Below are positions 1-64,000 of a DNA stretch of 64,000 nt, one piece after another. The DNA lies in assembly GCF_009834875.1 (NCBI RefSeq), contig NZ_WVHT01000002.1, forward strand, positions 496,001 through 560,000. The letters are read 5' to 3'. The notes under the pieces were generated by a model. It was given only the letters and a program-made list of their open reading frames with translations, ran no database searches and was not told the origin of the DNA. The stretch's first letter is position 1; the number at the start of each line of letters is the position of its first letter. The stretch comes from Hufsiella arboris (GTDB lineage Bacteria > Bacteroidota > Bacteroidia > Sphingobacteriales > Sphingobacteriaceae). The translations under genes were made by a program, and so were the position numbers.

Positions 1-2
1 CA

Positions 3-830
3 GGTGAAACAGGTACCGGAAAAGAGGTTTTTGCGCAATCGATCCATTATGAAAGCTCCCGGAAAGACAGGTCATTCGTTGCGCTGAACTGCAGCGCTTT
101 TTCGAAAGATATTCTCGAAAGTGAACTTTTCGGTCATAAAGCCGGAGCTTTTACTGGCGCTTTGAAAGATAAAAAAGGTCTGATTGAAGAAGCGCAGGGC
201 GGCACCTTATTTCTGGACGAGATAGGCGAAATGAATATCGACCTGCAGGCGAAACTTCTTCGTGTGCTTGAAAACGGAGATTATTTAAAGGTTGGTGATA
301 CCAAAACACAAAAAGCGGATGTCCGTGTGATCACCGCAACTAACCGGAATCTTGAAAAAGAAATTGAAAATGGCGGTTTTAGGCCAGATTTATTTTACAG
401 GCTTTCAGTTTTTGAAATCAAATTGCCATCACTTCGCGAACGCAAAGAGGATATACTGTTGCTGGCAGAACACTTCCTTAAAGGATTCGCATTGAAGATC
501 AACACACGAATAGAGGGCATGGAAGCGGCTTTCGTCAAAATGCTCGCTAATCATCAATGGAAAGGAAATATCAGGGAACTGAAAAATATCATAGAGCGTT
601 CCGTTATTTTATGCGATGGCTCAATCCTGACTGCAGATCTTTTTCCGTTTGACTTTTATAGCGCTGTAACAGAAAATAACTCGTCTCTTGATCTTGCAAC
701 GGTAGAAATGAAGCATATCCGCAAAGTTTTACAGCACACCAAGGGGAACAAAACAGAGGCGGCAAGATTGCTTGGGATCGGTTTAACCACACTTTATCGC
801 AAACTGGAAGAATTTTCGATTTCGGAGTAA
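3..830 (+). CDS. Sigma-54-dependent (NtrC-family) response regulator, 5' end outside window
   Basis: This is the C-terminal part of a sigma-54 activator; the reading frame is open from position 3 to the TAA at 828-830, so the start and any receiver domain lie upstream. The visible AAA+ domain begins with a Walker A motif (GETGTGKE, from position 3) and has the GAFTGA loop that contacts sigma-54 (about 144-161) and a LFLDEIGE Walker B. The last 45 residues form a Fis-type helix-turn-helix with the typical [12 protein letters not shown] helix. The family melts sigma-54 promoters after phosphorylation by a partner kinase. It ends one base before the convergent LytTR gene. The kdp genes 3.4 kb downstream lack a KdpE, so this regulator is a candidate partner for the kinase at 11386; that link is inference. 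Confidence 0.93.
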
Positions 831-1544
831 TTATCCGTTGTTCTCCAGGGAATTAATGGTAAGTTCCTTATAATTTCTTCCGATCGGGATTTGTCTGCCA
901 CCCGTTTCAATGATTGAACTACTGTAAGCGTCAATCTTTGCCTTCGAAACAATGAAGGAGCGATGTATCCGCAAGAAATCTTCCTTGGGAAGCTGCTCTT
1001 CGATCATTCCTAACTGAAAACGGGTGATTAGCGACTTGTCCGGCGTTACAATTTTAACATATTCCTTCAGGCTCTCGATGTATAAGATCTCATCGAAAAA
1101 CACCTTAACCCGCATTTTATTTGTATTTATAAACATGTGATCACGGCTTGTGCTTATTGCCGCGGGTTGACCAGCCTGCATTTCAGACGTCATTGCCTTT
1201 AGTTTGTTGACAGCTTTGAGAAAGCGGCTGAATTCGATGGGTTTGAGAAGATAATCCACAATGTTCAATTCATAACCCTCCAGCGCATATTCGTGATAAG
1301 CAGTTGTTAAAATAATGTGCGGCGGCTCCTTTAAAGTACGAATAAAGTCAAGCCCCTTTAAACGCGGTAGGTTGATGTCCAGGAAAATCAAGTCAATATG
1401 ATTGTCGCGCAGGCTTTCGAGTGCACGCAGGGCGTCAGGGTAAGATTTGATCAGTTTCAGAAAGGGCACATCAGCCACATAGTCCTCCAGTATTTCGGCG
1501 GCAAGCGGCTCATCTTCAATGATAATGCAATTATATTGCTGCAT
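831..1544 (-). CDS. LytTR-family response regulator
   Basis: A 237-residue two-component regulator. The receiver domain spans roughly residues 1-120, with the acidic pair E10/D11 and the phospho-acceptor D56 in LIFLDINLP; the LytTR DNA-binding domain follows at about 135-235 (FFDEILYIES, RIHRSFIV, IPIGRNYK). LytTR regulators bind DNA through beta strands and in Bacteroidota usually pair with LytS-like kinases. The upstream kinase gene overlaps this start by 14 bases, so the two are translationally coupled and form a cognate pair. Targets cannot be told from the sequence. Start chosen at the ATG giving MQQYNCIIIEDEP, the usual beta-1 strand of a receiver. Confidence 0.95.
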   Translation of the reverse strand: MQQYNCIIIEDEPLAAEILEDYVADVPFLKLIKSYPDALRALESLRDNHIDLIFLDINLPRLKGLDFIRTLKEPPHIILTTAYHEYALEGYELNIVDYLLKPIEFSRFLKAVNKLKAMTSEMQAGQPAAISTSRDHMFINTNKMRVKVFFDEILYIESLKEYVKIVTPDKSLITRFQLGMIEEQLPKEDFLRIHRSFIVSKAKIDAYSSSIIETGGRQIPIGRNYKELTINSLENNG

Positions 1545-2595
1545 GGCTGTTCAGGTTGATCCAAAGATTGACATTAAAAGTTCCGGCAAGGTTTTCGATG
1601 TTAAGCGAAAATTCCCTGTACATCAGTTCGAGTTGGCGGCGCACGTTGCTTAGACCAATCTTTTCATGCACCTGTGTTTGTTCCTTATCGTGTGAGTTTT
1701 GAATCAGAAAATTCAGATGCCCGTTTTTAACAGAGATGTCAATGCTGATTTGGGTAGATTCTGTCGTTTCGCATATTCCGTGCTTAAAGGCATTTTCGAT
1801 GAACGGAAGTAAAATAAGCGGCGTGATAACCTGGTCGAAATCATCGATATTCTGTTTGAATGAAAGATTCAGGCGATCATTAAACCTGATTTTTTCCAGT
1901 TGAACGTAATCTTCCAGTACCCTGATCTCGTCGGAGATTGGCATCGTCCTGCGATCAGATTCGTAGAGCATAAATCGAAGCAATTTCGACAGCCTCATCA
2001 CAACTTCCGGTGCTTTATCGGATTTTTTTCTTGCAAGTCCGTAGATGTTATTTAGCGTATTGAAAAGAAAATGCGGATTGATCTGGTTCTTCAGAAACTT
2101 CAATTCCGTTTCAAGCTTTTCGCGAACGAGATCCTTTTCGTTTCGCAGATGACTAATCTGCATCCGGAAAAGTCGCAGAGCCAGGGCTATCCCGGCAACG
2201 TATCCTATATCCAACAAGGAAACGAACATTCTTGAGAAATCGAATACATCTGAAAATAAAACAGGTTTTTCAGGATAAAGAGTTGGCGCTATATAATAAT
2301 TCCCCGCTAACCGATGCGCTATGATCGACAGGATAAGACTACCTACGATTTCGGTAATGACGATCGAAAGCTTCCAGCGTTTTATCAGAAGTTGTGGCAA
2401 AAACAAATCAAGTAGGAGGTATGTGAAAATGATCTTAGCCGGAAGAAGCGAAAAATTGAATAGGATGGCCGTAAATACTACGTTCATCGTCTTTACATCG
2501 CCGAATAAGGAATGTATCCAGGCGTACTCGAGTAAGGTTCCCTGTATGCTGTATGCCAGCCAAAAAATCAGGTGTCTGACGATAGTGTTGTTCAC
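1531..2595 (-). CDS. LytS-like sensor histidine kinase
   Basis: A 354-residue membrane histidine kinase of the His_kinase (LytS/YehU) type. The N-terminal 145 residues hold about four hydrophobic segments, followed by a short coiled region (residues 148-170) and the phospho-acceptor motif NPHFLFNTLNNI with H175. The ATPase domain shows the N box IENAFKHGI and a G box near KIGLSNVRRQLEL. No periplasmic sensor domain is visible, so the ligand is presumably sensed by the membrane part. Its end overlaps the LytTR regulator gene by 14 bases, making them one operon. The upstream 238-base gap holds the divergent start of the membrane protein gene at 2834. Confidence 0.94.
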   Translation of the reverse strand: MNNTIVRHLIFWLAYSIQGTLLEYAWIHSLFGDVKTMNVVFTAILFNFSLLPAKIIFTYLLLDLFLPQLLIKRWKLSIVITEIVGSLILSIIAHRLAGNYYIAPTLYPEKPVLFSDVFDFSRMFVSLLDIGYVAGIALALRLFRMQISHLRNEKDLVREKLETELKFLKNQINPHFLFNTLNNIYGLARKKSDKAPEVVMRLSKLLRFMLYESDRRTMPISDEIRVLEDYVQLEKIRFNDRLNLSFKQNIDDFDQVITPLILLPFIENAFKHGICETTESTQISIDISVKNGHLNFLIQNSHDKEQTQVHEKIGLSNVRRQLELMYREFSLNIENLAGTFNVNLWINLNSHAAI

Positions 2596-2833
2596 CGCAT
2601 GAAGTTCGTGAAAAATAAACTTCGAATCCAGTAAATCAACGAACGACCGTAATTTGCGTAAGTAGGTAGCATCAATAAGTATGAACTTGCTTAGTACCCT
2701 AAGAAAGTAAACTATCCACCTGTAATTCTTGCAAATTCATGCTTTATATAGGCTGATGCTGGCTTTTAGTAATAGTTTCTTGCAAGACGGCCAACCTATG
2801 TGTAAATTGAATTTAATTCTAACCACCTAACAA

Positions 2834-3328
2834 ATGAGTAAACTTATCGCTGTCGAAAATTCAATTAATCCGCCTTCTGATAAATCGGCAATCATCTTAG
2901 CCTGGTTAATCGCCGGCACCTTAGATATATTGGCGGCTATCTTAATTTTAGCAAAGGGTAATGCTGCAGGAGTTTTGCGTTTTGTTGCCAGTGGCGCTTT
3001 TGGTAGTGCGGCGTTTACAGGAGGTTCCGGCTATATCTGGTTCGGACTTTTGGCGCACTATTTTATTGCCTTTTGCTTTGTTGCGTTTTACTTTTTAATA
3101 TACCAATTTGTTCCTTTTCTCAGAAAGAACTTCATTCTGAGCGCAATCGTCTACGGCTTATTTGCCCAGGTTGTAATGTCATTCCTTGTGCTGCCGCTAA
3201 CTCAGATCGCACACCGGCCTTTTAATATTGTTGGATTTATAGAAAATGCAGTAATCCTGATGTTTACAATAGGCCTGCCGGCGGCATGGATGAGACAGCG
3301 AGTTTACAGAAGCGATTTAACAGAATAA
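2834..3328 (+). CDS. Small integral membrane protein of unknown function
   Basis: A 164-residue hydrophobic protein with four or five predicted membrane segments (about residues 22-42, 47-68, 72-98, 102-125 and 133-153) and a basic C-terminus. I recognise no catalytic motif. The segment after residue 45 is rich in small residues (FVASGAFGSAAFTGGSG), which would suit close helix packing. It is followed nine bases later by the DUF1223 gene on the same strand, so the two may be co-transcribed, and lies divergent from the LytS kinase, which makes it a possible target of that two-component pair. That regulatory idea rests on position only. Confidence 0.8.
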   Translation: MSKLIAVENSINPPSDKSAIILAWLIAGTLDILAAILILAKGNAAGVLRFVASGAFGSAAFTGGSGYIWFGLLAHYFIAFCFVAFYFLIYQFVPFLRKNFILSAIVYGLFAQVVMSFLVLPLTQIAHRPFNIVGFIENAVILMFTIGLPAAWMRQRVYRSDLTE

Positions 3329-3337
3329 TATTCGGCC

Positions 3338-4066
3338 ATGAAGACAATACTACTTTTCATATCGCTGATTTTAAGCAGTTTTATAAAATCAGACAATAAA
3401 GCTCCCGGATTTGTGGTGATTGAGCTTTTTACTTCCGAAGGATGTTCAAGCTGCCCGTCAGCGGACCGCTTGCTTAAAAAGCTGGAAGCCCGTTATGAAG
3501 GGCAGCAGGTTTATGTAATGGAGTTTCACGTCGATTATTGGGATAAATATGGCTGGAAAGATCCTTACAGCCAGCATGCTTTTACCGAACGTCAATGGGC
3601 TTATTGCGATTATTTAAAATCGACGACGTACACACCACAAGCTGTAATTAATGGCAAGGAGCAATTTGTCGGCAGTGACAGTGTGAAAGTGATCAACTCG
3701 ATCAACTATTTCTTTAACCAGGCAGCCGTCGAAAATAATCCACCGGAATACGCGGTTTCTAATTCAGGCAAACAAATAACAATCACCTGTCCGCCGGATT
3801 CTAAATTGAAGGGAGACCAGGTCCATGCGGCTTTAGTGAAAAAGGGCGGGAAAAATGATGTTACATCCGGCGAGAATAAAGGCCGGACTCTTGAACATGT
3901 AAATATTGTACAGGATTTCAAGACAGCCACGCTTGGCCGTAAGCCTTCACAACTCCAGGTTACACTACCTGAAAGCGAATCCAAAGATTCTTTCAACCTT
4001 ATCGTTTATACACAGGATCCAAAAAATCTGGCTATTACCTCGGTGAAACAACTGCCTATAAATTAA
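3338..4066 (+). CDS. DUF1223 family thioredoxin-like exported protein
   Basis: A 242-residue protein with a short N-terminal hydrophobic signal (residues 2-17) and a DUF1223 domain of thioredoxin-like fold. The family hallmark VIELFTSEGCSSCPSAD is present with the two cysteines at C36 and C39 in a CxxC pair, followed by FHVDYWDKYGWKDPYS and TYTPQAVING, also typical. A thiol redox or disulfide role in the envelope is plausible but not established for the family. A hairpin terminator follows about 30 bases after the stop, separating this gene from kdp. The ATG nine bases after the membrane protein gene begins a clean signal sequence and was chosen as start. Confidence 0.9.
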   Translation: MKTILLFISLILSSFIKSDNKAPGFVVIELFTSEGCSSCPSADRLLKKLEARYEGQQVYVMEFHVDYWDKYGWKDPYSQHAFTERQWAYCDYLKSTTYTPQAVINGKEQFVGSDSVKVINSINYFFNQAAVENNPPEYAVSNSGKQITITCPPDSKLKGDQVHAALVKKGGKNDVTSGENKGRTLEHVNIVQDFKTATLGRKPSQLQVTLPESESKDSFNLIVYTQDPKNLAITSVKQLPIN

Positions 4067-4096
4067 TAGCAAGCTCAAAACAGCTTACCATTTTGA

Positions 4097-4132
4097 CAAA
4101 AGACCTTTCCATTTTGGAAGGGTCTTTTTTTG
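4097..4132 (+). terminator. Rho-independent terminator after the DUF1223 gene
   Basis: A ten-base stem (4101-4110 with 4116-4125, one G-T wobble) closes a five-base loop and is followed by a run of seven T. It sits 30 bases after the stop codon and insulates the kdp operon from the upstream genes. Confidence 0.75.
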
Positions 4133-4216
4133 TGCTTTGAATTTTCGCTGAGCAAATGCGTGCTTTCCAGTGGTTAAATGCACTTTTTATGACAAACCCA
4201 ATTTTCGGAACAGACG

Positions 4217-4232
4217 TGGCATATAGCTTTTA
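4217..4232 (+). promoter_or_regulatory. Possible sigma-54 (-24/-12) promoter of the kdp operon
   Basis: The sequence TGGCATATAGCTTTTA matches the -24 half of the sigma-54 consensus (TGGCA) and has TT at the right spacing, but the GC expected at -12 is TT. It ends 12 bases before the first kdp-region ORF, so transcription would begin at or next to its ATG. The partial sigma-54 activator at the left edge of the window makes the match more interesting; by sequence alone it is weak. Confidence 0.3.
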
Positions 4233-4243
4233 AAATACTAGAC

Positions 4244-4327
4244 ATGATAACTGTTTTCCTATTTCTTCTCATCCTGTTGTTCTGCAGGCTATTCTTTTTA
4301 TCAATCAACTGGTTCGAAAAAATCTAA
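4244..4327 (+). CDS. Micro-ORF: 27-residue membrane peptide preceding kdpF
   Basis: An ATG at 4244 opens a 27-codon frame ending in TAA at 4325-4327. The product is one strongly hydrophobic helix (MITVFLFLLILLFCRLFFLS) followed by the short amphipathic tail INWFEKI. It lies four bases before kdpF and is read in the same direction, so it would be part of the kdp transcript. Size and layout resemble KdpF itself, but the tail differs (KdpF ends KPEKF), so it looks like a second small subunit or regulator and not a duplicated KdpF. I do not recognise it as a named family. The alternative is a chance hydrophobic frame in a leader; the tight spacing and lack of other function for the stretch favour a real peptide. 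Confidence 0.5.
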   Translation: MITVFLFLLILLFCRLFFLSINWFEKI

Positions 4328-4331
4328 CGCT

Positions 4332-4409
4332 ATGCTTGCTTTATTCATCATCGCAGTTGCAGTCTTCATTTATATGATCTACGTGCTGCTAAAACCGGAA
4401 AAATTCTAA
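4332..4409 (+). CDS. kdpF: KdpF, small stabilising subunit of the K+-transporting ATPase
   Basis: A 25-residue single-helix protein, MLALFIIAVAVFIYMIYVLL followed by KPEKF, with the typical YVLLKPEKF ending of KdpF. KdpF sits beside KdpA in the inner membrane and stabilises the KdpFABC complex. The stop (4407-4409) is three bases before the kdpA start, the usual tight arrangement. It is easily missed by gene callers because of its length. Only the final five residues are polar, as expected for a one-pass peptide. Confidence 0.88.
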   Translation: MLALFIIAVAVFIYMIYVLLKPEKF

Positions 4410-4412
4410 ATT

Positions 4413-6131
4413 ATGAACACGGAAATGCTCGGCATTATTGCCACCTATCTTATCACTTTAATTATCGCTATCCCACTTGGGAAATACCTGGCAAAAGTTT
4501 TTGCAGGCGAGCGGAGCTGGACGGATTTCCTTTATCCCATCGAAAATTTCATTTATAAGCTGTCCGGTATCAATCCTAAGGAGCAAATGAACTGGAAGCA
4601 GCACATGAAAGCCATGCTGACTATAAACTCCGTATGGCTGGTTTACGGTTTTTTTGTGTTGCTGTACCAGGATAAACTGCCGTTGAATCCGGATGGCAAC
4701 CCGGGGATGACGCCTGACTTATCGTTCAACACGATCATTAGTTTCGTCGTTAACTGTAATTTGCAGCACTATTCCGGCGAAACCGGTGTCAGCTATCTGA
4801 CGCAGCATTTCGTGTTGATGTTTTTGCATTTCACCAGCGCAGCAACCGGGATTGCCGCGGCGGTTGTCTTTTTTAAAGCTTTCAGGGATAAAAATGCTAC
4901 CAACCTGGGTAACTTCTGGGAGTTCTTCGTTAAATCAATTACCCGTTTACTTCTTCCGCTATCTATCGTTATTGCTTTAACCCTGGCATTTAACGGAACG
5001 CCGACTAGTTATAAAGGCAAAGATCAATTTATTTCTATGCAGGGCGATACAGTGAACGTTTCACGCGGACCTGCCGCCCAGATGATCGCGATTAAGCACC
5101 TCGGTACAAACGGTGGCGGCTGGTTTGGAGCCAATTCAGCGCAGCCATTAGAAAATCCGAATTACCTGACCAACATGGTTGAAGCGATTTCACAGGTAAT
5201 CATACCGATCGCGATGGTTTTAGCTTTTGGATTTTTTATCCGGAGAAAAAGACTGGCGTGGATGATATTCGGCGTGATGACAGTAGGTATGTTTTTGTTA
5301 TTGATCCCTACATTAACCAGCGAACTCGGAGGCAATTCCGCCATCGCAAAAATGGGCATTAGTCAGGCGACCGGCGCAATGGAAGGTAAGGAAGTGAGGT
5401 TCGGCCCTACAGCAACGGCTTACTGGAGTACGATAACTACAATTATTTCAACAGGCTCTGTTAACGGGATGCATGACAGTACGATGCCGCTTACCGGCTT
5501 ATTGCAGATGCTTGGAATGATGATCAACTCTTTTTATGGCGGCTGCGGTGTAGGACTGCTGAATTATTTCATTTACCTGATTATCGCAGTCTTCATATCC
5601 GGACTGATGGTTGGCCGGACACCGGAATTCCTGGGCCACAAAGTAGAAGCTCGGGAAGTAAAGATCGCCGCCCTAATAACGTTGCTAAGTCCTTTCCTGA
5701 TTTTGGCAGGAACTGCTCTGGCAAGTTATGTTTTCACCAAAAGTCCAAATGCTGACTGGGCAGTGAAGGCGGCAAACTGGCTGAATAATCCCGGTTTCCA
5801 TGGTTTTTCGGAAATGCTGTATGAGTACACGTCATCAAACGCAAATAACGGCTCCGGCTTTGAAGGATTGGGAGACAACAACATCTGGTGGAACGTTTCT
5901 ACAGGATTTGTTCTCATACTCGGGCGCTTCCTCCCCATCATTGGCCCGGTGGCGATAGCAGGCTTGCTGGCTCAGAAGAAATACATTCCTGAATCTGCCG
6001 GAACGCTGAAAGCGGATACGCTAACATTTAGCCTGATGACTTTTGCTATAATCGTGGTTCTTAACGCTTTATCATACTTCCCTGCATTGGCACTTGGCCC
6101 AATCGCAGAATACTTCACCATCTTAAAATAA
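4413..6131 (+). CDS. kdpA: Potassium-transporting ATPase KdpA, ion-binding channel-like subunit
   Basis: A 572-residue polytopic protein, close to the usual length of about 560. KdpA belongs to the superfamily of K+ transporters and forms the selectivity filter through which K+ enters KdpFABC. Filter-type motifs are visible: [11 protein letters not shown] near residue 113, [19 protein letters not shown] near 231, the [10 protein letters not shown] loop near 350 and [10 protein letters not shown] near 477. The N-terminus keeps the [10 protein letters not shown] motif. It starts three bases after kdpF and its TAA shares one base with the kdpB ATG (taATG), showing translational coupling. The gene is part of the high-affinity K+ uptake operon normally induced at low K+. 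Confidence 0.98.
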
Positions 6132-8170
6132 TGAAAATCCAATCGAATAAATTATTTGAACCTGCCTTGGTCAACACGGCGTTAAAGCAGTCGTTCGTTA
6201 AACTTGACCCTAGGGTCATGGTCAAAAATCCGGTGATGTTCACCGTCGAGATCGGAACATTCATTATGCTGTTTGTGACGTTTTATTCAGCAAAACAGCA
6301 TGACCAGGGATCGTTCGGATATAACTTTAGTATCTTTCTTATCCTACTTTTAACACTCCTGTTTGCCAATTTTGCCGAAGCAATCGCCGAGGCAAGAGGC
6401 AAAGCACAGGCCGACAGTTTGCGGAAAACACGGGAAGAAACGCCTGCTAAGGTGTTACTCGATAACGGAAATACAGAAACCCGCTCATCCGCCCTCCTGA
6501 AAAAAGGTGATGTATTTATCTGCGAAGCCGGCGATACCATTCCAACTGATGGAGAGATCATCGAAGGCATCGCTACGATCGACGAATCGGCGATCACCGG
6601 TGAATCTGCTCCGGTGATTCGCGAATCGGGTGGTGATAAATCTTCGGTAACCGGCGGTACAAAAGTTTTATCCGACGAAATCAAAGTCGTAGTAACTACT
6701 CAACCCGGCGAGAGTTTTTTAGATAAGATGATCGCTTTAGTTGAAGGTGCCTCTCGTCAAAAAACGCCTAACGAAATTGCCTTAACTATTCTTCTGGCAA
6801 GTTTTACACTGGTTTTTATCATCGTTTGCGTGACGTTAAAGCCGTTTGCAGATTATGCGCAAACGCCGATCACTATCGCAGCATTCATTTCACTTTTCGT
6901 ATGCCTGATCCCTACAACCATCGGTGGTTTGCTTTCGGCAATCGGTATCGCCGGAATGGACCGGGCGCTCCGGGCGAATGTGATTACCAAGTCAGGTAAA
7001 GCGGTAGAAACAGCCGGCGACATCGATACGCTGCTTCTGGACAAAACCGGAACTATAACCATTGGTAACCGCAAAGCGACCAATTTTTATCCGGCTCAAG
7101 GGATTTCACGTGATCATTTTGTGAAAAGCAGTTTACTGAGTTCGCTTTCTGACGAAACTCCGGAGGGAAAATCCATCGTTGAATTGGCACAAAGTATTTT
7201 GCCCTCAGGCGAGTTTACCAAACCGGCTGATGGTGAAATGGAATTTGTAAAGTTCACTGCAGAAACCCGTTCAAGCGGTGTAAATCTGAAAGCCGGAACA
7301 CAAATCCGCAAAGGCGCCTCGGACTCGATCCGCGCAATTGCTGCAAGTGCAGGAAACTCTTTTCCTGATGACATCGACACTGAAGTGAAAAAAATCTCTT
7401 CGAACGGCGGTACGCCTCTCGTCGTTTCCGAAAATGGAAAAGTTCTGGGAGTAATTGAACTTCAGGATATCATAAAACCCGGAATACAAGAGCGGTTTGA
7501 AAGACTTCGCAAGATGGGCGTGAAAACGGTGATGGTTACCGGCGATAACCCGTTAACAGCTAAATACATTGCTGAAAAAGCCGGTGTAGACGATTTTATC
7601 GCGGAAGCAAAACCGGAAGACAAAATGAACTACATCAAAGAGGAGCAGGCAAATGGAAAACTGGTCGCAATGATGGGCGACGGTACCAATGACGCACCCG
7701 CTTTGGCTCAAGCCGATGTTGGCGTGGCCATGAACAGCGGAACCCAGGCTGCGAAAGAAGCCGGTAACATGGTTGATCTGGATAATGACCCAACCAAGCT
7801 GATCGAGATTGTCGAGATCGGTAAACAATTGCTGATCACCCGCGGAACGCTTACTACTTTTTCAATAGCGAACGACGTAGCTAAGTACTTTGCGATTGTT
7901 CCTGCCTTATTTATTGCTTCAATTCCTGCACTGCAAGGGCTTAATATTATGCGACTTACAAGTCCTGAAAGCGCGATCCTATCGGCGGTGATTTTTAACG
8001 CTATCATCATTCCACTACTAATTCCATTAGCGTTGCGTGGAGTGGCTTATAAACCGATTGGTGCAAGCGCTTTGCTAAGACGCAATTTATTAGTTTATGG
8101 CGTTGGTGGTGTAATAGCTCCGTTTATCGGAATCAAATTAATTGATATGGCCCTTGGCCTGTTTGTGTAA
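6131..8170 (+). CDS. kdpB: Potassium-transporting P-type ATPase KdpB
   Basis: A 679-residue P-type ATPase that hydrolyses ATP to drive K+ import by KdpFABC. The actuator loop TGES is at residues 156-159; its serine matches the residue phosphorylated for inhibition in E. coli KdpB. The phosphorylation motif DKTGT is at 304-308 (D304), preceded by the [15 protein letters not shown] membrane motif, and the hinge GDGTND follows near 516. Length and order of motifs are normal and there is no sign of damage. Its start overlaps the kdpA stop by one base. A 75-base gap with short palindromic repeats separates it from kdpC, wider than the other kdp spacings. Confidence 0.98.
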
Positions 8171-8181
8171 AATTTAGCTAA

Positions 8182-8220
8182 TAGACTATGGACCATTGTC
8201 TATGGACCATGGTCTATAGC
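8182..8220. repeat. 14-bp tandem palindromic repeat between kdpB and kdpC
   Basis: Two 14-base units (8186-8199 and 8200-8213, differing at one position) and a partial third (8214-8219) are built on CTATGGACCATnGT. The second unit with its extension, 8200-8219, reads as a palindrome with one mismatched pair (CTATGGACCATGGTCTATAG). It could form a hairpin in the mRNA between kdpB and kdpC or bind a dimeric protein. Similar low-complexity spacers occur in related genomes, so a neutral repeat is also possible. Confidence 0.8.
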
Positions 8221-8245
8221 CAGTCAACATTAAAAATTAAAAAAA

Positions 8246-8812
8246 ATGAAAAAATATATTCTTCAATCGATCCGTCTTACGGTAGTTCTGATGGTTCTTT
8301 TATGCGTGATTTACCCCTTGCTTGTCGCTTTTGCAGGAAAACTTTCAAAAGGACAAGGAGATGGTGAAACTGTAAACCTAAACGGCAAAGTTGTCGGCTA
8401 CGCTTTGATTGGACAAAGTTTTAGTAAACCCGAATACTTCTGGGGCCGTCCGTCGGCTGTCGGTTACAATGCGGCTGGTTCTGCCGGTTCAAATAAAGGT
8501 CCTTCAAATCCTGACTATCTGAAGGACATAAACAATAGAATTGATACGTTGATTACATATCATCCGTATTTAAACCGTTCAGATATTCCTGCAGACCTCG
8601 TAACCGCATCGGGAAGCGGATTGGATCCTGATATTTCAGTTCAGGCGGCCGATATCCAGGTAAAAAGAGTTGCCGAACAGCGTAAAATTGACGAAGGCAA
8701 AGTCCGCGAACTTGTTCAGCGAAACACTACAAGCCCTTTATTCAATTTATTTGGCCCATCCCATGTAAATGTACTTGAACTAAATATCGCGCTTGATAAA
8801 ATTTCTAAATAA
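8246..8812 (+). CDS. kdpC: Potassium-transporting ATPase KdpC
   Basis: A 188-residue subunit with one N-terminal membrane helix (residues 10-32) and a periplasmic domain. The family motifs GQSFSKPEYFWGRPSAVGYN, GSNKGPSNPDY and SGSGLDPDIS are complete, as is the final GPSHVNVLELN segment. KdpC stabilises the complex and increases its affinity for ATP and K+. It follows kdpB after a repeat-bearing 75-base gap with an A-rich stretch just before the ATG, which may serve for initiation since Bacteroidota often lack a Shine-Dalgarno sequence. The porin gene comes 91 bases later. Confidence 0.97.
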   Translation: MKKYILQSIRLTVVLMVLLCVIYPLLVAFAGKLSKGQGDGETVNLNGKVVGYALIGQSFSKPEYFWGRPSAVGYNAAGSAGSNKGPSNPDYLKDINNRIDTLITYHPYLNRSDIPADLVTASGSGLDPDISVQAADIQVKRVAEQRKIDEGKVRELVQRNTTSPLFNLFGPSHVNVLELNIALDKISK

Positions 8813-8820
8813 TACATGAC

Positions 8821-8903
8821 CTCATTTCCGATCGGGCATCTTTTTGAGATGCGAAAGTCCGGAAGGAGGGGACCAACTCAACCATCATTTACAATATATA
8901 ACG
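8821..8903 (+). other. Possible structured leader between kdpC and the porin gene
   Basis: The gap holds two short stems: GCATC (8836-8840) with GATGC (8848-8852), and GTCC (8857-8860) with GGAC (8870-8873). The second encloses the purine-rich GGAAGGAGGG, which resembles a strong ribosome site but lies about 30 bases before the likely porin ATG. I recognise no known riboswitch class. It may be a local translation or processing element within the kdp transcript. Confidence 0.3.
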
Positions 8904-9971
8904 ATGAAAATAATTGCATTTTTAATTGCCGCTGCTTTAATTGGATTTAAAGGTTTCGCACAAGATTCCCCGGTTAAAATTTCAGGTTACCTGGAAACAT
9001 ATTATAGCTATGATTTCAACAAGCCATCCGACCACAACCGCCCTTCGTTCATTTATTCACACAATCGAGCAAACGAGGTGAATGTTAACCTGGCTTTCGT
9101 AAAAGGCGCTTACGATAATGGCTCCTTCAGAGCTAACCTGGCATTAATGGCCGGTACGTATTCAAATGCTAATCTTGCAGCCGAGCCCGGAGTTCTAAAA
9201 AATATCTATGAAGCTAACGCAGGAATCAAACTGGCTAAACATGCCAACCTTTGAGTCGATGCCGGAATTTTCGCCTCTCATATCGGGTTTGAAAGCGCTG
9301 TTTCAAAAGATTGTTGGGCATTAACACGAAATATTGCATCAGATAATACTCCGTATTACGAAACCGGGGCGAAATTGACTTACACAACCGATGATAATAA
9401 ATTCACCGTTGCAGGATTTTATTTGAACGGCTGGCAGCGAATAGCACGCCAGGACGGAAACAATAAACCTGCTGGCGGACTTCAGTTAACCTGGAAACCA
9501 GGTGATAAAGTCACTCTGAATTATAGTAATTATTTAGGTATAGAAGGTGCAGATTCTGTAGCCGTTAGAAGATTCTACCATAATTTTTATGCGATATTCC
9601 AGCTTACGAACCAGTTTGGGTTAACCGCGGGTTTCGATTATGGAATGCAGCAAAAAGTTAAAGGAAGCAATGAACACAACGAGGTTATATCACCGGTCAT
9701 TATTGCGCAATACAAATTTGCAAACAAATGGGCTATGGCCGGCCGTTTCGAATATTACAAAGATAAGAACGGAATATTCATAGCAACCGCGACCCCTAAT
9801 GGATTTAACACAAAAGGCTATTCATTAAACATCGACTATTCGCCGATTCCAAATGCATTGGTGAGGTTGGAAGGGAAAGTTTACGATAGCGAAGACGCCG
9901 TTTTTGTTCGAAATGAAAACCCTGTTAGAAACAATTCGGCACTAACAGGAAGTATCGCGGTTAGTTTTTAA
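8904..9971 (+). pseudogene. kdp-linked outer-membrane beta-barrel porin, interrupted by an in-frame TGA
   Basis: The frame from ATG 8904 to TAA 9971 encodes about 355 residues of a porin of the BBP2/OmpL-like kind that accompanies kdp in this group. A signal peptide (MKIIAFLIAAALIGFKGFAQ) is followed by SGYLETYYSYDFN and alternating barrel strands, ending in the phenylalanine (IAVSF) usual for outer-membrane proteins. At 9252-9254 a TGA stands inside the conserved context NL-stop-VDAGIFASHIGFESA, where relatives carry Trp (TGG), and the frame then continues intact. Either one G-to-A change inactivated the gene recently or it is a sequencing error. The 5' start was placed at 8904 and not 8844 because only 8904 begins a signal peptide. 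It would admit K+ or other ions across the outer membrane. Confidence 0.8.
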
Positions 9972-10014
9972 CAGTATAAAGCAGTGTACAAAAGAGGTAT
10001 ACGGCAACACTGTA

Positions 10015-11145
10015 ATGGAAGAAGAGAATAAAGATAATTCGGATAAAAATTTTCTCGACCTGGTAAAAAAATCCAGGCGGGGAAAGTTTAAGATTTATAT
10101 CGGTATGAGCGCCGGTGTCGGGAAGACTTATCGTATGCTCCAGGAAGCGCATGCTCTCAGGAAAAACCGGATCGATATTCAAATAGGATATATTGAAACT
10201 CACAACCGTGCTGAAACGCATTCTTTACTCGGCGGGATTCCAATCATTCCAAGGCGTAAAATTTTTTACAAGGGTAAGGAGCTGGAGGAGATGGATCTGA
10301 GGACCATTTTGAACATTCATCCCGAAGTGGTAATTGTTGATGAACTGGCTCACACGAATGTAGAAGGTAGTAAAAACGGCAAGCGCTGGCAGGATGTAAT
10401 TGATATCCTCGAATCGGGCATAAGCGTTATCTCCGCGGTCAACATTCAGCACCTGGAAAGCATGAATGAAGAGATTGAGGAAATTACAGGCATCCCAATC
10501 ACCGAGCGTATTCCTGACAAGATTTTGGAGATGGCCGACGAAATCGTGAACATCGATTTAACCGCCGACGAATTGATTGAAAGGCTTAAAGACGGGAAAA
10601 TTTACGATTCCACAAAAATTCAACGGGCGCTTGGAAATTTTTTTCAATCGGATAAGATCCTTCAACTGCGTGAGCTGGCGCTGAAAGAAGTGGCGCACCA
10701 CCTCGAACGGAAAATTGATATCGAAATACCGAAGCAGGTGAAATTGCGGCCGGAGCGCTTCCTGGCCTGTATTTCATCAAACTCGGAAACATCTAAGGTA
10801 GTTATACGAAAAACGGCCCGGCTGGCATCGTATTACCGCTCGCCCTGGATCGTGTTGTACGTGCAAAGCAGCAGCGAAGCGATGGATCGGATCAAGCTAG
10901 ATAAGCAGCGCCATTTAATCAACAACTTCAAGCTGGCAACCGAACTTGGCGCTGAACTGGTTAAAATTAAAAGCGACCAGATTACTCAAACGATTATGAA
11001 AATCGCTGAAGAAAAAGAAATCACCACTATTTGTATCGGCAAACCGCACCTAAACCTTTTTCAGGTTATTTTGCGGACGGCGATTTTTAGTCAGTTATTG
11101 CGGAAGATTTCTCAGACTGAGATTGATCTGGTTATTTTGTCGTGA
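10015..11145 (+). CDS. kdpD: Stand-alone KdpD sensor protein (KdpD and Usp domains, no kinase core)
   Basis: A 376-residue cytosolic protein matching only the N-terminal half of E. coli KdpD. The KdpD domain has Walker A GMSAGVGKT (residues 30-38), GYIETHNRAET (58-67) and Walker B VIVDELAHTN (106-115); a universal-stress-type domain follows from about residue 240. The four membrane helices and kinase core of full KdpD are missing and the frame ends cleanly, so this is a split sensor and not a truncation. A kinase gene follows 240 bases later. KdpD monitors K+ status for control of kdp; the Usp domain of KdpD proteins is a nucleotide-binding module, which in some bacteria binds c-di-AMP. Confidence 0.93.
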   Translation: MEEENKDNSDKNFLDLVKKSRRGKFKIYIGMSAGVGKTYRMLQEAHALRKNRIDIQIGYIETHNRAETHSLLGGIPIIPRRKIFYKGKELEEMDLRTILNIHPEVVIVDELAHTNVEGSKNGKRWQDVIDILESGISVISAVNIQHLESMNEEIEEITGIPITERIPDKILEMADEIVNIDLTADELIERLKDGKIYDSTKIQRALGNFFQSDKILQLRELALKEVAHHLERKIDIEIPKQVKLRPERFLACISSNSETSKVVIRKTARLASYYRSPWIVLYVQSSSEAMDRIKLDKQRHLINNFKLATELGAELVKIKSDQITQTIMKIAEEKEITTICIGKPHLNLFQVILRTAIFSQLLRKISQTEIDLVILS

Positions 11146-11150
11146 GTGAC

Positions 11151-11252
11151 TGTCATCCTGAGGCACGAAGGATCTGAAAGCGAGAGAGTTGGAAAGAAGT
11201 TTATCAGGCGTAGTGCTACTTTTAAACAGATTCTTCCTTCGTCAGAATGACA
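11151..11252. repeat. 102-bp MITE/REP-like element, copy 1
   Basis: Starts TGTCATCCTGAGGCACGAAG and ends TTCGTCAGAATGACA; the ends are imperfect inverted repeats of about 25 bases, so the element can fold into a long hairpin. Copy 2 lies 113 bases further on in the same orientation. It has no coding capacity. Such non-autonomous repeats are common in this bacterial group; here they sit between the KdpD-like gene and the downstream kinase gene. Confidence 0.85.
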
Positions 11253-11263
11253 AAACTGGACAG

Positions 11264-11365
11264 TGTCATCCTGAGGTACGAAGGATCTGAATATGACTGA
11301 GATCGGAGAGAAGTTATCAGGTACAGTATCACTATTAAACAGATTCTTCCTTCGTCAGAATGACA
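11264..11365. repeat. 102-bp MITE/REP-like element, copy 2
   Basis: Same length and orientation as the copy at 11151-11252. The outer 25-30 bases on each side are nearly identical between copies while the centre has diverged, as expected if the terminal inverted repeats are the functional part. It ends 20 bases before the start codon of the histidine kinase, so the hairpin could influence expression of that gene. Confidence 0.85.
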
Positions 11366-11385
11366 AACATTAAAATAAAAACAAA

Positions 11386-13143
11386 ATGAAAATAAAAACC
11401 AAACTCCGCCTCGGATTTGGATTTCTGTTCGTGGTGGTTGTATTTTTTGGATTGCTTTGTGGATTTTACATCTACAGGATCTCGAACGACTCGAAAGTTA
11501 TATTGAAAGATAATTACGAAACACTCGGATTTACCCGGGAAATGAGGGCAGTGCTTGACGATCAAACATTGCCTTTAAGTCGTGGCGCCGCAGAACGTTT
11601 CAATGAAAACTTAACGAAAGAAGAAGGCAATATTACCGAGCGCGGCGAAGGTACACTCGTGGCAGAATTACGATCGAATTTCGGAAAACTAACCGCCGGT
11701 AATTCATCGCGTGAAGCTATGGAACAGGCGGAAAAAGATGCCCGCTTTGATCTCCGGCGAGTCGACGAGCTGAACATGAACGCCATCGTCAGGAAAAATG
11801 AACAAGCGCAAAGCTCGGTCAAAAAAGCAACTATTTATCTCGCTTTCGCGGGAACGATGACTTTCCTTGTGCTCTTTAGCTTCATCGTAAATTTTCCCGG
11901 TTTTATCGCTAATCCACTAAATGAACTTCGCGAAGGCATCCGCGAAATCGGGTTGCAGAATTATAAACGGCGGTTAAATTTCAGCACAAATGATGAATTC
12001 GCCGAGCTTGCCGGAGCTTTTAACCAAATGGCCGTAAAGCTCGACGATTGGGAGAACAGCAACCTGGCCAAGATCATGTCGGAAAAGATGCGGATCGAAG
12101 CAATTATTGAACAGATGCAAGATGCCATCATTGGGCTGGATGAGAAAGGACAGGTTCTTTTCATAAATCCTCAGGCACAAAAATTATTCAATATGCAGCA
12201 ATCCGCCGTTCTGAAAAAGAACGCCGGAGCTTTAGCTGAAAAAAACGATCTGCTAAGGACCGTTCTCGCCGATGGAGAACAAAAACAATTAAAAATTTTT
12301 GCTGATGACCGTGAATCTTATTTTCAGATGGAAAAGCGGCAGATTTTTGTTCCCAACTTTCAAAACCAGGATAATGAGTCGGTGCTTACCACGGAGCAAT
12401 CGGCGGGAACGGTTTACGTATTACGTAACATAACAGCTTTTCGCGAATTAGATCAGGCGAAAACTAATTTTATTGCGACTATTTCGCATGAGCTAAAAAC
12501 TCCGATCGCATCGATATTAATGAGCATCAATTTATTGAAGGACAAACGAGTGGGTGAACTGAATACGGAGCAGGAAAAACTGGTTGTAAGCATGAAAGAC
12601 GACAATGAGCGTCTGCTAAAAATCACCGCGGAGCTTTTGCAGATGGCACAGTTGGAAACCGGCAATATTCTACTCAATATCCAGGCGGTAAATCCGGTCG
12701 ACATTGTAAACTATGCGATTGATTCAATCAAGTTCCAGGCTGAGCAAAGGCAGATAGCCGTCGAAAAACATTTTGAAGAGAAATTGCCTGCGGTTTTCGC
12801 TGATACGGAAAAGACCGCCTGGGTTATTGTTAACTTTTTATCTAACGCCTTGCGTTATAGTGCCGACCGTTCCAAGATCATACTCAGTGTTAAGCGGATT
12901 GGCAACTACGTCGATTTTTCGGTCAGGGATTTTGGAAAAGGTGTAGAAGAACAGTACCAAAAGCGATTGTTCGACCGGTATTTCCAGGTTCCCACCGATG
13001 GGAAAAATAAATCCGGCAACGGATTAGGCCTGGCTATTTCAAAAGATTTTATTGAAGCGCAGCAAGGGGATATATACCTGGAAAGTGAGATGGGAGCGGG
13101 CAGCAAGTTTGGGTTCAGGCTCCCGGTTTCTAAAACTGCTTAA
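11386..13143 (+). CDS. HAMP/PAS sensor histidine kinase next to KdpD
   Basis: A 585-residue membrane kinase. Two membrane helices (about residues 9-30 and 148-172) flank a ca. 115-residue periplasmic region; HAMP (173-225), a PAS-like segment (235-350), HisKA with H368 in ATISHELKTP, and a HATPase domain (N box NFLSNALRYS, G boxes DFGKG and GNGLGLAI) follow. It directly follows the split KdpD gene and plausibly supplies the missing kinase activity for K+ sensing; relatives occupy the same place in other Sphingobacteriaceae kdp loci. No cognate regulator lies beside it, so the sigma-54 regulator at the left edge is the best local candidate (inference). Confidence 0.92.
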   Translation: MKIKTKLRLGFGFLFVVVVFFGLLCGFYIYRISNDSKVILKDNYETLGFTREMRAVLDDQTLPLSRGAAERFNENLTKEEGNITERGEGTLVAELRSNFGKLTAGNSSREAMEQAEKDARFDLRRVDELNMNAIVRKNEQAQSSVKKATIYLAFAGTMTFLVLFSFIVNFPGFIANPLNELREGIREIGLQNYKRRLNFSTNDEFAELAGAFNQMAVKLDDWENSNLAKIMSEKMRIEAIIEQMQDAIIGLDEKGQVLFINPQAQKLFNMQQSAVLKKNAGALAEKNDLLRTVLADGEQKQLKIFADDRESYFQMEKRQIFVPNFQNQDNESVLTTEQSAGTVYVLRNITAFRELDQAKTNFIATISHELKTPIASILMSINLLKDKRVGELNTEQEKLVVSMKDDNERLLKITAELLQMAQLETGNILLNIQAVNPVDIVNYAIDSIKFQAEQRQIAVEKHFEEKLPAVFADTEKTAWVIVNFLSNALRYSADRSKIILSVKRIGNYVDFSVRDFGKGVEEQYQKRLFDRYFQVPTDGKNKSGNGLGLAISKDFIEAQQGDIYLESEMGAGSKFGFRLPVSKTA

Positions 13144-13169
13144 AACCGGCGTACGGATGATTTGTTAGC

Positions 13170-14051
13170 ATGGTAAATCTACCTATGAAATCAAACGAAG
13201 AAAAACCCGTTAATCCGAAACAAGAACAAAGCAAGCAGCCGGGACTGGAGTCTGACATGACGCCTCGCCCGGCTTACGAAGGCGAAAAACAGGATGTATT
13301 TTCAAAGCTGGCTGGCAAAGTCGCGATCATTACTGGCGGCGACAGTGGAATAGGCCGCGCAGTAGCAGTTGCATTTGCCAGGGAAGGAGCTGATGTCGTT
13401 ATATCTTACTTAGATGAGGAAGAAGATGCGAAGGAAACACGCTGGCAGGTGGAAAGGCTGGAGCAAAAATGCCACCTGATACCTGGAGATATAAGTAATG
13501 AAGAACATTGCAAAAAGATCATCGATGAGGCTGTTTCCGTTTTTGGCAAAATTGATATCGTAGTAAACAACGCCGCTGTGCAGTTTCCACAAGACGAATT
13601 CACTGCCATCACTGCCGAACAGCTTCATAAAACCTTCGAAACAAATATTTACCCGCATTTTTACTTAACAAAGGCTGCTCTCCCGCATCTGGGTAAAGGA
13701 AGTGCGATCATTTGCACAACGTCGGTTACAGCTTACCGGGGAAGCGAGCACTTGATCGACTATGCTTCGACCAAAGGTGCCATCGTGGCATTTGTTCGGT
13801 CGCTCGCCGGTAATCTCGCACCAAAGGGCATTCGGGTTAACGGTGTTGCACCCGGCCCGATCTGGACACCCTTAATTCCGGCAACGTTTACGGAAGACCA
13901 GGTTGCGAAATTTGGAAGTGACGTACCGATGCAACGGCCCGGACAACCCGAGGAGGTGGCACCATCTTACGTTTTCCTTGCTTCGGACGATTCAAGTTAT
14001 ATGACCGGACAAATCTTGCATCCGAACGGGGGCGAGGTTATAAATGGATAA
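13170..14051 (+). CDS. SDR family oxidoreductase (YghA/YhdF-like)
   Basis: A 293-residue short-chain dehydrogenase with an N-terminal extension of about 45 polar residues rich in Lys, Glu and Pro, then a Rossmann fold. The cofactor motif TGGDSGIG is at 55-62, NNAA follows at about 133, and the catalytic triad is seen in TTSVTAY and YASTK, with APGPIWTPL after it. The extension and the PNGGEVING ending are typical of the glucose-1-dehydrogenase-like YghA/YhdF group, often stress-induced. Substrate unknown. A second in-frame ATG at 13185 could be the true start. The 3' flank carries a 21-bp tandem array. Confidence 0.93.
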   Translation: MVNLPMKSNEEKPVNPKQEQSKQPGLESDMTPRPAYEGEKQDVFSKLAGKVAIITGGDSGIGRAVAVAFAREGADVVISYLDEEEDAKETRWQVERLEQKCHLIPGDISNEEHCKKIIDEAVSVFGKIDIVVNNAAVQFPQDEFTAITAEQLHKTFETNIYPHFYLTKAALPHLGKGSAIICTTSVTAYRGSEHLIDYASTKGAIVAFVRSLAGNLAPKGIRVNGVAPGPIWTPLIPATFTEDQVAKFGSDVPMQRPGQPEEVAPSYVFLASDDSSYMTGQILHPNGGEVING

Positions 14052-14063
14052 GCAGTAGTATTC

Positions 14064-14161
14064 CCATCGACCCGAATGGTGTTTCCATTGATCGAAACGG
14101 TGTTTCATTGATCAAAACAGTGTTTTCATTGATCAGAACTGTGTTTCCATTGATCAGATCG
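14064..14161. repeat. 21-bp tandem repeat array, about 4.7 units
   Basis: Five consecutive units begin at 14064, 14085, 14106, 14127 and 14147, with consensus CCATTGATCnnAACnGTGTTT. Later units contain the palindrome TGATCA. Unit length stays at 20-21 bases with few substitutions. It is non-coding and lies between the SDR gene and the start of the GreA-like gene at 14198. Repeats without spacers rule out CRISPR. Confidence 0.88.
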
Positions 14162-14197
14162 CTTGCCTAAATCAATCTTAATATTTTACTTCGCTAA

Positions 14198-14650
14198 ATG
14201 ACTGAGTTAAAACAAAAGTTATACGATCACTGCCGGGAGTATCTCAGGCGAAATATTGAAACCTTAGAGCAAGCGATTACCGATGCACAGGAATCTTCGC
14301 AGAATGAAACGAAAAGCAGCGCCGGTGATAAATACGAAACCGGGCGCGCGATGGCACAGCAGGAAATAGACCGCAATAAACAGCAATTAGCTGAAGCGCT
14401 GAAGCAAAAGAATCAGCTTGAACGGATTAATCCACAAACCAAAACAGCTATTATTTCTGATGGAAGTCTCATCATCACGGATAGCGGCGGCTTTTATGTT
14501 TCAATAAGTGCGGGACAAGTAAACATCGACGATAAGATCTTCTTCCTGATCTCGCCCGCTTCGCCAATAGCACAACGGTTTAAGGGGTTAAAAGCAAATG
14601 ATTCGCTTCAATTCAACGGAAAAACTTACGTAATTAAAACGGTAAGCTAA
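14198..14650 (+). CDS. GreA/GreB-like coiled-coil protein
   Basis: A 150-residue protein with a long N-terminal helical hairpin (residues 1-75, including SSAGDKYETGRAMAQQEI) and a compact C-terminal beta domain ending in GKTYVIKTVS. This layout resembles the transcript-cleavage factors GreA/GreB; short Bacteroidota relatives are often labelled 3-oxoacyl-ACP synthase in error. The acidic tip of true Gre factors is not obvious, so cleavage activity is uncertain. It may bind the RNA polymerase secondary channel. It stands alone on the + strand, with no likely operon partner. Confidence 0.7.
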   Translation: MTELKQKLYDHCREYLRRNIETLEQAITDAQESSQNETKSSAGDKYETGRAMAQQEIDRNKQQLAEALKQKNQLERINPQTKTAIISDGSLIITDSGGFYVSISAGQVNIDDKIFFLISPASPIAQRFKGLKANDSLQFNGKTYVIKTVS

Positions 14651-14759
14651 GCGATGTTTTATGAAATTTCTCACAATTTCACATTCATTCACAATTTGAC
14701 GGCAGGCCACGATTTCCGCCTCAATATTTCCCAATTTTGAGTAATTAACCGTAAAAGCC

Positions 14760-15836
14760 ATGAAATCAAATGCCTGTAAATGGATGCTGTTCAGCGTTTT
14801 GATTATTGCTGCTGCATGTAAAAAAAGTGAGATTGATAACTCTGGTTTAATTTCAGCAAACGGCCAGGCTGAAATGTCAACGTCAGCCCAGGGTGTTGTT
14901 CTGCCATTAACTGTTAAAACGATAGCCGGTAATGCCCATGATTCTGGTTACCAGGACGGTCCCGGACCGCTGGCACGATTTGATTATCCTGAAGGAATTG
15001 ACGTGTTGAATGATGGGACAATTTATATAACAGATAGGTATGATGATAAGATCCGGAAAATAAGTCCGGACAATGTTGTTTCCACCATACCGGTTCCGTT
15101 AAGCTCAGATGGGCAGTCGTTGAACGGACCGGTTAAAGTTCGTGTACAAAAAAACGGAACGATCAACATTTTAACTTACGATGCCGATTTCGTCGTACAA
15201 CACAAGGTTTGGATACTAAAACCTAACGGACAAGTAATTACACCGGATTATAAAAGCGGACCGGTGCCGGTAGGCCATCAATCTTACATTTATAATGATC
15301 TTCAAAAAGATCCGTACAGTGACGATTTGTTTATTGGCGGCTTATATCGGGGCCCGAATAATTCCTATGGTGTGATTGAAAAATTTGAAGTTAAGGATGG
15401 CAAGATCGGAACTAACGCCTATTTGCCGCCTCTTGATTCGCTCAACGGAAGCAGCAGAAACAATCCCGAGATAACCAGTTTCTTTTGCGGTTATAATAAG
15501 GTAAAGTACATTGTTGTTAATGGGAATTCCATTTACAAATCAACTTCTTCAGGAGTTTTTACCCAGATTTACAGGAATATGAAGTTCACCAGGATAACCA
15601 GTATTGTTGCCAATAGAGACAGCCGATCCATTTATATTGCTGATAACGGTACCATTAAAACGATTGCTAATAACAAACTGCAATATCTTGCCGGGCCTCA
15701 TTATCCGCACGACCGCCATAACGGAGTAGGATCAAGCGCTGACGTATATGCCGTTCAAATAGGGCTGTCGAAAGATGAAAGCACAATTTATTTTACCGAT
15801 CTGCATACCGTAAGAAAGATAATACTAAGGCCCTGA
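14760..15836 (+). CDS. Lipoprotein with NHL-type beta-propeller
   Basis: A 358-residue exported lipoprotein. The signal peptide ends in a lipobox (IIAAACKKSE, C20). The mature part has repeated propeller blades, clearest at GPLARFDYPEGIDVLNDGTIYITDRYDDKIRKIS (given here in part only) and at the C-terminal IGLSKDESTIYFTDLHTVRKI, as in NHL/SMP-30-like proteins. These scaffolds bind ligands or polymers at the cell surface; no active site is recognisable. It is transcribed alone, with the convergent YihY gene following 31 bases later. Confidence 0.82.
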   Translation: MKSNACKWMLFSVLIIAAACKKSEIDNSGLISANGQAEMSTSAQGVVLPLTVKTIAGNAHDSGYQDGPGPLARFDYPEGIDVLNDGTIYITDRYDDKIRKISPDNVVSTIPVPLSSDGQSLNGPVKVRVQKNGTINILTYDADFVVQHKVWILKPNGQVITPDYKSGPVPVGHQSYIYNDLQKDPYSDDLFIGGLYRGPNNSYGVIEKFEVKDGKIGTNAYLPPLDSLNGSSRNNPEITSFFCGYNKVKYIVVNGNSIYKSTSSGVFTQIYRNMKFTRITSIVANRDSRSIYIADNGTIKTIANNKLQYLAGPHYPHDRHNGVGSSADVYAVQIGLSKDESTIYFTDLHTVRKIILRP

Positions 15837-15867
15837 TGTTTCAACTTTTGGAAGCCTGGGCTATAGC

Positions 15868-16797
15868 TTATTTCACTTCCCGCATCTGGTAATTATATGC
15901 TCCCCTGGCTAAATGCATTGGGCTTTTTTTATAGTCGCCCAATACTTTGGTGAAGCAGGCTCCGTAGTAAAATATCAATGAGGAATAAAATACAAAAAGG
16001 CTGATAATTATAATTGATCCGGCTGATCCGTAAACGCTGCTGATGTTGCTCATCGTTAACAATGCTCTCACCAGGTATTTGCCGAAGGTGAAAAGTATCG
16101 CAGTTAAAAATCCTCCAGAAAGGGCAATCCGAAACTCCGGCCTGCCAATGCTCAAAAATTTAAATAAAGCCGTAAACCAGATAGTGACGGTTAAAAGGAA
16201 AAAAATTTCATTGAAGGTTCCATTAAGCAGCTTACCTGCGGTGGATGATAGTTCTGTAACATATTGGCCAAACAACGCCCGTACGCCCTCTGTGAGCAGG
16301 CCAATAAAGAAAAGCACACCGGCGAGCAAAATTATAATAATAGATTTTAACCGGATTTTTATTGTATCAAAGAACCGTACCTTCTCCTTCATCCCGATTT
16401 TAAAAATTTGATCCAAAGAACTTTTGATTACGTTGAACAGCGTTGATGCCACGAACAGGAAAAAAAGGAAGCTTATTAACGTCAGAAACCAGTTTTGATT
16501 GATGGCACGAAGGTTCCGGATAGTTTCGCGAACTTGTTGTGCGCTCGAAGGATCAAGCAGCGACGTAAGTTTTTCAAAGAGGCCTGATACAACTTTTCGG
16601 CGGTCGGTGAAAATACCAAACAAGCGTATAAAAAGCAGTAAGATAGGAGGAAGAGCGAAATTTGCAAAGAACGCCGTAGCGCCAGCCATGCGGAGAGGAT
16701 CGTTTAACTGTAATTCCTTTAAAGCCAGGAACATTAAGCGTCCGAGCACCGGAATGCCTTTTATTAATTTAACGGCCTTACTCTCCTGATTTTCCAT
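15868..16797 (-). CDS. YihY/BrkB family inner-membrane protein
   Basis: A 309-residue protein of the YihY/virulence factor BrkB family with about six membrane helices. Family features include the amphipathic start with LNDPLRMAGATAFFANFALPP, the ASTLFNVIKSSLDQIF helix and the final SSVYGSAGSIIIISLFVFYSSLIFYYGACF region. The family was once called ribonuclease BN in error; its function is unknown, with envelope export or lipid handling suggested. It lies 43 bases downstream of the VirJ-like gene on the same strand and may be the third gene of the mprF operon, consistent with a membrane-lipid theme. Confidence 0.9.
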   Translation of the reverse strand: MENQESKAVKLIKGIPVLGRLMFLALKELQLNDPLRMAGATAFFANFALPPILLLFIRLFGIFTDRRKVVSGLFEKLTSLLDPSSAQQVRETIRNLRAINQNWFLTLISFLFFLFVASTLFNVIKSSLDQIFKIGMKEKVRFFDTIKIRLKSIIIILLAGVLFFIGLLTEGVRALFGQYVTELSSTAGKLLNGTFNEIFFLLTVTIWFTALFKFLSIGRPEFRIALSGGFLTAILFTFGKYLVRALLTMSNISSVYGSAGSIIIISLFVFYSSLIFYYGACFTKVLGDYKKSPMHLARGAYNYQMREVK

Positions 16798-16840
16798 TCG
16801 CTGTAAGAAGCTGCCAACTTACGCATTTTTGGTTCAACTA

Positions 16841-17578
16841 TCAGAAGCTATTAAGTGCTTTTTCGTAAATCAGTTGGTTGGCATTCAAGTAATGATGACC
16901 GCCATCGACCATGATCGGCGCCGCATTTAAAAACTCGTGCGGAATGGATTTTTCTTCCTTTCCGTAAAAAACGATTGGCTTTATCGGCTGTACTTTCTTG
17001 AATTCCTGGTAGATGTTATATGTTCGCTTGTCTGCATCGATACCAATCAGGTCGGTAAGGTGTACGCTGAAGTCCGTGCTTGAAGATGGAGATAACATCA
17101 GTAACGAGCAGACATTTTTGCGTAATTGTCCTGGCAGCTGATTGTAAACAAATGGCATAACGTCTGCACCGAAGGAAAATCCGATCAGTATTATTTGTTT
17201 CTTTCGCCAGGTTTTCTGGTAACTTGTCAAAAGGCTGGCAGCATCCTTTGCTAACCGATCTGGAGTCTTTTTATGCCAAAAATACTTCAATGAATTAAGA
17301 GCAACCGCAGGGATTCCCCGGGCGGTGAATGTATCGCACAGATCCTGATCAAACTGTTTCCATCCGCCATCACCGGAAATGAAAAATAACATCGTATCAC
17401 CGCTGCTTCCGTTTGACGGCATTATTTCAAGCGGCAATTTCAAGTCTGGCTTAGGAACAGTGTGATCGGTGTTTAGCCGGCTTGCTTTCGATGGAGTTTT
17501 ACAGGCGATAAAGCTGGTGGCGAAAGCACTTATAACGATTAATAGTATCAGTATCCGCATTATCGATTCGTTTGTCAT
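16841..17578 (-). CDS. VirJ/AcvB-type serine hydrolase lipoprotein
   Basis: A 245-residue alpha/beta hydrolase of the bacterial virulence protein VirJ (AcvB C-domain) family. The signal sequence ends in a lipobox (TSFIACKT), so it is probably anchored in the envelope. The nucleophile elbow IGFSFGAD and the upstream FFISGDGGWKQFDQ motif are typical. In Agrobacterium, AcvB hydrolyses lysyl-phosphatidylglycerol and is encoded with the synthase LpiA/MprF. Here the gene starts inside the mprF stop (ATGA overlap at 17575-17578), so the same synthesis/turnover pairing is very likely. A second ATG six codons in (MRILILL) is an alternative start. Confidence 0.88.
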   Translation of the reverse strand: MTNESIMRILILLIVISAFATSFIACKTPSKASRLNTDHTVPKPDLKLPLEIMPSNGSSGDTMLFFISGDGGWKQFDQDLCDTFTARGIPAVALNSLKYFWHKKTPDRLAKDAASLLTSYQKTWRKKQIILIGFSFGADVMPFVYNQLPGQLRKNVCSLLMLSPSSSTDFSVHLTDLIGIDADKRTYNIYQEFKKVQPIKPIVFYGKEEKSIPHEFLNAAPIMVDGGHHYLNANQLIYEKALNSF

Positions 17579-20160
17579 GGCCGCATGACCTTGGTTAATG
17601 CCAGCGGCAGCTGCAGTAAGTCAAAATGATGTTCATAAACCAGGTATTTATTTTGCCAGTCGGGATCAAACTTTTCTTTAAAATCTCGCAACCCACGATA
17701 ATGCCTAAACTGCTGGATTTTTTCATAAGCGAATTTGATGGTTCGTTCCGGTATATCTTTCGCTTTTTCAATCCCCGATAGTGGCGCCAAACCCATATTT
17801 AGATGACTGTAACCTTTATTCTTTAAATAGGTGATCAGCTCAACAATCAAAACATCCATATTTCCGCCGGGCGCATCATTTGTTTTGCGGATCATATCAT
17901 AGGTGGCTTCACCTTTTGCATAGTCTGGGATAATATTTAAAAATGCCACCACTTTTTCACCGGCCGTTTCCAGTGTAATAATTGTTTGATTTTTTAGCTC
18001 ATCCCAGTCGAACATGCCCTGCGAAAAAACCATTTCCTGCCTGTTCATGCTTTCCAGCCATTCGTCTGATACAAGTTTCAGCTTTTGTATGAGCCCCTCT
18101 TTAATTGGAGCTTCATAGACCTTAGTAATGAAACCTTTTTTACTGACGCTGTTCAGCGCATTGCGCATGGATTTTTTGTCTTTCCCTTCCAGAGAAAACT
18201 GTTTAAGATCCACGATTGCTTCCTGCCCGATTATCAGCGTTTTCTTCCCTAACTGATTAAACAGGTCGACTCTTAATTCGTCCACCCGGTAATAAGAAGG
18301 TTTAAGTGCGTTTCGATAACAAAACGTCTCGAATTCTTTTAATATTTCGGTTTTTTTTGTCGCTGAATTTTCACAAACTGGCTCGTCGAGCACTACAGCG
18401 AAGTTTTCCGCAACACGATAGGCGATAAATCCTTCAACCGACGAGCCGAAGTAAAGCACTTTATCAAAATACGTTTTAAAATAATCTACACTTGAACAAC
18501 CATATTTTTCGATCAGTGATTTGGCTTTTTCATTGTCGAGATCAGTCTGGCTTTTGTCTATTGTTAGCGGCCGTACGAATGAGTACACTAGAAACGCCAG
18601 GGAACCGATTCCCAAAAAGTTTAAAGAGCGTAAAAATGCCACGGCAAAACGCGTTTTAGGTGCAAGATCTATGAAATTTAACAGCAAAAAGTTATCCAGC
18701 GTACTTTTAATGGAATGCGGTAATGAGAAGTCTATGCCAAAATGTTTCTTGTCAAGCAGATAAAATCCGATAATTCCGTATACGATCACTGCAACAAATA
18801 CGATAAATGCCGCTCCCAAACCAAACGATTGTGTAGACTTATTACCCTTGATGTAGTATTGTCGACGGGTAAACAACAAAACAATCATTACGAAAAGTGC
18901 CAGCATTGCCTCTTCATAGTCAATGGCTTTTGTCAGGTGGCCGACAAGCGATGCGGCACTTAATAACATGGCGAAATACCATGCATTTTTTAAGCCACGC
19001 AGCAAAAATGCCGCGGTAATTATCAGCAAAACACCTACAATCAAAACAAGGTCGTTAGATGCGTGTATGGCTTCCACCGGCAGAAACTCATGGATCATTT
19101 TCATTCGGCTTCTCAATGCCGGAGTAAGCACTGAAACGATGTTTACGATACCCATTAACAGAATGAGTACCGATGGAAATATTCTTAAGATTATGTTTCC
19201 TTTATTGAAAATGAAACTAACCAGTCCGGCCGCCATAGGAGCCCAGAACTCGAAAAACCTGTATAAAAGAGTTATTGCTATCGCCTCTATGTTAGTGAAC
19301 CCGTAACGCGTCAGCAAAAATGTTAAGGATACCTCTACGGCGCCGAGTCCACGTAGAAATGGCGAAATACAAAAGAAAAGTGTGGCAATAACATATCCTG
19401 TGACAGATGCTTCTATACTCGCATTCAACCCAAGCGTTTTCATCGCGGTAAATAGATGAAACATTCCTGTAAATTCTATCAGCACCGAAAAAAGCAATGC
19501 GCCGAGCAATGGTTTAACTAAAAAACGCTGACTGGTAAGTTCCGTTAAAACCACCTCAAATTCGGGACTCCACTTAACGATCTGATCGTATAAAAATCCT
19601 TTCCGCCACACGGAAATGCTTGCCCATACGATAATACCAACGATTATTGCAAGTGAAAAAAGTGCGATCCATTCGCTTTTATTTCCGGATGATCTGATTC
19701 CGTTATATATTAAAACGGGTAAGGCAACCACAATCAAGGATGCGATTCCAAGAACTCCATAAATGTAGCTGGCGAAATTTATCTTAGTTTTGCTGACCGT
19801 TTGTGATTCGATTTCTTTGGTGAAGAATGCTAGTGAGGTAATTCCGCCGCCAGGTAAAAAGACGCTAATGAAATTTCTCTTTAAAAAAAGTTTGACCAAT
19901 AACAGAAGCGGAACTTTTTTCGACACAACCCTGAAGCTATATTGATACATAAGACCCTGAAGCAATATATAAACCAGCGTCAATAGAAGCCCGCCAACGA
20001 TCCAGGCGGCATTTGAATTGTGAAGTACTGAACCAACACGAACCAGTTCGTTTCGTTGCTGACGTATAAAATAGATAGCCAGTACAATAAAAAAGCCGGC
20101 TAAAATTTCCGTGAAATGCTGTTTTCCGCTTTTTAGAGATCTTTTTAAAACCGAGGTCAT
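17575..20160 (-). CDS. mprF: Phosphatidylglycerol lysyltransferase/flippase MprF
   Basis: An 861-residue bifunctional membrane protein. The first half (about residues 15-530) has at least twelve hydrophobic segments of the flippase domain; the C-terminal cytosolic part (about 545-855) is the DUF2156 aminoacyl-transferase domain with GSSVEGFIAYRV, MRNALNSVSKKGF and NMGLAPLSGI. MprF moves an amino acid from tRNA to phosphatidylglycerol and flips the product outward, lowering negative surface charge and giving resistance to cationic peptides. Lys versus Ala preference cannot be read from the sequence. The overlapping AcvB-like hydrolase gene supports a lipid synthesis-and-turnover unit. Confidence 0.95.
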   Translation of the reverse strand: MTSVLKRSLKSGKQHFTEILAGFFIVLAIYFIRQQRNELVRVGSVLHNSNAAWIVGGLLLTLVYILLQGLMYQYSFRVVSKKVPLLLLVKLFLKRNFISVFLPGGGITSLAFFTKEIESQTVSKTKINFASYIYGVLGIASLIVVALPVLIYNGIRSSGNKSEWIALFSLAIIVGIIVWASISVWRKGFLYDQIVKWSPEFEVVLTELTSQRFLVKPLLGALLFSVLIEFTGMFHLFTAMKTLGLNASIEASVTGYVIATLFFCISPFLRGLGAVEVSLTFLLTRYGFTNIEAIAITLLYRFFEFWAPMAAGLVSFIFNKGNIILRIFPSVLILLMGIVNIVSVLTPALRSRMKMIHEFLPVEAIHASNDLVLIVGVLLIITAAFLLRGLKNAWYFAMLLSAASLVGHLTKAIDYEEAMLALFVMIVLLFTRRQYYIKGNKSTQSFGLGAAFIVFVAVIVYGIIGFYLLDKKHFGIDFSLPHSIKSTLDNFLLLNFIDLAPKTRFAVAFLRSLNFLGIGSLAFLVYSFVRPLTIDKSQTDLDNEKAKSLIEKYGCSSVDYFKTYFDKVLYFGSSVEGFIAYRVAENFAVVLDEPVCENSATKKTEILKEFETFCYRNALKPSYYRVDELRVDLFNQLGKKTLIIGQEAIVDLKQFSLEGKDKKSMRNALNSVSKKGFITKVYEAPIKEGLIQKLKLVSDEWLESMNRQEMVFSQGMFDWDELKNQTIITLETAGEKVVAFLNIIPDYAKGEATYDMIRKTNDAPGGNMDVLIVELITYLKNKGYSHLNMGLAPLSGIEKAKDIPERTIKFAYEKIQQFRHYRGLRDFKEKFDPDWQNKYLVYEHHFDLLQLPLALTKVMRP

Positions 20161-20281
20161 TTTTACAAAAGTCAGCCCTGAGTATGAATTAAAAATGAAG
20201 ATTCATCTGAGTTCTAAGGATTAACAAATGAATTTGTTTTTATGCGCCGATCCCCGCAATTTCGCAAACCGAATAAAATAT

Positions 20282-22516
20282 ATGAGCATTCATTTTAATA
20301 AGATAGCCCGCGAACTGCAGATTGCCGAAAAACAAGTGTCGGCGACGGCTGGATTACTTGACGAGGGAGCAACTGTTCCGTTTATATCGCGGTACCGCAA
20401 AGAGGTTACAGGAAGTTTGGATGAGGTGCAGATTGCGGCTATACGTGATCGCTATCAGCAATTGCTTGACCTTGATAAACGCCGTGAGGCAATTCTAAAA
20501 TCACTCGCCGAGCTTGGAAAACTGACTCCCGAACTTCAGAAAGCCGTTGATGCAGCTGAGACAATGACCGTTCTGGAGGATATTTATCTTCCTTATAAAC
20601 CAAAAAGGAAAACAAGAGCTTCCATTGCCCGTGAAAAAGGGTTGCAGCCGCTTGCTGATCAATTGTTCGGGCAAAATAAATTCGATGTAGACGCAGAGGC
20701 GGAAAAATATATCTCTGAAGACAAAGGCGTTAGTTCGGCAGACGAGGCACTTGCCGGAGCGCGCGACATCATTGCTGAATCTATTGCCGAACACGCCGAA
20801 TCCAGGGCGAAAGTAAGGCAGCTCTTTATTGAAAAGGGTACAATTAAATCGCGCGTAGCAACAGGTAAAGAAGAGACTGGCATAAAATATAAAGACTATT
20901 TCGATTGGGAAGAGCCAATTAAAACAGCGCCATCTCACCGTATTTTGGCCATGCGCCGCGGCGAAAAGGAGGAAATTCTATGGCTTGATATTCAACCTTC
21001 GGAAGAAGACGCCGTCAGTATTCTTGATAAACTATTCATTAAAGGAGACAATGAAGCTTCCCGGCAGGTACAAAGCGCTATCGCCGATAGCTATAAACGT
21101 TTATTAAAGCCATCGATAGAAACAGAAATCCGCCTGTTTACAAAAAAGGCAGCCGATGAAGAAGCGATAAAGGTTTTTGCTGAAAATGTACGTCAGTTAT
21201 TACTTGCGGCGCCGCTGGGTCAAAAAAGGGTAATGGCCATTGATCCCGGTTTTAGAACTGGCTGCAAGCTGGTCTGTTTAGATGACCACGGCTCGCTGTT
21301 AGAGTACACGGCAATATTTCCTCATACCGGTGCTTCCCAGCTTATCCAGTCAGAGAAAACGGTTCAGCATCTCGTAGAAAAATACGGCACACAGGCTATT
21401 GCTATCGGTAACGGAACCGCCGGAAGGGAAACAGAAGCTTTTATCAGGAAATTAAACTTACCAGGGATAACGATCGTGATGGTAAACGAAAGCGGGGCAT
21501 CAATTTATTCTGCTTCGGAAGTTGCACGTGATGAATTTCCGGACAAAGACGTAACTGTCCGCGGCGCTGTTTCAATCGGCCGCAGGTTGATGGATCCACT
21601 GGCGGAGCTTGTTAAAATCGATCCGAAATCGATCGGAGTGGGGCAATACCAGCATGATGTTGATCAAAATAAATTGCAGCTGTCGCTGGATGATACCGTG
21701 ATAAGCTGCGTGAACGCCGTTGGCGTGGAGCTCAATACTGCGTCTAAACAAATACTTTCTTACGTATCAGGACTTGGACCGCAGCTGGCGCAGAACATCG
21801 TAGAGTACCGAAGTAAAAACGGTGCTTTTAAAGGCCGGGAAGAACTTAAAAAAGTTACAAGGCTGGGAGAGAAGGCTTTCGAGCAGGCGGCGGGCTTTTT
21901 GAGAATACGAAATGCGTCAAATCCCCTTGATTCAAGTGCGGTGCATCCTGAACGTTACAGTTTGGTAGAACAAATGGCAAAAGATAGCGGCCATTCTGTG
22001 CAGGAGTTAATTAAGGACGATCAGGCGCGTAAAAAGATCAATCTCAACAAATATGTAAGCGAATCGGTTGGGTTACCAACTTTGAACGATATATTAAAGG
22101 AGCTGTCAAAACCAGGGCTTGATCCGCGTGAGCAATTCGAAAGTTTCAGCTTTACCGAAGGTGTCAATTCCGTCAATGACCTGAAAGTTGGAATGAAACT
22201 TCCTGGAATAGTAACTAACATAACTAATTTCGGCGCCTTTGTAGACATTGGCGTGCACCAGGATGGATTAGTGCATCTGAGCCAACTCGCGAACCGATTT
22301 GTGAAAGATCCGAATGAAGTGGTTAAGGTCCAGCAAAAAGTTGAAGTTACCGTAACAGAAGTTGATCCGTCCCGCAACCGGATTTCTTTATCAATGAAAA
22401 CGGACGAAGCTCCGGCAACCAGAAAAGAATTTCAGAAAGAAAAATCTTCCAAAAAACCGGAAGTTGAAACGGATATGCAAAGCAAACTTGCCGCTCTTAA
22501 AAGTAAATTCAAGTAA
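20282..22516 (+). CDS. tex: Tex family RNA-binding transcription accessory protein
   Basis: A 744-residue Tex protein from the chosen ATG at 20282 (MSIHFNKIARELQI, the usual beginning); the longer frame from 20228 adds 18 residues unlike the family. The order is a helical N-terminal domain (LDEGATVPFISRYRKE), a YqgF-like domain (VMAIDPGFRTGCKL), a helix-hairpin-helix region (SGLGPQLAQNIVEYR) and a C-terminal S1 domain (PGIVTNITNFGAFVDIGVH) with a basic tail. Tex binds nucleic acid and RNA polymerase and affects gene expression and stress tolerance. It is transcribed divergently from mprF and ends at a long perfect hairpin. Confidence 0.97.
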   Translation: MSIHFNKIARELQIAEKQVSATAGLLDEGATVPFISRYRKEVTGSLDEVQIAAIRDRYQQLLDLDKRREAILKSLAELGKLTPELQKAVDAAETMTVLEDIYLPYKPKRKTRASIAREKGLQPLADQLFGQNKFDVDAEAEKYISEDKGVSSADEALAGARDIIAESIAEHAESRAKVRQLFIEKGTIKSRVATGKEETGIKYKDYFDWEEPIKTAPSHRILAMRRGEKEEILWLDIQPSEEDAVSILDKLFIKGDNEASRQVQSAIADSYKRLLKPSIETEIRLFTKKAADEEAIKVFAENVRQLLLAAPLGQKRVMAIDPGFRTGCKLVCLDDHGSLLEYTAIFPHTGASQLIQSEKTVQHLVEKYGTQAIAIGNGTAGRETEAFIRKLNLPGITIVMVNESGASIYSASEVARDEFPDKDVTVRGAVSIGRRLMDPLAELVKIDPKSIGVGQYQHDVDQNKLQLSLDDTVISCVNAVGVELNTASKQILSYVSGLGPQLAQNIVEYRSKNGAFKGREELKKVTRLGEKAFEQAAGFLRIRNASNPLDSSAVHPERYSLVEQMAKDSGHSVQELIKDDQARKKINLNKYVSESVGLPTLNDILKELSKPGLDPREQFESFSFTEGVNSVNDLKVGMKLPGIVTNITNFGAFVDIGVHQDGLVHLSQLANRFVKDPNEVVKVQQKVEVTVTEVDPSRNRISLSMKTDEAPATRKEFQKEKSSKKPEVETDMQSKLAALKSKFK

Positions 22517-22548
22517 TCAAATCATAACTTTCATTAAGGTTTCGAACG

Positions 22549-22588
22549 AAATTGTGTTCGGTTTTGTACAAAATACCGAACACAATTT
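22549..22588 (+). terminator. Long perfect hairpin after tex
   Basis: Thirteen bases (22549-22561, AAATTGTGTTCGG) pair perfectly with 22576-22588, and the loop itself contains the 12-base palindrome TTTTGTACAAAA. It starts 33 bases after the tex stop. The T tract is weak (TTATCTTT), so it may work as a terminator, an mRNA 3' stabiliser or a protein site. Confidence 0.55.
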
Positions 22589-22746
22589 ATCTTTCCCGTT
22601 AACCTGAAATAGCCTTGTTAAGCTAGTTTTTGATTGATTAAAGTGCTTCGTAAACAGTAGTATAAGTCGATTTTTTCAAGGTTTTAAAGCGCACGGAGAA
22701 CTTCACTGGCATTGTACTTGCCTATTTAGCCGCAAGAATTAAAATT

Positions 22747-23298
22747 ATGATTATGAAAACGTACATGAAATTTATAGCTCCCGCATTTACAGCCGCAGCC
22801 TTATTTTTAGCTTCAAGTTCTAACGCACAAACTTCCACAGGAGGTGATTCACACGCTACCCGTTTGGGAGTTGGTTTAAATGTTGGTGTTCCAACAACTG
22901 ATGGTTTTAGTTTCGCAATTGGCGGTGATCTTCGTTTACAAAAGGACTTTTCTTCCAATATTTCCGGCTTGTTGTCTGCAGGATATAACAGTTTCCAGGT
23001 TAAAGACAGTGATGGCGGCGGTAGCTGGGGATACATCCCGGTAAAGGCTGGTATCAAAGTTTTCCCTATTGAAAGATTTTATATTTCAGGAGAGCTTGGC
23101 GCCGCTTTCGGAACTGACGATCAGGGAACAGCATTTGTTTATGCTCCGGGAATTGGTGTTGGGTTCAACAATGGCCTTGATATCGGCTTACGTTATGAAG
23201 GAATGGGAAACAGTAAATTAAACGACACAAATATTAAAATTAACAATCCTGACCAGGTTGCTTTACGTATCGCGTATGGCTTCAACCTTGGAAAATAA
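22747..23298 (+). CDS. Outer-membrane beta-barrel protein
   Basis: A 183-residue protein with a cleavable signal peptide (ending about SSSNAQT) and a barrel of alternating polar and hydrophobic strands: TRLGVGLNVGVP, FSFAIGGDLRLQKDF, GYIPVKAGIKVFPIERFYISGELGAAFG in part, and a final VALRIAYGFNLGK. It resembles the small 8-strand OmpX/OprF-N type common in this phylum; there is no peptidoglycan-binding domain. ATG 22753 is an alternative start two codons downstream. A perfect terminator follows 24 bases after the stop. Confidence 0.87.
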   Translation: MIMKTYMKFIAPAFTAAALFLASSSNAQTSTGGDSHATRLGVGLNVGVPTTDGFSFAIGGDLRLQKDFSSNISGLLSAGYNSFQVKDSDGGGSWGYIPVKAGIKVFPIERFYISGELGAAFGTDDQGTAFVYAPGIGVGFNNGLDIGLRYEGMGNSKLNDTNIKINNPDQVALRIAYGFNLGK

Positions 23299-23321
23299 CC
23301 TTTAGTAATTCCGTATATTTG

Positions 23322-23354
23322 AGCCCCGCAGTGTTTGCGGGGCTTTATTTTTTT
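23322..23354 (+). terminator. Rho-independent terminator of the beta-barrel gene
   Basis: A perfect nine-base GC-rich stem (AGCCCCGCA at 23322-23330 with TGCGGGGCT at 23336-23344), loop GTGTT, then TTATTTTTTT. It lies only four bases before the ATG of the next gene, which argues that the downstream lipoprotein is not read from the barrel-protein promoter by default. Confidence 0.9.
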
Positions 23355-23357
23355 ACC

Positions 23358-23909
23358 ATGATGTTTAAACATTTTTTTTATCTGCTGCTTGGAGTAAGCG
23401 TTATATCTTGTAATCAAACAGAAAACAAATCTGAGGAAAAAGTAACGGTAAGCGCAGATAGCACAAGAAATAACAGCACAATCCTAGCCGGAAATGATCT
23501 TAAAGTGGAAAATGCTGCCTTAACTGATATATATGCTACTTATATTCAACTAAAAGATGATCTTGTAAAGTCAGACTCAAAGGAAGCTGCGAACGTTTCA
23601 GCTAAGCTTGCCGGGCAATTAAAGGACAACAACGACTATTTAAAGATCGTTGAGAAGGCAAATGATATCTCAAAAACTGACGATTTAAAAAAGCAACGTC
23701 TTTATTTCAGTGATTTGAGTGATGAAATGATAAAAGCGGTGAAAGCTTCAAAGGTTGAGTCAGGTAAGGCGTTTGTGCAGTATTGCCCGATGGCGAAAAA
23801 TGGCGAAGGCGCTTATTGGCTGGCTTCCGAAAAGGAAATCCGAAATCCATACTACGGCGATGAGATGCTGAACTGTGGAGATGTAAAGGAAGAAATAACA
23901 AAAAAATAA
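23358..23909 (+). CDS. DUF3347 domain lipoprotein
   Basis: A 183-residue lipoprotein; the ATG at 23358 was chosen because the upstream extension lies in the terminator hairpin. The signal peptide ends in LLGVSVISCNQ with a lipobox cysteine. The DUF3347 domain follows: ATYIQLKDDLVKSD, a helical bundle, and the hallmark YCPMAKNGEGAYWL with IRNPYYGDEMLNCG. The family occurs fused to or beside CusB-type metal-efflux proteins and its Cys/Met-rich end suggests copper binding, but no efflux genes are nearby here, so the role stays open. Confidence 0.85.
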   Translation: MMFKHFFYLLLGVSVISCNQTENKSEEKVTVSADSTRNNSTILAGNDLKVENAALTDIYATYIQLKDDLVKSDSKEAANVSAKLAGQLKDNNDYLKIVEKANDISKTDDLKKQRLYFSDLSDEMIKAVKASKVESGKAFVQYCPMAKNGEGAYWLASEKEIRNPYYGDEMLNCGDVKEEITKK

Positions 23910-24011
23910 TATAGAGTTTACCAAAATCCTACCTATTAGGACGTTTAGTTAAACATCTTCTAAAAATTACAAACCAATTATAAAAAACCTTTCAAAAAAG
24001 GCTGATTTATT

Positions 24012-24019
24012 TATTTTTG
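24012..24019 (+). promoter_or_regulatory. Bacteroidota -7 element before gltA
   Basis: TATTTTTG matches TAnnTTTG exactly and lies 17 bases before the citrate synthase ATG. The -33 region is poor, so strength is uncertain. Confidence 0.5.
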
Positions 24020-24036
24020 CTTGATATCACAACCAT

Positions 24037-25323
24037 ATGTCAGAGACAGCTTCATTAAAATTAGGCGATAAAAATTACGATTTAGCCGTAATAACGGGAA
24101 CAGAAAACGAAAAGGCAATTGATATTTCAAAACTCCGCGACTTAAGCGGATATGTAACACTCGATAGCGGTTATAAAAACACAGGCGCTACAAAAAGTGC
24201 TATTACTTTCTTAGATGGAGAGCAGGGCATTTTAAAATATCGCGGATATCCAATCGAAGAACTTGCTGAAAAGTCATCTTTTCTCGAAATCGCTTACTTG
24301 CTGATCTATGGCACGCTTCCAACACAAAATGAGTTAGATAATTTTCAGTACCAGATAAGCCGACATACCTTGGTACATGAGGATATGAAGAAATTCTTTG
24401 ACGGATTTCCTTCACATTCCCACCCTATGGGGCAGCTTTGTTCGCTGGTATGTTCACTTTCGGCTTTCTATCCGGAAAGCTTAAATGTTCACGCCGGAAA
24501 AGAAGAGGAGAACACGACTATTTTGAAGCTTCTTGCAAAAATGCCAACGGTAGTTTCGTGGATTTATAAAAAAGGCATCGGTCATCCGATAATCTACCCA
24601 CAAAATGACCTTGATTATGTAAGCAACTTTTTAAACATGACTTTTGGTCAGCGGACAGAAAAATATGTTATTGATCCGGTTGTTGTAAGTGCGATGAACA
24701 AATTGCTTATTCTGCATGCTGATCACGAACAAAATTGCTCTACGTCAACTGTTCGTATTGTCGGCTCATCAGACTGTAATTTATATGCATCTATCTCCGC
24801 CGGTATTTCAGCGCTGTGGGGGCCTCTCCATGGCGGAGCAAACCAGGCAGTGATCGAAATGCTCGAGAAGATTAAAAACGACGGCGGCGACGTTGATAAG
24901 TGGGTTGCTAAAGCAAAAGATAAAAATGATTCATTCCGCCTGATGGGCTTTGGCCATCGGGTTTATAAAAATTTCGATCCACGAGCTAAGATCATTAAAA
25001 AAGCATGCGACGATATTTTAGAGAAATTAGGAATCAATGACCCTGTACTTGAAATTGCTAAGAAGTTAGAGGAAGTGGCGTTAAGCGATCCTTATTTCGC
25101 TGACCGTAAATTATATCCGAACGTAGATTTTTATTCAGGAATTATTTACAGGGCGCTTGGTTTCCCAACTGAGATGTTCACTGTACTTTTTGCGTTAGGC
25201 CGTTTACCTGGATGGATTGCGCAGTGGAAAGAAATGCGTGAAAACAAAGAACCGATCGGCCGGCCGCGTCAGATTTACGTAGGAGAAGTCAATCAGGAAT
25301 TTGTTGAGATTTCAAAAAGATAA
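24037..25323 (+). CDS. gltA: Citrate synthase
   Basis: A 428-residue type citrate synthase that condenses oxaloacetate and acetyl-CoA at the entry of the TCA cycle. The active-site regions are intact: HADHEQNCSTSTVR with the first histidine group, GPLHGGANQAV, and GFGHRVYKNFDPRA with the second histidine, plus the PNVDFYSGIIYRALG segment bearing the catalytic aspartate. Length and N-terminal beta domain fit the gram-negative hexameric class (usually NADH-regulated). It is a single-gene unit: its own promoter element lies upstream and a strong terminator follows seven bases after the stop. Confidence 0.98.
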   Translation: MSETASLKLGDKNYDLAVITGTENEKAIDISKLRDLSGYVTLDSGYKNTGATKSAITFLDGEQGILKYRGYPIEELAEKSSFLEIAYLLIYGTLPTQNELDNFQYQISRHTLVHEDMKKFFDGFPSHSHPMGQLCSLVCSLSAFYPESLNVHAGKEEENTTILKLLAKMPTVVSWIYKKGIGHPIIYPQNDLDYVSNFLNMTFGQRTEKYVIDPVVVSAMNKLLILHADHEQNCSTSTVRIVGSSDCNLYASISAGISALWGPLHGGANQAVIEMLEKIKNDGGDVDKWVAKAKDKNDSFRLMGFGHRVYKNFDPRAKIIKKACDDILEKLGINDPVLEIAKKLEEVALSDPYFADRKLYPNVDFYSGIIYRALGFPTEMFTVLFALGRLPGWIAQWKEMRENKEPIGRPRQIYVGEVNQEFVEISKR

Positions 25324-25327
25324 TATC

Positions 25328-25357
25328 AAGCCGGATCGAAATGATCCGGCTTTTTTG
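25328..25357 (+). terminator. Rho-independent terminator of gltA
   Basis: A perfect eight-base stem (GCCGGATC at 25330-25337 with GATCCGGC at 25343-25350) and a TTTTTT tract. It also faces the minus-strand operon ending here and could stop both. Confidence 0.92.
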
Positions 25358-25369
25358 TTTCAATAAGGA

Positions 25370-25486
25370 TCAATCCAGTTCAACGATCATTCCGGCATCG
25401 TTGGGATCATCACTTATGTCAAATGAGTGATTTCTCAGATAAGTCTGGATAACTAAATCCAGGCACAATCTTTTTGACTGACACAT
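25370..25486 (-). CDS. Possible 38-residue protein at the end of the DUF3667 operon
   Basis: An ATG (complement of 25484-25486) opens 38 codons closed by TGA at 25370. It begins eight bases after the stop of the second DUF3667 gene and is read in the same direction. The product starts MCQSKRLCLDLVIQTYLRN and ends with an acidic segment (DISDDPNDAGMIVELD). I do not recognise it. Tight spacing and balanced composition make it plausible, but the length means it could be chance. Confidence 0.3.
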   Translation of the reverse strand: MCQSKRLCLDLVIQTYLRNHSFDISDDPNDAGMIVELD

Positions 25487-25494
25487 TTCGCTGT

Positions 25495-26490
25495 TTAAGC
25501 TACAGCGACCACCGTTAGCGTTAATATTAGGAAACTTACCACCATTAATACCCCATAAGCCATCAATAAAGCGAACATCTTAACTATCGTTCGTCTTCTG
25601 GAGTTTTTATACACGACCCTGATAGATTTGTAAACATACCAGGCCATAGCGATCATCGAGATTAATTGGATCCAATCTGAAAAACCCGATGGCAGTATTT
25701 TTTGTAGAATTACCGAAATTGCGATCAGTGCGAATAAAAACGAATGTACGTATACAGCGTGTATTAAATGCTCTACGTAAAACTTACCTGAGTTTCGAAA
25801 GAAAAACATCAATATCAAGGCGAACAACGGTAATAGCACAAACATCATTTTAGGTATGTTATGCAGGATTAGCTCGCTGTATGTGCTTCCGTCATTCTGT
25901 ATGTCGATAATTTTACGTTTAACTGCTGATTTCCAATAGCCATCTCGTTTGGTTACAGGTAGGGAAGCTTGTTTTTTTTCATATTGTTCAACGGTTGTGT
26001 CGATTCCGTTGGTTAGTTTAGTATTAAAATTATCTCTATCACCAAATTTTAGCGCACTAAGTGCCTTCCGCTTGCTAGAAACACTTAAGGTCGTGTCTGA
26101 TTCAATTTTTTTTCTCGCTATATCGAGATCATGTACTTGCCCGGAACGATTTTCTGTCTTTTCTTCACTCTTGTGTTTCTTTCCCGGAAGTACCAATATG
26201 AAAAATATAAAACTAATGAAAAGATACAGGCTGATCGGCGGAAAATGCGACGCTCTTCGGCCAGCGTTATATTCATTGGTTAAATACCCAGGTTTGGTAA
26301 GCAACGGCACTACGCTGTTTCCAAACTTACTGTCGAAATGAAAATAGTGACCGATTGAATGATAAAGCAAATGCCAGAAGCTTTCATGCAGATTTACGTT
26401 TTCCTGTCCGCAATTGCTGCAATAATTCTTTTCAACTATAAATCCGCAGTTCAGGCAGTTTTTTTCTGTACGGTGGTGCTTGTTACTCAT
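25495..26490 (-). CDS. DUF3667 domain membrane protein, paralogue 2
   Basis: A 331-residue protein with an N-terminal zinc ribbon (CLNCGFIVEKNYCSNCGQ, residues 17-34) followed by the DUF3667 signature (ESFWHLLYHSIGHYFHFDSKF, in part, then LTKPGYLTNEYNAGRRA). Three to five membrane helices follow: one at about 88-103 and a group in the last 120 residues, separated by a charged ca. 100-residue region. Function is unknown. It lies 11 bases after a related gene and is about 45 residues shorter in the soluble part. The two form a paralogous pair downstream of an MFS permease. Confidence 0.9.
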   Translation of the reverse strand: MSNKHHRTEKNCLNCGFIVEKNYCSNCGQENVNLHESFWHLLYHSIGHYFHFDSKFGNSVVPLLTKPGYLTNEYNAGRRASHFPPISLYLFISFIFFILVLPGKKHKSEEKTENRSGQVHDLDIARKKIESDTTLSVSSKRKALSALKFGDRDNFNTKLTNGIDTTVEQYEKKQASLPVTKRDGYWKSAVKRKIIDIQNDGSTYSELILHNIPKMMFVLLPLFALILMFFFRNSGKFYVEHLIHAVYVHSFLFALIAISVILQKILPSGFSDWIQLISMIAMAWYVYKSIRVVYKNSRRRTIVKMFALLMAYGVLMVVSFLILTLTVVAVA

Positions 26491-26501
26491 AAATAGATGA
26501 A

Positions 26502-27614
26502 TTAGACCGCCAGATAATAAATCATATTTCTAACAATTGTCTCGGATATGCTAAATGCAATATAATACATAACGAAAATTGTCAGCATTTTGAAAATGGT
26601 CTGTTTTTTCGTCCGCTGATAAAATATTTTAAGCGCCTGGTAACCATACCAAAAAAGCCATATTATCACACCTAAGCTGATTATCGTTCCCAAAAATGAA
26701 TCTTCACCAAACACATATTTTTTCAATGGCTGAGTAAGTATTGAGATTAGGAAAAAAACTGTCATACCATGGACGGTGAATATCAAATGATCTAAGTAAT
26801 AAATATGATTTTTACGGAAATTCCACATAATAAACAACGCTAGTAGCGGCATCAGTAAAAAATATTGCTTTGGCCTGTAATGTTCTAATTGCTCAGATAT
26901 TGCGGCAGCTTTCACTCCGTCATATTCAATTTCCCGTTTTCGCATCATTCGGACATACCAACCGTCACGGTTCAAAATAGGTAACTTTTTTTGTCTGACG
27001 AGATAAGCTTCATAAGTGCTGTCATTCCTGTCATCGTGAATTTGGGTGAAGGATTCAAGCGTTTCTTTAACAGAATCTGCCTTATTTTTTTTGTATTCTT
27101 GGTTCAGGCTATCGAGTACCAGGGTTTGTCGTTCAAAACTTAGATCTCTAAACGAACTTTTATTATAACCTTTTCTAATTGCCTGTTGCGCCTTTGCGGT
27201 CAGTGTTGAATTAGTTAGTCCAATCTGGCGCATAGCATTATTTACTTCTTTGCCAGCTGTTTGCTCATTTTTTGTAACAACCTTGTCATCGTCTTTCTCA
27301 TGTTTTTCTGGCGAATAAACCACCAAAAAATATACGATCGAGACTAAAATATACATGCTCACAGGGTTGATATATCGTGCCCTTTTTCCGGCAAGGTAAT
27401 CAAGCGTGACTTGTCCTGGCTTTATGAGGAGGGGTTTTAATGTTTGGAAAAACTTATTGTCGAAGTGAAAATAATGCCCGATACTATGGCCTATAAAGTG
27501 CCAGAAACTTTCTTTGAGTTCAAGGTTAGGCTGCCCGCATCTGCTGCAATAATGTTCATCTACATGGCGCTCGCAGTTTAGGCAATTGTGTTCTTTTCTG
27601 TAATGACCAGACAT
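26502..27614 (-). CDS. DUF3667 domain membrane protein, paralogue 1
   Basis: A 370-residue paralogue of the next gene with the same layout: zinc ribbon CLNCERHVDEHYCSRCGQ (residues 10-27), DUF3667 core (ESFWHFIGHSIGHYFHFDNK, LIKPGQVTLDYLAGKRARYI), one membrane helix, a charged middle region (about 115-235), then several membrane helices. The cysteine ligands are conserved in both copies. It starts five bases after the MFS transporter stop, so the three genes form one operon. Divergence in the middle region suggests different partners and not a very recent duplication. Confidence 0.9.
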   Translation of the reverse strand: MSGHYRKEHNCLNCERHVDEHYCSRCGQPNLELKESFWHFIGHSIGHYFHFDNKFFQTLKPLLIKPGQVTLDYLAGKRARYINPVSMYILVSIVYFLVVYSPEKHEKDDDKVVTKNEQTAGKEVNNAMRQIGLTNSTLTAKAQQAIRKGYNKSSFRDLSFERQTLVLDSLNQEYKKNKADSVKETLESFTQIHDDRNDSTYEAYLVRQKKLPILNRDGWYVRMMRKREIEYDGVKAAAISEQLEHYRPKQYFLLMPLLALFIMWNFRKNHIYYLDHLIFTVHGMTVFFLISILTQPLKKYVFGEDSFLGTIISLGVIIWLFWYGYQALKIFYQRTKKQTIFKMLTIFVMYYIAFSISETIVRNMIYYLAV

Positions 27615-27619
27615 CTCGA

Positions 27620-28864
27620 TTAGTGCGTAAGATTTTCCAGGCTTTCGTATTTCTCGTGTTTGTATTTAAAAATGAAAGGGAAAACAATAGCGAGGACCAA
27701 CGCATAACCAGCGAATGTAAACCAGATGTTATGCCAGTTGCGCACGCCGTTTTCAGTGAAAAAGTCGACTACCCAACCGCTCAGAATTCCACCGAAAAAT
27801 GCTCCCAGGCCGTTCGTCATCAGCATGAATAGACCTTGCGCACTTGCGCGGATTTTTGGATCTGCCTCGCGCTCAACAAATAATGAACCCGAAATATTGA
27901 AGAAGTCGAATGCCATACCGTAAATGATCATCGACAATACCAGCAAATACAAACCACTTCCCGGATTGCCTATTCCAAATAGTCCGAAGCGCAGAACCCA
28001 TGCCACGATGCTAAATAGCATAACGTTTTTAATACCAAATTTCTGGAGGAAAAATGGAATGGTCAGGATAAACAAGGTTTCTGATATCTGGGAGATAGAT
28101 AGGAGCAAATTTGGATGCTGAACCCCGAAAGAATCGGGATAAGTAGTTTTAAAATCGTCAAGAAATGAGCCGCCAAACAGGTTGGTTATCTGCAGAGCTG
28201 CTCCTAAAAACATTGAAAAAATGAAAAATATCGCCATCTTCCGGCTTCGGAATAATACAAAAGCATCCAAACCTATTGAAGATGCGAAGCTTTTTGCATC
28301 TCCTTCTTTAAGCGGCGGTCTTTTAGGCATGGTAAAGGAATAAAGCCCCAGCAAAAAGGCAGCACCGGCACTTACATAAAGCTGCATCGGGCTTTTCGTG
28401 AAGCCTAAAAAATCAACCATCCACATAGCAGCGATAAAACCAACCGTACCCCATACCCGGATCGGTGGAAATGATTTTACGATATCAAGGTTATTCTTCT
28501 CTAAGGCATTGTAAGAAACTGTATTTGCCAACGCTATCGTTGGCATGTAAGCCATCGAGTTAAAAAGCATGATTATGTAAAGCGACGGATAATCAGTTAC
28601 TCGTGACGCTATTAATAACAAAGCAGCGCCGGCAAGATGGCAAAAACCCAGTACTTTTTCAGCATTTATGAAACGGTCGGAAATAATTCCCATTACCGCG
28701 GGCATAAACAAAGAAGCAATTCCCATTGTGGCGAAAATACTTCCGACTTCCACTCCCGAAAATTTTAAGGTTACAATCATGTAGCCTCCAAGGGAAATAA
28801 GCCACGATCCCCAAACGAAAAATTGCAAAAAGTTTAATAATGTTAGACGAAACTTAACATTCAT
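27620..28864 (-). CDS. MFS nucleoside permease-like transporter (NupG/XapB type)
   Basis: A 414-residue major facilitator with 12 predicted helices. The N-terminal LLNFLQFFVWGSWLISLGGYM and the following GIASLFMPAVMGIISDRFI are typical of the nucleoside:H+ symporter family; the RVWGTVGFIAAMW motif opens helix 5 and the central loop (KRPPLKEGD) is short. It would import nucleosides by proton symport. It leads an operon with two DUF3667 genes, an association I cannot explain. No regulatory site is clear in the 98-base upstream gap. Confidence 0.88.
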   Translation of the reverse strand: MNVKFRLTLLNFLQFFVWGSWLISLGGYMIVTLKFSGVEVGSIFATMGIASLFMPAVMGIISDRFINAEKVLGFCHLAGAALLLIASRVTDYPSLYIIMLFNSMAYMPTIALANTVSYNALEKNNLDIVKSFPPIRVWGTVGFIAAMWMVDFLGFTKSPMQLYVSAGAAFLLGLYSFTMPKRPPLKEGDAKSFASSIGLDAFVLFRSRKMAIFFIFSMFLGAALQITNLFGGSFLDDFKTTYPDSFGVQHPNLLLSISQISETLFILTIPFFLQKFGIKNVMLFSIVAWVLRFGLFGIGNPGSGLYLLVLSMIIYGMAFDFFNISGSLFVEREADPKIRASAQGLFMLMTNGLGAFFGGILSGWVVDFFTENGVRNWHNIWFTFAGYALVLAIVFPFIFKYKHEKYESLENLTH

Positions 28865-28962
28865 AAAGAAAAGCTGATAAAGTGAAGGGTGAAGATAAAA
28901 TTATTTTACAATAAAATACTTTGAGATAGGCGTAAATGCAAGAATTGATAAAAATTGAAAAC

Positions 28963-29568
28963 CTACGAAGATTTTCTACGACTTAGTTCATCACGGATTT
29001 TAGCCGCCCGTTCATATGCTTCGTCATGTAAAGCTTGTTTGAGTTTGTCCTTTAGTTCGTCTTCCGACAAGGCGCTGTAGTTCGATGCACCGGGAGCGGG
29101 GGTTTCTGCTGTTTCAGCAGACTGCGTGTCAATATTTTCAAGGAACACAAAATCATTGCCTTCTATAACAATACCAGCTGAGGCAAGAATAAATTCGTAG
29201 GTATAAATAGGGCATTCAAAGCGCACCGCCAATGCTATCGCATCAGACGTTCGTGCATCAATTTCGGTATTCTTTTTACCGTCATTGCAAACCAGTTTGG
29301 CATAAAATATACCGTCCACCAGGTTGTAAATAATGATCTCAACTAAATTTATATGGTATATCTGGGCAAACGATTTAAACAAATCATGAGTTAGCGGACG
29401 GCTAGGCGTCATTTTTTCAATCTCGATTGCAATTGCCTGCGCCTCAAAACCGCCAATAATGATCGGGAGCCGGCGACGCCCGTTTACTTCGCCTAAAACC
29501 AAGGCGTATGCTCCGGACTGCGTCTGGCTGTATGATAAACCAACTATATCTAACTTGATCTTCTTCAT
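28963..29568 (-). CDS. Bifunctional nuclease family protein with UvrB/C-type motif
   Basis: A 201-residue protein: a BFN (DUF151) domain at residues 1-135 (LPIIIGGFEAQAIAIEIEK, RPLTHDLFKSF, IDARTSDAIALAVRF) and a C-terminal UVR motif at about 165-198 (LKDKLKQALHDEAYERAAKIRDEL in part). BFN proteins act on DNA or RNA in plants; their bacterial role is unclear. A 40-residue acidic/Ala-Pro linker separates the domains. It follows the etf operon after a hairpin, so it is probably transcribed in part from the etf promoter and in part alone. Confidence 0.93.
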   Translation of the reverse strand: MKKIKLDIVGLSYSQTQSGAYALVLGEVNGRRRLPIIIGGFEAQAIAIEIEKMTPSRPLTHDLFKSFAQIYHINLVEIIIYNLVDGIFYAKLVCNDGKKNTEIDARTSDAIALAVRFECPIYTYEFILASAGIVIEGNDFVFLENIDTQSAETAETPAPGASNYSALSEDELKDKLKQALHDEAYERAAKIRDELSRRKSS

Positions 29569-29579
29569 TATTTAAAATT

Positions 29580-29608
29580 AAATAGCTGAATTTGTCGTTC
29601 AGCTATTT
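29580..29608 (-). terminator. Hairpin terminator after etfA
   Basis: An 11-base perfect stem (AAATAGCTGAA with TTCAGCTATTT) around a seven-base loop begins six bases after the etfA stop on the minus strand and is followed by a T/A-rich stretch. It would reduce read-through into the nuclease gene whose ATG is at 29568. Confidence 0.6.
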
Positions 29609-29613
29609 AAAAA

Positions 29614-30591
29614 TTACCCTTGTGCTTTATAAGCCTTAACAGCCTCAGTTAATTTTGGAACGATATCAAAAGCATCGCCTACGATCCCATAGTCCGCAAC
29701 CTTGAAAAATGGCGCTTCAGGATCTTTATTAATTACAACGATTGTTTTTGACGAGCTGACGCCTGCCAAGTGCTGAATGGCACCTGAGATGCCTACTGCT
29801 ATATACAGGTTTGGACTAATTGCAATACCGGTTTGTCCGACGTGTTCTTCGTGTGGTCTCCAGCCGGCATCAGACACTGGTTTAGAACAAGCTGTAGCAG
29901 CACCAAGTGCATCGGCCAGATCTTCAATCATTTTCCAGTTTTCAGGTCCTTTCAAACCGCGTCCGGCAGATACAACAAGCTCGGCATCAGGTAGTGAAAT
30001 CTTATCCGTAGCGCGAACAATCTCTTTAATAACAGATTTGAAGTCAGAGTCTTTTACAGACGACTCAAAATTTTCAACCGCTGCAGTCGCTCCGGTTTCT
30101 TCGACCTTATAACTATTGGGATTTAACGCAATCACTTTTTTTGCTGATGTTATTTCAGTAAATGCAAAAGCCTTGCCGGAAAATGCAGTTCTTTTGACAA
30201 TAAACTTTCCGTCAGAAACTTCAGGCAAAGCAACAGCCCCGGAAATTAACCCGGCTTGTAACTTAACTGCGATTCGTGGTGCTAAGCCTTTTCCGCTAAA
30301 TGAATTGGAAAGAACAACAATGTCTGCACTTTCTTTAGCTGCGGCTTCGGCTATTACTGAAGCGTAGGCTTGGTTAACGAAGGTTTTTAACTTATCTGAT
30401 GTAACATTTAATATTTTGGTAGCGCCGTATTTACCCAATTCGGAAAGCGCCACATCTGCCACGTTCCCAATTGAAATTGCAGCCAAACTTGTGTTTAAGG
30501 TTTTTGCTAAGGCAGCGGCGTAAGAAACTACTTCAAACGTCGATTTTTTGAACTGCCCATCGGCATTCTCTACATATACTAATACAGACAT
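29614..30591 (-). CDS. etfA: Electron transfer flavoprotein alpha subunit
   Basis: A 325-residue ETF alpha chain. The C-terminal FAD-binding domain is complete (LVVSAGRGLKGPENW, SDAGWRPHEEHVGQTG, YIAVGISGAIQHLAG, INKDPEAPFF). With EtfB it carries electrons from acyl-CoA dehydrogenases to the quinone pool, so fatty-acid or amino-acid oxidation is implied. It follows etfB after 35 bases and is closed by a hairpin. The start ATG gives MSVLVYVENADGQFKK, standard for the family. Confidence 0.97.
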   Translation of the reverse strand: MSVLVYVENADGQFKKSTFEVVSYAAALAKTLNTSLAAISIGNVADVALSELGKYGATKILNVTSDKLKTFVNQAYASVIAEAAAKESADIVVLSNSFSGKGLAPRIAVKLQAGLISGAVALPEVSDGKFIVKRTAFSGKAFAFTEITSAKKVIALNPNSYKVEETGATAAVENFESSVKDSDFKSVIKEIVRATDKISLPDAELVVSAGRGLKGPENWKMIEDLADALGAATACSKPVSDAGWRPHEEHVGQTGIAISPNLYIAVGISGAIQHLAGVSSSKTIVVINKDPEAPFFKVADYGIVGDAFDIVPKLTEAVKAYKAQG

Positions 30592-30626
30592 TGTTATCTG
30601 GGATTATTTAAAAGGTAAATGATTAG

Positions 30627-31364
30627 TTAAATTACGCGGGCTTCGGAATGCAGAAGCTCCACTAGTTTTTCAGCATCAGTATCCTGAAGCATTTTTACCG
30701 CTCCGCGCGGAGCCGGTGTTTCGTAGTTCTTCACAACGGTAAGCGCATCAACAGCTGTTGGCTCAATTACTTGCAATGGTTTGGTTCGGGCAGACATGAT
30801 ACCACGCATATTTGGAATTTTAGGCTCGGCAACGCCTTCAGCGCAACTTGCAACAAGTGGAGTTGGTACAGAAAGGATTTCCTTTCCGCCCTCGATTTCC
30901 CGCTCTAATGTAGCATTAGAACCATCCACATCTAATTTTTTTATAATTGAAACCGATGGAATGTCCAGTAGTTCGCCGATCATAGCAGTAACCTGTGATC
31001 CGTTATAGTCTATCGATTCTCTACCTGTTAAAATCAAATCGAAAGATTTATCTTTTGCGTAGGCGGCGATCTGGTTAGCCACAAACCATGCATCCTTTGG
31101 CTGTGCATTAACTCTTACTGCATCATCAGCTCCAATAGCTAAAGCCTTCCGTATCGTTGGTTCGGTGGACAATTCGCCTATATGAATAAGCGACACAGTA
31201 CCTTTTCCGCCTTCTGTTAATTCAATTGCTCGTGCAAGGGCAATCTCATCATAGGGATTCAATATAAACTGTACTCCGGCTGCGTTAAATTGCGTATTAT
31301 TATCTGTAAAGGTTATTTTTGTCGTCGTGTCGGGAACATTGCTGATGCACACCAGAATTTTCAT
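30627..31364 (-). CDS. etfB: Electron transfer flavoprotein beta subunit
   Basis: A 245-residue ETF beta chain with the AMP-binding ETF fold. Recognisable segments are ILVCISNVPDTTTKI at the start, NPYDEIALARAIELTE near 37-52, ILTGRESIDYNGSQVTAMIGELL near 110-132 (in part) and the C-terminal RGAVKMLQDTDAEKLVELL. It forms the heterodimer with EtfA, whose gene follows. A TAnnTTTG element 16 bases upstream on the minus strand probably starts this two-gene operon. Confidence 0.97.
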   Translation of the reverse strand: MKILVCISNVPDTTTKITFTDNNTQFNAAGVQFILNPYDEIALARAIELTEGGKGTVSLIHIGELSTEPTIRKALAIGADDAVRVNAQPKDAWFVANQIAAYAKDKSFDLILTGRESIDYNGSQVTAMIGELLDIPSVSIIKKLDVDGSNATLEREIEGGKEILSVPTPLVASCAEGVAEPKIPNMRGIMSARTKPLQVIEPTAVDALTVVKNYETPAPRGAVKMLQDTDAEKLVELLHSEARVI

Positions 31365-31379
31365 AATCTTTCGTTTTTA

Positions 31380-31387
31380 CAAAAATA
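31380..31387 (-). promoter_or_regulatory. Bacteroidota -7 element of the etfBA operon
   Basis: CAAAAATA on the plus strand reads TATTTTTG on the minus strand, an exact TAnnTTTG, 16 bases before the etfB ATG. The mRNA leader would be about 10 bases. Confidence 0.5.
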
Positions 31388-31409
31388 GCTAAAAAAGCCA
31401 CTTTTAAAA

Positions 31410-31745
31410 ATGCACAGAAACCGTTTACAAAAGCTCCTGGAGTTTTATAATAATGAACCCAACGATCCTTTTTTGAAATATGCGCTGGCCACTGAATACC
31501 TCCGTCTAAATGAGGCAGATACAGCTTTATCTTACTACCAGGATCTTGTAACTAATCATCCCGGTTATGTTGGTACATATTATCATCTCGGTAAACTATA
31601 CGAATCGTTAAATCGCCAGAACGATGCGACTAAAACTTACCAGGACGGCATGAAAGCGGCGCGAGCTGCGGCAGATAACCATGCTTATTCTGAATTACTG
31701 GCGGCGTATAATTCAGCTATCGGATTAAACTACGAGGATGACTGA
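31410..31745 (+). CDS. Small TPR-repeat protein
   Basis: A 111-residue soluble protein with two to three tetratricopeptide repeats (DPFLKYALATEYLRLNEADTALSYY in part, VGTYYHLGKLYESLNRQNDATKTYQDG). TPR proteins act as protein-binding scaffolds; the partner is unknown. Its TGA shares one base with the ATG of the chromate transporter-like gene (TGATG at 31743-31747), so the two are translationally coupled. Confidence 0.85.
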   Translation: MHRNRLQKLLEFYNNEPNDPFLKYALATEYLRLNEADTALSYYQDLVTNHPGYVGTYYHLGKLYESLNRQNDATKTYQDGMKAARAAADNHAYSELLAAYNSAIGLNYEDD

Positions 31746-32953
31746 TGCTAAGCCGCGCTAAAAAGTTTTTTTTCCTGCGTGATGCACTGTTATTCACTTT
31801 TACGTCGTTTGGCGGCCCGCAGGCCCACATGGGTATTATGCTTAAGGACTTTGTAAAAAAACGTGCATATATATCGGAACAGGAACTTCTTGAACTCAAC
31901 GCGTTAACGCAGATATTGCCAGGCCCGTCATCTACGCAGACACTTATCGGGATAGCGTACAAGGTGGGAGGGGTTCCTCTCGCACTAATCACGTTCCTAA
32001 TCTGGGTTATCCCGTCGGCAGCATTTATGTGTTTTATTGCAGTGAGTTTCAGCCGCTGGAATACAAAGGCTCTTTTCGATCATGTTTTAACTTATGTACA
32101 GCCTATTGCAGTTGGAATAGTAGCTTACGCGGCTTATTCATTTGCAAGGGCGGTTTTAAAAACGCCAACTTCCGTCGTTATGGCGGTGGCGGCAATTCTG
32201 GTTACACTGATTCTCCGGAATGCCTATGTATTTCCGATATTAATTTTACTCGGCGGCATTATCAGTTCAGCCATTGATACTCCTTCGGGCGAAAATGAAA
32301 TGAAAGCACAGCTTTTTTCGAACGTAAACAGAAAAAAGCTTTTTTATTTTATCGGGATATTATTGGTGTTTGCAACGTTAGGCGCGCTGATTAATCAAAC
32401 ATCTCCATTCAGTTTACCGATACGTTTATTTGAAAACTTCTACCGAAACGGCATTATCATTTTTGGCGGGGGACAAGTGCTGGTTCCGTTGATGTACACC
32501 GAATTCGTTGAAATGAAGCACTATCTGTCGGCTGCCGAATTCTTGTCCGGATACGCTTTTCAGCAAGCGATTCCGGGACCGACGTTTTCGTTTACCTCGT
32601 TTGTTGGAAGTATGGCTTTAAAAAACAATGGTTATGGTCTAAGCGGGCAAATATTAGGAAGTGTTGTGGCGATGCTGGGTATTAATCTGCCAGGTTTAAT
32701 ACTCGTTTTGTTTATTGTACCTTTTTGGAACGACCTGAAAAGGATCACCCACATTAAAAATTCATTGTCCGGAATAAACGCTGTTGCAGTTGGTTTTTAC
32801 TTTGCGGCGTTTTTGTTCCTCTTAAAAACGCCAGCCATCAACTTATTGACTGTCAGTTTAATTGCCGGCACTTTTCTAATTCTTTACTTCACTAAAATCA
32901 GAACTCCGTTTTTAATAATTGCCGGAATTCTGCTCGGTTTGCTCATTAAGTGA
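31745..32953 (+). CDS. chrA: ChrA-type chromate/anion transporter
   Basis: A 402-residue CHR-family transporter made of two homologous halves. The N-half shows FTSFGGPQAHMGIMLKDFV and LTQILPGPSSTQT; the C-half shows IIFGGGQVLVPLMYTEFV and FQQAIPGPTFSFTSFVG. About ten membrane helices are predicted. ChrA proteins expel chromate, probably in exchange with sulfate-like anions; without a chrB or reductase next to it, true chromate resistance is uncertain. It is coupled to the preceding TPR gene and ends four bases before the convergent dnaB. Confidence 0.92.
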   Translation: MLSRAKKFFFLRDALLFTFTSFGGPQAHMGIMLKDFVKKRAYISEQELLELNALTQILPGPSSTQTLIGIAYKVGGVPLALITFLIWVIPSAAFMCFIAVSFSRWNTKALFDHVLTYVQPIAVGIVAYAAYSFARAVLKTPTSVVMAVAAILVTLILRNAYVFPILILLGGIISSAIDTPSGENEMKAQLFSNVNRKKLFYFIGILLVFATLGALINQTSPFSLPIRLFENFYRNGIIIFGGGQVLVPLMYTEFVEMKHYLSAAEFLSGYAFQQAIPGPTFSFTSFVGSMALKNNGYGLSGQILGSVVAMLGINLPGLILVLFIVPFWNDLKRITHIKNSLSGINAVAVGFYFAAFLFLLKTPAINLLTVSLIAGTFLILYFTKIRTPFLIIAGILLGLLIK

Positions 32954-32956
32954 TTA

Positions 32957-34519
32957 TCAGAAAGGCGGCTCTTCATCAATGTCGTCCATTCTGGATGGCC
33001 TGATGATAAAGTTATTCGGTTTTTCAAAGTCTGTTGATGGAGCCATCCCTGCAAACGGATCAGCGCTAAAAGAAGATGGTGCGGAAAAATCTTCCTGTAA
33101 ATCCTGGAATTTCACGTATTTACCAACGAAGTTCAACCGGACTTTTCCGGTTTCTCCGTTACGGTGTTTAGCGATGATAACTTCACCAACACCGGTTGTA
33201 GGCATTCCGTCTTCATCTTCAGTAAGGCCGTAATATTCAGGACGGTAAAGAAACAATACCATATCAGCGTCCTGCTCAATAGATCCGGATTCACGAAGGT
33301 CACTTAACATTGGCCGCTTATCACCGCCGCGTGTTTCTACCGCCCGGCTTAACTGTGACAGCGCGATAACGGGGACGTTTAACTCTTTTGCTACGGATTT
33401 TAAAGCCCGTGATATACTACCGATCTCCTGTTCACGGTTCCCGCCTTTGGAATCTCCCTTACCATGCATCAGCTGCAGGTAGTCAATAATGATCATTTGG
33501 ATATCATACTGAGCTTTTAAACGACGGCATTTTGCGCGAAACTCAAAAATATTTAACGCGGGTGTGTCATCGATAAAAAGAGGTGCTTCCGTTAATTTTC
33601 CAATTTTTGAATGCAGTTGAGCCCATTCCCATTCGGCAAGATTTCCTTTACGAAGTTTTTCCTGTTCGATTTCTGTTTCTCCAGATATCAGACGATTGAC
33701 AAGCTGAACAGAGGACATTTCCAGTGAGAACACTACTACCGGTTTGCTAAACTGAACGGCCGCATTCCGGGCGCAGCTAAGTACGAACGCCGTTTTACCC
33801 ATCGCCGGCCGGGCAGCGATAATTACAAGGTCGGAAGCCTGCCAGCCCGAGGTCATCCGGTCAAGCTGCGTAAAGCCAGAAGGCACACCAGTCAAACCGT
33901 CAACTTTATCTTTTAATTTTTCAAGTGATTCCAATGATTCGCGAACGATATCGTCCATTTTCCGTGAATCCCTGCGAAGATTATTTTGTGCGATATCAAA
34001 CAGATTTTTTTCGGCCATGTCAAGCAAGTCGAATATGTCTGTGGTATCTTCGTAGGCGTTGTTAATGATTTCAGTTGAAATACGGATGAGTTCACGCTGA
34101 ATATATTTCTGTGAAATAATCCGGGCGTGATATTCGATGTTCGCAGCCGACACAACCCGGTTGGTCAGCTCGGTGATATAATATGCACCGCCGATCATTT
34201 CCAGATCGCCTTGCTGGCGTAACTGTGAGGTAACAGTTAATATATCTATCGGCGACGATTTTTGAAAAAGTACACCGATTGCTTCAAAGATTTTCTGATG
34301 ACTGTCTTTATAAAAAACTTCGGGCTTCAAAATGTCAATAACTGCCGAAAGTGCATCCTTTTCAAGCATCAGTGCGCCGAGAACAGCCTCTTCCAAATCA
34401 ACAGCTTGCGGAGGAAGTTTTCCTAAACCACTTACCATGTTATTGAGGCGCGTACGACGCTCCGTTCCGGAAGCAGATCTTTTGCTGCGACCGAAATCAT
34501 TTTCATTTTCTAAACTCAT
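32957..34519 (-). CDS. dnaB: Replicative DNA helicase DnaB
   Basis: A 520-residue hexameric helicase that unwinds DNA at the replication fork. The N-terminal domain begins PPQAVDLEEAVLGALM; the RecA-like motor has Walker A ARPAMGKTA, FSLEMSSVQL, the Walker B IIIDYLQLM and ALSQLSRAVE; LSDLRESGSIEQDADMVLFL completes the core. Family length is normal with a short acidic tail. The start was placed at the ATG at 34519; an in-frame GTG one codon upstream is less likely. A TAnnTTTG element lies only six bases before the ATG, suggesting a leaderless mRNA. Confidence 0.97.
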   Translation of the reverse strand: MSLENENDFGRSKRSASGTERRTRLNNMVSGLGKLPPQAVDLEEAVLGALMLEKDALSAVIDILKPEVFYKDSHQKIFEAIGVLFQKSSPIDILTVTSQLRQQGDLEMIGGAYYITELTNRVVSAANIEYHARIISQKYIQRELIRISTEIINNAYEDTTDIFDLLDMAEKNLFDIAQNNLRRDSRKMDDIVRESLESLEKLKDKVDGLTGVPSGFTQLDRMTSGWQASDLVIIAARPAMGKTAFVLSCARNAAVQFSKPVVVFSLEMSSVQLVNRLISGETEIEQEKLRKGNLAEWEWAQLHSKIGKLTEAPLFIDDTPALNIFEFRAKCRRLKAQYDIQMIIIDYLQLMHGKGDSKGGNREQEIGSISRALKSVAKELNVPVIALSQLSRAVETRGGDKRPMLSDLRESGSIEQDADMVLFLYRPEYYGLTEDEDGMPTTGVGEVIIAKHRNGETGKVRLNFVGKYVKFQDLQEDFSAPSSFSADPFAGMAPSTDFEKPNNFIIRPSRMDDIDEEPPF

Positions 34520-34524
34520 CACTG

Positions 34525-34532
34525 CAAATGTA
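34525..34532 (-). promoter_or_regulatory. Bacteroidota -7 element immediately before dnaB
   Basis: CAAATGTA on the plus strand reads TACATTTG on the minus strand, an exact TAnnTTTG. Its last base is six bases from the dnaB ATG, so the transcript would start at or beside the start codon. The -33 region is weak. Confidence 0.4.
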
Positions 34533-34773
34533 ATTAATTACCATCTAGCCTTTGTGAACAGCGAGCTTTTTACACTTTTTCTTTCTGATCAAATGACCCG
34601 TTTATATTCACATCGAAATGTTGATAAGTTGTTAACTTATCATATTATCAGCGAATTTGCAGTTCTTTGAAGTTGTTAAAAACTTTCCGTGTTGTTAGAA
34701 AATGCAGCTGACGTTTTTCTGACAATCAGTTTTTCCCGAAATATTGAATATTTTCGTACTAAAATTTTTACTA

Positions 34774-35535
34774 ATGAACACTAAGCCTCCTTTTGAAAAG
34801 CGGGAATCAAACCAAATGGTATTCGGAATCCGCGCAGTTATCGAAGCAATAAAAAGCGGAAAGGAGCTGGAATCAATTTTCGTTCAGCGAAGTTTAAGCG
34901 GTGGCTTATTTTTGGAGTTGAGACAACTTTTAAAAGAACATGAATTACCTCATCAAGCGGTTCCTATCGAAAAGTTAAATAGGCTTACCGCTAAAAATCA
35001 CCAGGGTGTTGTGGCTTTTATTTCGCCTATTATTTATCAAAAAATAGAGGATATCATCCCGCAGATCTATGAAAAAGGGGAGACGCCGTTAATCCTGATG
35101 CTCGATGGTGTTACTGACGTACGAAACTTCGGCGCAATTGCCCGAACCGCCGAGTGCGCGGGAGTTCATGCTATTGTGGTTCCTTCGAAAGGATCGGCAC
35201 AAGTTAATCCCGACGCGATTAAGACCTCAGCGGGCGCTCTTTATAAAATTCCCGTTTGCCGCCACGAAAATTTACAAAAAACAGCTCGCTTTTTACAGGA
35301 GTCAGGCCTTCAGCTTGTTGCATGCACAGAGAAAACGAACGACTATCTATACTCGCCCGATTATACTATGCCCAGCGTGATTATTATGGGATCTGAAGAA
35401 AGCGGAATTTCAAACGAGCTTATTCGGATTGCAGATCATCTGGCAAAGATCCCTATGGCTGGCGAAATAGAATCGCTGAATGTTTCGGTTTCAGCGGGCG
35501 TTATTATTTACGAAGCGGTGCGGCAGCGAATGTAA
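34774..35535 (+). CDS. rlmB: SPOUT 23S rRNA 2'-O-methyltransferase RlmB (TrmH family)
   Basis: A 253-residue methyltransferase from ATG 34774; the longer frame from 34744 adds ten hydrophobic residues not seen in the family. The substrate-binding N-domain (VFGIRAVIEAIKSGKELE, NHQGVVAF) is followed by the knotted SPOUT domain with DGVTDVRNFGAIARTAECAG, NPDAIKTSAGALYKIPV, VIIMGSEESGISNEL and IPMAGEIESLNVSVSAGV. RlmB methylates G2251 of 23S rRNA in E. coli. It is transcribed divergently from dnaB. Confidence 0.95.
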   Translation: MNTKPPFEKRESNQMVFGIRAVIEAIKSGKELESIFVQRSLSGGLFLELRQLLKEHELPHQAVPIEKLNRLTAKNHQGVVAFISPIIYQKIEDIIPQIYEKGETPLILMLDGVTDVRNFGAIARTAECAGVHAIVVPSKGSAQVNPDAIKTSAGALYKIPVCRHENLQKTARFLQESGLQLVACTEKTNDYLYSPDYTMPSVIIMGSEESGISNELIRIADHLAKIPMAGEIESLNVSVSAGVIIYEAVRQRM

Positions 35536-35563
35536 TCTTGATAATAAAGAGGAGGAAATGTCG

Positions 35564-35625
35564 AATGGAAAATAGAGAATGGTAAGTGTCGAGAATATTT
35601 TCACCTCCATTTTCTATTTCCCATT
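35564..35625. repeat. Imperfect inverted repeat between rlmB and manC
   Basis: The 19 bases at 35564-35582 and 35607-35625 are imperfect inverted copies (two mismatches). It lies between convergent genes and may act as a bidirectional terminator; it also resembles the low-complexity palindromic spacers seen elsewhere in such genomes. Confidence 0.6.
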
Positions 35626-35644
35626 TCCCAGATGCTTTGTGGGG

Positions 35645-36727
35645 TTAGATATAATCCGTTCCGAATTTCGATTTTACATCGGCAACAACTTGCTTAACAT
35701 TTTGCTCTTTGTCACGCGGGCAGATGAGCAGGGTATTATTTGATTCAACTACGATAAAATCATGCAAACCCTGCAGAATTACCAGTTTACCGGCGGGCAC
35801 GTTGACCATACAATTTGACGAATCATACATAACTACTTTCTCGGAAGGAATAACAGCATTCCCTACATAGTCTTTCTCGGCAAGTGCATAAATAGAAGCC
35901 CATGTTCCAAGGTCAGACCACCCGAAATCCGTAGGAAGCACATAAACGTTATCAGCCTTTTCCATAATTCCATAGTCGATGGAAATGTTGGTACACTGGT
36001 AATAGGCATTCTGTATGAAGTTCTGCTCGTTATCTGAATTATAATGAGGAGTTCCATCTTTGAAAATCTCATTTATCTCGGGCAAATGCTTGTCAAATGC
36101 ATTTAATATAGACTTTGCAGACCAAACGAATATTCCGGCATTCCACAGGAAATCGCCGCTTTGCACGAATGTTTTTGCAAGCTCCAGGTTTGGTTTTTCA
36201 GTAAACGTTTTTACTTTATAAAAATCATTTTCCAGAACCTGGGAATTATATTGTATATAGCCGTAACCGGTATCCGGCCGGGAAGGTTTTATTCCGAGCG
36301 TTACCAGGCAATCATGCTCCGAAACGGTTTTAAGTGAATTATTTATATCCTGGACAAATCTTTCCTGGTCAAGAATCAGGTGATCGGATGGCGCAACAAC
36401 AATAGCCGCTTCCGGATTCATAGACGAAATTTTATGTGACGCGTAAGCAATACAAGGAGCCGTATTACGCATAACAGGCTCAGCGAGAATTTGCTGATCG
36501 CTTATGTCAGGAAGCTGTTCTTTAATGATATTGGAGTAAATCTCGTTGGTAACTATATAAATGTTTTCCTTAGGGACAATTTTCAAAAACCGGTCGTAAG
36601 TGCTTTGGATTAACGTTTTTCCGGTTCCAAGAATATCGATAAATTGTTTGGGATGTGAGGTGCGACTGATCGGCCAAAAGCGGCTGCCGATACCGCCAGC
36701 CATAATGATTGCATAATTGTTGTCCAT
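35645..36727 (-). CDS. manC: Mannose-1-phosphate guanylyltransferase
   Basis: A 360-residue nucleotidyltransferase that makes GDP-mannose from GTP and mannose-1-phosphate. The signature MAGGIGSRFWPISRTSHPKQF (residues 10-30) is present in part as AGGIGSRFWP and PKQF, followed by VVAPSDHLI and FTEKPNLELA, FLWNAGIFVW and YGIMEKA. There is no C-terminal isomerase domain, so this is the monofunctional short form. It follows kdsD by 24 bases and is presumably co-transcribed, tying GDP-mannose and Kdo supply for surface glycans. Confidence 0.95.
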   Translation of the reverse strand: MDNNYAIIMAGGIGSRFWPISRTSHPKQFIDILGTGKTLIQSTYDRFLKIVPKENIYIVTNEIYSNIIKEQLPDISDQQILAEPVMRNTAPCIAYASHKISSMNPEAAIVVAPSDHLILDQERFVQDINNSLKTVSEHDCLVTLGIKPSRPDTGYGYIQYNSQVLENDFYKVKTFTEKPNLELAKTFVQSGDFLWNAGIFVWSAKSILNAFDKHLPEINEIFKDGTPHYNSDNEQNFIQNAYYQCTNISIDYGIMEKADNVYVLPTDFGWSDLGTWASIYALAEKDYVGNAVIPSEKVVMYDSSNCMVNVPAGKLVILQGLHDFIVVESNNTLLICPRDKEQNVKQVVADVKSKFGTDYI

Positions 36728-36751
36728 GTAAATGTTAAATCTCGTTGGAAT

Positions 36752-37717
36752 TTATATTAAACCTTCTTTAAGTAAGTCGTGCAGATGAACGATACCTTCA
36801 TATTTTTCACCATCTACTACCAATAACTGGGCAATATTGTTTTTGCGCATAATATCGAAAGCACCCGCCGCAAGTTCGTTTTTACTGATCATTCGCGGAT
36901 TACGGCCCATTATATCTTCAGCACGAAGGCCCTGCAAGTTATCATATTTTTCAATCATTCGCCGTATGTCGCCATCGGTAATTATGCCACAAATTTTATC
37001 ACAGTCCAATACGGCAACAGCGCCAACACTGCTTTTTGTGATCTCAACTATAACTTCTTTTACCGATGTGTTTTTGTCGACCTGTGGTTTTCCATGGTTA
37101 ACTGATAAGTCGTATACTTTAAGATATAATTTTTTGCCAAGCGTGCCGCCCGGGTGATATTTGGCAAAATCACGACTACTAAACTCTCTGCACTCAATTA
37201 ACGATACTGCAAGTGCATCACCCATTGCAAGTTGAGCAGTAGTGCTTGTAGTAGGAGCAAGATTGTGCGGGCAAGCTTCAACTGTCACTGTAGTATCAAG
37301 CAGGTAATCGCTTTGTAAAGCGAGGTAAGATTTGGTATCTCCAGTCATACCAATGAGCATGGTACCGGCAAGCTTTAAAAATGGGATCAAAACTTTTATT
37401 TCAGGTGTGTTTCCGCTTTTCGAAATGCAGATAACTATATCATCTTTTTGTATGATTCCAAGGTCGCCGTGAATGGCGTCGCCGGCATGCATATAAACTG
37501 AAGGTGTTCCGGTTGAATTTAAGGTTGCGACGATTTTCTGCGCGATAATCGCACTTTTCCCGACTCCTGTAATAACCACACGCCCATTGCTTCGCAGTAT
37601 TGTTTGTACGATCACTGAAAAGTCATTTTTCAGACGCTCAGCGAGATTCAAAATCGCTTCGGCTTCTATTTTAAGCGTCTTACGCGCGATCTCAAGTATT
37701 TCATCGTTATTCTTCAA
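36752..37717 (-). CDS. kdsD: D-arabinose 5-phosphate isomerase (KdsD/KpsF)
   Basis: A 321-residue isomerase converting ribulose 5-phosphate to arabinose 5-phosphate, the first step to Kdo. The SIS domain (residues 35-180) shows GVGKSAIIAQK (51-61), HAGDAIHGDLG (77-87), CISKSGNTPE and the FAKYHPGGTLGKKL segment with the active-site histidine. Two CBS repeats follow (about 205-265 and 270-321). kdsA lies 2.3 kb away on the other strand after recQ. A TAnnTTTG element sits about 36 bases upstream, and manC follows in the same operon. Confidence 0.96.
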   Translation of the reverse strand: MKNNDEILEIARKTLKIEAEAILNLAERLKNDFSVIVQTILRSNGRVVITGVGKSAIIAQKIVATLNSTGTPSVYMHAGDAIHGDLGIIQKDDIVICISKSGNTPEIKVLIPFLKLAGTMLIGMTGDTKSYLALQSDYLLDTTVTVEACPHNLAPTTSTTAQLAMGDALAVSLIECREFSSRDFAKYHPGGTLGKKLYLKVYDLSVNHGKPQVDKNTSVKEVIVEITKSSVGAVAVLDCDKICGIITDGDIRRMIEKYDNLQGLRAEDIMGRNPRMISKNELAAGAFDIMRKNNIAQLLVVDGEKYEGIVHLHDLLKEGLI

Positions 37718-37752
37718 GCAGAATTTTTTTATAGATAAGTAAGAATTTTCGG

Positions 37753-37760
37753 CAAAAATA
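37753..37760 (-). promoter_or_regulatory. Bacteroidota -7 element of the kdsD-manC operon
   Basis: CAAAAATA on the plus strand gives TATTTTTG on the minus strand, an exact TAnnTTTG, 36 bases before the kdsD ATG. A run TTTTTTT in the leader lies between. Confidence 0.5.
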
Positions 37761-37811
37761 TGTTATTTTGAAGTTTATTAATTATTCCTCTCTTAATTTT
37801 CTCGGTTTGTG

Positions 37812-40001
37812 ATGGAGATAAAAAAGTCGTTATTCGACAACTTACAAAACTTTTTTGGTTTTGATAACTTCAAAGGGGAACAGGAAGCTATCATAACTAA
37901 CATACTTCAACGAAAAGATACATTTGTTATAATGCCTACCGGTGGCGGCAAATCTATTTGCTACCAGTTGCCGGCTTTAATGAGCGAAGGCACAGCTATT
38001 GTCATATCACCTCTTATTGCTTTAATGAAAAATCAGGTGGATCAGCTCCGCGCCTTTGGCGGCACTGATAGCATCGCACACTTTCTAAATTCATCTTTAA
38101 ATAAAACGGACACAGCTAAGGTTAAGCAAGATGTATTAAGCGGTGAAACTAAACTGCTTTATGTAGCTCCGGAATCGTTGACCAAGCAGGAAAATATTGA
38201 TTTTCTACGACTTATTAAGGTATCATTCGTGGCTGTTGATGAGGCCCACTGTATTTCAGAATGGGGACATGATTTCCGTCCGGAATATCGTAAGATCCGG
38301 CAGGTGATTAACAATATTGGCGAAAACATACCGATTATAGCACTTACGGCAACAGCAACGCCTAAGGTTCAGCAGGATATTCAAAAGAACCTGCAAATGA
38401 CCGATGCTACATTGTTTAAATCGTCATTTAACAGGCCAAACTTATTTTACGACGTACGCGCTAAAAAGAACGTGCTGAAAGAAATCGTAAAATTTATTAA
38501 AGGCAATACCGGTAAATCCGGAATTATTTACTGCTTAAGCCGTAAAAAGGTGGAAGAAGTTGCTGAAGTTCTGAGTCTGAACGGTATCAAGGCATTGCCA
38601 TATCACGCAGGATTGGATGCAAAAATGCGGGCCGATACACAAGATAAATTCCTTATGGAAGATGTTGATGTTATCGTAGCAACAATCGCCTTCGGGATGG
38701 GAATTGATAAACCCGATGTCAGGTATGTGATTCATCATGACATACCAAAAAGCATGGAAGGGTATTACCAGGAAACAGGCCGTGCCGGCCGCGATGGCGG
38801 AGAAGGGTATTGCCTGGCTTTTTATTCTGAAAAAGATATTGAAAAGTTAACCAAGTTCATGAAGGATAAACCTGTTTCGGAACGCGAAATAGGAACGCAA
38901 ATTCTTAAAGAGGTTATTGATTACTCTGAATCAGCAGTTTGCCGCCGTAAGCAAATCCTTCATTATTTTGGCGAAAATTTTAACGAAGCGGGCTGTAATG
39001 GGATGTGCGATAACAGCGCCCACCAGAAAACTTACTTTGACGCTACTGAAAAACTGCAATGTACGCTCAGATTAATTGAGCAGCTTGGAGAAAAATTTGA
39101 CGACCAGCATATCATCAATATTATGATGGGCGTTGAAAATTCTCAAATAACTTCATACGAACACAATAAACTTCCAGAGTTTTGCAGCGGTAAAGCGGAT
39201 GGCGAGATCCTTTGGAAATCGTTGTTACGCCAGGCTTTGCTGGACAATTATTTAATAAAGGACACGGACAGCTACGGCCTGTTAAGGCTTTCTAAATCCG
39301 GTAGATCATTTATTGAAGCGCCTCACACCGTAAAATTCATCATGAACAGGCCAATGGAAGCTGCAGATGATGACAGTGATGAAAACGCGCCGTCGGCGAC
39401 AAGTTCGCTTGATACACAGCTTCTGCAGATGCTTAAGGATCTTCGCAAGAAAATCTCCAAACAAAAAAACCTTCCGCCATTCGTTATTTTCCAGGATCCT
39501 TCTTTGGAGGAAATGTGCAACCATTACCCTGTTACAATAGATGAACTGAAACAAATTCAGGGCGTAGGTGCCGGTAAAGCATTGAAATTCGGCGCTCCTT
39601 TTATTGAGCTCATCAAAAAATACGTCGAAGAAAATGATATTGACCGGCCGGTCGACCTAGTGATCAAAAGCCAGGCAAATAAATCTGCATTGAAAGTATC
39701 TATCATTCAAAATATCGATCGCCAGATCGCATTGGAAGATATAGCTTCTTCAAAAGGGATCACTTATGAAGATATCATTCGTGAAGTTGAATCAATTGTT
39801 AATTCGGGTACAAAGTTGAATCTCAATTATTACATCGACGAAATGATTGACGAAGATCGCCAGGACGAAGTATTTGATTACTTCCGTGGATCAGAGCAGG
39901 ATTCGATCGATATAGCTTTAAAAGAACTCGGAAGTGATGATTATACACGTGAAGAAATTCAATTAATGCGCATTAAATTTTTATCCGAGTTAGGAAATTA
40001 A
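37812..40001 (+). CDS. recQ: ATP-dependent DNA helicase RecQ
   Basis: A 729-residue 3'-5' helicase from ATG 37812 (an in-frame GTG lies one codon upstream). Walker A PTGGGKS, the DEAH box (VDEAHCISEWGHDFRPEY in part) and motif VI (QETGRAGRDG) are intact. The RQC zinc cluster (CRRKQILHYFGE, CNGMCDN) and a winged-helix region follow, then an HRDC domain near 525-600 and an extra C-terminal helix-turn-helix-like tail to 729, common in Bacteroidota RecQ. It acts in recombination and fork repair. kdsA starts two bases after its stop, so they share a transcript. Confidence 0.96.
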   Translation: MEIKKSLFDNLQNFFGFDNFKGEQEAIITNILQRKDTFVIMPTGGGKSICYQLPALMSEGTAIVISPLIALMKNQVDQLRAFGGTDSIAHFLNSSLNKTDTAKVKQDVLSGETKLLYVAPESLTKQENIDFLRLIKVSFVAVDEAHCISEWGHDFRPEYRKIRQVINNIGENIPIIALTATATPKVQQDIQKNLQMTDATLFKSSFNRPNLFYDVRAKKNVLKEIVKFIKGNTGKSGIIYCLSRKKVEEVAEVLSLNGIKALPYHAGLDAKMRADTQDKFLMEDVDVIVATIAFGMGIDKPDVRYVIHHDIPKSMEGYYQETGRAGRDGGEGYCLAFYSEKDIEKLTKFMKDKPVSEREIGTQILKEVIDYSESAVCRRKQILHYFGENFNEAGCNGMCDNSAHQKTYFDATEKLQCTLRLIEQLGEKFDDQHIINIMMGVENSQITSYEHNKLPEFCSGKADGEILWKSLLRQALLDNYLIKDTDSYGLLRLSKSGRSFIEAPHTVKFIMNRPMEAADDDSDENAPSATSSLDTQLLQMLKDLRKKISKQKNLPPFVIFQDPSLEEMCNHYPVTIDELKQIQGVGAGKALKFGAPFIELIKKYVEENDIDRPVDLVIKSQANKSALKVSIIQNIDRQIALEDIASSKGITYEDIIREVESIVNSGTKLNLNYYIDEMIDEDRQDEVFDYFRGSEQDSIDIALKELGSDDYTREEIQLMRIKFLSELGN

Positions 40002-40003
40002 AT

Positions 40004-40801
40004 ATGATCCAGTTACTAAATCCAGATGGAAATTTTTTCCTGATGGCCGGTCCTTGTGCTATTGAAAGTGAAGAGATAGCTTTGCAAATCGCTGAAAAAA
40101 TCACCGGAATTACGTCAAGGCTCAATATTCCATATATCTTCAAAGGTTCCTACCGCAAGGCCAATCGTTCAAAAGGAAGTTCATTTACTGGAATTGGCGA
40201 CGAGAAAGCCCTTAAGATACTCGCAAAAGTGAAAAGCGAATTCGGGGTTCCAACGGTAACGGACATTCACGAAAGCCATGAAGCGGCGATGGCCGCCGAA
40301 TATGTAGACGTTTTACAAATACCTGCATTTCTGTGCCGTCAAACAGATTTGCTGATTGCTGCCGCTAAAACGGGAAAGGTCGTCAATGTTAAAAAAGGAC
40401 AATTTTTATCAGCCGGATCTATGATCCATGCGGTCGATAAAATCAAAGAGTCCGGCAATGATCAGGTTATCCTCACCGACCGGGGAAACACTTTTGGCTA
40501 CCAGGATTTGATTGTCGACTATCGTGGAATTCCCGAAATGCGCGCATTTGGCGTTCCTGTAGTAATGGATTGTACGCACTCTCTTCAGCAGCCTAACCAG
40601 GCAAGCGGCGTAACCGGTGGCAAGCCGGAGTTAATCGAAACAATTGCAAAAGCGGCTATTGCAGTAGGGGCGGATGGCCTGTTTATCGAAACACATCCCG
40701 ATCCGAAATGCGCAAAATCTGATGGAGCAAATATGCTTCATCTCGACCTGCTGGAGGACTTGCTGGTAAAGTTGGTGCGTATCCGTGACGCGGTAAGGTA
40801 A
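40004..40801 (+). CDS. kdsA: 3-deoxy-8-phosphooctulonate (Kdo-8-P) synthase
   Basis: A 265-residue aldolase that joins phosphoenolpyruvate and arabinose 5-phosphate, the second Kdo step after KdsD. Motifs include GPCAIESEE near residue 16, FKGSYRKANRSKGSSF (45-60), VTDIHE, VNVKKGQFLS and MDCTHSLQQP. The Asn/Cys pattern that separates metal-free from metal-dependent enzymes was not resolved. It is coupled to recQ (two-base gap) although the functions are unrelated; the A5P isomerase gene is divergent just upstream of recQ. Confidence 0.97.
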   Translation: MIQLLNPDGNFFLMAGPCAIESEEIALQIAEKITGITSRLNIPYIFKGSYRKANRSKGSSFTGIGDEKALKILAKVKSEFGVPTVTDIHESHEAAMAAEYVDVLQIPAFLCRQTDLLIAAAKTGKVVNVKKGQFLSAGSMIHAVDKIKESGNDQVILTDRGNTFGYQDLIVDYRGIPEMRAFGVPVVMDCTHSLQQPNQASGVTGGKPELIETIAKAAIAVGADGLFIETHPDPKCAKSDGANMLHLDLLEDLLVKLVRIRDAVR

Positions 40802-40832
40802 GCCCGAATATTAGCAAATCCCATTTAAATAC

Positions 40833-40840
40833 TATATTTG
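40833..40840 (+). promoter_or_regulatory. Bacteroidota -7 element before gatB
   Basis: TATATTTG matches TAnnTTTG and lies 25 bases before the gatB ATG; TTAG at 40810-40813 sits at the -33 spacing (19 bases). Confidence 0.55.
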
Positions 40841-40865
40841 GCGCATACACTCTTTTGCCATTTAA

Positions 40866-42335
40866 ATGAAGGATAACGAAAGCGTTTTAAGCAAGTACGA
40901 ACTGGTTGTCGGATTGGAAATACATGTTCAGCTTTCAACGAATACCAAAATATTCTCTTATGATTCTGCTGCGTATGGAGCTGATCCAAATGAAAATACC
41001 AGTATAATCTCACTTGGCCTGCCTGGAACTTTGCCAAAGCTTAATAAAAAAGTTGTTGAGTACGCGGTTAAAATGGGACTTGCAACAAACTGTTCCATAA
41101 CCCGCAATAACCGGTTTGACAGAAAAAACTATTTCTATGCCGATCTTCCCAAAGGCTACCAGGTAACTCAGGATGAGGCGCCAATCTGCAAAGAAGGTTA
41201 TATCTTAATTAATATTAAGGGTCAGGAACCTGTTAAAGTACGAATCAACCGCATCCACATGGAAGAAGATGCAGGAAAAAGTATGCACGACAAAGACGAT
41301 CATTATTCATTGATAGATCTGAACCGTGCAGGAGTTCCATTGATCGAAATCGTATCAGAACCTGATATCCGCACGCCGGAACAAGCTGCCGCTTACTTTT
41401 CTGAAATCCGAAAAATCGCCATGTATCTTGATATATGCGATGGTAATATGGAAGAAGGCAGCATGCGTTGCGATGCAAATATTTCTGTTCGGTTAAAAGG
41501 AGATGAAAAATTCGGAAATCGTTGCGAAGTTAAAAATCTCAACTCCGTTCGTAATCTTCAGCGTGCGATCAGTTACGAATTTAAACGCCAGGTTGGCTTG
41601 CTGGAAGATGGAGAATACATCGGTCAGAACACCCTGAATTTTGACGCTGGTACTGGCACAACATCTGTATTACGGTCGAAAGAAATGGCCTACGATTACC
41701 GTTATTTTCCGGAGCCTGATCTGCAGCCTCTTGAACTTTCGGCGGAATGGATTGAAGGTATAAGAAAAGCGTTGCCGGAGTTACCGGAAGCCAGAAGCCA
41801 GAGATATCAAACAGCAAACAACTTATCAGCGTATGACTCGGGTATTTTAAGCAACGATAAACAGGTTGCCGATTTTTTTGATGAAGTTATTTTGCATACG
41901 AAAAATCAAAAAGCCGCTGCAAACTGGATTTTAGGACCGATACTTTCTTATGTAAACGAACATAGTTCCGAAAGTTTTGCTGTTCCCGTAAAGGCTGACA
42001 AGATTGCCGAGATGATAAGTCTGGTCGACGATGGCAAAATCAACAATTCAGCCGCTACACAGCAGTTATTTCCTGCGCTCATCCAAAATCCGGATGCGAG
42101 CGTTCAGCAATTAGCTGAAAAAATGAATTTGCTGATCGATACGAATACCGACGAGCTTGTGAAATTTATTGATGAGGCGATAGCGCTTTATCCCGATAAA
42201 GTTGCTGAATTTAATAAGGGTAAAAAAGGGGTTTTAGGGTTGTTTATGGGTGAAGTAATGAAACTCAGCAAGGGCAAAATCGACCCCAAGCAAGCCAATA
42301 AATTAGTTATAGAAAAATTAGAGTCATTCAAGTGA
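40866..42335 (+). CDS. gatB: Asp/Glu-tRNA amidotransferase subunit B
   Basis: A 489-residue GatB. The catalytic cradle domain begins VVGLEIHVQLSTNTKIF, with FDRKNYFYADLPKGYQ, HMEEDAGKSMH, DLNRAGVPLIEIVSEPD and EGSMRCDANIS; the helical and YqeY-like tail (about 300-489) ends FMGEVMKLSKGKIDPKQ. GatCAB converts Glu-tRNAGln or Asp-tRNAAsn to the amidated form, so this organism probably lacks one of the direct synthetases. gatA and gatC are not in the window. The next gene begins on a GTG overlapping the stop by four bases. Confidence 0.97.
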   Translation: MKDNESVLSKYELVVGLEIHVQLSTNTKIFSYDSAAYGADPNENTSIISLGLPGTLPKLNKKVVEYAVKMGLATNCSITRNNRFDRKNYFYADLPKGYQVTQDEAPICKEGYILINIKGQEPVKVRINRIHMEEDAGKSMHDKDDHYSLIDLNRAGVPLIEIVSEPDIRTPEQAAAYFSEIRKIAMYLDICDGNMEEGSMRCDANISVRLKGDEKFGNRCEVKNLNSVRNLQRAISYEFKRQVGLLEDGEYIGQNTLNFDAGTGTTSVLRSKEMAYDYRYFPEPDLQPLELSAEWIEGIRKALPELPEARSQRYQTANNLSAYDSGILSNDKQVADFFDEVILHTKNQKAAANWILGPILSYVNEHSSESFAVPVKADKIAEMISLVDDGKINNSAATQQLFPALIQNPDASVQQLAEKMNLLIDTNTDELVKFIDEAIALYPDKVAEFNKGKKGVLGLFMGEVMKLSKGKIDPKQANKLVIEKLESFK

Positions 42336-43426
42336 AAAAATACTTAGCAATTGTTGCTGCCATCTGTGTGTTAAACGCGTGTAAAAATAAAGACCAATTT
42401 GTAATTAACGGTCAGGTTGAAAATTCAGGAAAACTCAAAAAAGTTTTATTGTATGAAAACGACCAGGTTATCGATTCCGCTTTCTTAAACGAGAGCAATG
42501 AATTTAGATTCAAACGCGTTTCCGAAGAGCCTAATTTTTATACAATAGGCCTTGGAGAAAAGAATTTCCTTGTTATTGCCCGCAACGGCGATGAGCTGGA
42601 TTTTAAAACCAATCTCGCTGATTCTACAAACAAATACGAAATAAAAGGCTCGGACGATTCGGAAAAGCTGCGTGAGTTTAATACGATCAGCAATAAATAT
42701 GGAAAAGTATATTTCGATATACAAAATGAGTACAACAAACTAACAGAACAAAATCCAAATTCTAAAGACTCGATTTATAGCGTTCTTATGCCGAAGTTTC
42801 AAAAGAACATGGAGGCATTTTCAAAAGAAACGATCAGTTTCAGCGAAAAAAACAAAGATAATCTCGCCGGATTTTACGCTATTGGTACCGTTGATCAGAT
42901 AAAATTTGAACCGGAGCTTATCAAATATGCCGATGATATAAAAACAAAATTTCCGCATAATAAAGCTGTTCAAGCCTTTGTCGATCACATGATGGAAGTA
43001 AAACCCGTATCGATCGGTCAGAAAGCACCTGGATTTAAACTAAATGATCCTAACGGGAAACCGGTAGATCTTGATAGTTATAAAGGCAAATATGTTCTGG
43101 TTGACTTTTGGGCCTCCTGGTGTGCGCCATGCCGCCAGGCTAATCCGCATGTAGTAGCGGCTTATAATGAGTTTAAAAGCAAAAATTTTACCGTTCTTGG
43201 CATATCACTCGACAAGAACAAGGAAGCCTGGCTCAAGGCAATTAAAGATGACGGCCTCAGTTGGCAACATGTTTCAGAGTTAAAAGAATGGGACAGTGAG
43301 ATTGCCAAAACCTATAAAGTGGACGCCATTCCCGCATCTTTCCTTCTCGATCCGCAGGGAGTTATCGTCGCCAAAAACTTAAGAGATGAGGAACTTAAAG
43401 AATTCTTAAATAAAACTTTGAAATAA
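42332..43426 (+). CDS. TlpA-like thiol-disulfide lipoprotein with DUF4369 domain
   Basis: A 364-residue exported lipoprotein. The signal ends in CVLNACKNK (lipobox C17). Residues 20-115 form a DUF4369 domain (FVINGQVENSGKLKKVLLYE in part), followed by a helical linker and a thioredoxin fold from about 225 with the redox motif FWASWCAPC (C264/C267) and the cis-Pro region DAIPASFLLDP. It would act on disulfides in the periplasm. It starts with GTG inside the gatB stop codon (GTGA, 42332-42335), which argues for coupled translation with gatB. Confidence 0.93.
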   Translation: MKKYLAIVAAICVLNACKNKDQFVINGQVENSGKLKKVLLYENDQVIDSAFLNESNEFRFKRVSEEPNFYTIGLGEKNFLVIARNGDELDFKTNLADSTNKYEIKGSDDSEKLREFNTISNKYGKVYFDIQNEYNKLTEQNPNSKDSIYSVLMPKFQKNMEAFSKETISFSEKNKDNLAGFYAIGTVDQIKFEPELIKYADDIKTKFPHNKAVQAFVDHMMEVKPVSIGQKAPGFKLNDPNGKPVDLDSYKGKYVLVDFWASWCAPCRQANPHVVAAYNEFKSKNFTVLGISLDKNKEAWLKAIKDDGLSWQHVSELKEWDSEIAKTYKVDAIPASFLLDPQGVIVAKNLRDEELKEFLNKTLK

Positions 43427-43436
43427 ACTGACTAAA

Positions 43437-43471
43437 TTGTTAACTAAAAGTGTCGTTTAACAATTTGTTAA
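43437..43471. promoter_or_regulatory. Clustered TTGTTAA half-sites upstream of the OmpR-type regulator
   Basis: TTGTTAA occurs at 43437-43443 and 43465-43471, with the inverted copy TTAACAA at 43457-43463; the last two form the palindrome TTAACAATTTGTTAA. They lie 60-95 bases before the regulator ATG, a suitable place for an operator, perhaps autoregulatory. No biochemical support. Confidence 0.35.
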
Positions 43472-43530
43472 TACTGGCTTAATAATATGATGCTTTTGAG
43501 CATCTACTTTAGCATTAAAATTATTAGCAC

Positions 43531-44217
43531 ATGAGTACTGTCAGGCAAAAGATCCTTGTTGTAGATGATGAACCCGATATCCTGGAATTGATCGAATACA
43601 ATCTTAAAAAAGAGAATTACAACGTATCTACCGCCACCAACGGGCAAGACGCTGTTACACAGGCAAAAAAGATACTGCCTGACCTGATAATCTTAGACAT
43701 TATGATGCCCAAGATGGATGGAATCGAAGCATGCCGCATCATGCGCGGAATGCCTGAATTCAAAAGCACATTCATGGTTTTTCTAACGGCCAGGAGTGAA
43801 GAGTATTCTGAAATCGCCGGTTTCAATGTTGGTGCTGATGACTATATTGCTAAACCAATTAAGCCCCGCGCTTTGGTAAGCCGCATTAATGCCATTTTAA
43901 GGCGGAATGCCCAGGCCGATGAAGTGCCTGACAATAAGCTTGAGATCGCTGATCTGACCATTGACCGTGAAACTTTCTTAGTTTACCGCGATGGACAAAA
44001 AATCGTGCTGGCAAAAAAGGAATTTGAATTGCTTTATCTGCTTGCCTCTAAACCCGGAAAGGTTTATACCAGGGAAGTGATTCTCAAAAATATATGGGAA
44101 GATTCTGTAGTAGTTACGAACAGAACAATCGACGTTCACATAAGGAAGCTGCGTGAGAAATTAGGTGATACTTATGTAAGTACCGTTAAGGGAGTCGGAT
44201 ATAAATTTGAAGGGTAA
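43531..44217 (+). CDS. OmpR/PhoB-family response regulator
   Basis: A 228-residue regulator with a receiver domain (VVDDEPDILELIEYN at 10-24, phospho-acceptor D56 in DLIILDIMMP, LTAR, and ADDYIAKPIKP) and a winged-helix DNA-binding domain (about 125-228; REVILKNIWEDSVVVTNRTIDVHI in part, STVKGVGYKFE). It is close to PhoB in kind. No kinase gene lies beside it: upstream is the TlpA gene and downstream the convergent SGNH gene, so it is an orphan here. TTGTTAA half-sites lie upstream. Confidence 0.95.
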   Translation: MSTVRQKILVVDDEPDILELIEYNLKKENYNVSTATNGQDAVTQAKKILPDLIILDIMMPKMDGIEACRIMRGMPEFKSTFMVFLTARSEEYSEIAGFNVGADDYIAKPIKPRALVSRINAILRRNAQADEVPDNKLEIADLTIDRETFLVYRDGQKIVLAKKEFELLYLLASKPGKVYTREVILKNIWEDSVVVTNRTIDVHIRKLREKLGDTYVSTVKGVGYKFEG

Positions 44218-44229
44218 TTTCTATCGAAT

Positions 44230-45207
44230 TTACTTTTTATTTAGCGATGCGATCAAGCTGATAGCTGGCTTAGTGTCTTTATAAAATTTAATTGAGTCAG
44301 CTATTTGTTTGGAAATCATTTTGCCAGATGTTTTATATAAGTGATTTCCGTCGACATATTCATATTTGTCCCAGGATTTCATAAAGTTAAAATACTGGAT
44401 GCCTTCTGATTTAGAGAGCTCTGCCATCTCTTTATCGAAGTCAGGCATTAAACCGGATTCCATTTTGCTTATTTCGGAAATAACCGGAAGCCTTACCATG
44501 TATACGTCGCCGTGTTGTTTCAAAAGCTCGATAGTCTTTTTCAAATATTGCATTCTTAACGGTGAATACCGGAAATAGGGTAGGTTATTAACAAGATAGT
44601 CAAGAACTTTCTCTTTTGTCCGAGCTTTAATAGATGTTTTGGCCATGCTGACATTCACTTCAAGCCAACCATCTTTATGTAACAGCGATGACTTTTGCTT
44701 CTTAAGTCTGTTTGTGAGAATGTCACCCCATGAACCGTTATAGCTATTCAGCAAATAATCCATATTCGGTCGGGGATGATTGAACTCTGTGGTCGTACCA
44801 AGACACATATCTTTCTCTCGGAAATGGGTCGAATCGTTTGACTCAACTTGTTTTGCGCTGACAGACCAGGGGTCTACAGCCAATATAAAGAGGCTTTTTT
44901 TAGCGTTGTTATCAATTTTTTCTTCAATTGCTTTGTAGTATGTGGGACCGTAGGGAGAATGTGCGATTGTGAATGCAAAATTAAATATATCTAAGTTGCC
45001 ATATTCACCCGATAATGACGAATCTAAAACTTCCGGAACTATGCCTTGCGCAGCCCGTGACGTTCCCAGAATTAACGCTTTCTGTTTAGGAGTGGTGAAC
45101 CTAAGGTAAAATTCATCGGTAGTACCATCGGCCATGTAGGTCATTAGAAACGCAAACAGCAGCACCAAAAGTGAGAGAACTGAAAACTTTAACAGAAACT
45201 TTTTCAT
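44230..45207 (-). CDS. Membrane-anchored SGNH-like protein paired with MBOAT
   Basis: A 325-residue protein with one N-terminal membrane helix (residues 8-27) and a periplasmic domain opening with a GTSRAAQGIVP block, like the first block of SGNH/AlgX-type hydrolases; the C-terminal DGNHLYKTSGK segment would supply the Asp-His pair. It starts two bases after the MBOAT stop. MBOAT/SGNH pairs O-acylate exported polymers: MBOAT carries the acyl group across the membrane and the SGNH protein hands it to the acceptor. The polymer is unknown and no polysaccharide cluster adjoins. Confidence 0.75.
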   Translation of the reverse strand: MKKFLLKFSVLSLLVLLFAFLMTYMADGTTDEFYLRFTTPKQKALILGTSRAAQGIVPEVLDSSLSGEYGNLDIFNFAFTIAHSPYGPTYYKAIEEKIDNNAKKSLFILAVDPWSVSAKQVESNDSTHFREKDMCLGTTTEFNHPRPNMDYLLNSYNGSWGDILTNRLKKQKSSLLHKDGWLEVNVSMAKTSIKARTKEKVLDYLVNNLPYFRYSPLRMQYLKKTIELLKQHGDVYMVRLPVISEISKMESGLMPDFDKEMAELSKSEGIQYFNFMKSWDKYEYVDGNHLYKTSGKMISKQIADSIKFYKDTKPAISLIASLNKK

Positions 45208-45209
45208 AG

Positions 45210-46661
45210 TTAAAATTGAAAATAGATGAAACTGTTCGAGTTAAAATTGCCTAAAAATAGAATCGATATTATTCCCGTAATATAAATCCCCCATCTGAAT
45301 ACCATTGGCTTCTGTGCAAAAGTTTCACTGATCCGATATTTCGCTTCCAACGTCTGTATTAACTCTAATAAAATTATGATCATAAAACTGTTGACTATAA
45401 ACGTGCCGTTCCTTGGGAAATTCAAAGTCATTAAACTTCTTTCATGAAAAACCTGCGTCAGCTCTGAAGGTATGTTCAGAAATTTCTTGAATATAGCCAG
45501 TGCATCTTTCAAAGTGTTGGCGCGGAAAAACACCCACGTAACGGTCACAAGGAAAAATACAGTTGTTACATTAATCGCATTATTAAGCCAGCCTATCTTG
45601 CTGATACCTAATCCATCAATTACTTTCTGCCTTCCGTCGCGAGAGATAATAGCAAATACAAGGTAAAATCCGTGTAAAGCTCCCCAAATTATAAATGTCC
45701 AGTTCGCTCCATGCCAAAAACCACTGACGAGGAAAACAAAAAACAGGTTAAAATACCCTCTGGATACTGAAACCCTATTGCCACCCAACGGGATGTACAG
45801 ATAATCTTTAAACCATGTAGAAAGCGAGATATGCCATCTTTTCCAAAATTCAGAAATAGATCGCGCATGGTAAGGTTTATTGAAATTGGTCATTAACTTA
45901 AAGCCCATGACACGGGCGGCACCAATAGCTATGTCAGAATATCCAGAAAAGTCGCAATAAATTTGAAATGAAAAGAAAATTGTTCCTATCAATAAGGAAG
46001 TACCTGATGCATTGCCAGGGTCGTTAAAAACGTTGCTAGTGAAACCCGCAAGCCTGTCAGCAACCACCATCTTTTTAATCAGGCCCCACATCATTAAACG
46101 TAAGCCTGATACTACATTTTCGTACTTGAAATATTGTTTTTCATGAAATTGGTGCAGGACATTTTGCGGCCGTTCAATAGGACCGGCAACTAACTGGGGA
46201 TAGAACATCACGTATAACGCGTAGATTCCGAAATTTCTTTCGGCTTTTTGATTCCCGCGATAAACTTCTATGGTATAACTCATCGCCTGAAACGTGTGAA
46301 AAGATAAACCTATCGGTAACAAAATAGTCAGGAAAGGCATGTTCAAGCTCGAAACGGCGTTAATATTTTCGATAAAAAAATTATAATACTTAAAAACCGC
46401 TAAAATCCCAATGTTAGTAACTAAACTCAATACCAGGAAAGCTTTTCGTTTTGATCCCTCAGATTTCTCTATAACGAGCCCAGCGATATAATCGATGATG
46501 ATTGTGCCTGCCAGTATTAAGATATAAATGGGAACAAAATACATGTAGAAGTAACAACTCGCCATCAGAAGGAGGAACCACCTGTATTTGTGCGGCAACA
46601 AAAAAAACAATGTTGTCACTATCGGAAAGAAGATTAAGAATTCGTAAGAGTTGAAAAGCAT
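45210..46661 (-). CDS. MBOAT family O-acyltransferase (AlgI/DltB-like)
   Basis: A 483-residue membrane protein with about twelve helices. The diagnostic motifs are complete: YPQLVAGPIERP (154-165), QIYCDFSGYSDIAIG (233-247), EFWKRWHISLSTWFKDYLYIPLGGN in part (271-295), and the catalytic histidine H317 in SGFWHGANW. The family moves acyl chains to extracellular alginate, teichoic acid or other polymers. It is the first gene of a two-gene operon with the SGNH-like protein. Its start lies next to a strong divergent promoter for the pseudouridine synthase gene. Confidence 0.95.
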   Translation of the reverse strand: MLFNSYEFLIFFPIVTTLFFLLPHKYRWFLLLMASCYFYMYFVPIYILILAGTIIIDYIAGLVIEKSEGSKRKAFLVLSLVTNIGILAVFKYYNFFIENINAVSSLNMPFLTILLPIGLSFHTFQAMSYTIEVYRGNQKAERNFGIYALYVMFYPQLVAGPIERPQNVLHQFHEKQYFKYENVVSGLRLMMWGLIKKMVVADRLAGFTSNVFNDPGNASGTSLLIGTIFFSFQIYCDFSGYSDIAIGAARVMGFKLMTNFNKPYHARSISEFWKRWHISLSTWFKDYLYIPLGGNRVSVSRGYFNLFFVFLVSGFWHGANWTFIIWGALHGFYLVFAIISRDGRQKVIDGLGISKIGWLNNAINVTTVFFLVTVTWVFFRANTLKDALAIFKKFLNIPSELTQVFHERSLMTLNFPRNGTFIVNSFMIIILLELIQTLEAKYRISETFAQKPMVFRWGIYITGIISILFLGNFNSNSFIYFQF

Positions 46662-46665
46662 AAAC

Positions 46666-46697
46666 TTTGATTCAGAAGCAAGGTTTCTTTATATTTG
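46666..46697 (+). promoter_or_regulatory. Strong Bacteroidota promoter (-33 TTTG, -7 TATATTTG)
   Basis: TTTG at 46666-46669 and TATATTTG at 46690-46697 are separated by 20 bases, matching both boxes of the housekeeping promoter. Transcription toward the pseudouridine synthase gene would start near 46703, leaving a leader of about 195 bases, or could yield a short RNA. Confidence 0.6.
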
Positions 46698-46860
46698 CGC
46701 CTATTTAAAATGGACTTTACATCAATTTTTTAATAATTGATTTTGTTTAAAATTGCCTAATCTTTTGAAGAAATGTTAACTAAAAGTCTTAAAAAATATA
46801 AATCGTACAAATGTTGTGTATCACTTGTATAAAATTTGCACAGTTTGTCTATCGTACACC

Positions 46861-46885
46861 AGAATAGTGATACTTACGCTATTCT
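46861..46885 (+). other. Hairpin just before the rluA-family start codon
   Basis: AGAATAG (46861-46867) and CTATTCT (46879-46885) form a perfect seven-base stem with an 11-base loop, ending 13 bases before the GTG start. It could mask or shape the initiation site. Confidence 0.4.
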
Positions 46886-46898
46886 ATAAATTTAACTA

Positions 46899-47630
46899 GT
46901 GAAGTTTCCGAAATTCCAGGATTTAATTTTATTTGAAGACGATAATGTGATTGTGGTGAACAAGCCTCCATTTATCAGCTCATTAGACGAACGTTCGGCG
47001 CAAGGTGCCGGCGGTGAGATCAACATGTTACGACTTGCCAAGGCGTATTCCTCAGACGCCCAGGTTTGTCATCGCTTAGATAAGGAAACGTCAGGTTGCC
47101 TCATTATAGCTAAAAATCCTGAAGCTTACCGTTCTGTATCCATGCAGTTCGAGCGTCGGAAAGTAAAAAAGATTTATAACGCTGTTGTTGATGGTACTCA
47201 TGTGTTTAATGAACTATTAGTTGATTTACCCATACTGAACATAGGGAATAAAAATGTGAGCATCAGCAGGAGTGAGGGCAAGGCTGCCGAAACATGGTTC
47301 AACTCGCTGCGTTATTTTAAACATTATACATTGGTAGAATGCCGCCCCGTTACCGGACGGATGCACCAGATCCGTATCCATCTGGCTACTCAAAAAGCTT
47401 CTATAGCAGGAGACGATATGTACGGCGGCAAGCCGGTTTTCTTATCTAAAATAAAAAGGGGATATTATTTAGGTAAAGACCAAGAGGAGCTGCCTATTAT
47501 GAAAAGGTTCGCCCTGCATGCTAAAGAAGTTACTTTTACTTTATTAGACGGCACTGAAAAAACAATTACAGCTGGTTATCCAAAGGATTTCGAAACACTT
47601 TTGAAACAGCTCGAGCGATTTGATACCTAA
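46899..47630 (+). CDS. RluA-family pseudouridine synthase
   Basis: A 243-residue synthase without an S4 domain. The catalytic motif VCHRLDKETSGCLIIAKN (Asp in HRLD) and the later GRMHQIRIHLA are intact, and DGTEKTITAGYPKDF is typical of the C-terminus. It converts uridines to pseudouridine in rRNA or tRNA; the target cannot be told. The start is GTG 46899, since the next in-frame codons upstream include a stop. Its stop overlaps the convergent DUF695 gene by four bases. A long 5' leader with a hairpin suggests translational control. Confidence 0.93.
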   Translation: MKFPKFQDLILFEDDNVIVVNKPPFISSLDERSAQGAGGEINMLRLAKAYSSDAQVCHRLDKETSGCLIIAKNPEAYRSVSMQFERRKVKKIYNAVVDGTHVFNELLVDLPILNIGNKNVSISRSEGKAAETWFNSLRYFKHYTLVECRPVTGRMHQIRIHLATQKASIAGDDMYGGKPVFLSKIKRGYYLGKDQEELPIMKRFALHAKEVTFTLLDGTEKTITAGYPKDFETLLKQLERFDT

Positions 47631-48175
47631 TGCAAGTCGGCCATTGCCTTATAAAACTCTGAAACAGCTTCCCATTTCGGATCGTTCTCAAAAACATATG
47701 ATTTAATTAATCGGCTGTTTGCGGACTTTATCTTGCCAAGTGTATTATTTACAGCCTGCTGATCCTTCTGCTTTATGTAGAAAATGATATCTCTGTATCC
47801 CGGCATAGTGGTATGACCAACATAGCAAACAGAACCAATTTCCTTCATCGTTTTAACTATTTCGTCTTCCAGTACCGCAAAGCGTTTGTTTTCCGCCGGT
47901 GAAGGTTGTCCGTCTTTGTCGTGTTCAATTGTGTTTACCGTGACGAATAACGATATCGGATAACCAGCCCTGTTTCCGGCAGCTTTGTACTTGTTGCTGA
48001 TGAGTGCTGAACAGGGTTTTTCGTCTACAACGAAATCCAGCAGCGCAAACTTTTCCTTAGCTACGGTATCTTTTTTTGCCACGACCGTATCAGTGGCAAT
48101 AATTGTTTTTTTAGTATTGCCTTTGCATGCCAGCAATGAACTGCAAAGGCAAAATAATAATATAGTAAAGCGCAT
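47627..48175 (-). CDS. DUF695-like lipoprotein
   Basis: A 182-residue exported lipoprotein (signal ending CSSLLACKGN, lipobox cysteine). After a Thr/Lys/Val-rich linker comes a globular region resembling DUF695: YPISLFVTVNTIEHDKDGQP, PAENKRFAVLEDEIV, and GHTTMPGYRDIIFYIKQKD. The function of the family is unknown. It begins one base after the arginine decarboxylase stop, so it is probably co-transcribed with the enzyme, but a link to arginine metabolism is only positional. Confidence 0.75.
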   Translation of the reverse strand: MRFTILLFCLCSSLLACKGNTKKTIIATDTVVAKKDTVAKEKFALLDFVVDEKPCSALISNKYKAAGNRAGYPISLFVTVNTIEHDKDGQPSPAENKRFAVLEDEIVKTMKEIGSVCYVGHTTMPGYRDIIFYIKQKDQQAVNNTLGKIKSANSRLIKSYVFENDPKWEAVSEFYKAMADLH

Positions 48176-48176
48176 A

Positions 48177-49571
48177 TCAGGAAGTATAACCCAGGATCTT
48201 CAGAACTTGTTTACTGTTTTGTTCTTCACCAAAAACTTCGAAATTGAAAGTTTCATCGCGATTTCTGCGGATAATAACATGCTTTGGTGATGGCAGAAGG
48301 CAATGATGTATACCGCCATAACCGCTAAGCACTTCCTGGTAAGCTCCGGTATGGAAAAAACCGAGGTATTGCACTTTCCGGGTTTTAGGCATAAAAACAC
48401 TGTTCATGTGTGCCTCCTGGTTGTAATAATCCTGGCCATCGCAGGTGATACCGCCAAGATTAACCCGCTCATACTCCGCATCCCAGTTATTAATCGGAAG
48501 TAAGATGTATTTCTGGTTCAAGGCCCAAACATCAGGCAGGTTTGTAATAAATGAACCATCAAGCATTAACCAGCGTTCGCGGTCATTTTGTTGCTTACGG
48601 CCCAAAACTTTATACAGAATGCCGGATGCTTCTGCCACCGTGTATTTGCCAAACTCGGTAATGATATCCGGTTCCATTACCTCGTGTTCGGCACAGATCT
48701 CCTTAATTCGTTTAACGATCTCGTTTACCATGTATTCGTAGTCGAAATCAAAAACCAGTGAGTCCTTAAATGGCATACCGCCGCCGATGTCGAGTGTATC
48801 GAGATCGGGATTTATCTTTTTGAATTTGCAATAAAGCGTAACGTACTTTTCTAATTCATTCCAGTAATATGGCGTGTCTGAAATACCTGAATTTATGAAA
48901 AAATGAAGAAGCTTAACTTTGAAGTTCGGGTTATGTGAGATCTTGTTATTATAGAAGTCAATCACATCTTCCATTCTTACGCCTAAACGCGACGTGTAAA
49001 ACTGTGAGTCAGGCTGTTCTTCAGCTGCTATCCTGATACCCAGATTACAGGGAACATCCATTTCCACTTCATCGTCGTAAATGTTGAACTCCTCCTTATT
49101 ATCAAGCACCGGGACGATATTTTTGAAGCCATCGTGCAGCATGTCGATGATATACTGTTTGTACTGGTAGGTCTTGAATCCGTTGCAGATTACAGTAATA
49201 TCCTTACTGACCACACCTTTTTTCTCCAGGGTATCTATCATCGGCATATCAAACGCTGATGATGTTTCAAGGTGAATGTTGTTTTTTAGCGCTTCTTCAA
49301 CGATATGACGAAAATGAGAGCTTTTCGTGCAATAGCAATATTTATAACTACCTCTATAATTGTTATTTACAATAGCTCGTTTAAATAAAAGCTTGGCTTG
49401 CTGAATTTTCTTACTGATGATGGGTAAATAGGTGAAACGAAGCGGTGTACCATACGTTTCAATCATTTCCATCAGGTTTAAATCATGGAAATATAGTTCG
49501 TCATCAATCACTTCAAAACCTTCCTGCGGAAAACCCACACTCAGGTCAATAAATTCTTCGTAGCTCTGCAT
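48177..49571 (-). CDS. speA: Arginine decarboxylase, short Bacteroidota type
   Basis: A 464-residue PLP enzyme of the alanine-racemase-fold decarboxylases that turns arginine into agmatine, a polyamine precursor. The PLP lysine is K83 in KYCYCTKSSH; LHFFINSG, TLDIGGGMPF and the late TCDGQDYY segment with the catalytic Cys-Asp are also present. It is far shorter than E. coli SpeA (about 658), as usual for this phylum. A TAnnTTTG element lies 21 bases upstream. The two guanidino-hydrolase genes upstream on the same strand and argS beyond make this an arginine-centred neighbourhood. Confidence 0.92.
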   Translation of the reverse strand: MQSYEEFIDLSVGFPQEGFEVIDDELYFHDLNLMEMIETYGTPLRFTYLPIISKKIQQAKLLFKRAIVNNNYRGSYKYCYCTKSSHFRHIVEEALKNNIHLETSSAFDMPMIDTLEKKGVVSKDITVICNGFKTYQYKQYIIDMLHDGFKNIVPVLDNKEEFNIYDDEVEMDVPCNLGIRIAAEEQPDSQFYTSRLGVRMEDVIDFYNNKISHNPNFKVKLLHFFINSGISDTPYYWNELEKYVTLYCKFKKINPDLDTLDIGGGMPFKDSLVFDFDYEYMVNEIVKRIKEICAEHEVMEPDIITEFGKYTVAEASGILYKVLGRKQQNDRERWLMLDGSFITNLPDVWALNQKYILLPINNWDAEYERVNLGGITCDGQDYYNQEAHMNSVFMPKTRKVQYLGFFHTGAYQEVLSGYGGIHHCLLPSPKHVIIRRNRDETFNFEVFGEEQNSKQVLKILGYTS

Positions 49572-49591
49572 TTATTGATTTAAAATTTTGG

Positions 49592-49599
49592 CAAAAGTA
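49592..49599 (-). promoter_or_regulatory. Bacteroidota -7 element before speA
   Basis: CAAAAGTA on the plus strand reads TACTTTTG on the minus strand, an exact TAnnTTTG, 21 bases before the decarboxylase ATG. Confidence 0.5.
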
Positions 49600-49645
49600 A
49601 CAATTGCTTTATTTAATTATTGATAAGTTTAATTGATTTTAAGTG

Positions 49646-50578
49646 TTATTGTTTGAGTGCAGTGTCATTTTTTGGCAGATGGATTTCAGCAATCATACAC
49701 CGGGCACTTCCCCCGCCATTATTCTCAATGGTACTCAGATCGCTGTAGATCAATTGTGAGTAATTATTAAGCCTTTTGATTTGATCCTCAGTTAATGAAT
49801 TAAACGCCCTCTGCGACATAACAACAAAGGTTTCATTCAACGAATTTTTTAACTGCAGCATGTTTCCGGCAAAATTATTCATCTGTGAAAAGCTGATCTC
49901 AATTATTTCTTTTCCGGTTGATGTAAAGGAGTTTGTGACCGCGTTTCTTTCCGCTTCATTTGAAATAGAATCAAGGCAGATTACTGCAAAACGATCGCCG
50001 ATACACATCATCACATTTGTATGATAAATTGCTTTGCCGGTTTCATCTGCAGAATTAAAAGCAACTACATCATATCCCGCTTTCCGTGCAAATTCTTCCA
50101 GTACTTCGCGATCTGTTCGGGGCGATAAGCAGGCGTAGGCAATTTTATTTTCCCTATCAAGCACCATGCTTCCCGTTCCCTCCAGGAATTTACCCTCAGT
50201 TTCATGATAACTTAAGTCGTTAATCCCCAGAACTGTAAAGCTTTTTCGCAATTCATCAATAATATCGTCACGGCGCTCAAGCCGGCGGTTTTCAGCCTGC
50301 ATCGGATATAAAAAAACCGATCCATCGTTATGAAGTGAAATCCAGTTATTAGGAAATATTGAATCGGGTGTGTGCGGGCTGGGGGTATCATCGATTACGT
50401 AAACGTTGATGTTACGGCCCCTCAGATTATCGACAAATGAGTCAAACTCATGTAAAGCATTTAACTGAACATTTTCTTCGAAACCTGCTTTTTGAAACAC
50501 ATTACTTTCCGAAGTTTGCTCATTAAAAGCAAAATTAACGGGCCGGATCATTAAAACTGTTGATGCTGTTTGCGACAT
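49646..50578 (-). CDS. ctlX: CtlX-like guanidino/ureido-group hydrolase
   Basis: A 310-residue member of the arginine deiminase/amidinotransferase superfamily, close to the citrulline utilisation hydrolase group. Core residues are visible: FPNNWISLH (75-83), FLEGTGSMVLDR with E133, IYHTNVMMCIG with H186, and NGGGSARCMIAE with the nucleophile C294. These enzymes cleave C-N bonds of arginine or citrulline through a Cys thiol. It starts three bases after the stop of the longer deiminase-like gene, so both are translated from one mRNA. Confidence 0.88.
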   Translation of the reverse strand: MSQTASTVLMIRPVNFAFNEQTSESNVFQKAGFEENVQLNALHEFDSFVDNLRGRNINVYVIDDTPSPHTPDSIFPNNWISLHNDGSVFLYPMQAENRRLERRDDIIDELRKSFTVLGINDLSYHETEGKFLEGTGSMVLDRENKIAYACLSPRTDREVLEEFARKAGYDVVAFNSADETGKAIYHTNVMMCIGDRFAVICLDSISNEAERNAVTNSFTSTGKEIIEISFSQMNNFAGNMLQLKNSLNETFVVMSQRAFNSLTEDQIKRLNNYSQLIYSDLSTIENNGGGSARCMIAEIHLPKNDTALKQ

Positions 50579-50581
50579 ATA

Positions 50582-52045
50582 TTATCTTTTAAAGCTTTCC
50601 CTTAACAAAGGCATACTCATACAATGAAAACCGCCACGGGCACGCGACAGTTCGGCTGAAGGCATAAGAATCAAAGTATTTTCAATGCTTTCCGGGTTTA
50701 ATTCACCATTCTCAAACTTGTTTATCAGATCCGAAGCTTTGATAACTTCAAATCCTTTTTCCTTAAACGCCTCGACAGTTTTGTCATTGCGGTCATAACC
50801 TATAACAACACCTTCACGAATTGCTAACAGGTTGCAGGAATCTGTCCATTGTTCGCGGGCATCGTAAGGGAAAATATTGTTTCCTGAGTAAATAAACTCC
50901 GTTGGCCGGTTGCTTTTTAAATCATTCTGACTGATATCATCCAGCAAATGTTCAATGCAACTGAACGTTTTCGGTGAGCCGATTTCATTCCTCGTAAACT
51001 GAATGATCTCGGGTTTTTCTTTATTCCTTTTTTCGGAAATGTAATCGATCGGGTCGAGGCCTTTGCTTTGTTCCTGCGATCCGATAGAGCCCAAAAGCAC
51101 CCACATATTTCGTTTTACCTGGGTAAAAATGGTATCGATGTGCATGAAATCGCGCTTTGGCGGAATTTTCACAACTGTTGCTTTCGATACCACGTTTCTT
51201 TCGAAAAGCATTTTAATTGCTTCGCTGGCTCCGCTGGCAGATGTGCGCTCGCTGCAACCTATCAGCACATGATCTTTGCTGACCACCATCACGTCGCCGC
51301 CTTCGATAGTCGTTTTCTCTCCATGTTCTTCGCCGGGACGCAGGAAGAATTGAAGCGTATCAGGAATTTCGATGATCTTATCTCGATAATCTTTAAACAG
51401 CTGATGATTGAAAAATATATATCGAGCCAATAGGGTTTCGCGTGCGCGGGCCTTTTTCGCAGGCTTGTTGAGTAGGATATGGTCGTTTATGGTGATGCCG
51501 ATATCCCTGGTAAAAATAAAGTTAGGAATAGGCGGGAAGATCATGTTATCATTGGCCATCGAGCCCGATATGAAAACTTTTGCGAGCTCTGAAGGCGATG
51601 TGTTAAGTAGTTCCTGTTCGAGCTGGTACGTACATCCCTCAATGGCGCAAACCGAGGCTGTCAGTTTCTGGCAAATATCCGGGTCATGTAAAATGTCGGT
51701 TAACAGGTTTTGTAACTCGATAACTTTGGTGGAATTATGAAAATCAGGATTATCAGGCTTATAGAAAGCGCGGGAATTCTCCGGCGAGTCAATTTGCTGA
51801 AGTTTTCCTTTGATCTTGTCTGGATCGAGAAAATAAAGCAGAATTTTTAAATAGTAATCATACTCCTTGCTTCTGACGATGTCAAGGTGCACGATATCTT
51901 CAAAAAGCCAGTCCTGCGCCTTAGACGGAACAACCTTTCCCAGCCCGCTGTCAGGACTATGAATTAACAGTGCTTTTAAAGAGCCAATCTCTGAATCTAC
52001 CTGGATGTGCATTGGCAAATATGTGTAATTTTTTGCGTCGTACAA
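50582..52045 (-). CDS. Long arginine deiminase-family protein
   Basis: A 487-residue protein of the arginine deiminase fold. The catalytic set is complete: FTRDIG (178-183), EGGD (248-251), MHIDT (H302, D304) and RGGFHCMSMPLLRE with the nucleophile C475. It is about 75 residues longer than ArcA-type deiminases, with extra sequence around residues 85-155 and 325-385. It probably hydrolyses arginine or a related guanidine to the ureido product and ammonia. No arcB, arcC or arcD is nearby, so a fermentative ADI pathway is not supported. It opens a two-gene unit with ctlX, divergent from argS. Confidence 0.88.
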   Translation of the reverse strand: MYDAKNYTYLPMHIQVDSEIGSLKALLIHSPDSGLGKVVPSKAQDWLFEDIVHLDIVRSKEYDYYLKILLYFLDPDKIKGKLQQIDSPENSRAFYKPDNPDFHNSTKVIELQNLLTDILHDPDICQKLTASVCAIEGCTYQLEQELLNTSPSELAKVFISGSMANDNMIFPPIPNFIFTRDIGITINDHILLNKPAKKARARETLLARYIFFNHQLFKDYRDKIIEIPDTLQFFLRPGEEHGEKTTIEGGDVMVVSKDHVLIGCSERTSASGASEAIKMLFERNVVSKATVVKIPPKRDFMHIDTIFTQVKRNMWVLLGSIGSQEQSKGLDPIDYISEKRNKEKPEIIQFTRNEIGSPKTFSCIEHLLDDISQNDLKSNRPTEFIYSGNNIFPYDAREQWTDSCNLLAIREGVVIGYDRNDKTVEAFKEKGFEVIKASDLINKFENGELNPESIENTLILMPSAELSRARGGFHCMSMPLLRESFKR

Positions 52046-52089
52046 ACTAGCTGATTAGCCAAAAACGATGTAATACGGAATGAAACACC

Positions 52090-52097
52090 TATTTTTG
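52090..52097 (+). promoter_or_regulatory. Bacteroidota -7 element immediately before argS
   Basis: TATTTTTG, an exact TAnnTTTG, ends six bases before the argS ATG, so the mRNA would start at or next to the start codon (leaderless). The -33 region is weak. Confidence 0.45.
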
Positions 52098-52102
52098 CCG
52101 CC

Positions 52103-53869
52103 ATGGATTTTATTATAGCTGAAACCCTGAAAGCCGTAAACGCTTTATACCAAACCCAATTAGCCGAGAATGATATCAACCTGCAGCAAACCCGCAAAGA
52201 GTTTGAAGGACAGGCAACCATAGTTACTTTTCCCTTTACACGCTTTTCAAAAAAATCTCCTGAAGTTACCGGGAACGAGCTGGGCGAATACCTGCAGCAA
52301 CATGTTTCGCAAATAGCTTCATTTAACGTTGTGAAGGGCTTTTTAAATATATCGCTCAAAGATGAGCATTGGATCGATTTGTTTAAACAAAACGTTTCGC
52401 AAGCTGACTATGGCTCGATTCCTTCCAAGGGACGTAAAGTTATGGTTGAATATTCGTCGCCGAACACGAACAAACCGCTGCACCTTGGCCATGTGCGAAA
52501 TAACCTGCTTGGTTTTTCGGTTTCAGAGATTTTAGCAGCCGCCGGATATGAAGTTATTAAAAGCAACCTGGTAAACGATCGCGGAATCCATATCTGCAAG
52601 TCGATGCTCGCCTGGCAAAAATTCGGTAATGGCGAAACACCGGAAAGCGCCGGATTGAAAGGCGATCACCTGGTTGGGAAATATTACGTCATCTTCGATA
52701 AGGAATATAAAAAGCAGATCGATGAGCTGAAAGAAAAGGGCTTAGCAGAAGAGCAGGCAAAAAAGGAAGCGCCGCTTATCCGGGAAGCGCAGCAAATGCT
52801 GCAGCAATGGGAAGCGGGCGACGAACAGGTACGCAGTTTATGGAGTAAAATGAACTCATGGGTTTACGCGGGTTTTGAAAGCACGTACAAAAAGCTCGGC
52901 GTTTCATTCGATAAGTTTTACTACGAATCGAATACTTACCTGCTTGGAAAAGACATCATCCAGGAAGGCTTGGATAAAGGCGTCTTCTTCAAAAAGGATG
53001 ACGGCTCGGTTTGGATTGACCTTACAGCTGACGGACTTGATGAAAAGCTGGTACTTCGCGCAGACGGCACTTCAGTTTATATCACACAGGATCTTGGAAC
53101 GGCTCAATTGAAATACAACGATTTCAGGATGGACGATTCGATCTATGTGGTTGGCAATGAACAGGATTATCACTTTAAAGTATTGTTCCTGATACTCGAC
53201 AAGCTGGGCAAGAGCTGGGCGAAAGGATTATATCATTTGTCGTATGGCATGGTTGACCTCCCTTCCGGTAAAATGAAATCCCGGGAAGGAACAGTGGTTG
53301 ACGCAGATGACCTGATCAATGAGATGATCGAGACGGCGCGTCAGCGTACGGAAGAGCTCGGTAAAACGGAAGGTTTTAATACCGATGAAAAAGATGCCTT
53401 GTACCGTATGATCGGGATGGGCGCTCTAAAATACTTCCTTTTAAAAGTTGAACCGAAGAAGCGTCTGTTATTTGATCCGAATGAGTCTATTGATTTCCAG
53501 GGGCATACCGGACCGTTTATTCAATATACCCATGCAAGGATAAAATCGGTCTTAAATAAGGCGTCATTCAATGTGGATAATGCGTCCTTTCCGGATGAAC
53601 TGACTGCTACCGAACGCGACCTGATAATTGAATTGGGTAATTTCGGTAAGCTTATAGAAGCGGCAGCGGCCGATCATAGTCCGGCAATTATTGCAAACTA
53701 CGTATATGATATCGCGAAACTTTATAATCGCTTTTATCACGAGGAAACAATTCTCAAAGCAGATGACGAACGTGTTAAGAATTTCAGGCTATTGCTTTCT
53801 TTCTCGACGGCAAATGTTATAAAGAAGGGTATGAATATGTTGGGAATCGAAGTTCCTGAGAGAATGTAG
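52103..53869 (+). CDS. argS: Arginyl-tRNA synthetase
   Basis: A 588-residue class I synthetase that charges tRNAArg. The N-terminal Add-1 domain (1-105) leads to the HIGH-type motif SSPNTNKPLHLGHVRNN (118-134); DRGIHICKSML, LGTAQLKYNDF, GNEQDYHFKVLF and the KMSK-like GKMKSREGTVV follow, and the C-terminal DALR anticodon domain ends VIKKGMNMLGIEVPERM. Length is normal. It is divergent from the deiminase-type operon with only 57 bases between, so both start regions share this small gap. Confidence 0.98.
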   Translation: MDFIIAETLKAVNALYQTQLAENDINLQQTRKEFEGQATIVTFPFTRFSKKSPEVTGNELGEYLQQHVSQIASFNVVKGFLNISLKDEHWIDLFKQNVSQADYGSIPSKGRKVMVEYSSPNTNKPLHLGHVRNNLLGFSVSEILAAAGYEVIKSNLVNDRGIHICKSMLAWQKFGNGETPESAGLKGDHLVGKYYVIFDKEYKKQIDELKEKGLAEEQAKKEAPLIREAQQMLQQWEAGDEQVRSLWSKMNSWVYAGFESTYKKLGVSFDKFYYESNTYLLGKDIIQEGLDKGVFFKKDDGSVWIDLTADGLDEKLVLRADGTSVYITQDLGTAQLKYNDFRMDDSIYVVGNEQDYHFKVLFLILDKLGKSWAKGLYHLSYGMVDLPSGKMKSREGTVVDADDLINEMIETARQRTEELGKTEGFNTDEKDALYRMIGMGALKYFLLKVEPKKRLLFDPNESIDFQGHTGPFIQYTHARIKSVLNKASFNVDNASFPDELTATERDLIIELGNFGKLIEAAAADHSPAIIANYVYDIAKLYNRFYHEETILKADDERVKNFRLLLSFSTANVIKKGMNMLGIEVPERM

Positions 53870-53870
53870 C

Positions 53871-54272
53871 TTAATTTTTAAGGGTGACACTTACTCCCTT
53901 TCTTAAGGTATTATGGATTTCGGCGATTTCATCAACATAACGGATGATTTCATTAATCTCCTCACGACTGTGGTTTGGCGACTGAATATTAACGTCATAA
54001 TTAATGTTTGATCCGGATTCTCCTTCTTTGTTAAATTCCCCGGACACGGTTACCTCGACAGCTTCTACTTCAATTTGTCGCCGGCTCGCTTCGCGATAAA
54101 AATCATTGCAAAAACAAGTTGCCAGCGACAGAAACAACAACTCGCCGCCGTTGATGGAGGAGCCGAGGCCGCCGATCTTTGTCGGAATGCTGATCTTCTT
54201 ACTGTTTCCTTCGGTGGTAACAGTTATATCATTCTCTTCGTAGCCGTTCTTTATGGTGGCAGAGATTTTCAT
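53871..54272 (-). CDS. OsmC-family protein
   Basis: A 133-residue OsmC/Ohr-fold protein. The conserved GGELLFLSLATCFCNDFY segment carries cysteines in the place of the first peroxidatic Cys; the second cysteine of true OsmC/Ohr near the C-terminus is absent (the tail reads IHNTLRKGVSVTLKN), so peroxidase activity is doubtful. It resembles the YhfA-like subset of unknown substrate. It is convergent with argS, one base apart, and is probably a single-gene unit. Confidence 0.85.
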   Translation of the reverse strand: MKISATIKNGYEENDITVTTEGNSKKISIPTKIGGLGSSINGGELLFLSLATCFCNDFYREASRRQIEVEAVEVTVSGEFNKEGESGSNINYDVNIQSPNHSREEINEIIRYVDEIAEIHNTLRKGVSVTLKN

Positions 54273-54323
54273 AGCATGTAGTTTTTAGGTCCGACGATGA
54301 TCAAAGTATATAAATTTATCATT

Positions 54324-55040
54324 TTATTGTAACGCATACAATATCAATGCAGTAAGAGCGCCGCTAAGCGTATTAAAAAAGTTAACACCGTCGTTTTTTA
54401 TAAGTCCCTTACGTTCAAAGGCGGCACCAAGGAGAGAATCGACCAATGTTCCAACGGTTCCGGCAATCGTGAGGAAAAAAAATGTGCTGAGATTCCTGTC
54501 GTGAAAAAGGTAGACTGTCGCTATTAAAGCGGCGCCAATTATTCCAAAAACTGTTCCTTCCAGGCTAATAACACCATCCAGGCCTTTCTCATCTTTTTTG
54601 AAGGTCAGTATATTGACAAACCGCTTCCCGTAAACTATGCCCAATTCCGATGAAAGGGTATCAGCCGCAGCTGCTGCGAAACTGCCGGCGATAATTAAAG
54701 AGAATAGTGACTCGTAATTTTTAAAAAGAATTGAGCAAACCGCACAAATTGTTGCAACACCTGAGTTAGCTAAAACCTGGCCCGCAGTACGTCCGTTCCT
54801 TTCGGCAGGAACGGTAATTGTTTTTTTAGCCCGGCCCCAGGAAGTAGCGGCTGTACCTAAAATAAAGAAGCAGGTCATCATGGCAAGACCGGTAAACCCG
54901 CTACCGGCAAAGATTAAAAATCCGCAAATCACACCAGTAACAGAGCCGGCAGGAGTTAACTTCCTGGCTTTTAAGCTGTATATGACTCCGATAGATAGTA
55001 TGAGAATTAAAACAAAATATTGTGGCGCGAAACGGTGCAT
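54324..55040 (-). CDS. DUF92 family membrane protein
   Basis: A 238-residue protein with six or seven membrane helices, matching the DUF92/TIGR00297 family (SLKARKLTPAGSVTGVICGF, FFILGTAATSWGRAKK, GSFAAAAADTLSSELG, VDSLLGAAFERKGLIKNDGVNF in part). In plants a member (VTE6) is phytyl-phosphate kinase, so isoprenoid phosphate phosphorylation is possible; CTP-dependent kinase relatives share the DxxSSExG-like motif. No obvious operon partner. Confidence 0.85.
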   Translation of the reverse strand: MHRFAPQYFVLILILSIGVIYSLKARKLTPAGSVTGVICGFLIFAGSGFTGLAMMTCFFILGTAATSWGRAKKTITVPAERNGRTAGQVLANSGVATICAVCSILFKNYESLFSLIIAGSFAAAAADTLSSELGIVYGKRFVNILTFKKDEKGLDGVISLEGTVFGIIGAALIATVYLFHDRNLSTFFFLTIAGTVGTLVDSLLGAAFERKGLIKNDGVNFFNTLSGALTALILYALQ

Positions 55041-55151
55041 AAACCAATATATTAATAAGCCGCTTTAGGTAGTAATGCGATTTAAATGACGGCATAATAA
55101 AAAATCGCGCGTTATTAGACGGTCTTTCACTATACTATTTTCTCAAGTTAG

Positions 55152-56420
55152 TTATTTCCCAAAAAGGAAGTATGCAATAATTAGTGTAATGAAAATATTG
55201 AAAGTCTGCGCGATCAAAAAAGCATAGAGTGGTTTTTTGTTTTCCCGGCTGAAAAGATCAGCAAAATTAGTTTCGAGGCCGATGCTGGTAAATGCCAGCG
55301 CAAACCATAATCCCTGCAGGTTTTTCAGGCCGTCTTTTACAATCGTTGTTTTTTCCGGCGAAATAAAAAATGAGAACAGGAGGGAAGTAAAAATAAAACC
55401 AATTACAAATTTTGGAAAGCGTTCCCAAATTATCTTCAGCGTTGGTTTTTCCTCAGCGCTCACTTTTCCAGGATTTTTTGAATAGCTCCAGTATACCGAA
55501 ATTGCGAACGCAGCCAGGCCAAGTAAAACATTTTGCGAAAATTTTACGATGGTGCTGATCTTTAAAGCGGTTTCGCCAACCAACGACCCGGAAGCTACAA
55601 CAGCGCCTGTAGTATCAATACTTCCGCCGAGCCATGCGCCTGTTACTTCCTGCGAGAAACCGTAATAGCGGGCGACATAAGGCATGATGATCATCATCGG
55701 TATTGCTGTAACCAATACCAGCGAAATAACATAAGAAAGTTTTTTTGAATCTCCTTTAATCGCCCCTGAAGTAGCGATGGCAGCCGACACACCACAGATG
55801 GAAACGGCGCTGCAAAGCATCATGGATAATTCGTCGTCAACTTTTAGTTTTTTACAGACCCAGTAAGCGAAATACCATACCGATAAAACGACTACCAATG
55901 CCTGGATCAACCCTAATAAACCTGCTTTGAGAATATCAGGAAATATAACGCTCGCACCAAGCAGCACCAACCCGATTTTTACGAAAAGTTCCGTCGATAG
56001 CGACTCCTTTAGATATTTCGGTAACGCGAAAAAATTGCTGATTGTTAATCCGATAAGCAAACTAAAAATCACAGCTTCCAGGCCATAATACTTAACTGTA
56101 CTATTTCCGGCGATAACTAACGCGATAAGAGTAAGTATATAAATTACAGGAAATCCTATCAAAAAAGATTTAGCCGGTTTTGCCGAAAGCAGTGTTCCGA
56201 TAAATGCTGCGGCAAATACAAAAATAAATTGAATACCTAATTTATTTAGATTATTAACTGAAAAGACGCTGTTAAGAAGTTCGCTGCCGGTTTTCCAATT
56301 AAAAGACGGTGCGGGCACTATCGTTCCTGAAAGAAAAATCCCAATAATCGCCAGGGCCAGTATGACGGTTACCCAGTCTTCATTTAATGTGATTTTTTTG
56401 GCTTGTGTTTCTTTCATCAA
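55152..56420 (-). CDS. YeiH-family (UPF0324) putative sulfate exporter
   Basis: A 422-residue membrane protein with about ten helices and the family motifs GLTISNFFALPKYL, KIGLVLLGASVIFPDIL, SAVSICGVSAAIATSGAI and GAWLGGSIDTTGAVVASGSL. Relatives are annotated as sulfate exporters, but the substrate is not proven. The motif order and length are normal. The gene stands alone; a 92-base gap separates it from the next recognisable coding remnant. Confidence 0.9.
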   Translation of the reverse strand: MMKETQAKKITLNEDWVTVILALAIIGIFLSGTIVPAPSFNWKTGSELLNSVFSVNNLNKLGIQFIFVFAAAFIGTLLSAKPAKSFLIGFPVIYILTLIALVIAGNSTVKYYGLEAVIFSLLIGLTISNFFALPKYLKESLSTELFVKIGLVLLGASVIFPDILKAGLLGLIQALVVVLSVWYFAYWVCKKLKVDDELSMMLCSAVSICGVSAAIATSGAIKGDSKKLSYVISLVLVTAIPMMIIMPYVARYYGFSQEVTGAWLGGSIDTTGAVVASGSLVGETALKISTIVKFSQNVLLGLAAFAISVYWSYSKNPGKVSAEEKPTLKIIWERFPKFVIGFIFTSLLFSFFISPEKTTIVKDGLKNLQGLWFALAFTSIGLETNFADLFSRENKKPLYAFLIAQTFNIFITLIIAYFLFGK

Positions 56421-56515
56421 TTAGCAGTTTAATCACCAGGTGTTAACCTTTCAGGTTATTAGTTATTCGAAATTTAACTATTTACTGGTAATACTGCGAT
56501 TAATTTTACAACCCT

Positions 56516-56920
56516 TGGATGCTTTTCTTTCTAAGATTACTTTTAGCAGGTATCCGATAGCTGCTCCGCCATTTTGCCACAATACGCTCAAGATCGGCAA
56601 CGGCTAAAGGTTTAGACAGATAGTCGTCTGCCAGTTGTTCTACAGCTTATTGTTCCAGATGATCAAGTGTGGATGTTCGTATGACTGGGATATGTTGACA
56701 AAAGGGTCAAAAACTTAATTTTCTTGCAGATTGATTCTTCTTGCAAAAGTTCCTGAAATTGGTCAAGTATTATCAAATTTGGTGGCTTGGCCTTTAAATT
56801 TGTTAAAAGGGCTTGTCCATCGGTGCGCTGTACATCGCAGTTAAGGTCCGTAAGCACAAGCTTGATTATGTCGAAAACATCAGCGTCGTTTTTTAAAACG
56901 AGAACGTGTGTGTTTTTCAT
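56516..56920 (-). pseudogene. Decayed response-regulator receiver gene
   Basis: Read on the minus strand from the ATG at 56920, the product begins like a receiver domain (THVLVLKNDADVFDIIKLVL, then PPNLIILDQFQE with the phospho-acceptor position D) but stops at about 56663. In another frame further on, with an internal TAA, the conserved end of a receiver appears (EQLADDYLSKPLAVADLERIV), finishing at 56516. A frameshift and a nonsense change therefore broke a single-domain regulator; the acidic pair at the start is also degenerate (KND). The N-terminal fragment could still be expressed as 85 residues. Confidence 0.65.
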
Positions 56921-57100
56921 ACTAAAAAGTAGGTGTTGGCTGCTTCTTTAAGGTATTGGTGTATTTAAAGTTGCTCTGAGGCGTGATCGAACGGCCATGT
57001 ACCATGATTGTTACTTGTTGAGCTTGCGATCAAACTGTTTCTGACCAATCGTTACACTTAGTATCATAAAGCCTCCGCCGTGCGACATGGATATGAATCG

Positions 57101-57131
57101 GAAAACCCCGCCTTTTCAAAGACCGGGGGGA
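57101..57131 (-). terminator. Possible terminator of the FtsX/MacB-type permease gene
   Basis: On the minus strand CCCCG (complement of 57124-57128) pairs with CGGGG (complement of 57106-57110) around a 13-base loop and runs into TTTTCC. The stem is short, but position 50 bases after the permease stop fits. Confidence 0.4.
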
Positions 57132-57178
57132 GCTTTTTTAACCCCCTGGGTTATCACCCAACGAAGGCTTCCGGCTGA

Positions 57179-59590
57179 TCACTCAGTTTTTAAGCTGTTT
57201 ACCGGGTTATTTAAAGCCGCTTTAATTGTCAGGTAAGATACTGACACAAATCCCACAAGGAGAACTATCATGAAAGCCAGGGCAAACTGACCCCAGCTTA
57301 TATCGGCTTTAAACGCATACGTTTTAAGCCACTTTTGACAAGCGTACCAGGCAATTGGCACGGAAATAAGGAAAGCAACAATGAGCAACTTGGCGAAGTC
57401 GCTATAAAGTAATTGAAGAATACCCGTTACTGAAGCACCCAATACTTTTCGGATACCTATCTCTTTTGTCCGCTGTATAATGGTAAAAGATACAAGTCCG
57501 AACAGGCCGAGACAGGCGACAAAAATACCAATGCCGGTAAATAATGCGAAGATTTGTCCGAAATGCTGGTCGGCCTTATACTGTTCGTTAAAGTGTTGAT
57601 CCAGGAAAAAGTAATTGAATTCGTCGCCGGGGAAGAAAGAGTTCCAGTTGCGTTTGAGGCCTGCTACAGTCGACTGAAGATCGCCGGTTTTTAACTTGAC
57701 CGACACTGCGCCGTTAATTCCTGGCAATAGCCGGAAAATCAGCGCATCGTAAGCCTCATGAAGTGATTCCTGGTGAAAGTCATCCACTACGCCTATAACG
57801 GTATATTGTTTTCCCCAAAACTCAATACGTTTGCCAATAGCTGCCTGTGGATCAGTAAAGCCAAGCTGATGAATGCCGGTTTTGTTGAATACGACATTCT
57901 GGTAATCGGTACGGAATGCCTTTGAAAATGGTCGGCCGGCAAGTAATTTTAATTTATAGGCGGGAAGATAATCTTCGTCAACACCAATGATACGATATTG
58001 CTTGCTCTCTTCCTGGTTTGCCCCTACAAGGCGGATTCCTCCCGCATTCCAGAAGGGTTTTTGTCCGGGAACCGTGGTTGAAATAGCCACGCTTTTTACT
58101 GCGGGCAGTCGTAAACTTTCCTGCTTAAAACTGTTCATAGCCAATTGAAACGAGTCGACCTTGGCAAGCGGCGGATTGATAACCAGCGTTTGATCGATGG
58201 TAAGGCCAAGGTTTTGTTTTTGCATATAGCTAAGTTGTCTGTAAACAGTCAGCGAGCCGATCAGTAAAAAAATCGAAGCCGCAAATTGGAACACAACCAT
58301 GGCCTTACGCAGTATAATGCCTTTAGGCGAAGATGATAACCTTCCTTTTAATATTTGAACCGGCCGGAAGCTTGATAAAACGATTGCCGGGTAAAATCCG
58401 GAAAATAACGAACCAAGTATAAATACAATTAAAACAGCTACCAGAAAAGAAGGGGTAACCAGCATTCCAAAAGTTATCTGATATCCTGACAAGCTACTGA
58501 ATAATGGTAAAGCTGCGGCGATAAGAATCATGGCTGCAACAACGGCAATTGCATTAAGCAACATTGCCTCGATCATAAATTGTGCAAACAGCTGTTTTTT
58601 TGCCGACCCCAGAGTTTTACGAACGCCGACTTCTTTTGCGCGGCTGATGCCTTTGGCTGTTGCCAGATTTATATAGTTTATCCAGGCAATAACGATAATG
58701 AAAATAGCCGCCGCAGCAAGCAGGTAAATCGATTTTTCGTCACCGTTTGGCTTCATTTCGCCCATTAGGTGCGAGGTAAGATGTATATCCTGTAAGGGCA
58801 TCAGCGAATAAATGCCGTTTTCGCCTGCGAGTGGCTCAAATGCTTTTTTCACTATTGGCAAGAACTTAGTTTCGACATTTTTTGGATCTGCGCCCGGCTT
58901 GAGCAGAAGATATGTCAGGCAGCCATCGACATCCCAGTTATTGTCTAATTCAGCTGCGTCTTTTGGCGGAAATAGCTTTAAAAAACTTGCAAAGGCCTGC
59001 AGCATGTCGAATTTCATATGAGTGTTGGATGGAAGATCGCGAAAAACGCCGGTGATCTTTAACGCTACATCTTTATTGATGGTCAGCAGTTTTCCAACCG
59101 GGTTGCTGTGTGGAAATAATTTTTCAGAAACGGTTTGGGAAATCACTACTGTATGGGGATCCTGTAACGCCGTTCGCGGGTCTCCATAAAGAAGCGGAAA
59201 CGAAAATACCTTGAAAAAAGAATTGCTGGCATAGTAATCGTTTTCAATAACGGTCTTTCGATCCTGGTAGCTTGCCAGCACCTGCCCGGCACCAACGAGT
59301 TTGACAAAATCTTCTACTTCCGGTACTCCGGCTTTAAATGCCTGTCCGCAGGCGAAGGTGCCATTTGCCCAACTGGTAGACAGTTTCCCATTGTTGTAAC
59401 GGTCTTGTACAACGCGATAAATGCGCGGCTTATATTGATGGAAATTATCATAGCTCAATTCAAACGAGACATACTGAATAATCAGCAAACCCGCGGCCAT
59501 ACCGATTGCAAGACCCGCAATATTGATGATCGAAAAGGTTTTGTTTTTAACCAAGTTTCTGAAAGCGCTACGGAAGTAGTTTTTAAGCAT
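57179..59590 (-). CDS. FtsX/MacB-type ABC transporter permease
   Basis: An 803-residue permease with two MacB periplasmic core domains and two FtsX-type membrane modules. The start MLKNYFRSAFRNLVKNKTFS and NIAGLAIGMAAGLLI are characteristic of the large Bacteroidota family; the first FtsX module is near residues 285-410 (AKGISRAKEVGVRKTLGS) and the second near 680-800 (LVSFTIIQRTKEIGIRKVLGAS). No ATPase gene is adjacent. Members may export small molecules or act as mechanotransmitters. A weak hairpin terminator lies downstream. Confidence 0.93.
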   Translation of the reverse strand: MLKNYFRSAFRNLVKNKTFSIINIAGLAIGMAAGLLIIQYVSFELSYDNFHQYKPRIYRVVQDRYNNGKLSTSWANGTFACGQAFKAGVPEVEDFVKLVGAGQVLASYQDRKTVIENDYYASNSFFKVFSFPLLYGDPRTALQDPHTVVISQTVSEKLFPHSNPVGKLLTINKDVALKITGVFRDLPSNTHMKFDMLQAFASFLKLFPPKDAAELDNNWDVDGCLTYLLLKPGADPKNVETKFLPIVKKAFEPLAGENGIYSLMPLQDIHLTSHLMGEMKPNGDEKSIYLLAAAAIFIIVIAWINYINLATAKGISRAKEVGVRKTLGSAKKQLFAQFMIEAMLLNAIAVVAAMILIAAALPLFSSLSGYQITFGMLVTPSFLVAVLIVFILGSLFSGFYPAIVLSSFRPVQILKGRLSSSPKGIILRKAMVVFQFAASIFLLIGSLTVYRQLSYMQKQNLGLTIDQTLVINPPLAKVDSFQLAMNSFKQESLRLPAVKSVAISTTVPGQKPFWNAGGIRLVGANQEESKQYRIIGVDEDYLPAYKLKLLAGRPFSKAFRTDYQNVVFNKTGIHQLGFTDPQAAIGKRIEFWGKQYTVIGVVDDFHQESLHEAYDALIFRLLPGINGAVSVKLKTGDLQSTVAGLKRNWNSFFPGDEFNYFFLDQHFNEQYKADQHFGQIFALFTGIGIFVACLGLFGLVSFTIIQRTKEIGIRKVLGASVTGILQLLYSDFAKLLIVAFLISVPIAWYACQKWLKTYAFKADISWGQFALAFMIVLLVGFVSVSYLTIKAALNNPVNSLKTE

Positions 59591-60034
59591 ACTGTGACAA
59601 TTTTATTTTCGTCGTCTAATAGTATGCCATATTTATAATATGCTATTTATCAAAAAGTTATATCTTTGCAAAAGATTAAAACGTTCGCTAGCGGCCGTTT
59701 GTATGTTCGCTTGCGGACGGTGACAGGATGTGAATTCAAGTTTATGTTGGGTAAACGGCTGATGGATCACCAAATGAGGGAGATATAGCTTAAAATGTAA
59801 TAGCGTATAACCCACAGTAAAATCACGTAGTATCCCGCTTGCCGGAATTAAATCCGATCCGTATTTTTACAAAAGAAAGTTTAGCCTGGCTTTGCAAAAC
59901 AAACAGGCTATTAAAAGACAAGGCCGTTTTAATCATTCGCTTTTCTTTAGTTGGCGGGCACCACGAAGGATTTATCGAATTTTTATGCGGCCTGAGTCTT
60001 TTAAAATTCAACCTGATTGATGTGAAATGTCAAA
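59591..60034. other. Intergenic stretch with a lone promoter element and short repeats
   Basis: The 444 bases hold an exact TAnnTTTG (59661-59668, plus strand) and two copies of GTTCGCTnGCGG at 59683-59694 and 59705-59716, period 22. Downstream, frames of 62-84 codons exist on both strands (for example a TTG-started plus-strand frame from 59839), but none resembles a known protein or has convincing starts. A small RNA or a gene remnant is possible; nothing more can be supported. Confidence 0.4.
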
Positions 60035-62335
60035 TCAATCAAAATGATGGTTACCGGATTTTACCTGGCGCATTGAATAATTCTTACCGTTAACATCGGG
60101 GACATATACCGTGGCCGTTGTGTTCTCCGGGACGGTAACATCCATAGAGAATTTATCGTTTCTAATTTCCCAGTGAACTTTAATTGTTCCATACTGCGTA
60201 TCAAGGCTTGCCTTGCAATATGTGAGATTACCACCAGGGTGCGGTTTTATAATGATTTTCTTATAACCAGGATTTTCCGGATCGTTGTCAATACCTGCTA
60301 TAGTGCGATACATCCAGTCGCCAATTGCTCCGTAAGCATAATGGTTAAATGAATTCATGCGACTGGTTTGGAAAGATCCATCAGGCCGTATTCCATCCCA
60401 TCGTTCCCAAATCGTAGTAGCACCCATTTTTACCGGATATAGCCAGCTTGGGTAAGTATCCTGCAACAGCAAAGTATAGGCAAGATCGTTGTAGCCAAAT
60501 CGTGTCAAAACATGACAAAGATAGGGCGTTCCCAAAAATCCGGTGGTGAGATGATTACGATATGCGCTGATATTGTCAACCAGGTACTTTACAGCGTTGG
60601 GCCGAATGGCTTCAGGTAACATATCAAATTGTAAAGCGAGTACATATGCCGTTTGGGTGTTGCTCATAAGCCTGCCGCTTTTCGTGACATATTCATTATT
60701 GTAAGCCGTCTTAATTCTTTGAAGAAGCTGTTCGTACTGGGAAGCATCGGCAGCTTTACCTAATAATTTGGCCGTGTTAACAAGAATTTGGGTAGACTGA
60801 GCATAAAAACACTGTGCGATTTCATATTTACTTGTGATGGCGTCCGATCCGTCGTCGTCCGGCGACCGGTAACTCAGCCAGTCGCCGAAGTGATCGCCGC
60901 TGTTCCACAAATCATCCTTGCTGTTATGTGTCATGTAATCGACCCACGCTTTCATACTTGGATATTGCTGCTGCAAAACCGATTTATCGCCGAATACGAG
61001 ATACATATTCCATGGAATGATCGTGGCTGCGTCGGCCCAACCGGCGGATCCTCCGGCACCGTTAAGTACATCGGGAACGACGTGAGTAACTGCTCCGTCC
61101 GCGCGCTGCTCTAACGCAAGGTCTTTCATCCATTTGCTGAAAAACTTTTGAACATTAAAATTGAAAGCGGCGGTTTTGAAAAACACTTGCGCGTCGCCTG
61201 TCCAGCCGAGCCGCTCGTCACGTTGAGGGCAATCAGTTGGAACATCGAGGAAATTTCCTTTTTGTCCCCATTGAATATTGTGTTGCAACTGATTAAGCAT
61301 TGGATTGGAGCACTCAAAATAACCGGTCGGTTTCATGTCCGAGTACAAAGCAACAGCGGTAAAATTTTCGGGCGTAAGTTCTCCGGGAAAGCCGTCTATT
61401 GCGATATACCGGAAGCCAAAGTAGGTGAAATTCGGCTCAAAACTTTCTTCGCCTTCGCCTTTCAAAATGTAAGTTGCAGTGGCTTTCGCTCCGCGCAGGT
61501 TCTCTGTGTAAAAATTACCGTCTTTGTCGAGCACTTCAGCATGCCGGATGGTAACGGTTGTTCCTGCCGCGCCTTTGGCTTTCATTGTCACCCAGCCTAC
61601 GAGATTCTGTCCGAAGTCGATAACTTTTTCTCCTTTCGGCGTGGTTATTATCTTAACCGGCTTAAATGTCTCGTGCTTAGTGATCGGTTCGCTTTCGGTT
61701 GGAATTAGGTTATCATATCCATAGTTTGCCGTTTTAACTGTCGTCCAATTGCCTGTTGTCACTCTTGCGTCAATTGTCTCGCCGCTGTTTATTTCCGCGG
61801 AGCGAATCCGGCCGTCTCCGCTTTTCCAGCTTGCGTCAGATGAAATTAGTTCCCGTCGTCCATTAGAGTAGGTTAGTTCAAGTTGACAAAGAAGGGCCAG
61901 CTCGGTGCCATAAAAATCTCTTTTTCCCGAGAAACCAAAATTCCCGCGATACCATCCGTCTCCGACGACAATATCGAGTGTGTTGTTTCCTGACTTTAAA
62001 AGAGACGTAACATCATATTCCTGGTATTGCAAACGTTTGTTATAGTCTGTCCAGCCCGGCGTTAAATACGCTTTTCCGATACGGTTTCCATTAAGATGAC
62101 CTTCGTATAGTCCATGACAGGTTACATACAAGCGTGCTGATTTTAACTTGCTATCTGCTTTAAACTCTTTGCGAAAATATTGCGCCGGTTTAGTAAGGCT
62201 GTCTTCCTTCAGGCCTGTTTTTATCCATTGCGCCTGCCATTTAACAGGATTTTGGGCGTACGAGTGCAGTGAAATCATAGTCCCCAGAAAAAAGAAAAGT
62301 TTAAGTAAGCGATTAACTAAGTTATTCATATTCAT
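60035..62335 (-). CDS. GH78 alpha-L-rhamnosidase, secreted
   Basis: A 766-residue glycoside hydrolase with a signal peptide (ending HSYAQNP). The N-terminal jelly-roll rhamnosidase domain (YVTCHGLYEGHLNGNRIG, GDGWYRGNFGFSGK) is followed by the concanavalin-like domain (FGQNLVGWVTMKAKG) and the (alpha/alpha)6 barrel with the catalytic segment VPTDCPQRDERLGWTGD near residues 363-379 and IWERWDGIRPDG near 662, then the C-terminal beta domain. It removes terminal rhamnose from plant or bacterial glycans in the periplasm or outside the cell. No SusCD pair is nearby. A TAnnTTTG lies about 124 bases upstream. Confidence 0.95.
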   Translation of the reverse strand: MNMNNLVNRLLKLFFFLGTMISLHSYAQNPVKWQAQWIKTGLKEDSLTKPAQYFRKEFKADSKLKSARLYVTCHGLYEGHLNGNRIGKAYLTPGWTDYNKRLQYQEYDVTSLLKSGNNTLDIVVGDGWYRGNFGFSGKRDFYGTELALLCQLELTYSNGRRELISSDASWKSGDGRIRSAEINSGETIDARVTTGNWTTVKTANYGYDNLIPTESEPITKHETFKPVKIITTPKGEKVIDFGQNLVGWVTMKAKGAAGTTVTIRHAEVLDKDGNFYTENLRGAKATATYILKGEGEESFEPNFTYFGFRYIAIDGFPGELTPENFTAVALYSDMKPTGYFECSNPMLNQLQHNIQWGQKGNFLDVPTDCPQRDERLGWTGDAQVFFKTAAFNFNVQKFFSKWMKDLALEQRADGAVTHVVPDVLNGAGGSAGWADAATIIPWNMYLVFGDKSVLQQQYPSMKAWVDYMTHNSKDDLWNSGDHFGDWLSYRSPDDDGSDAITSKYEIAQCFYAQSTQILVNTAKLLGKAADASQYEQLLQRIKTAYNNEYVTKSGRLMSNTQTAYVLALQFDMLPEAIRPNAVKYLVDNISAYRNHLTTGFLGTPYLCHVLTRFGYNDLAYTLLLQDTYPSWLYPVKMGATTIWERWDGIRPDGSFQTSRMNSFNHYAYGAIGDWMYRTIAGIDNDPENPGYKKIIIKPHPGGNLTYCKASLDTQYGTIKVHWEIRNDKFSMDVTVPENTTATVYVPDVNGKNYSMRQVKSGNHHFD

Positions 62336-62458
62336 TAAGTTGATTGGAACGACTTGCTGTAAATTGACGCTAAAAGAAATTTTTATCAGCTGCTGCCGGG
62401 GTATGCAGCATTCGAATTTTATTGCTTATCGTTCGGTTTATAAATTTTTAGGTTAACT

Positions 62459-62466
62459 CAAATATA
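62459..62466 (-). promoter_or_regulatory. Bacteroidota -7 element upstream of the rhamnosidase gene
   Basis: CAAATATA on the plus strand gives TATATTTG on the minus strand, matching TAnnTTTG. The transcript would have a leader of about 118 bases. The -33 box is not evident. Confidence 0.35.
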
Positions 62467-62584
62467 AAAGAATTTCATAACGACGTATTGATTGTCAGCG
62501 CTAAATCACGAATCTGACAATATTCAGTTTCTTTGAAATGTTTTACCTCGCCAAGCGTCTGACAATAATAAAAGACATAAACAT

Positions 62585-63271
62585 ATGACAAACGAATACT
62601 TAGCATTGAGCAATTGTTCCGCTGATATCACAAAAGGTGATGAAGAGCGTGAACTGGCCATTTTGTTTCTCGACATAAGGAACTTTACAGGATTGATGGA
62701 GTCTCAGCCGCAGCAAGCAGTTATACAGGTGATCCGAAGATTATTCATGACGTTTAACGATATCATAAGAAACCTACATGGCAAAGCGGTAGAAACTGCA
62801 GGTGATACTTTATACGCGGTCTTTGGCTTTCAAACTAATTTAAAAGAAGCTGCTAATAATGCGTATCAGGCGGCAAAATCGATGTTTCAAACACTTGGCC
62901 TGTTTAATGATGCATACGGACAGCCTTATTTTGGCGGGCCTTTGGAAATCGGTGTTGGCCTGCATACCGGAAAGGTATTTGTTGGAGAATTCAGACTGAA
63001 TGCACCGGCTTTAACCGTTATGGGATTGCCCGTCAATATTGCCGCCCGGCTGCAGGCTAAAACAAAGGAATTAAATAATAATCTGCTTATTTCCGAAGAT
63101 GCTTATCGCTTTTTAGAAGCAGAAGAGATGGGGTTTGCCAGTAAGACCATCCATCTCCAGGGAATTTCAATAGATCAGCCGGTTCGCTTGGCAGGAAAGC
63201 CCTATACGAATATTGGCTACCTGAATGGATTACGCCAGGAGTTAGATTATTTGCTCGCTATTTCTGGTTAA
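62585..63271 (+). CDS. Stand-alone class III nucleotide cyclase domain
   Basis: A 228-residue protein consisting essentially of a class III cyclase catalytic domain. The metal-binding aspartates are present (D30 in LFLDIRNFT and D74 in ETAGDTLYAVF), as are the transition-state pair N151 and R155 (GLPVNIAARLQ) and the GVGLHTGKVFVGEF strand. Where adenylate cyclases carry the purine-selecting lysine three residues before GD, this protein has glutamate (E70), as in guanylate cyclases; the paired position is threonine (T144). Activity as an adenylate or guanylate cyclase is therefore open. No sensor domain or membrane segment is fused. The GNAT gene starts 21 bases later on the same strand. Confidence 0.88.
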   Translation: MTNEYLALSNCSADITKGDEERELAILFLDIRNFTGLMESQPQQAVIQVIRRLFMTFNDIIRNLHGKAVETAGDTLYAVFGFQTNLKEAANNAYQAAKSMFQTLGLFNDAYGQPYFGGPLEIGVGLHTGKVFVGEFRLNAPALTVMGLPVNIAARLQAKTKELNNNLLISEDAYRFLEAEEMGFASKTIHLQGISIDQPVRLAGKPYTNIGYLNGLRQELDYLLAISG

Positions 63272-63292
63272 AGTTTTTACATCTTCGTAGGG

Positions 63293-63799
63293 ATGAATTA
63301 CGTTTTAGAAACAAGCCGCCTGGTACTTAGGCAGTTCACCCTAGACGACACAAGATTTATTATTGAACTTTTAAATAGTCCTGGCTGGCTGAAGTTTATT
63401 GGCGATAGAAGTATAAAAAGCGAAGAACAAGCCCGTCGATATCTGCAGGATGTTCCATTGAAAAGCTATGAAATTAATGGCTATGGGTTATGCATGGTGC
63501 AAACGAAAGATGAAGGAATACCTGTCGGGATGTGCGGACTGATCCGGAGGGATAGTTTAGATCACCCGGACATTGGTTTTGCTTTTTTACCGGAATTTCA
63601 AGGTAAGGGTTATGCATTTGAAATAGCCGCGGCAGTACTCGGGTATGCAAAGAATACACTGGAGTTATCAGTTGTGCTTGCAATCGTCATTCCGGAGAAT
63701 GAACGTTCGATCAGGCTGTTAAAAAAACTAGGAATGGCGTTTAGCAGGATGATAGACTTCTCCGATACCGGGGAAGAACTGATGTTGTTTTCCAGTTAA
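63293..63799 (+). CDS. GNAT N-acetyltransferase (RimJ/RimL type)
   Basis: A 168-residue acetyltransferase of the Acetyltransf_3 type. It begins ETSRLVLRQFTLDDTRFIIELLN, given here only in part, with the GMCGLIRRD strand, PDIGFAFLPEFQGKGYAFEIA (acetyl-CoA pyrophosphate loop QGKGYA) and IVIPENERSIRLLKKLGM. Members acetylate amines of proteins or small molecules; substrate not known. Twenty-one bases separate it from the cyclase stop, so co-transcription is likely. Confidence 0.92.
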   Translation: MNYVLETSRLVLRQFTLDDTRFIIELLNSPGWLKFIGDRSIKSEEQARRYLQDVPLKSYEINGYGLCMVQTKDEGIPVGMCGLIRRDSLDHPDIGFAFLPEFQGKGYAFEIAAAVLGYAKNTLELSVVLAIVIPENERSIRLLKKLGMAFSRMIDFSDTGEELMLFSS

Positions 63800-63819
63800 C
63801 TTTAGCTGCGGCGATGCGA

Positions 63820-64000
63820 TCAGCTCAATAAGCCAAGTAATTCTTCCCGCGATAAACTTTTGAAAAAATTGTCACCCGTTTCGATAAGCTGATCGGCGAG
63901 ATGCTTTTTTGATTCCTGAAGCTTCATCATCTTCTCTTCAACCGAGTCAGTACAAATAAGCCTGGCAGCGATTACCCTGTTATCCTGGCCGATACGATGT
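63820..64000 (-). CDS. SNF2-type helicase C-terminus, 5' part outside window
   Basis: The minus-strand frame entering at the right edge and ending in TGA at 63820-63822 encodes HRIGQDNRVIAARLICTD, then SVEEKMMKLQESKK and a helical tail ending FFKSLSREELLGLLS. HRIGQ plus the following RLI segment is motif VI of SNF2/RapA-like ATPases. About 59 residues are visible; the rest lies beyond the window. It is convergent with the GNAT gene. Confidence 0.9.
   Translation of the reverse strand, partial: HRIGQDNRVIAARLICTDSVEEKMMKLQESKKHLADQLIETGDNFFKSLSREELLGLLS

Follow-up and report, generated by a model that had tools for sequence, protein, structure and literature searches.

Results

The window analysed here, a 64,000-nucleotide stretch of the Hufsiella arboris genome, holds a kdp cluster encoded on the forward strand. 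kdpF (4332–4409; MLALFIIAVAVFIYMIYVLLKPEKF) matches PF09604 at E = 1.4e-7 together with TIGR02115. It is followed by kdpA (4413–6131), which matches PF03814 in its own genome, by the P-type ATPase gene kdpB (6131–8170), assigned by its position and a DKTGT motif in its translation, and by kdpC (8246–8812; PF02669, E = 1.4e-69). A kdp-linked outer-membrane porin gene (BBP2) comes next at 8844–9971, with PF07642 on 9375–9968; it contains an in-frame TGA at 9252–9254 with the frame open on both sides, indicating either a nonsense mutation or an error in the sequencing. Control of the cluster is unusual, combining an NtrC-type sigma-54 response regulator with a split KdpD. The sensor half, with KdpD and Usp domains, lies at 10015–11145 (PF02702, E = 2.1e-89; PF00582, E = 1.1e-4, just under the gathering cut-off), and a separate histidine kinase of HAMP-PAS-HisKA-HATPase architecture lies at 11386–13143. 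The C-terminal part of the response regulator occupies 1–830 (PF00158, HTH_8); its gene starts outside the window and encodes 445 residues in the genome (complete ORF in L205). No OmpR-type KdpE was seen nearby.

Ahead of kdpF and in the same direction lies an ORF running from ATG to TAA at 4244–4327, which encodes a 27-residue peptide, MITVFLFLLILLFCRLFFLSINWFEKI. Its stop codon ends four bases before kdpF, as a sequence-only reading of this DNA had described. That reading was also right that the kdp operon opens with two micro-proteins and that the first of them is unannotated: no Pfam or NCBIfam model matches it. The peptide has a single hydrophobic stretch (best 17-residue window, residues 2–18, hydropathy 2.78), followed by a conserved tail, S-I-N/D-W-F-E-K-I (4299–4324), delimited by column conservation and alignment A1. 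This tail is likely an interfacial segment following the membrane helix. Calling it amphipathic, as was done earlier, is reasonable, with a hydrophobic moment over the last nine residues of 0.46–0.67 compared with 0.31 for KdpF.

We fetched 80 related loci with KdpA; 79 of them include sequence upstream of kdpA, and they cover Sphingobacteriaceae, Chitinophagaceae and one member of Cytophagales. A homologous ORF of 26–28 residues precedes kdpF in 78 of the 79. Most of these come from Pedobacter, Mucilaginibacter and Arcticibacter, and Chitinophaga, Niastella, Filimonas, Solitalea and one Cytophagales MAG are represented as well. The sole exception, Pedobacter deserti (L068), lacks the peptide and has an intact kdpF. 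Across relatives the tail (consensus K-S-I-D-W-F-E-K-I) is more conserved than the membrane part: among 76 distinct DNA sequences, F is kept in 75, the final I in 73, E in 72 and W in 69. Change also respects the reading frame. Over 245 closely related pairs, pN/pS was 0.17 in the peptide frame, and the two alternative frames gave 1.07 and 2.64; the same measure gave 0.11 for kdpF and 0.07 for the start of kdpA. For a wider set the observed ratio was 0.32, a value reached by none of 300 permutations of the alignment columns (mean 0.89, s.d. 0.19, minimum 0.49). The sequence-only reading had left conservation of the ORF, synonymous-biased change and conservation of the tail to be checked, and all three are present in these comparisons; neither of the two outcomes that it named as refuting was observed. 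Judged from them, 4244–4327 is an overlooked gene that is real, widely conserved and unnamed.

A sigma-54-like promoter, CGGAACAGACGTGGCA, of the form GG-N10-GC lies at 4206–4221 (best site at −38, predicted start ~12 nt before the peptide ATG), and the NtrC-type regulator encoded nearby is of the kind that such a promoter needs. Under a strict pattern (GG-N10-G[GC] in context, within 60 nt of the peptide start), 50 of the 79 loci carry a site, and 48 of these sites fall within −44 to −38. A control stretch gave 3 of 79, and shuffled sequences 0.2%. Upstream, an intrinsic-terminator-like hairpin at 4098–4134, with a 14-pair stem and then a T run, separates the preceding DUF1223 gene from the kdp transcription unit; a similar hairpin is found in 59 of 79 loci versus 1 of 79 shuffled. 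Because the sigma-54-like promoter lies ~40 nt before its start, the peptide gene is the first cistron of the kdp operon, a place that is conserved. By this prediction its translation comes first, and the leader measures only ~12–18 nt.

We ran profile A1, built from 34 peptides, over 395 Bacteroidia genomes in which KdpA was located independently. It gave 56 matches at E ≤ 1e-4, 54 of them on the same strand as a KdpA match and 114–918 nt (median 141 nt) upstream of it. The remaining two lie in genomes without kdpA. In one (G046, locus L160) a truncated kdpF and, after it, the end of a histidine kinase follow the peptide; in the other (G241, locus L161) a porin gene does. Both places look like remnants of deleted kdp operons that have lost their pump genes. 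Conversely, the profile detects the peptide at 58 of 65 kdpA loci, and inspection by eye adds two (G087, G036), or ~92% in all; that inspection covered the remaining loci except the second kdpA of G363, and the contig of G235 is cut at kdpA. Two genomes (G074, G150) have kdpF and no peptide, and the second kdpA of G256 has neither. Linkage of the peptide to kdp is near-exclusive.

Rearranged loci show that the peptide is independent of the position of kdpF. Two DUF7674 genes lie between peptide and kdpF in L087, and one in each of L101 and L144, with the peptide motif intact, so the peptide is an independent gene and not a leader. DUF7674 (PF24722) genes, sometimes two, occur inside or directly before the kdp operon, adjoining the peptide, in many Bacteroidota (L144, L087, L101, L161, L146, L092, L108, L110 and L105); the proteins of L144 and L161 were checked against PF24722, and the others are assigned by resemblance. 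We know of no function for DUF7674, and its presence near kdp operons suggests a potassium-related role. An additional small one-helix ORF of 36–40 residues (for example MRRELDPFEKALLIFIAIMAAICIITIIIVQIKRLLI) is found near the peptide or kdpF in a few kdp loci of Bacteroidota (L105, L110, L092, L111 and L147).

One-helix peptides are also encoded beside kdpF in plasmid-borne kdp loci of Azospirillum, Rhizobium, Sinorhizobium, Shinella, Methylocystis, Paracoccus, Acetobacter, Roseomonas and Novosphingobium, and likewise of Roseateles, Mycetohabitans, Burkholderia, Deinococcus, Streptomyces and Bacillus badius. These non-Bacteroidota peptides have 26–28 residues in 14 of 15 cases (34 in Mycetohabitans), an invariant Asp at position 2–3 and often C-D-R-L at the end; in Burkholderia stagnalis the peptide follows kdpF, in the order kdpF-peptide-kdpA. 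Other classes of the phylum Bacteroidota, as delimited by GTDB, have both kinds of peptide. A different conserved peptide of 30–33 residues, MNVYHHLYFGILIFLILAGAAGLIGFIFHIGG, precedes kdpF in a non-Bacteroidia family (f84; L187, L188, L189). The earlier reading had placed the peptide 'in this phylum', which holds across the class Bacteroidia and some other classes but is too narrow, since similar-sized peptides occupy the same place in four further phyla. An ORF scan of kdp loci found no such peptide in E. coli, Enterococcus, Lactiplantibacillus, Halobacterium, Tsukamurella or Proteus, the loci checked for the first four being plasmid-borne. The loci that lack the peptide, namely those of Pedobacter deserti, G074 and G150, where kdpF is intact, and the plasmid-borne ones of E. 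coli, Enterococcus, Lactiplantibacillus and Halobacterium, indicate that not every Kdp pump needs it.

Annotation of these peptides is sparse. The Rhizobium form occurs in 166 plasmid records, nearly all of which, among the matches listed, have no annotated feature there, and the Mycetohabitans peptide is named 'potassium ABC transporter ATPase' by NCBI (WP_212667346.1). In Roseateles sp. XES5 the NCBI kdpF (L179:646–819, 57 residues) is extended upstream across the peptide gene in another frame, an error made because the peptide is not known.

Peptides from Alpha- and Betaproteobacteria, Deinococcus, Streptomyces and Bacillus (A3 and A5) share with those of Bacteroidota their place, length, single helix, basic C-terminus and often an acidic residue near the N-terminus. 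They differ in the tail, C-D-R-L versus W-F-E-K-I, and homology is not demonstrable by profile comparison, which returned probabilities of 8% and 35%. The latter value came from hhalign of A4 against A5 (P = 4e-4, in register over 23 columns); it is not evidence of homology, because A1 and KdpF align by the helix alone at P = 4.5e-5. The A3 profile of non-Bacteroidota peptides matched no Bacteroidia peptide.

Discussion

We think it fairly probable that the first cistron's one-helix inner-membrane peptide joins KdpF as another small accessory subunit of the Kdp pump. Its near-exclusive linkage to the pump, its survival through operon rearrangement and the varied regulators nearby together point to the pump itself as its partner. 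The helix would probably pack against KdpA or KdpB with the W-F-E-K-I tail along the cytoplasmic face, and the peptide would help to assemble, stabilize or tune the pump under potassium limitation. Size, single helix, an acidic or neutral N-terminus and a basic C-terminus suggest, by the positive-inside rule, the same orientation as KdpF, probably with the N-terminus outside and the charged tail inside. We infer that the peptide is translated, as well as its topology, physical association and effect. Counting against a subunit role are the loci that lack the peptide and keep kdpF intact (L068, G074, G150), the plasmid-borne loci of E. coli, Enterococcus, Lactiplantibacillus and Halobacterium, which lack it too, and the two genomes that retain it after loss of kdpABC, though these are apparently fresh deletions.

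The main rival, which we regard as unlikely, holds that the peptide is a regulator: made with the operon, it would act on a KdpD-type sensor or the separate kinase in expression feedback instead of joining the pump. There is precedent for small membrane peptides acting on sensor kinases: MgrB and SafA, both cited in PMC11539335, act on PhoQ. The cluster also includes genes for half a KdpD and for a separate histidine kinase. The peptide gene, however, is located among pump genes and not sensor genes. Moreover, such peptides accompany kdp whatever its regulators, NtrC-type sigma-54 in Bacteroidota and KdpD on proteobacterial and bacillar plasmids. This point is indirect, because the two groups of peptides are not proven to be homologous.

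Less probable again is that the peptide arose by duplication of KdpF, as a diverged paralogue that either fills another KdpF-like site or stands in for KdpF. Both are one-helix peptides of similar size encoded next to kdpA at the head of the kdp operon, both have a conserved charged end (PEKF in KdpF, FEKI in the peptide), and hhalign aligns the helices of A1 and A2 with a probability of 69%. That alignment covers only the helix at 5% identity and is gone with the broader alignment A4 (4.5%), on which grounds we rejected a KdpF duplicate. The peptide and its relatives have no match to PF09604 or TIGR02115, whereas the neighbouring kdpF does, and alignments A1 and A2 show the peptide to be without a sequence of the KdpF type Y-x-x-Y-V-L-x-x-P-E-x-F. 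The two consensus sequences, Y..YVL.KPEKF of KdpF and CW..YKSIDWFEKI of the peptide, co-occur in the same operons.

We give slightly less credence still to the view that the ORF is a leader, coupled through its translation to that of kdpF or tuning it, with the peptide itself being unimportant. Such coupling would suit the stop codon's position 3–6 nt before kdpF in most Sphingobacteriaceae loci, but it is hard to hold generally. A leader sequence would drift freely, whereas the peptide is constrained at the amino-acid level, most strongly in its tail. A leader would also keep a fixed position, yet whole genes stand between an intact peptide and kdpF in three loci, and the peptide follows kdpF in B. 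stagnalis; these two arrangements exclude a leader or attenuator as a general explanation. The predicted 5' leader is just ~12–18 nt long, and Rfam finds no element above threshold near the peptide. Finally, a chance hydrophobic ORF, of a kind frequent in AT-rich intergenic DNA, has a negligible probability, being ruled out by the 78 of 79 conservation and the frame tests and opposed by the genome-wide kdp link, and only 6 of 2370 shuffled upstream regions yielded an ATG ORF of 24–35 codons with a TM-like stretch ending ≤15 nt from kdpF.

The proposed second accessory subunit has parallels. KdpF is itself an established one-helix Kdp subunit, as described in PMC11539335, and AcrZ (same source) and CydX are likewise short one-helix proteins encoded by or acting on larger membrane complexes, though other ones. 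Our literature searches turned up nothing on a second micro-protein in kdp operons of Bacteroidota. The only precedent found is a pair of small ORFs before kdpA in Clostridium acetobutylicum, orfZ and orfY (kdpZ and kdpY), which belong to a single species and are compared here by description, not by sequence. Treuner-Lange et al. (1997) reportedly found that they encode hydrophobic peptides, and to our knowledge no family has been built from them. The operon order in that species is given as kdpZYABCXDE (PMC5401905). We describe the gene as a new, so far unannotated, family of micro-proteins belonging to a known system. In Caulobacter, a structured 5' UTR of ~100 nt is reported before kdpF (PMC8552747). 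It could hide a peptide ORF of this kind.

The conserved peptide also marks a systematic annotation gap, in that the NCBI pipeline omits it or misnames it, and stretched the Roseateles kdpF back over it. Kdp is a textbook potassium pump that has been studied almost only in E. coli, and the E. coli kdp locus that we checked lacks the peptide gene. The sequence comparisons suggest that annotation has overlooked a second tiny partner, which the Kdp pump outside E. coli probably possesses. A bolder version, possible but in our view doubtful, is that most Kdp pumps outside enterobacteria would have five subunits, two of them one-helix; that the kdpF-preceding peptides of Bacteroidota, Proteobacteria, Deinococcota, Actinomycetota and Bacillota would form one ancient unannotated family; and that the known structures, all from E. 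coli, would show a pump that lost the peptide. With another conserved micro-protein opening the operon throughout a phylum, and look-alikes in other phyla, the list of subunits of a model transporter would have to be revised, and structural work on Kdp gains a concrete target.
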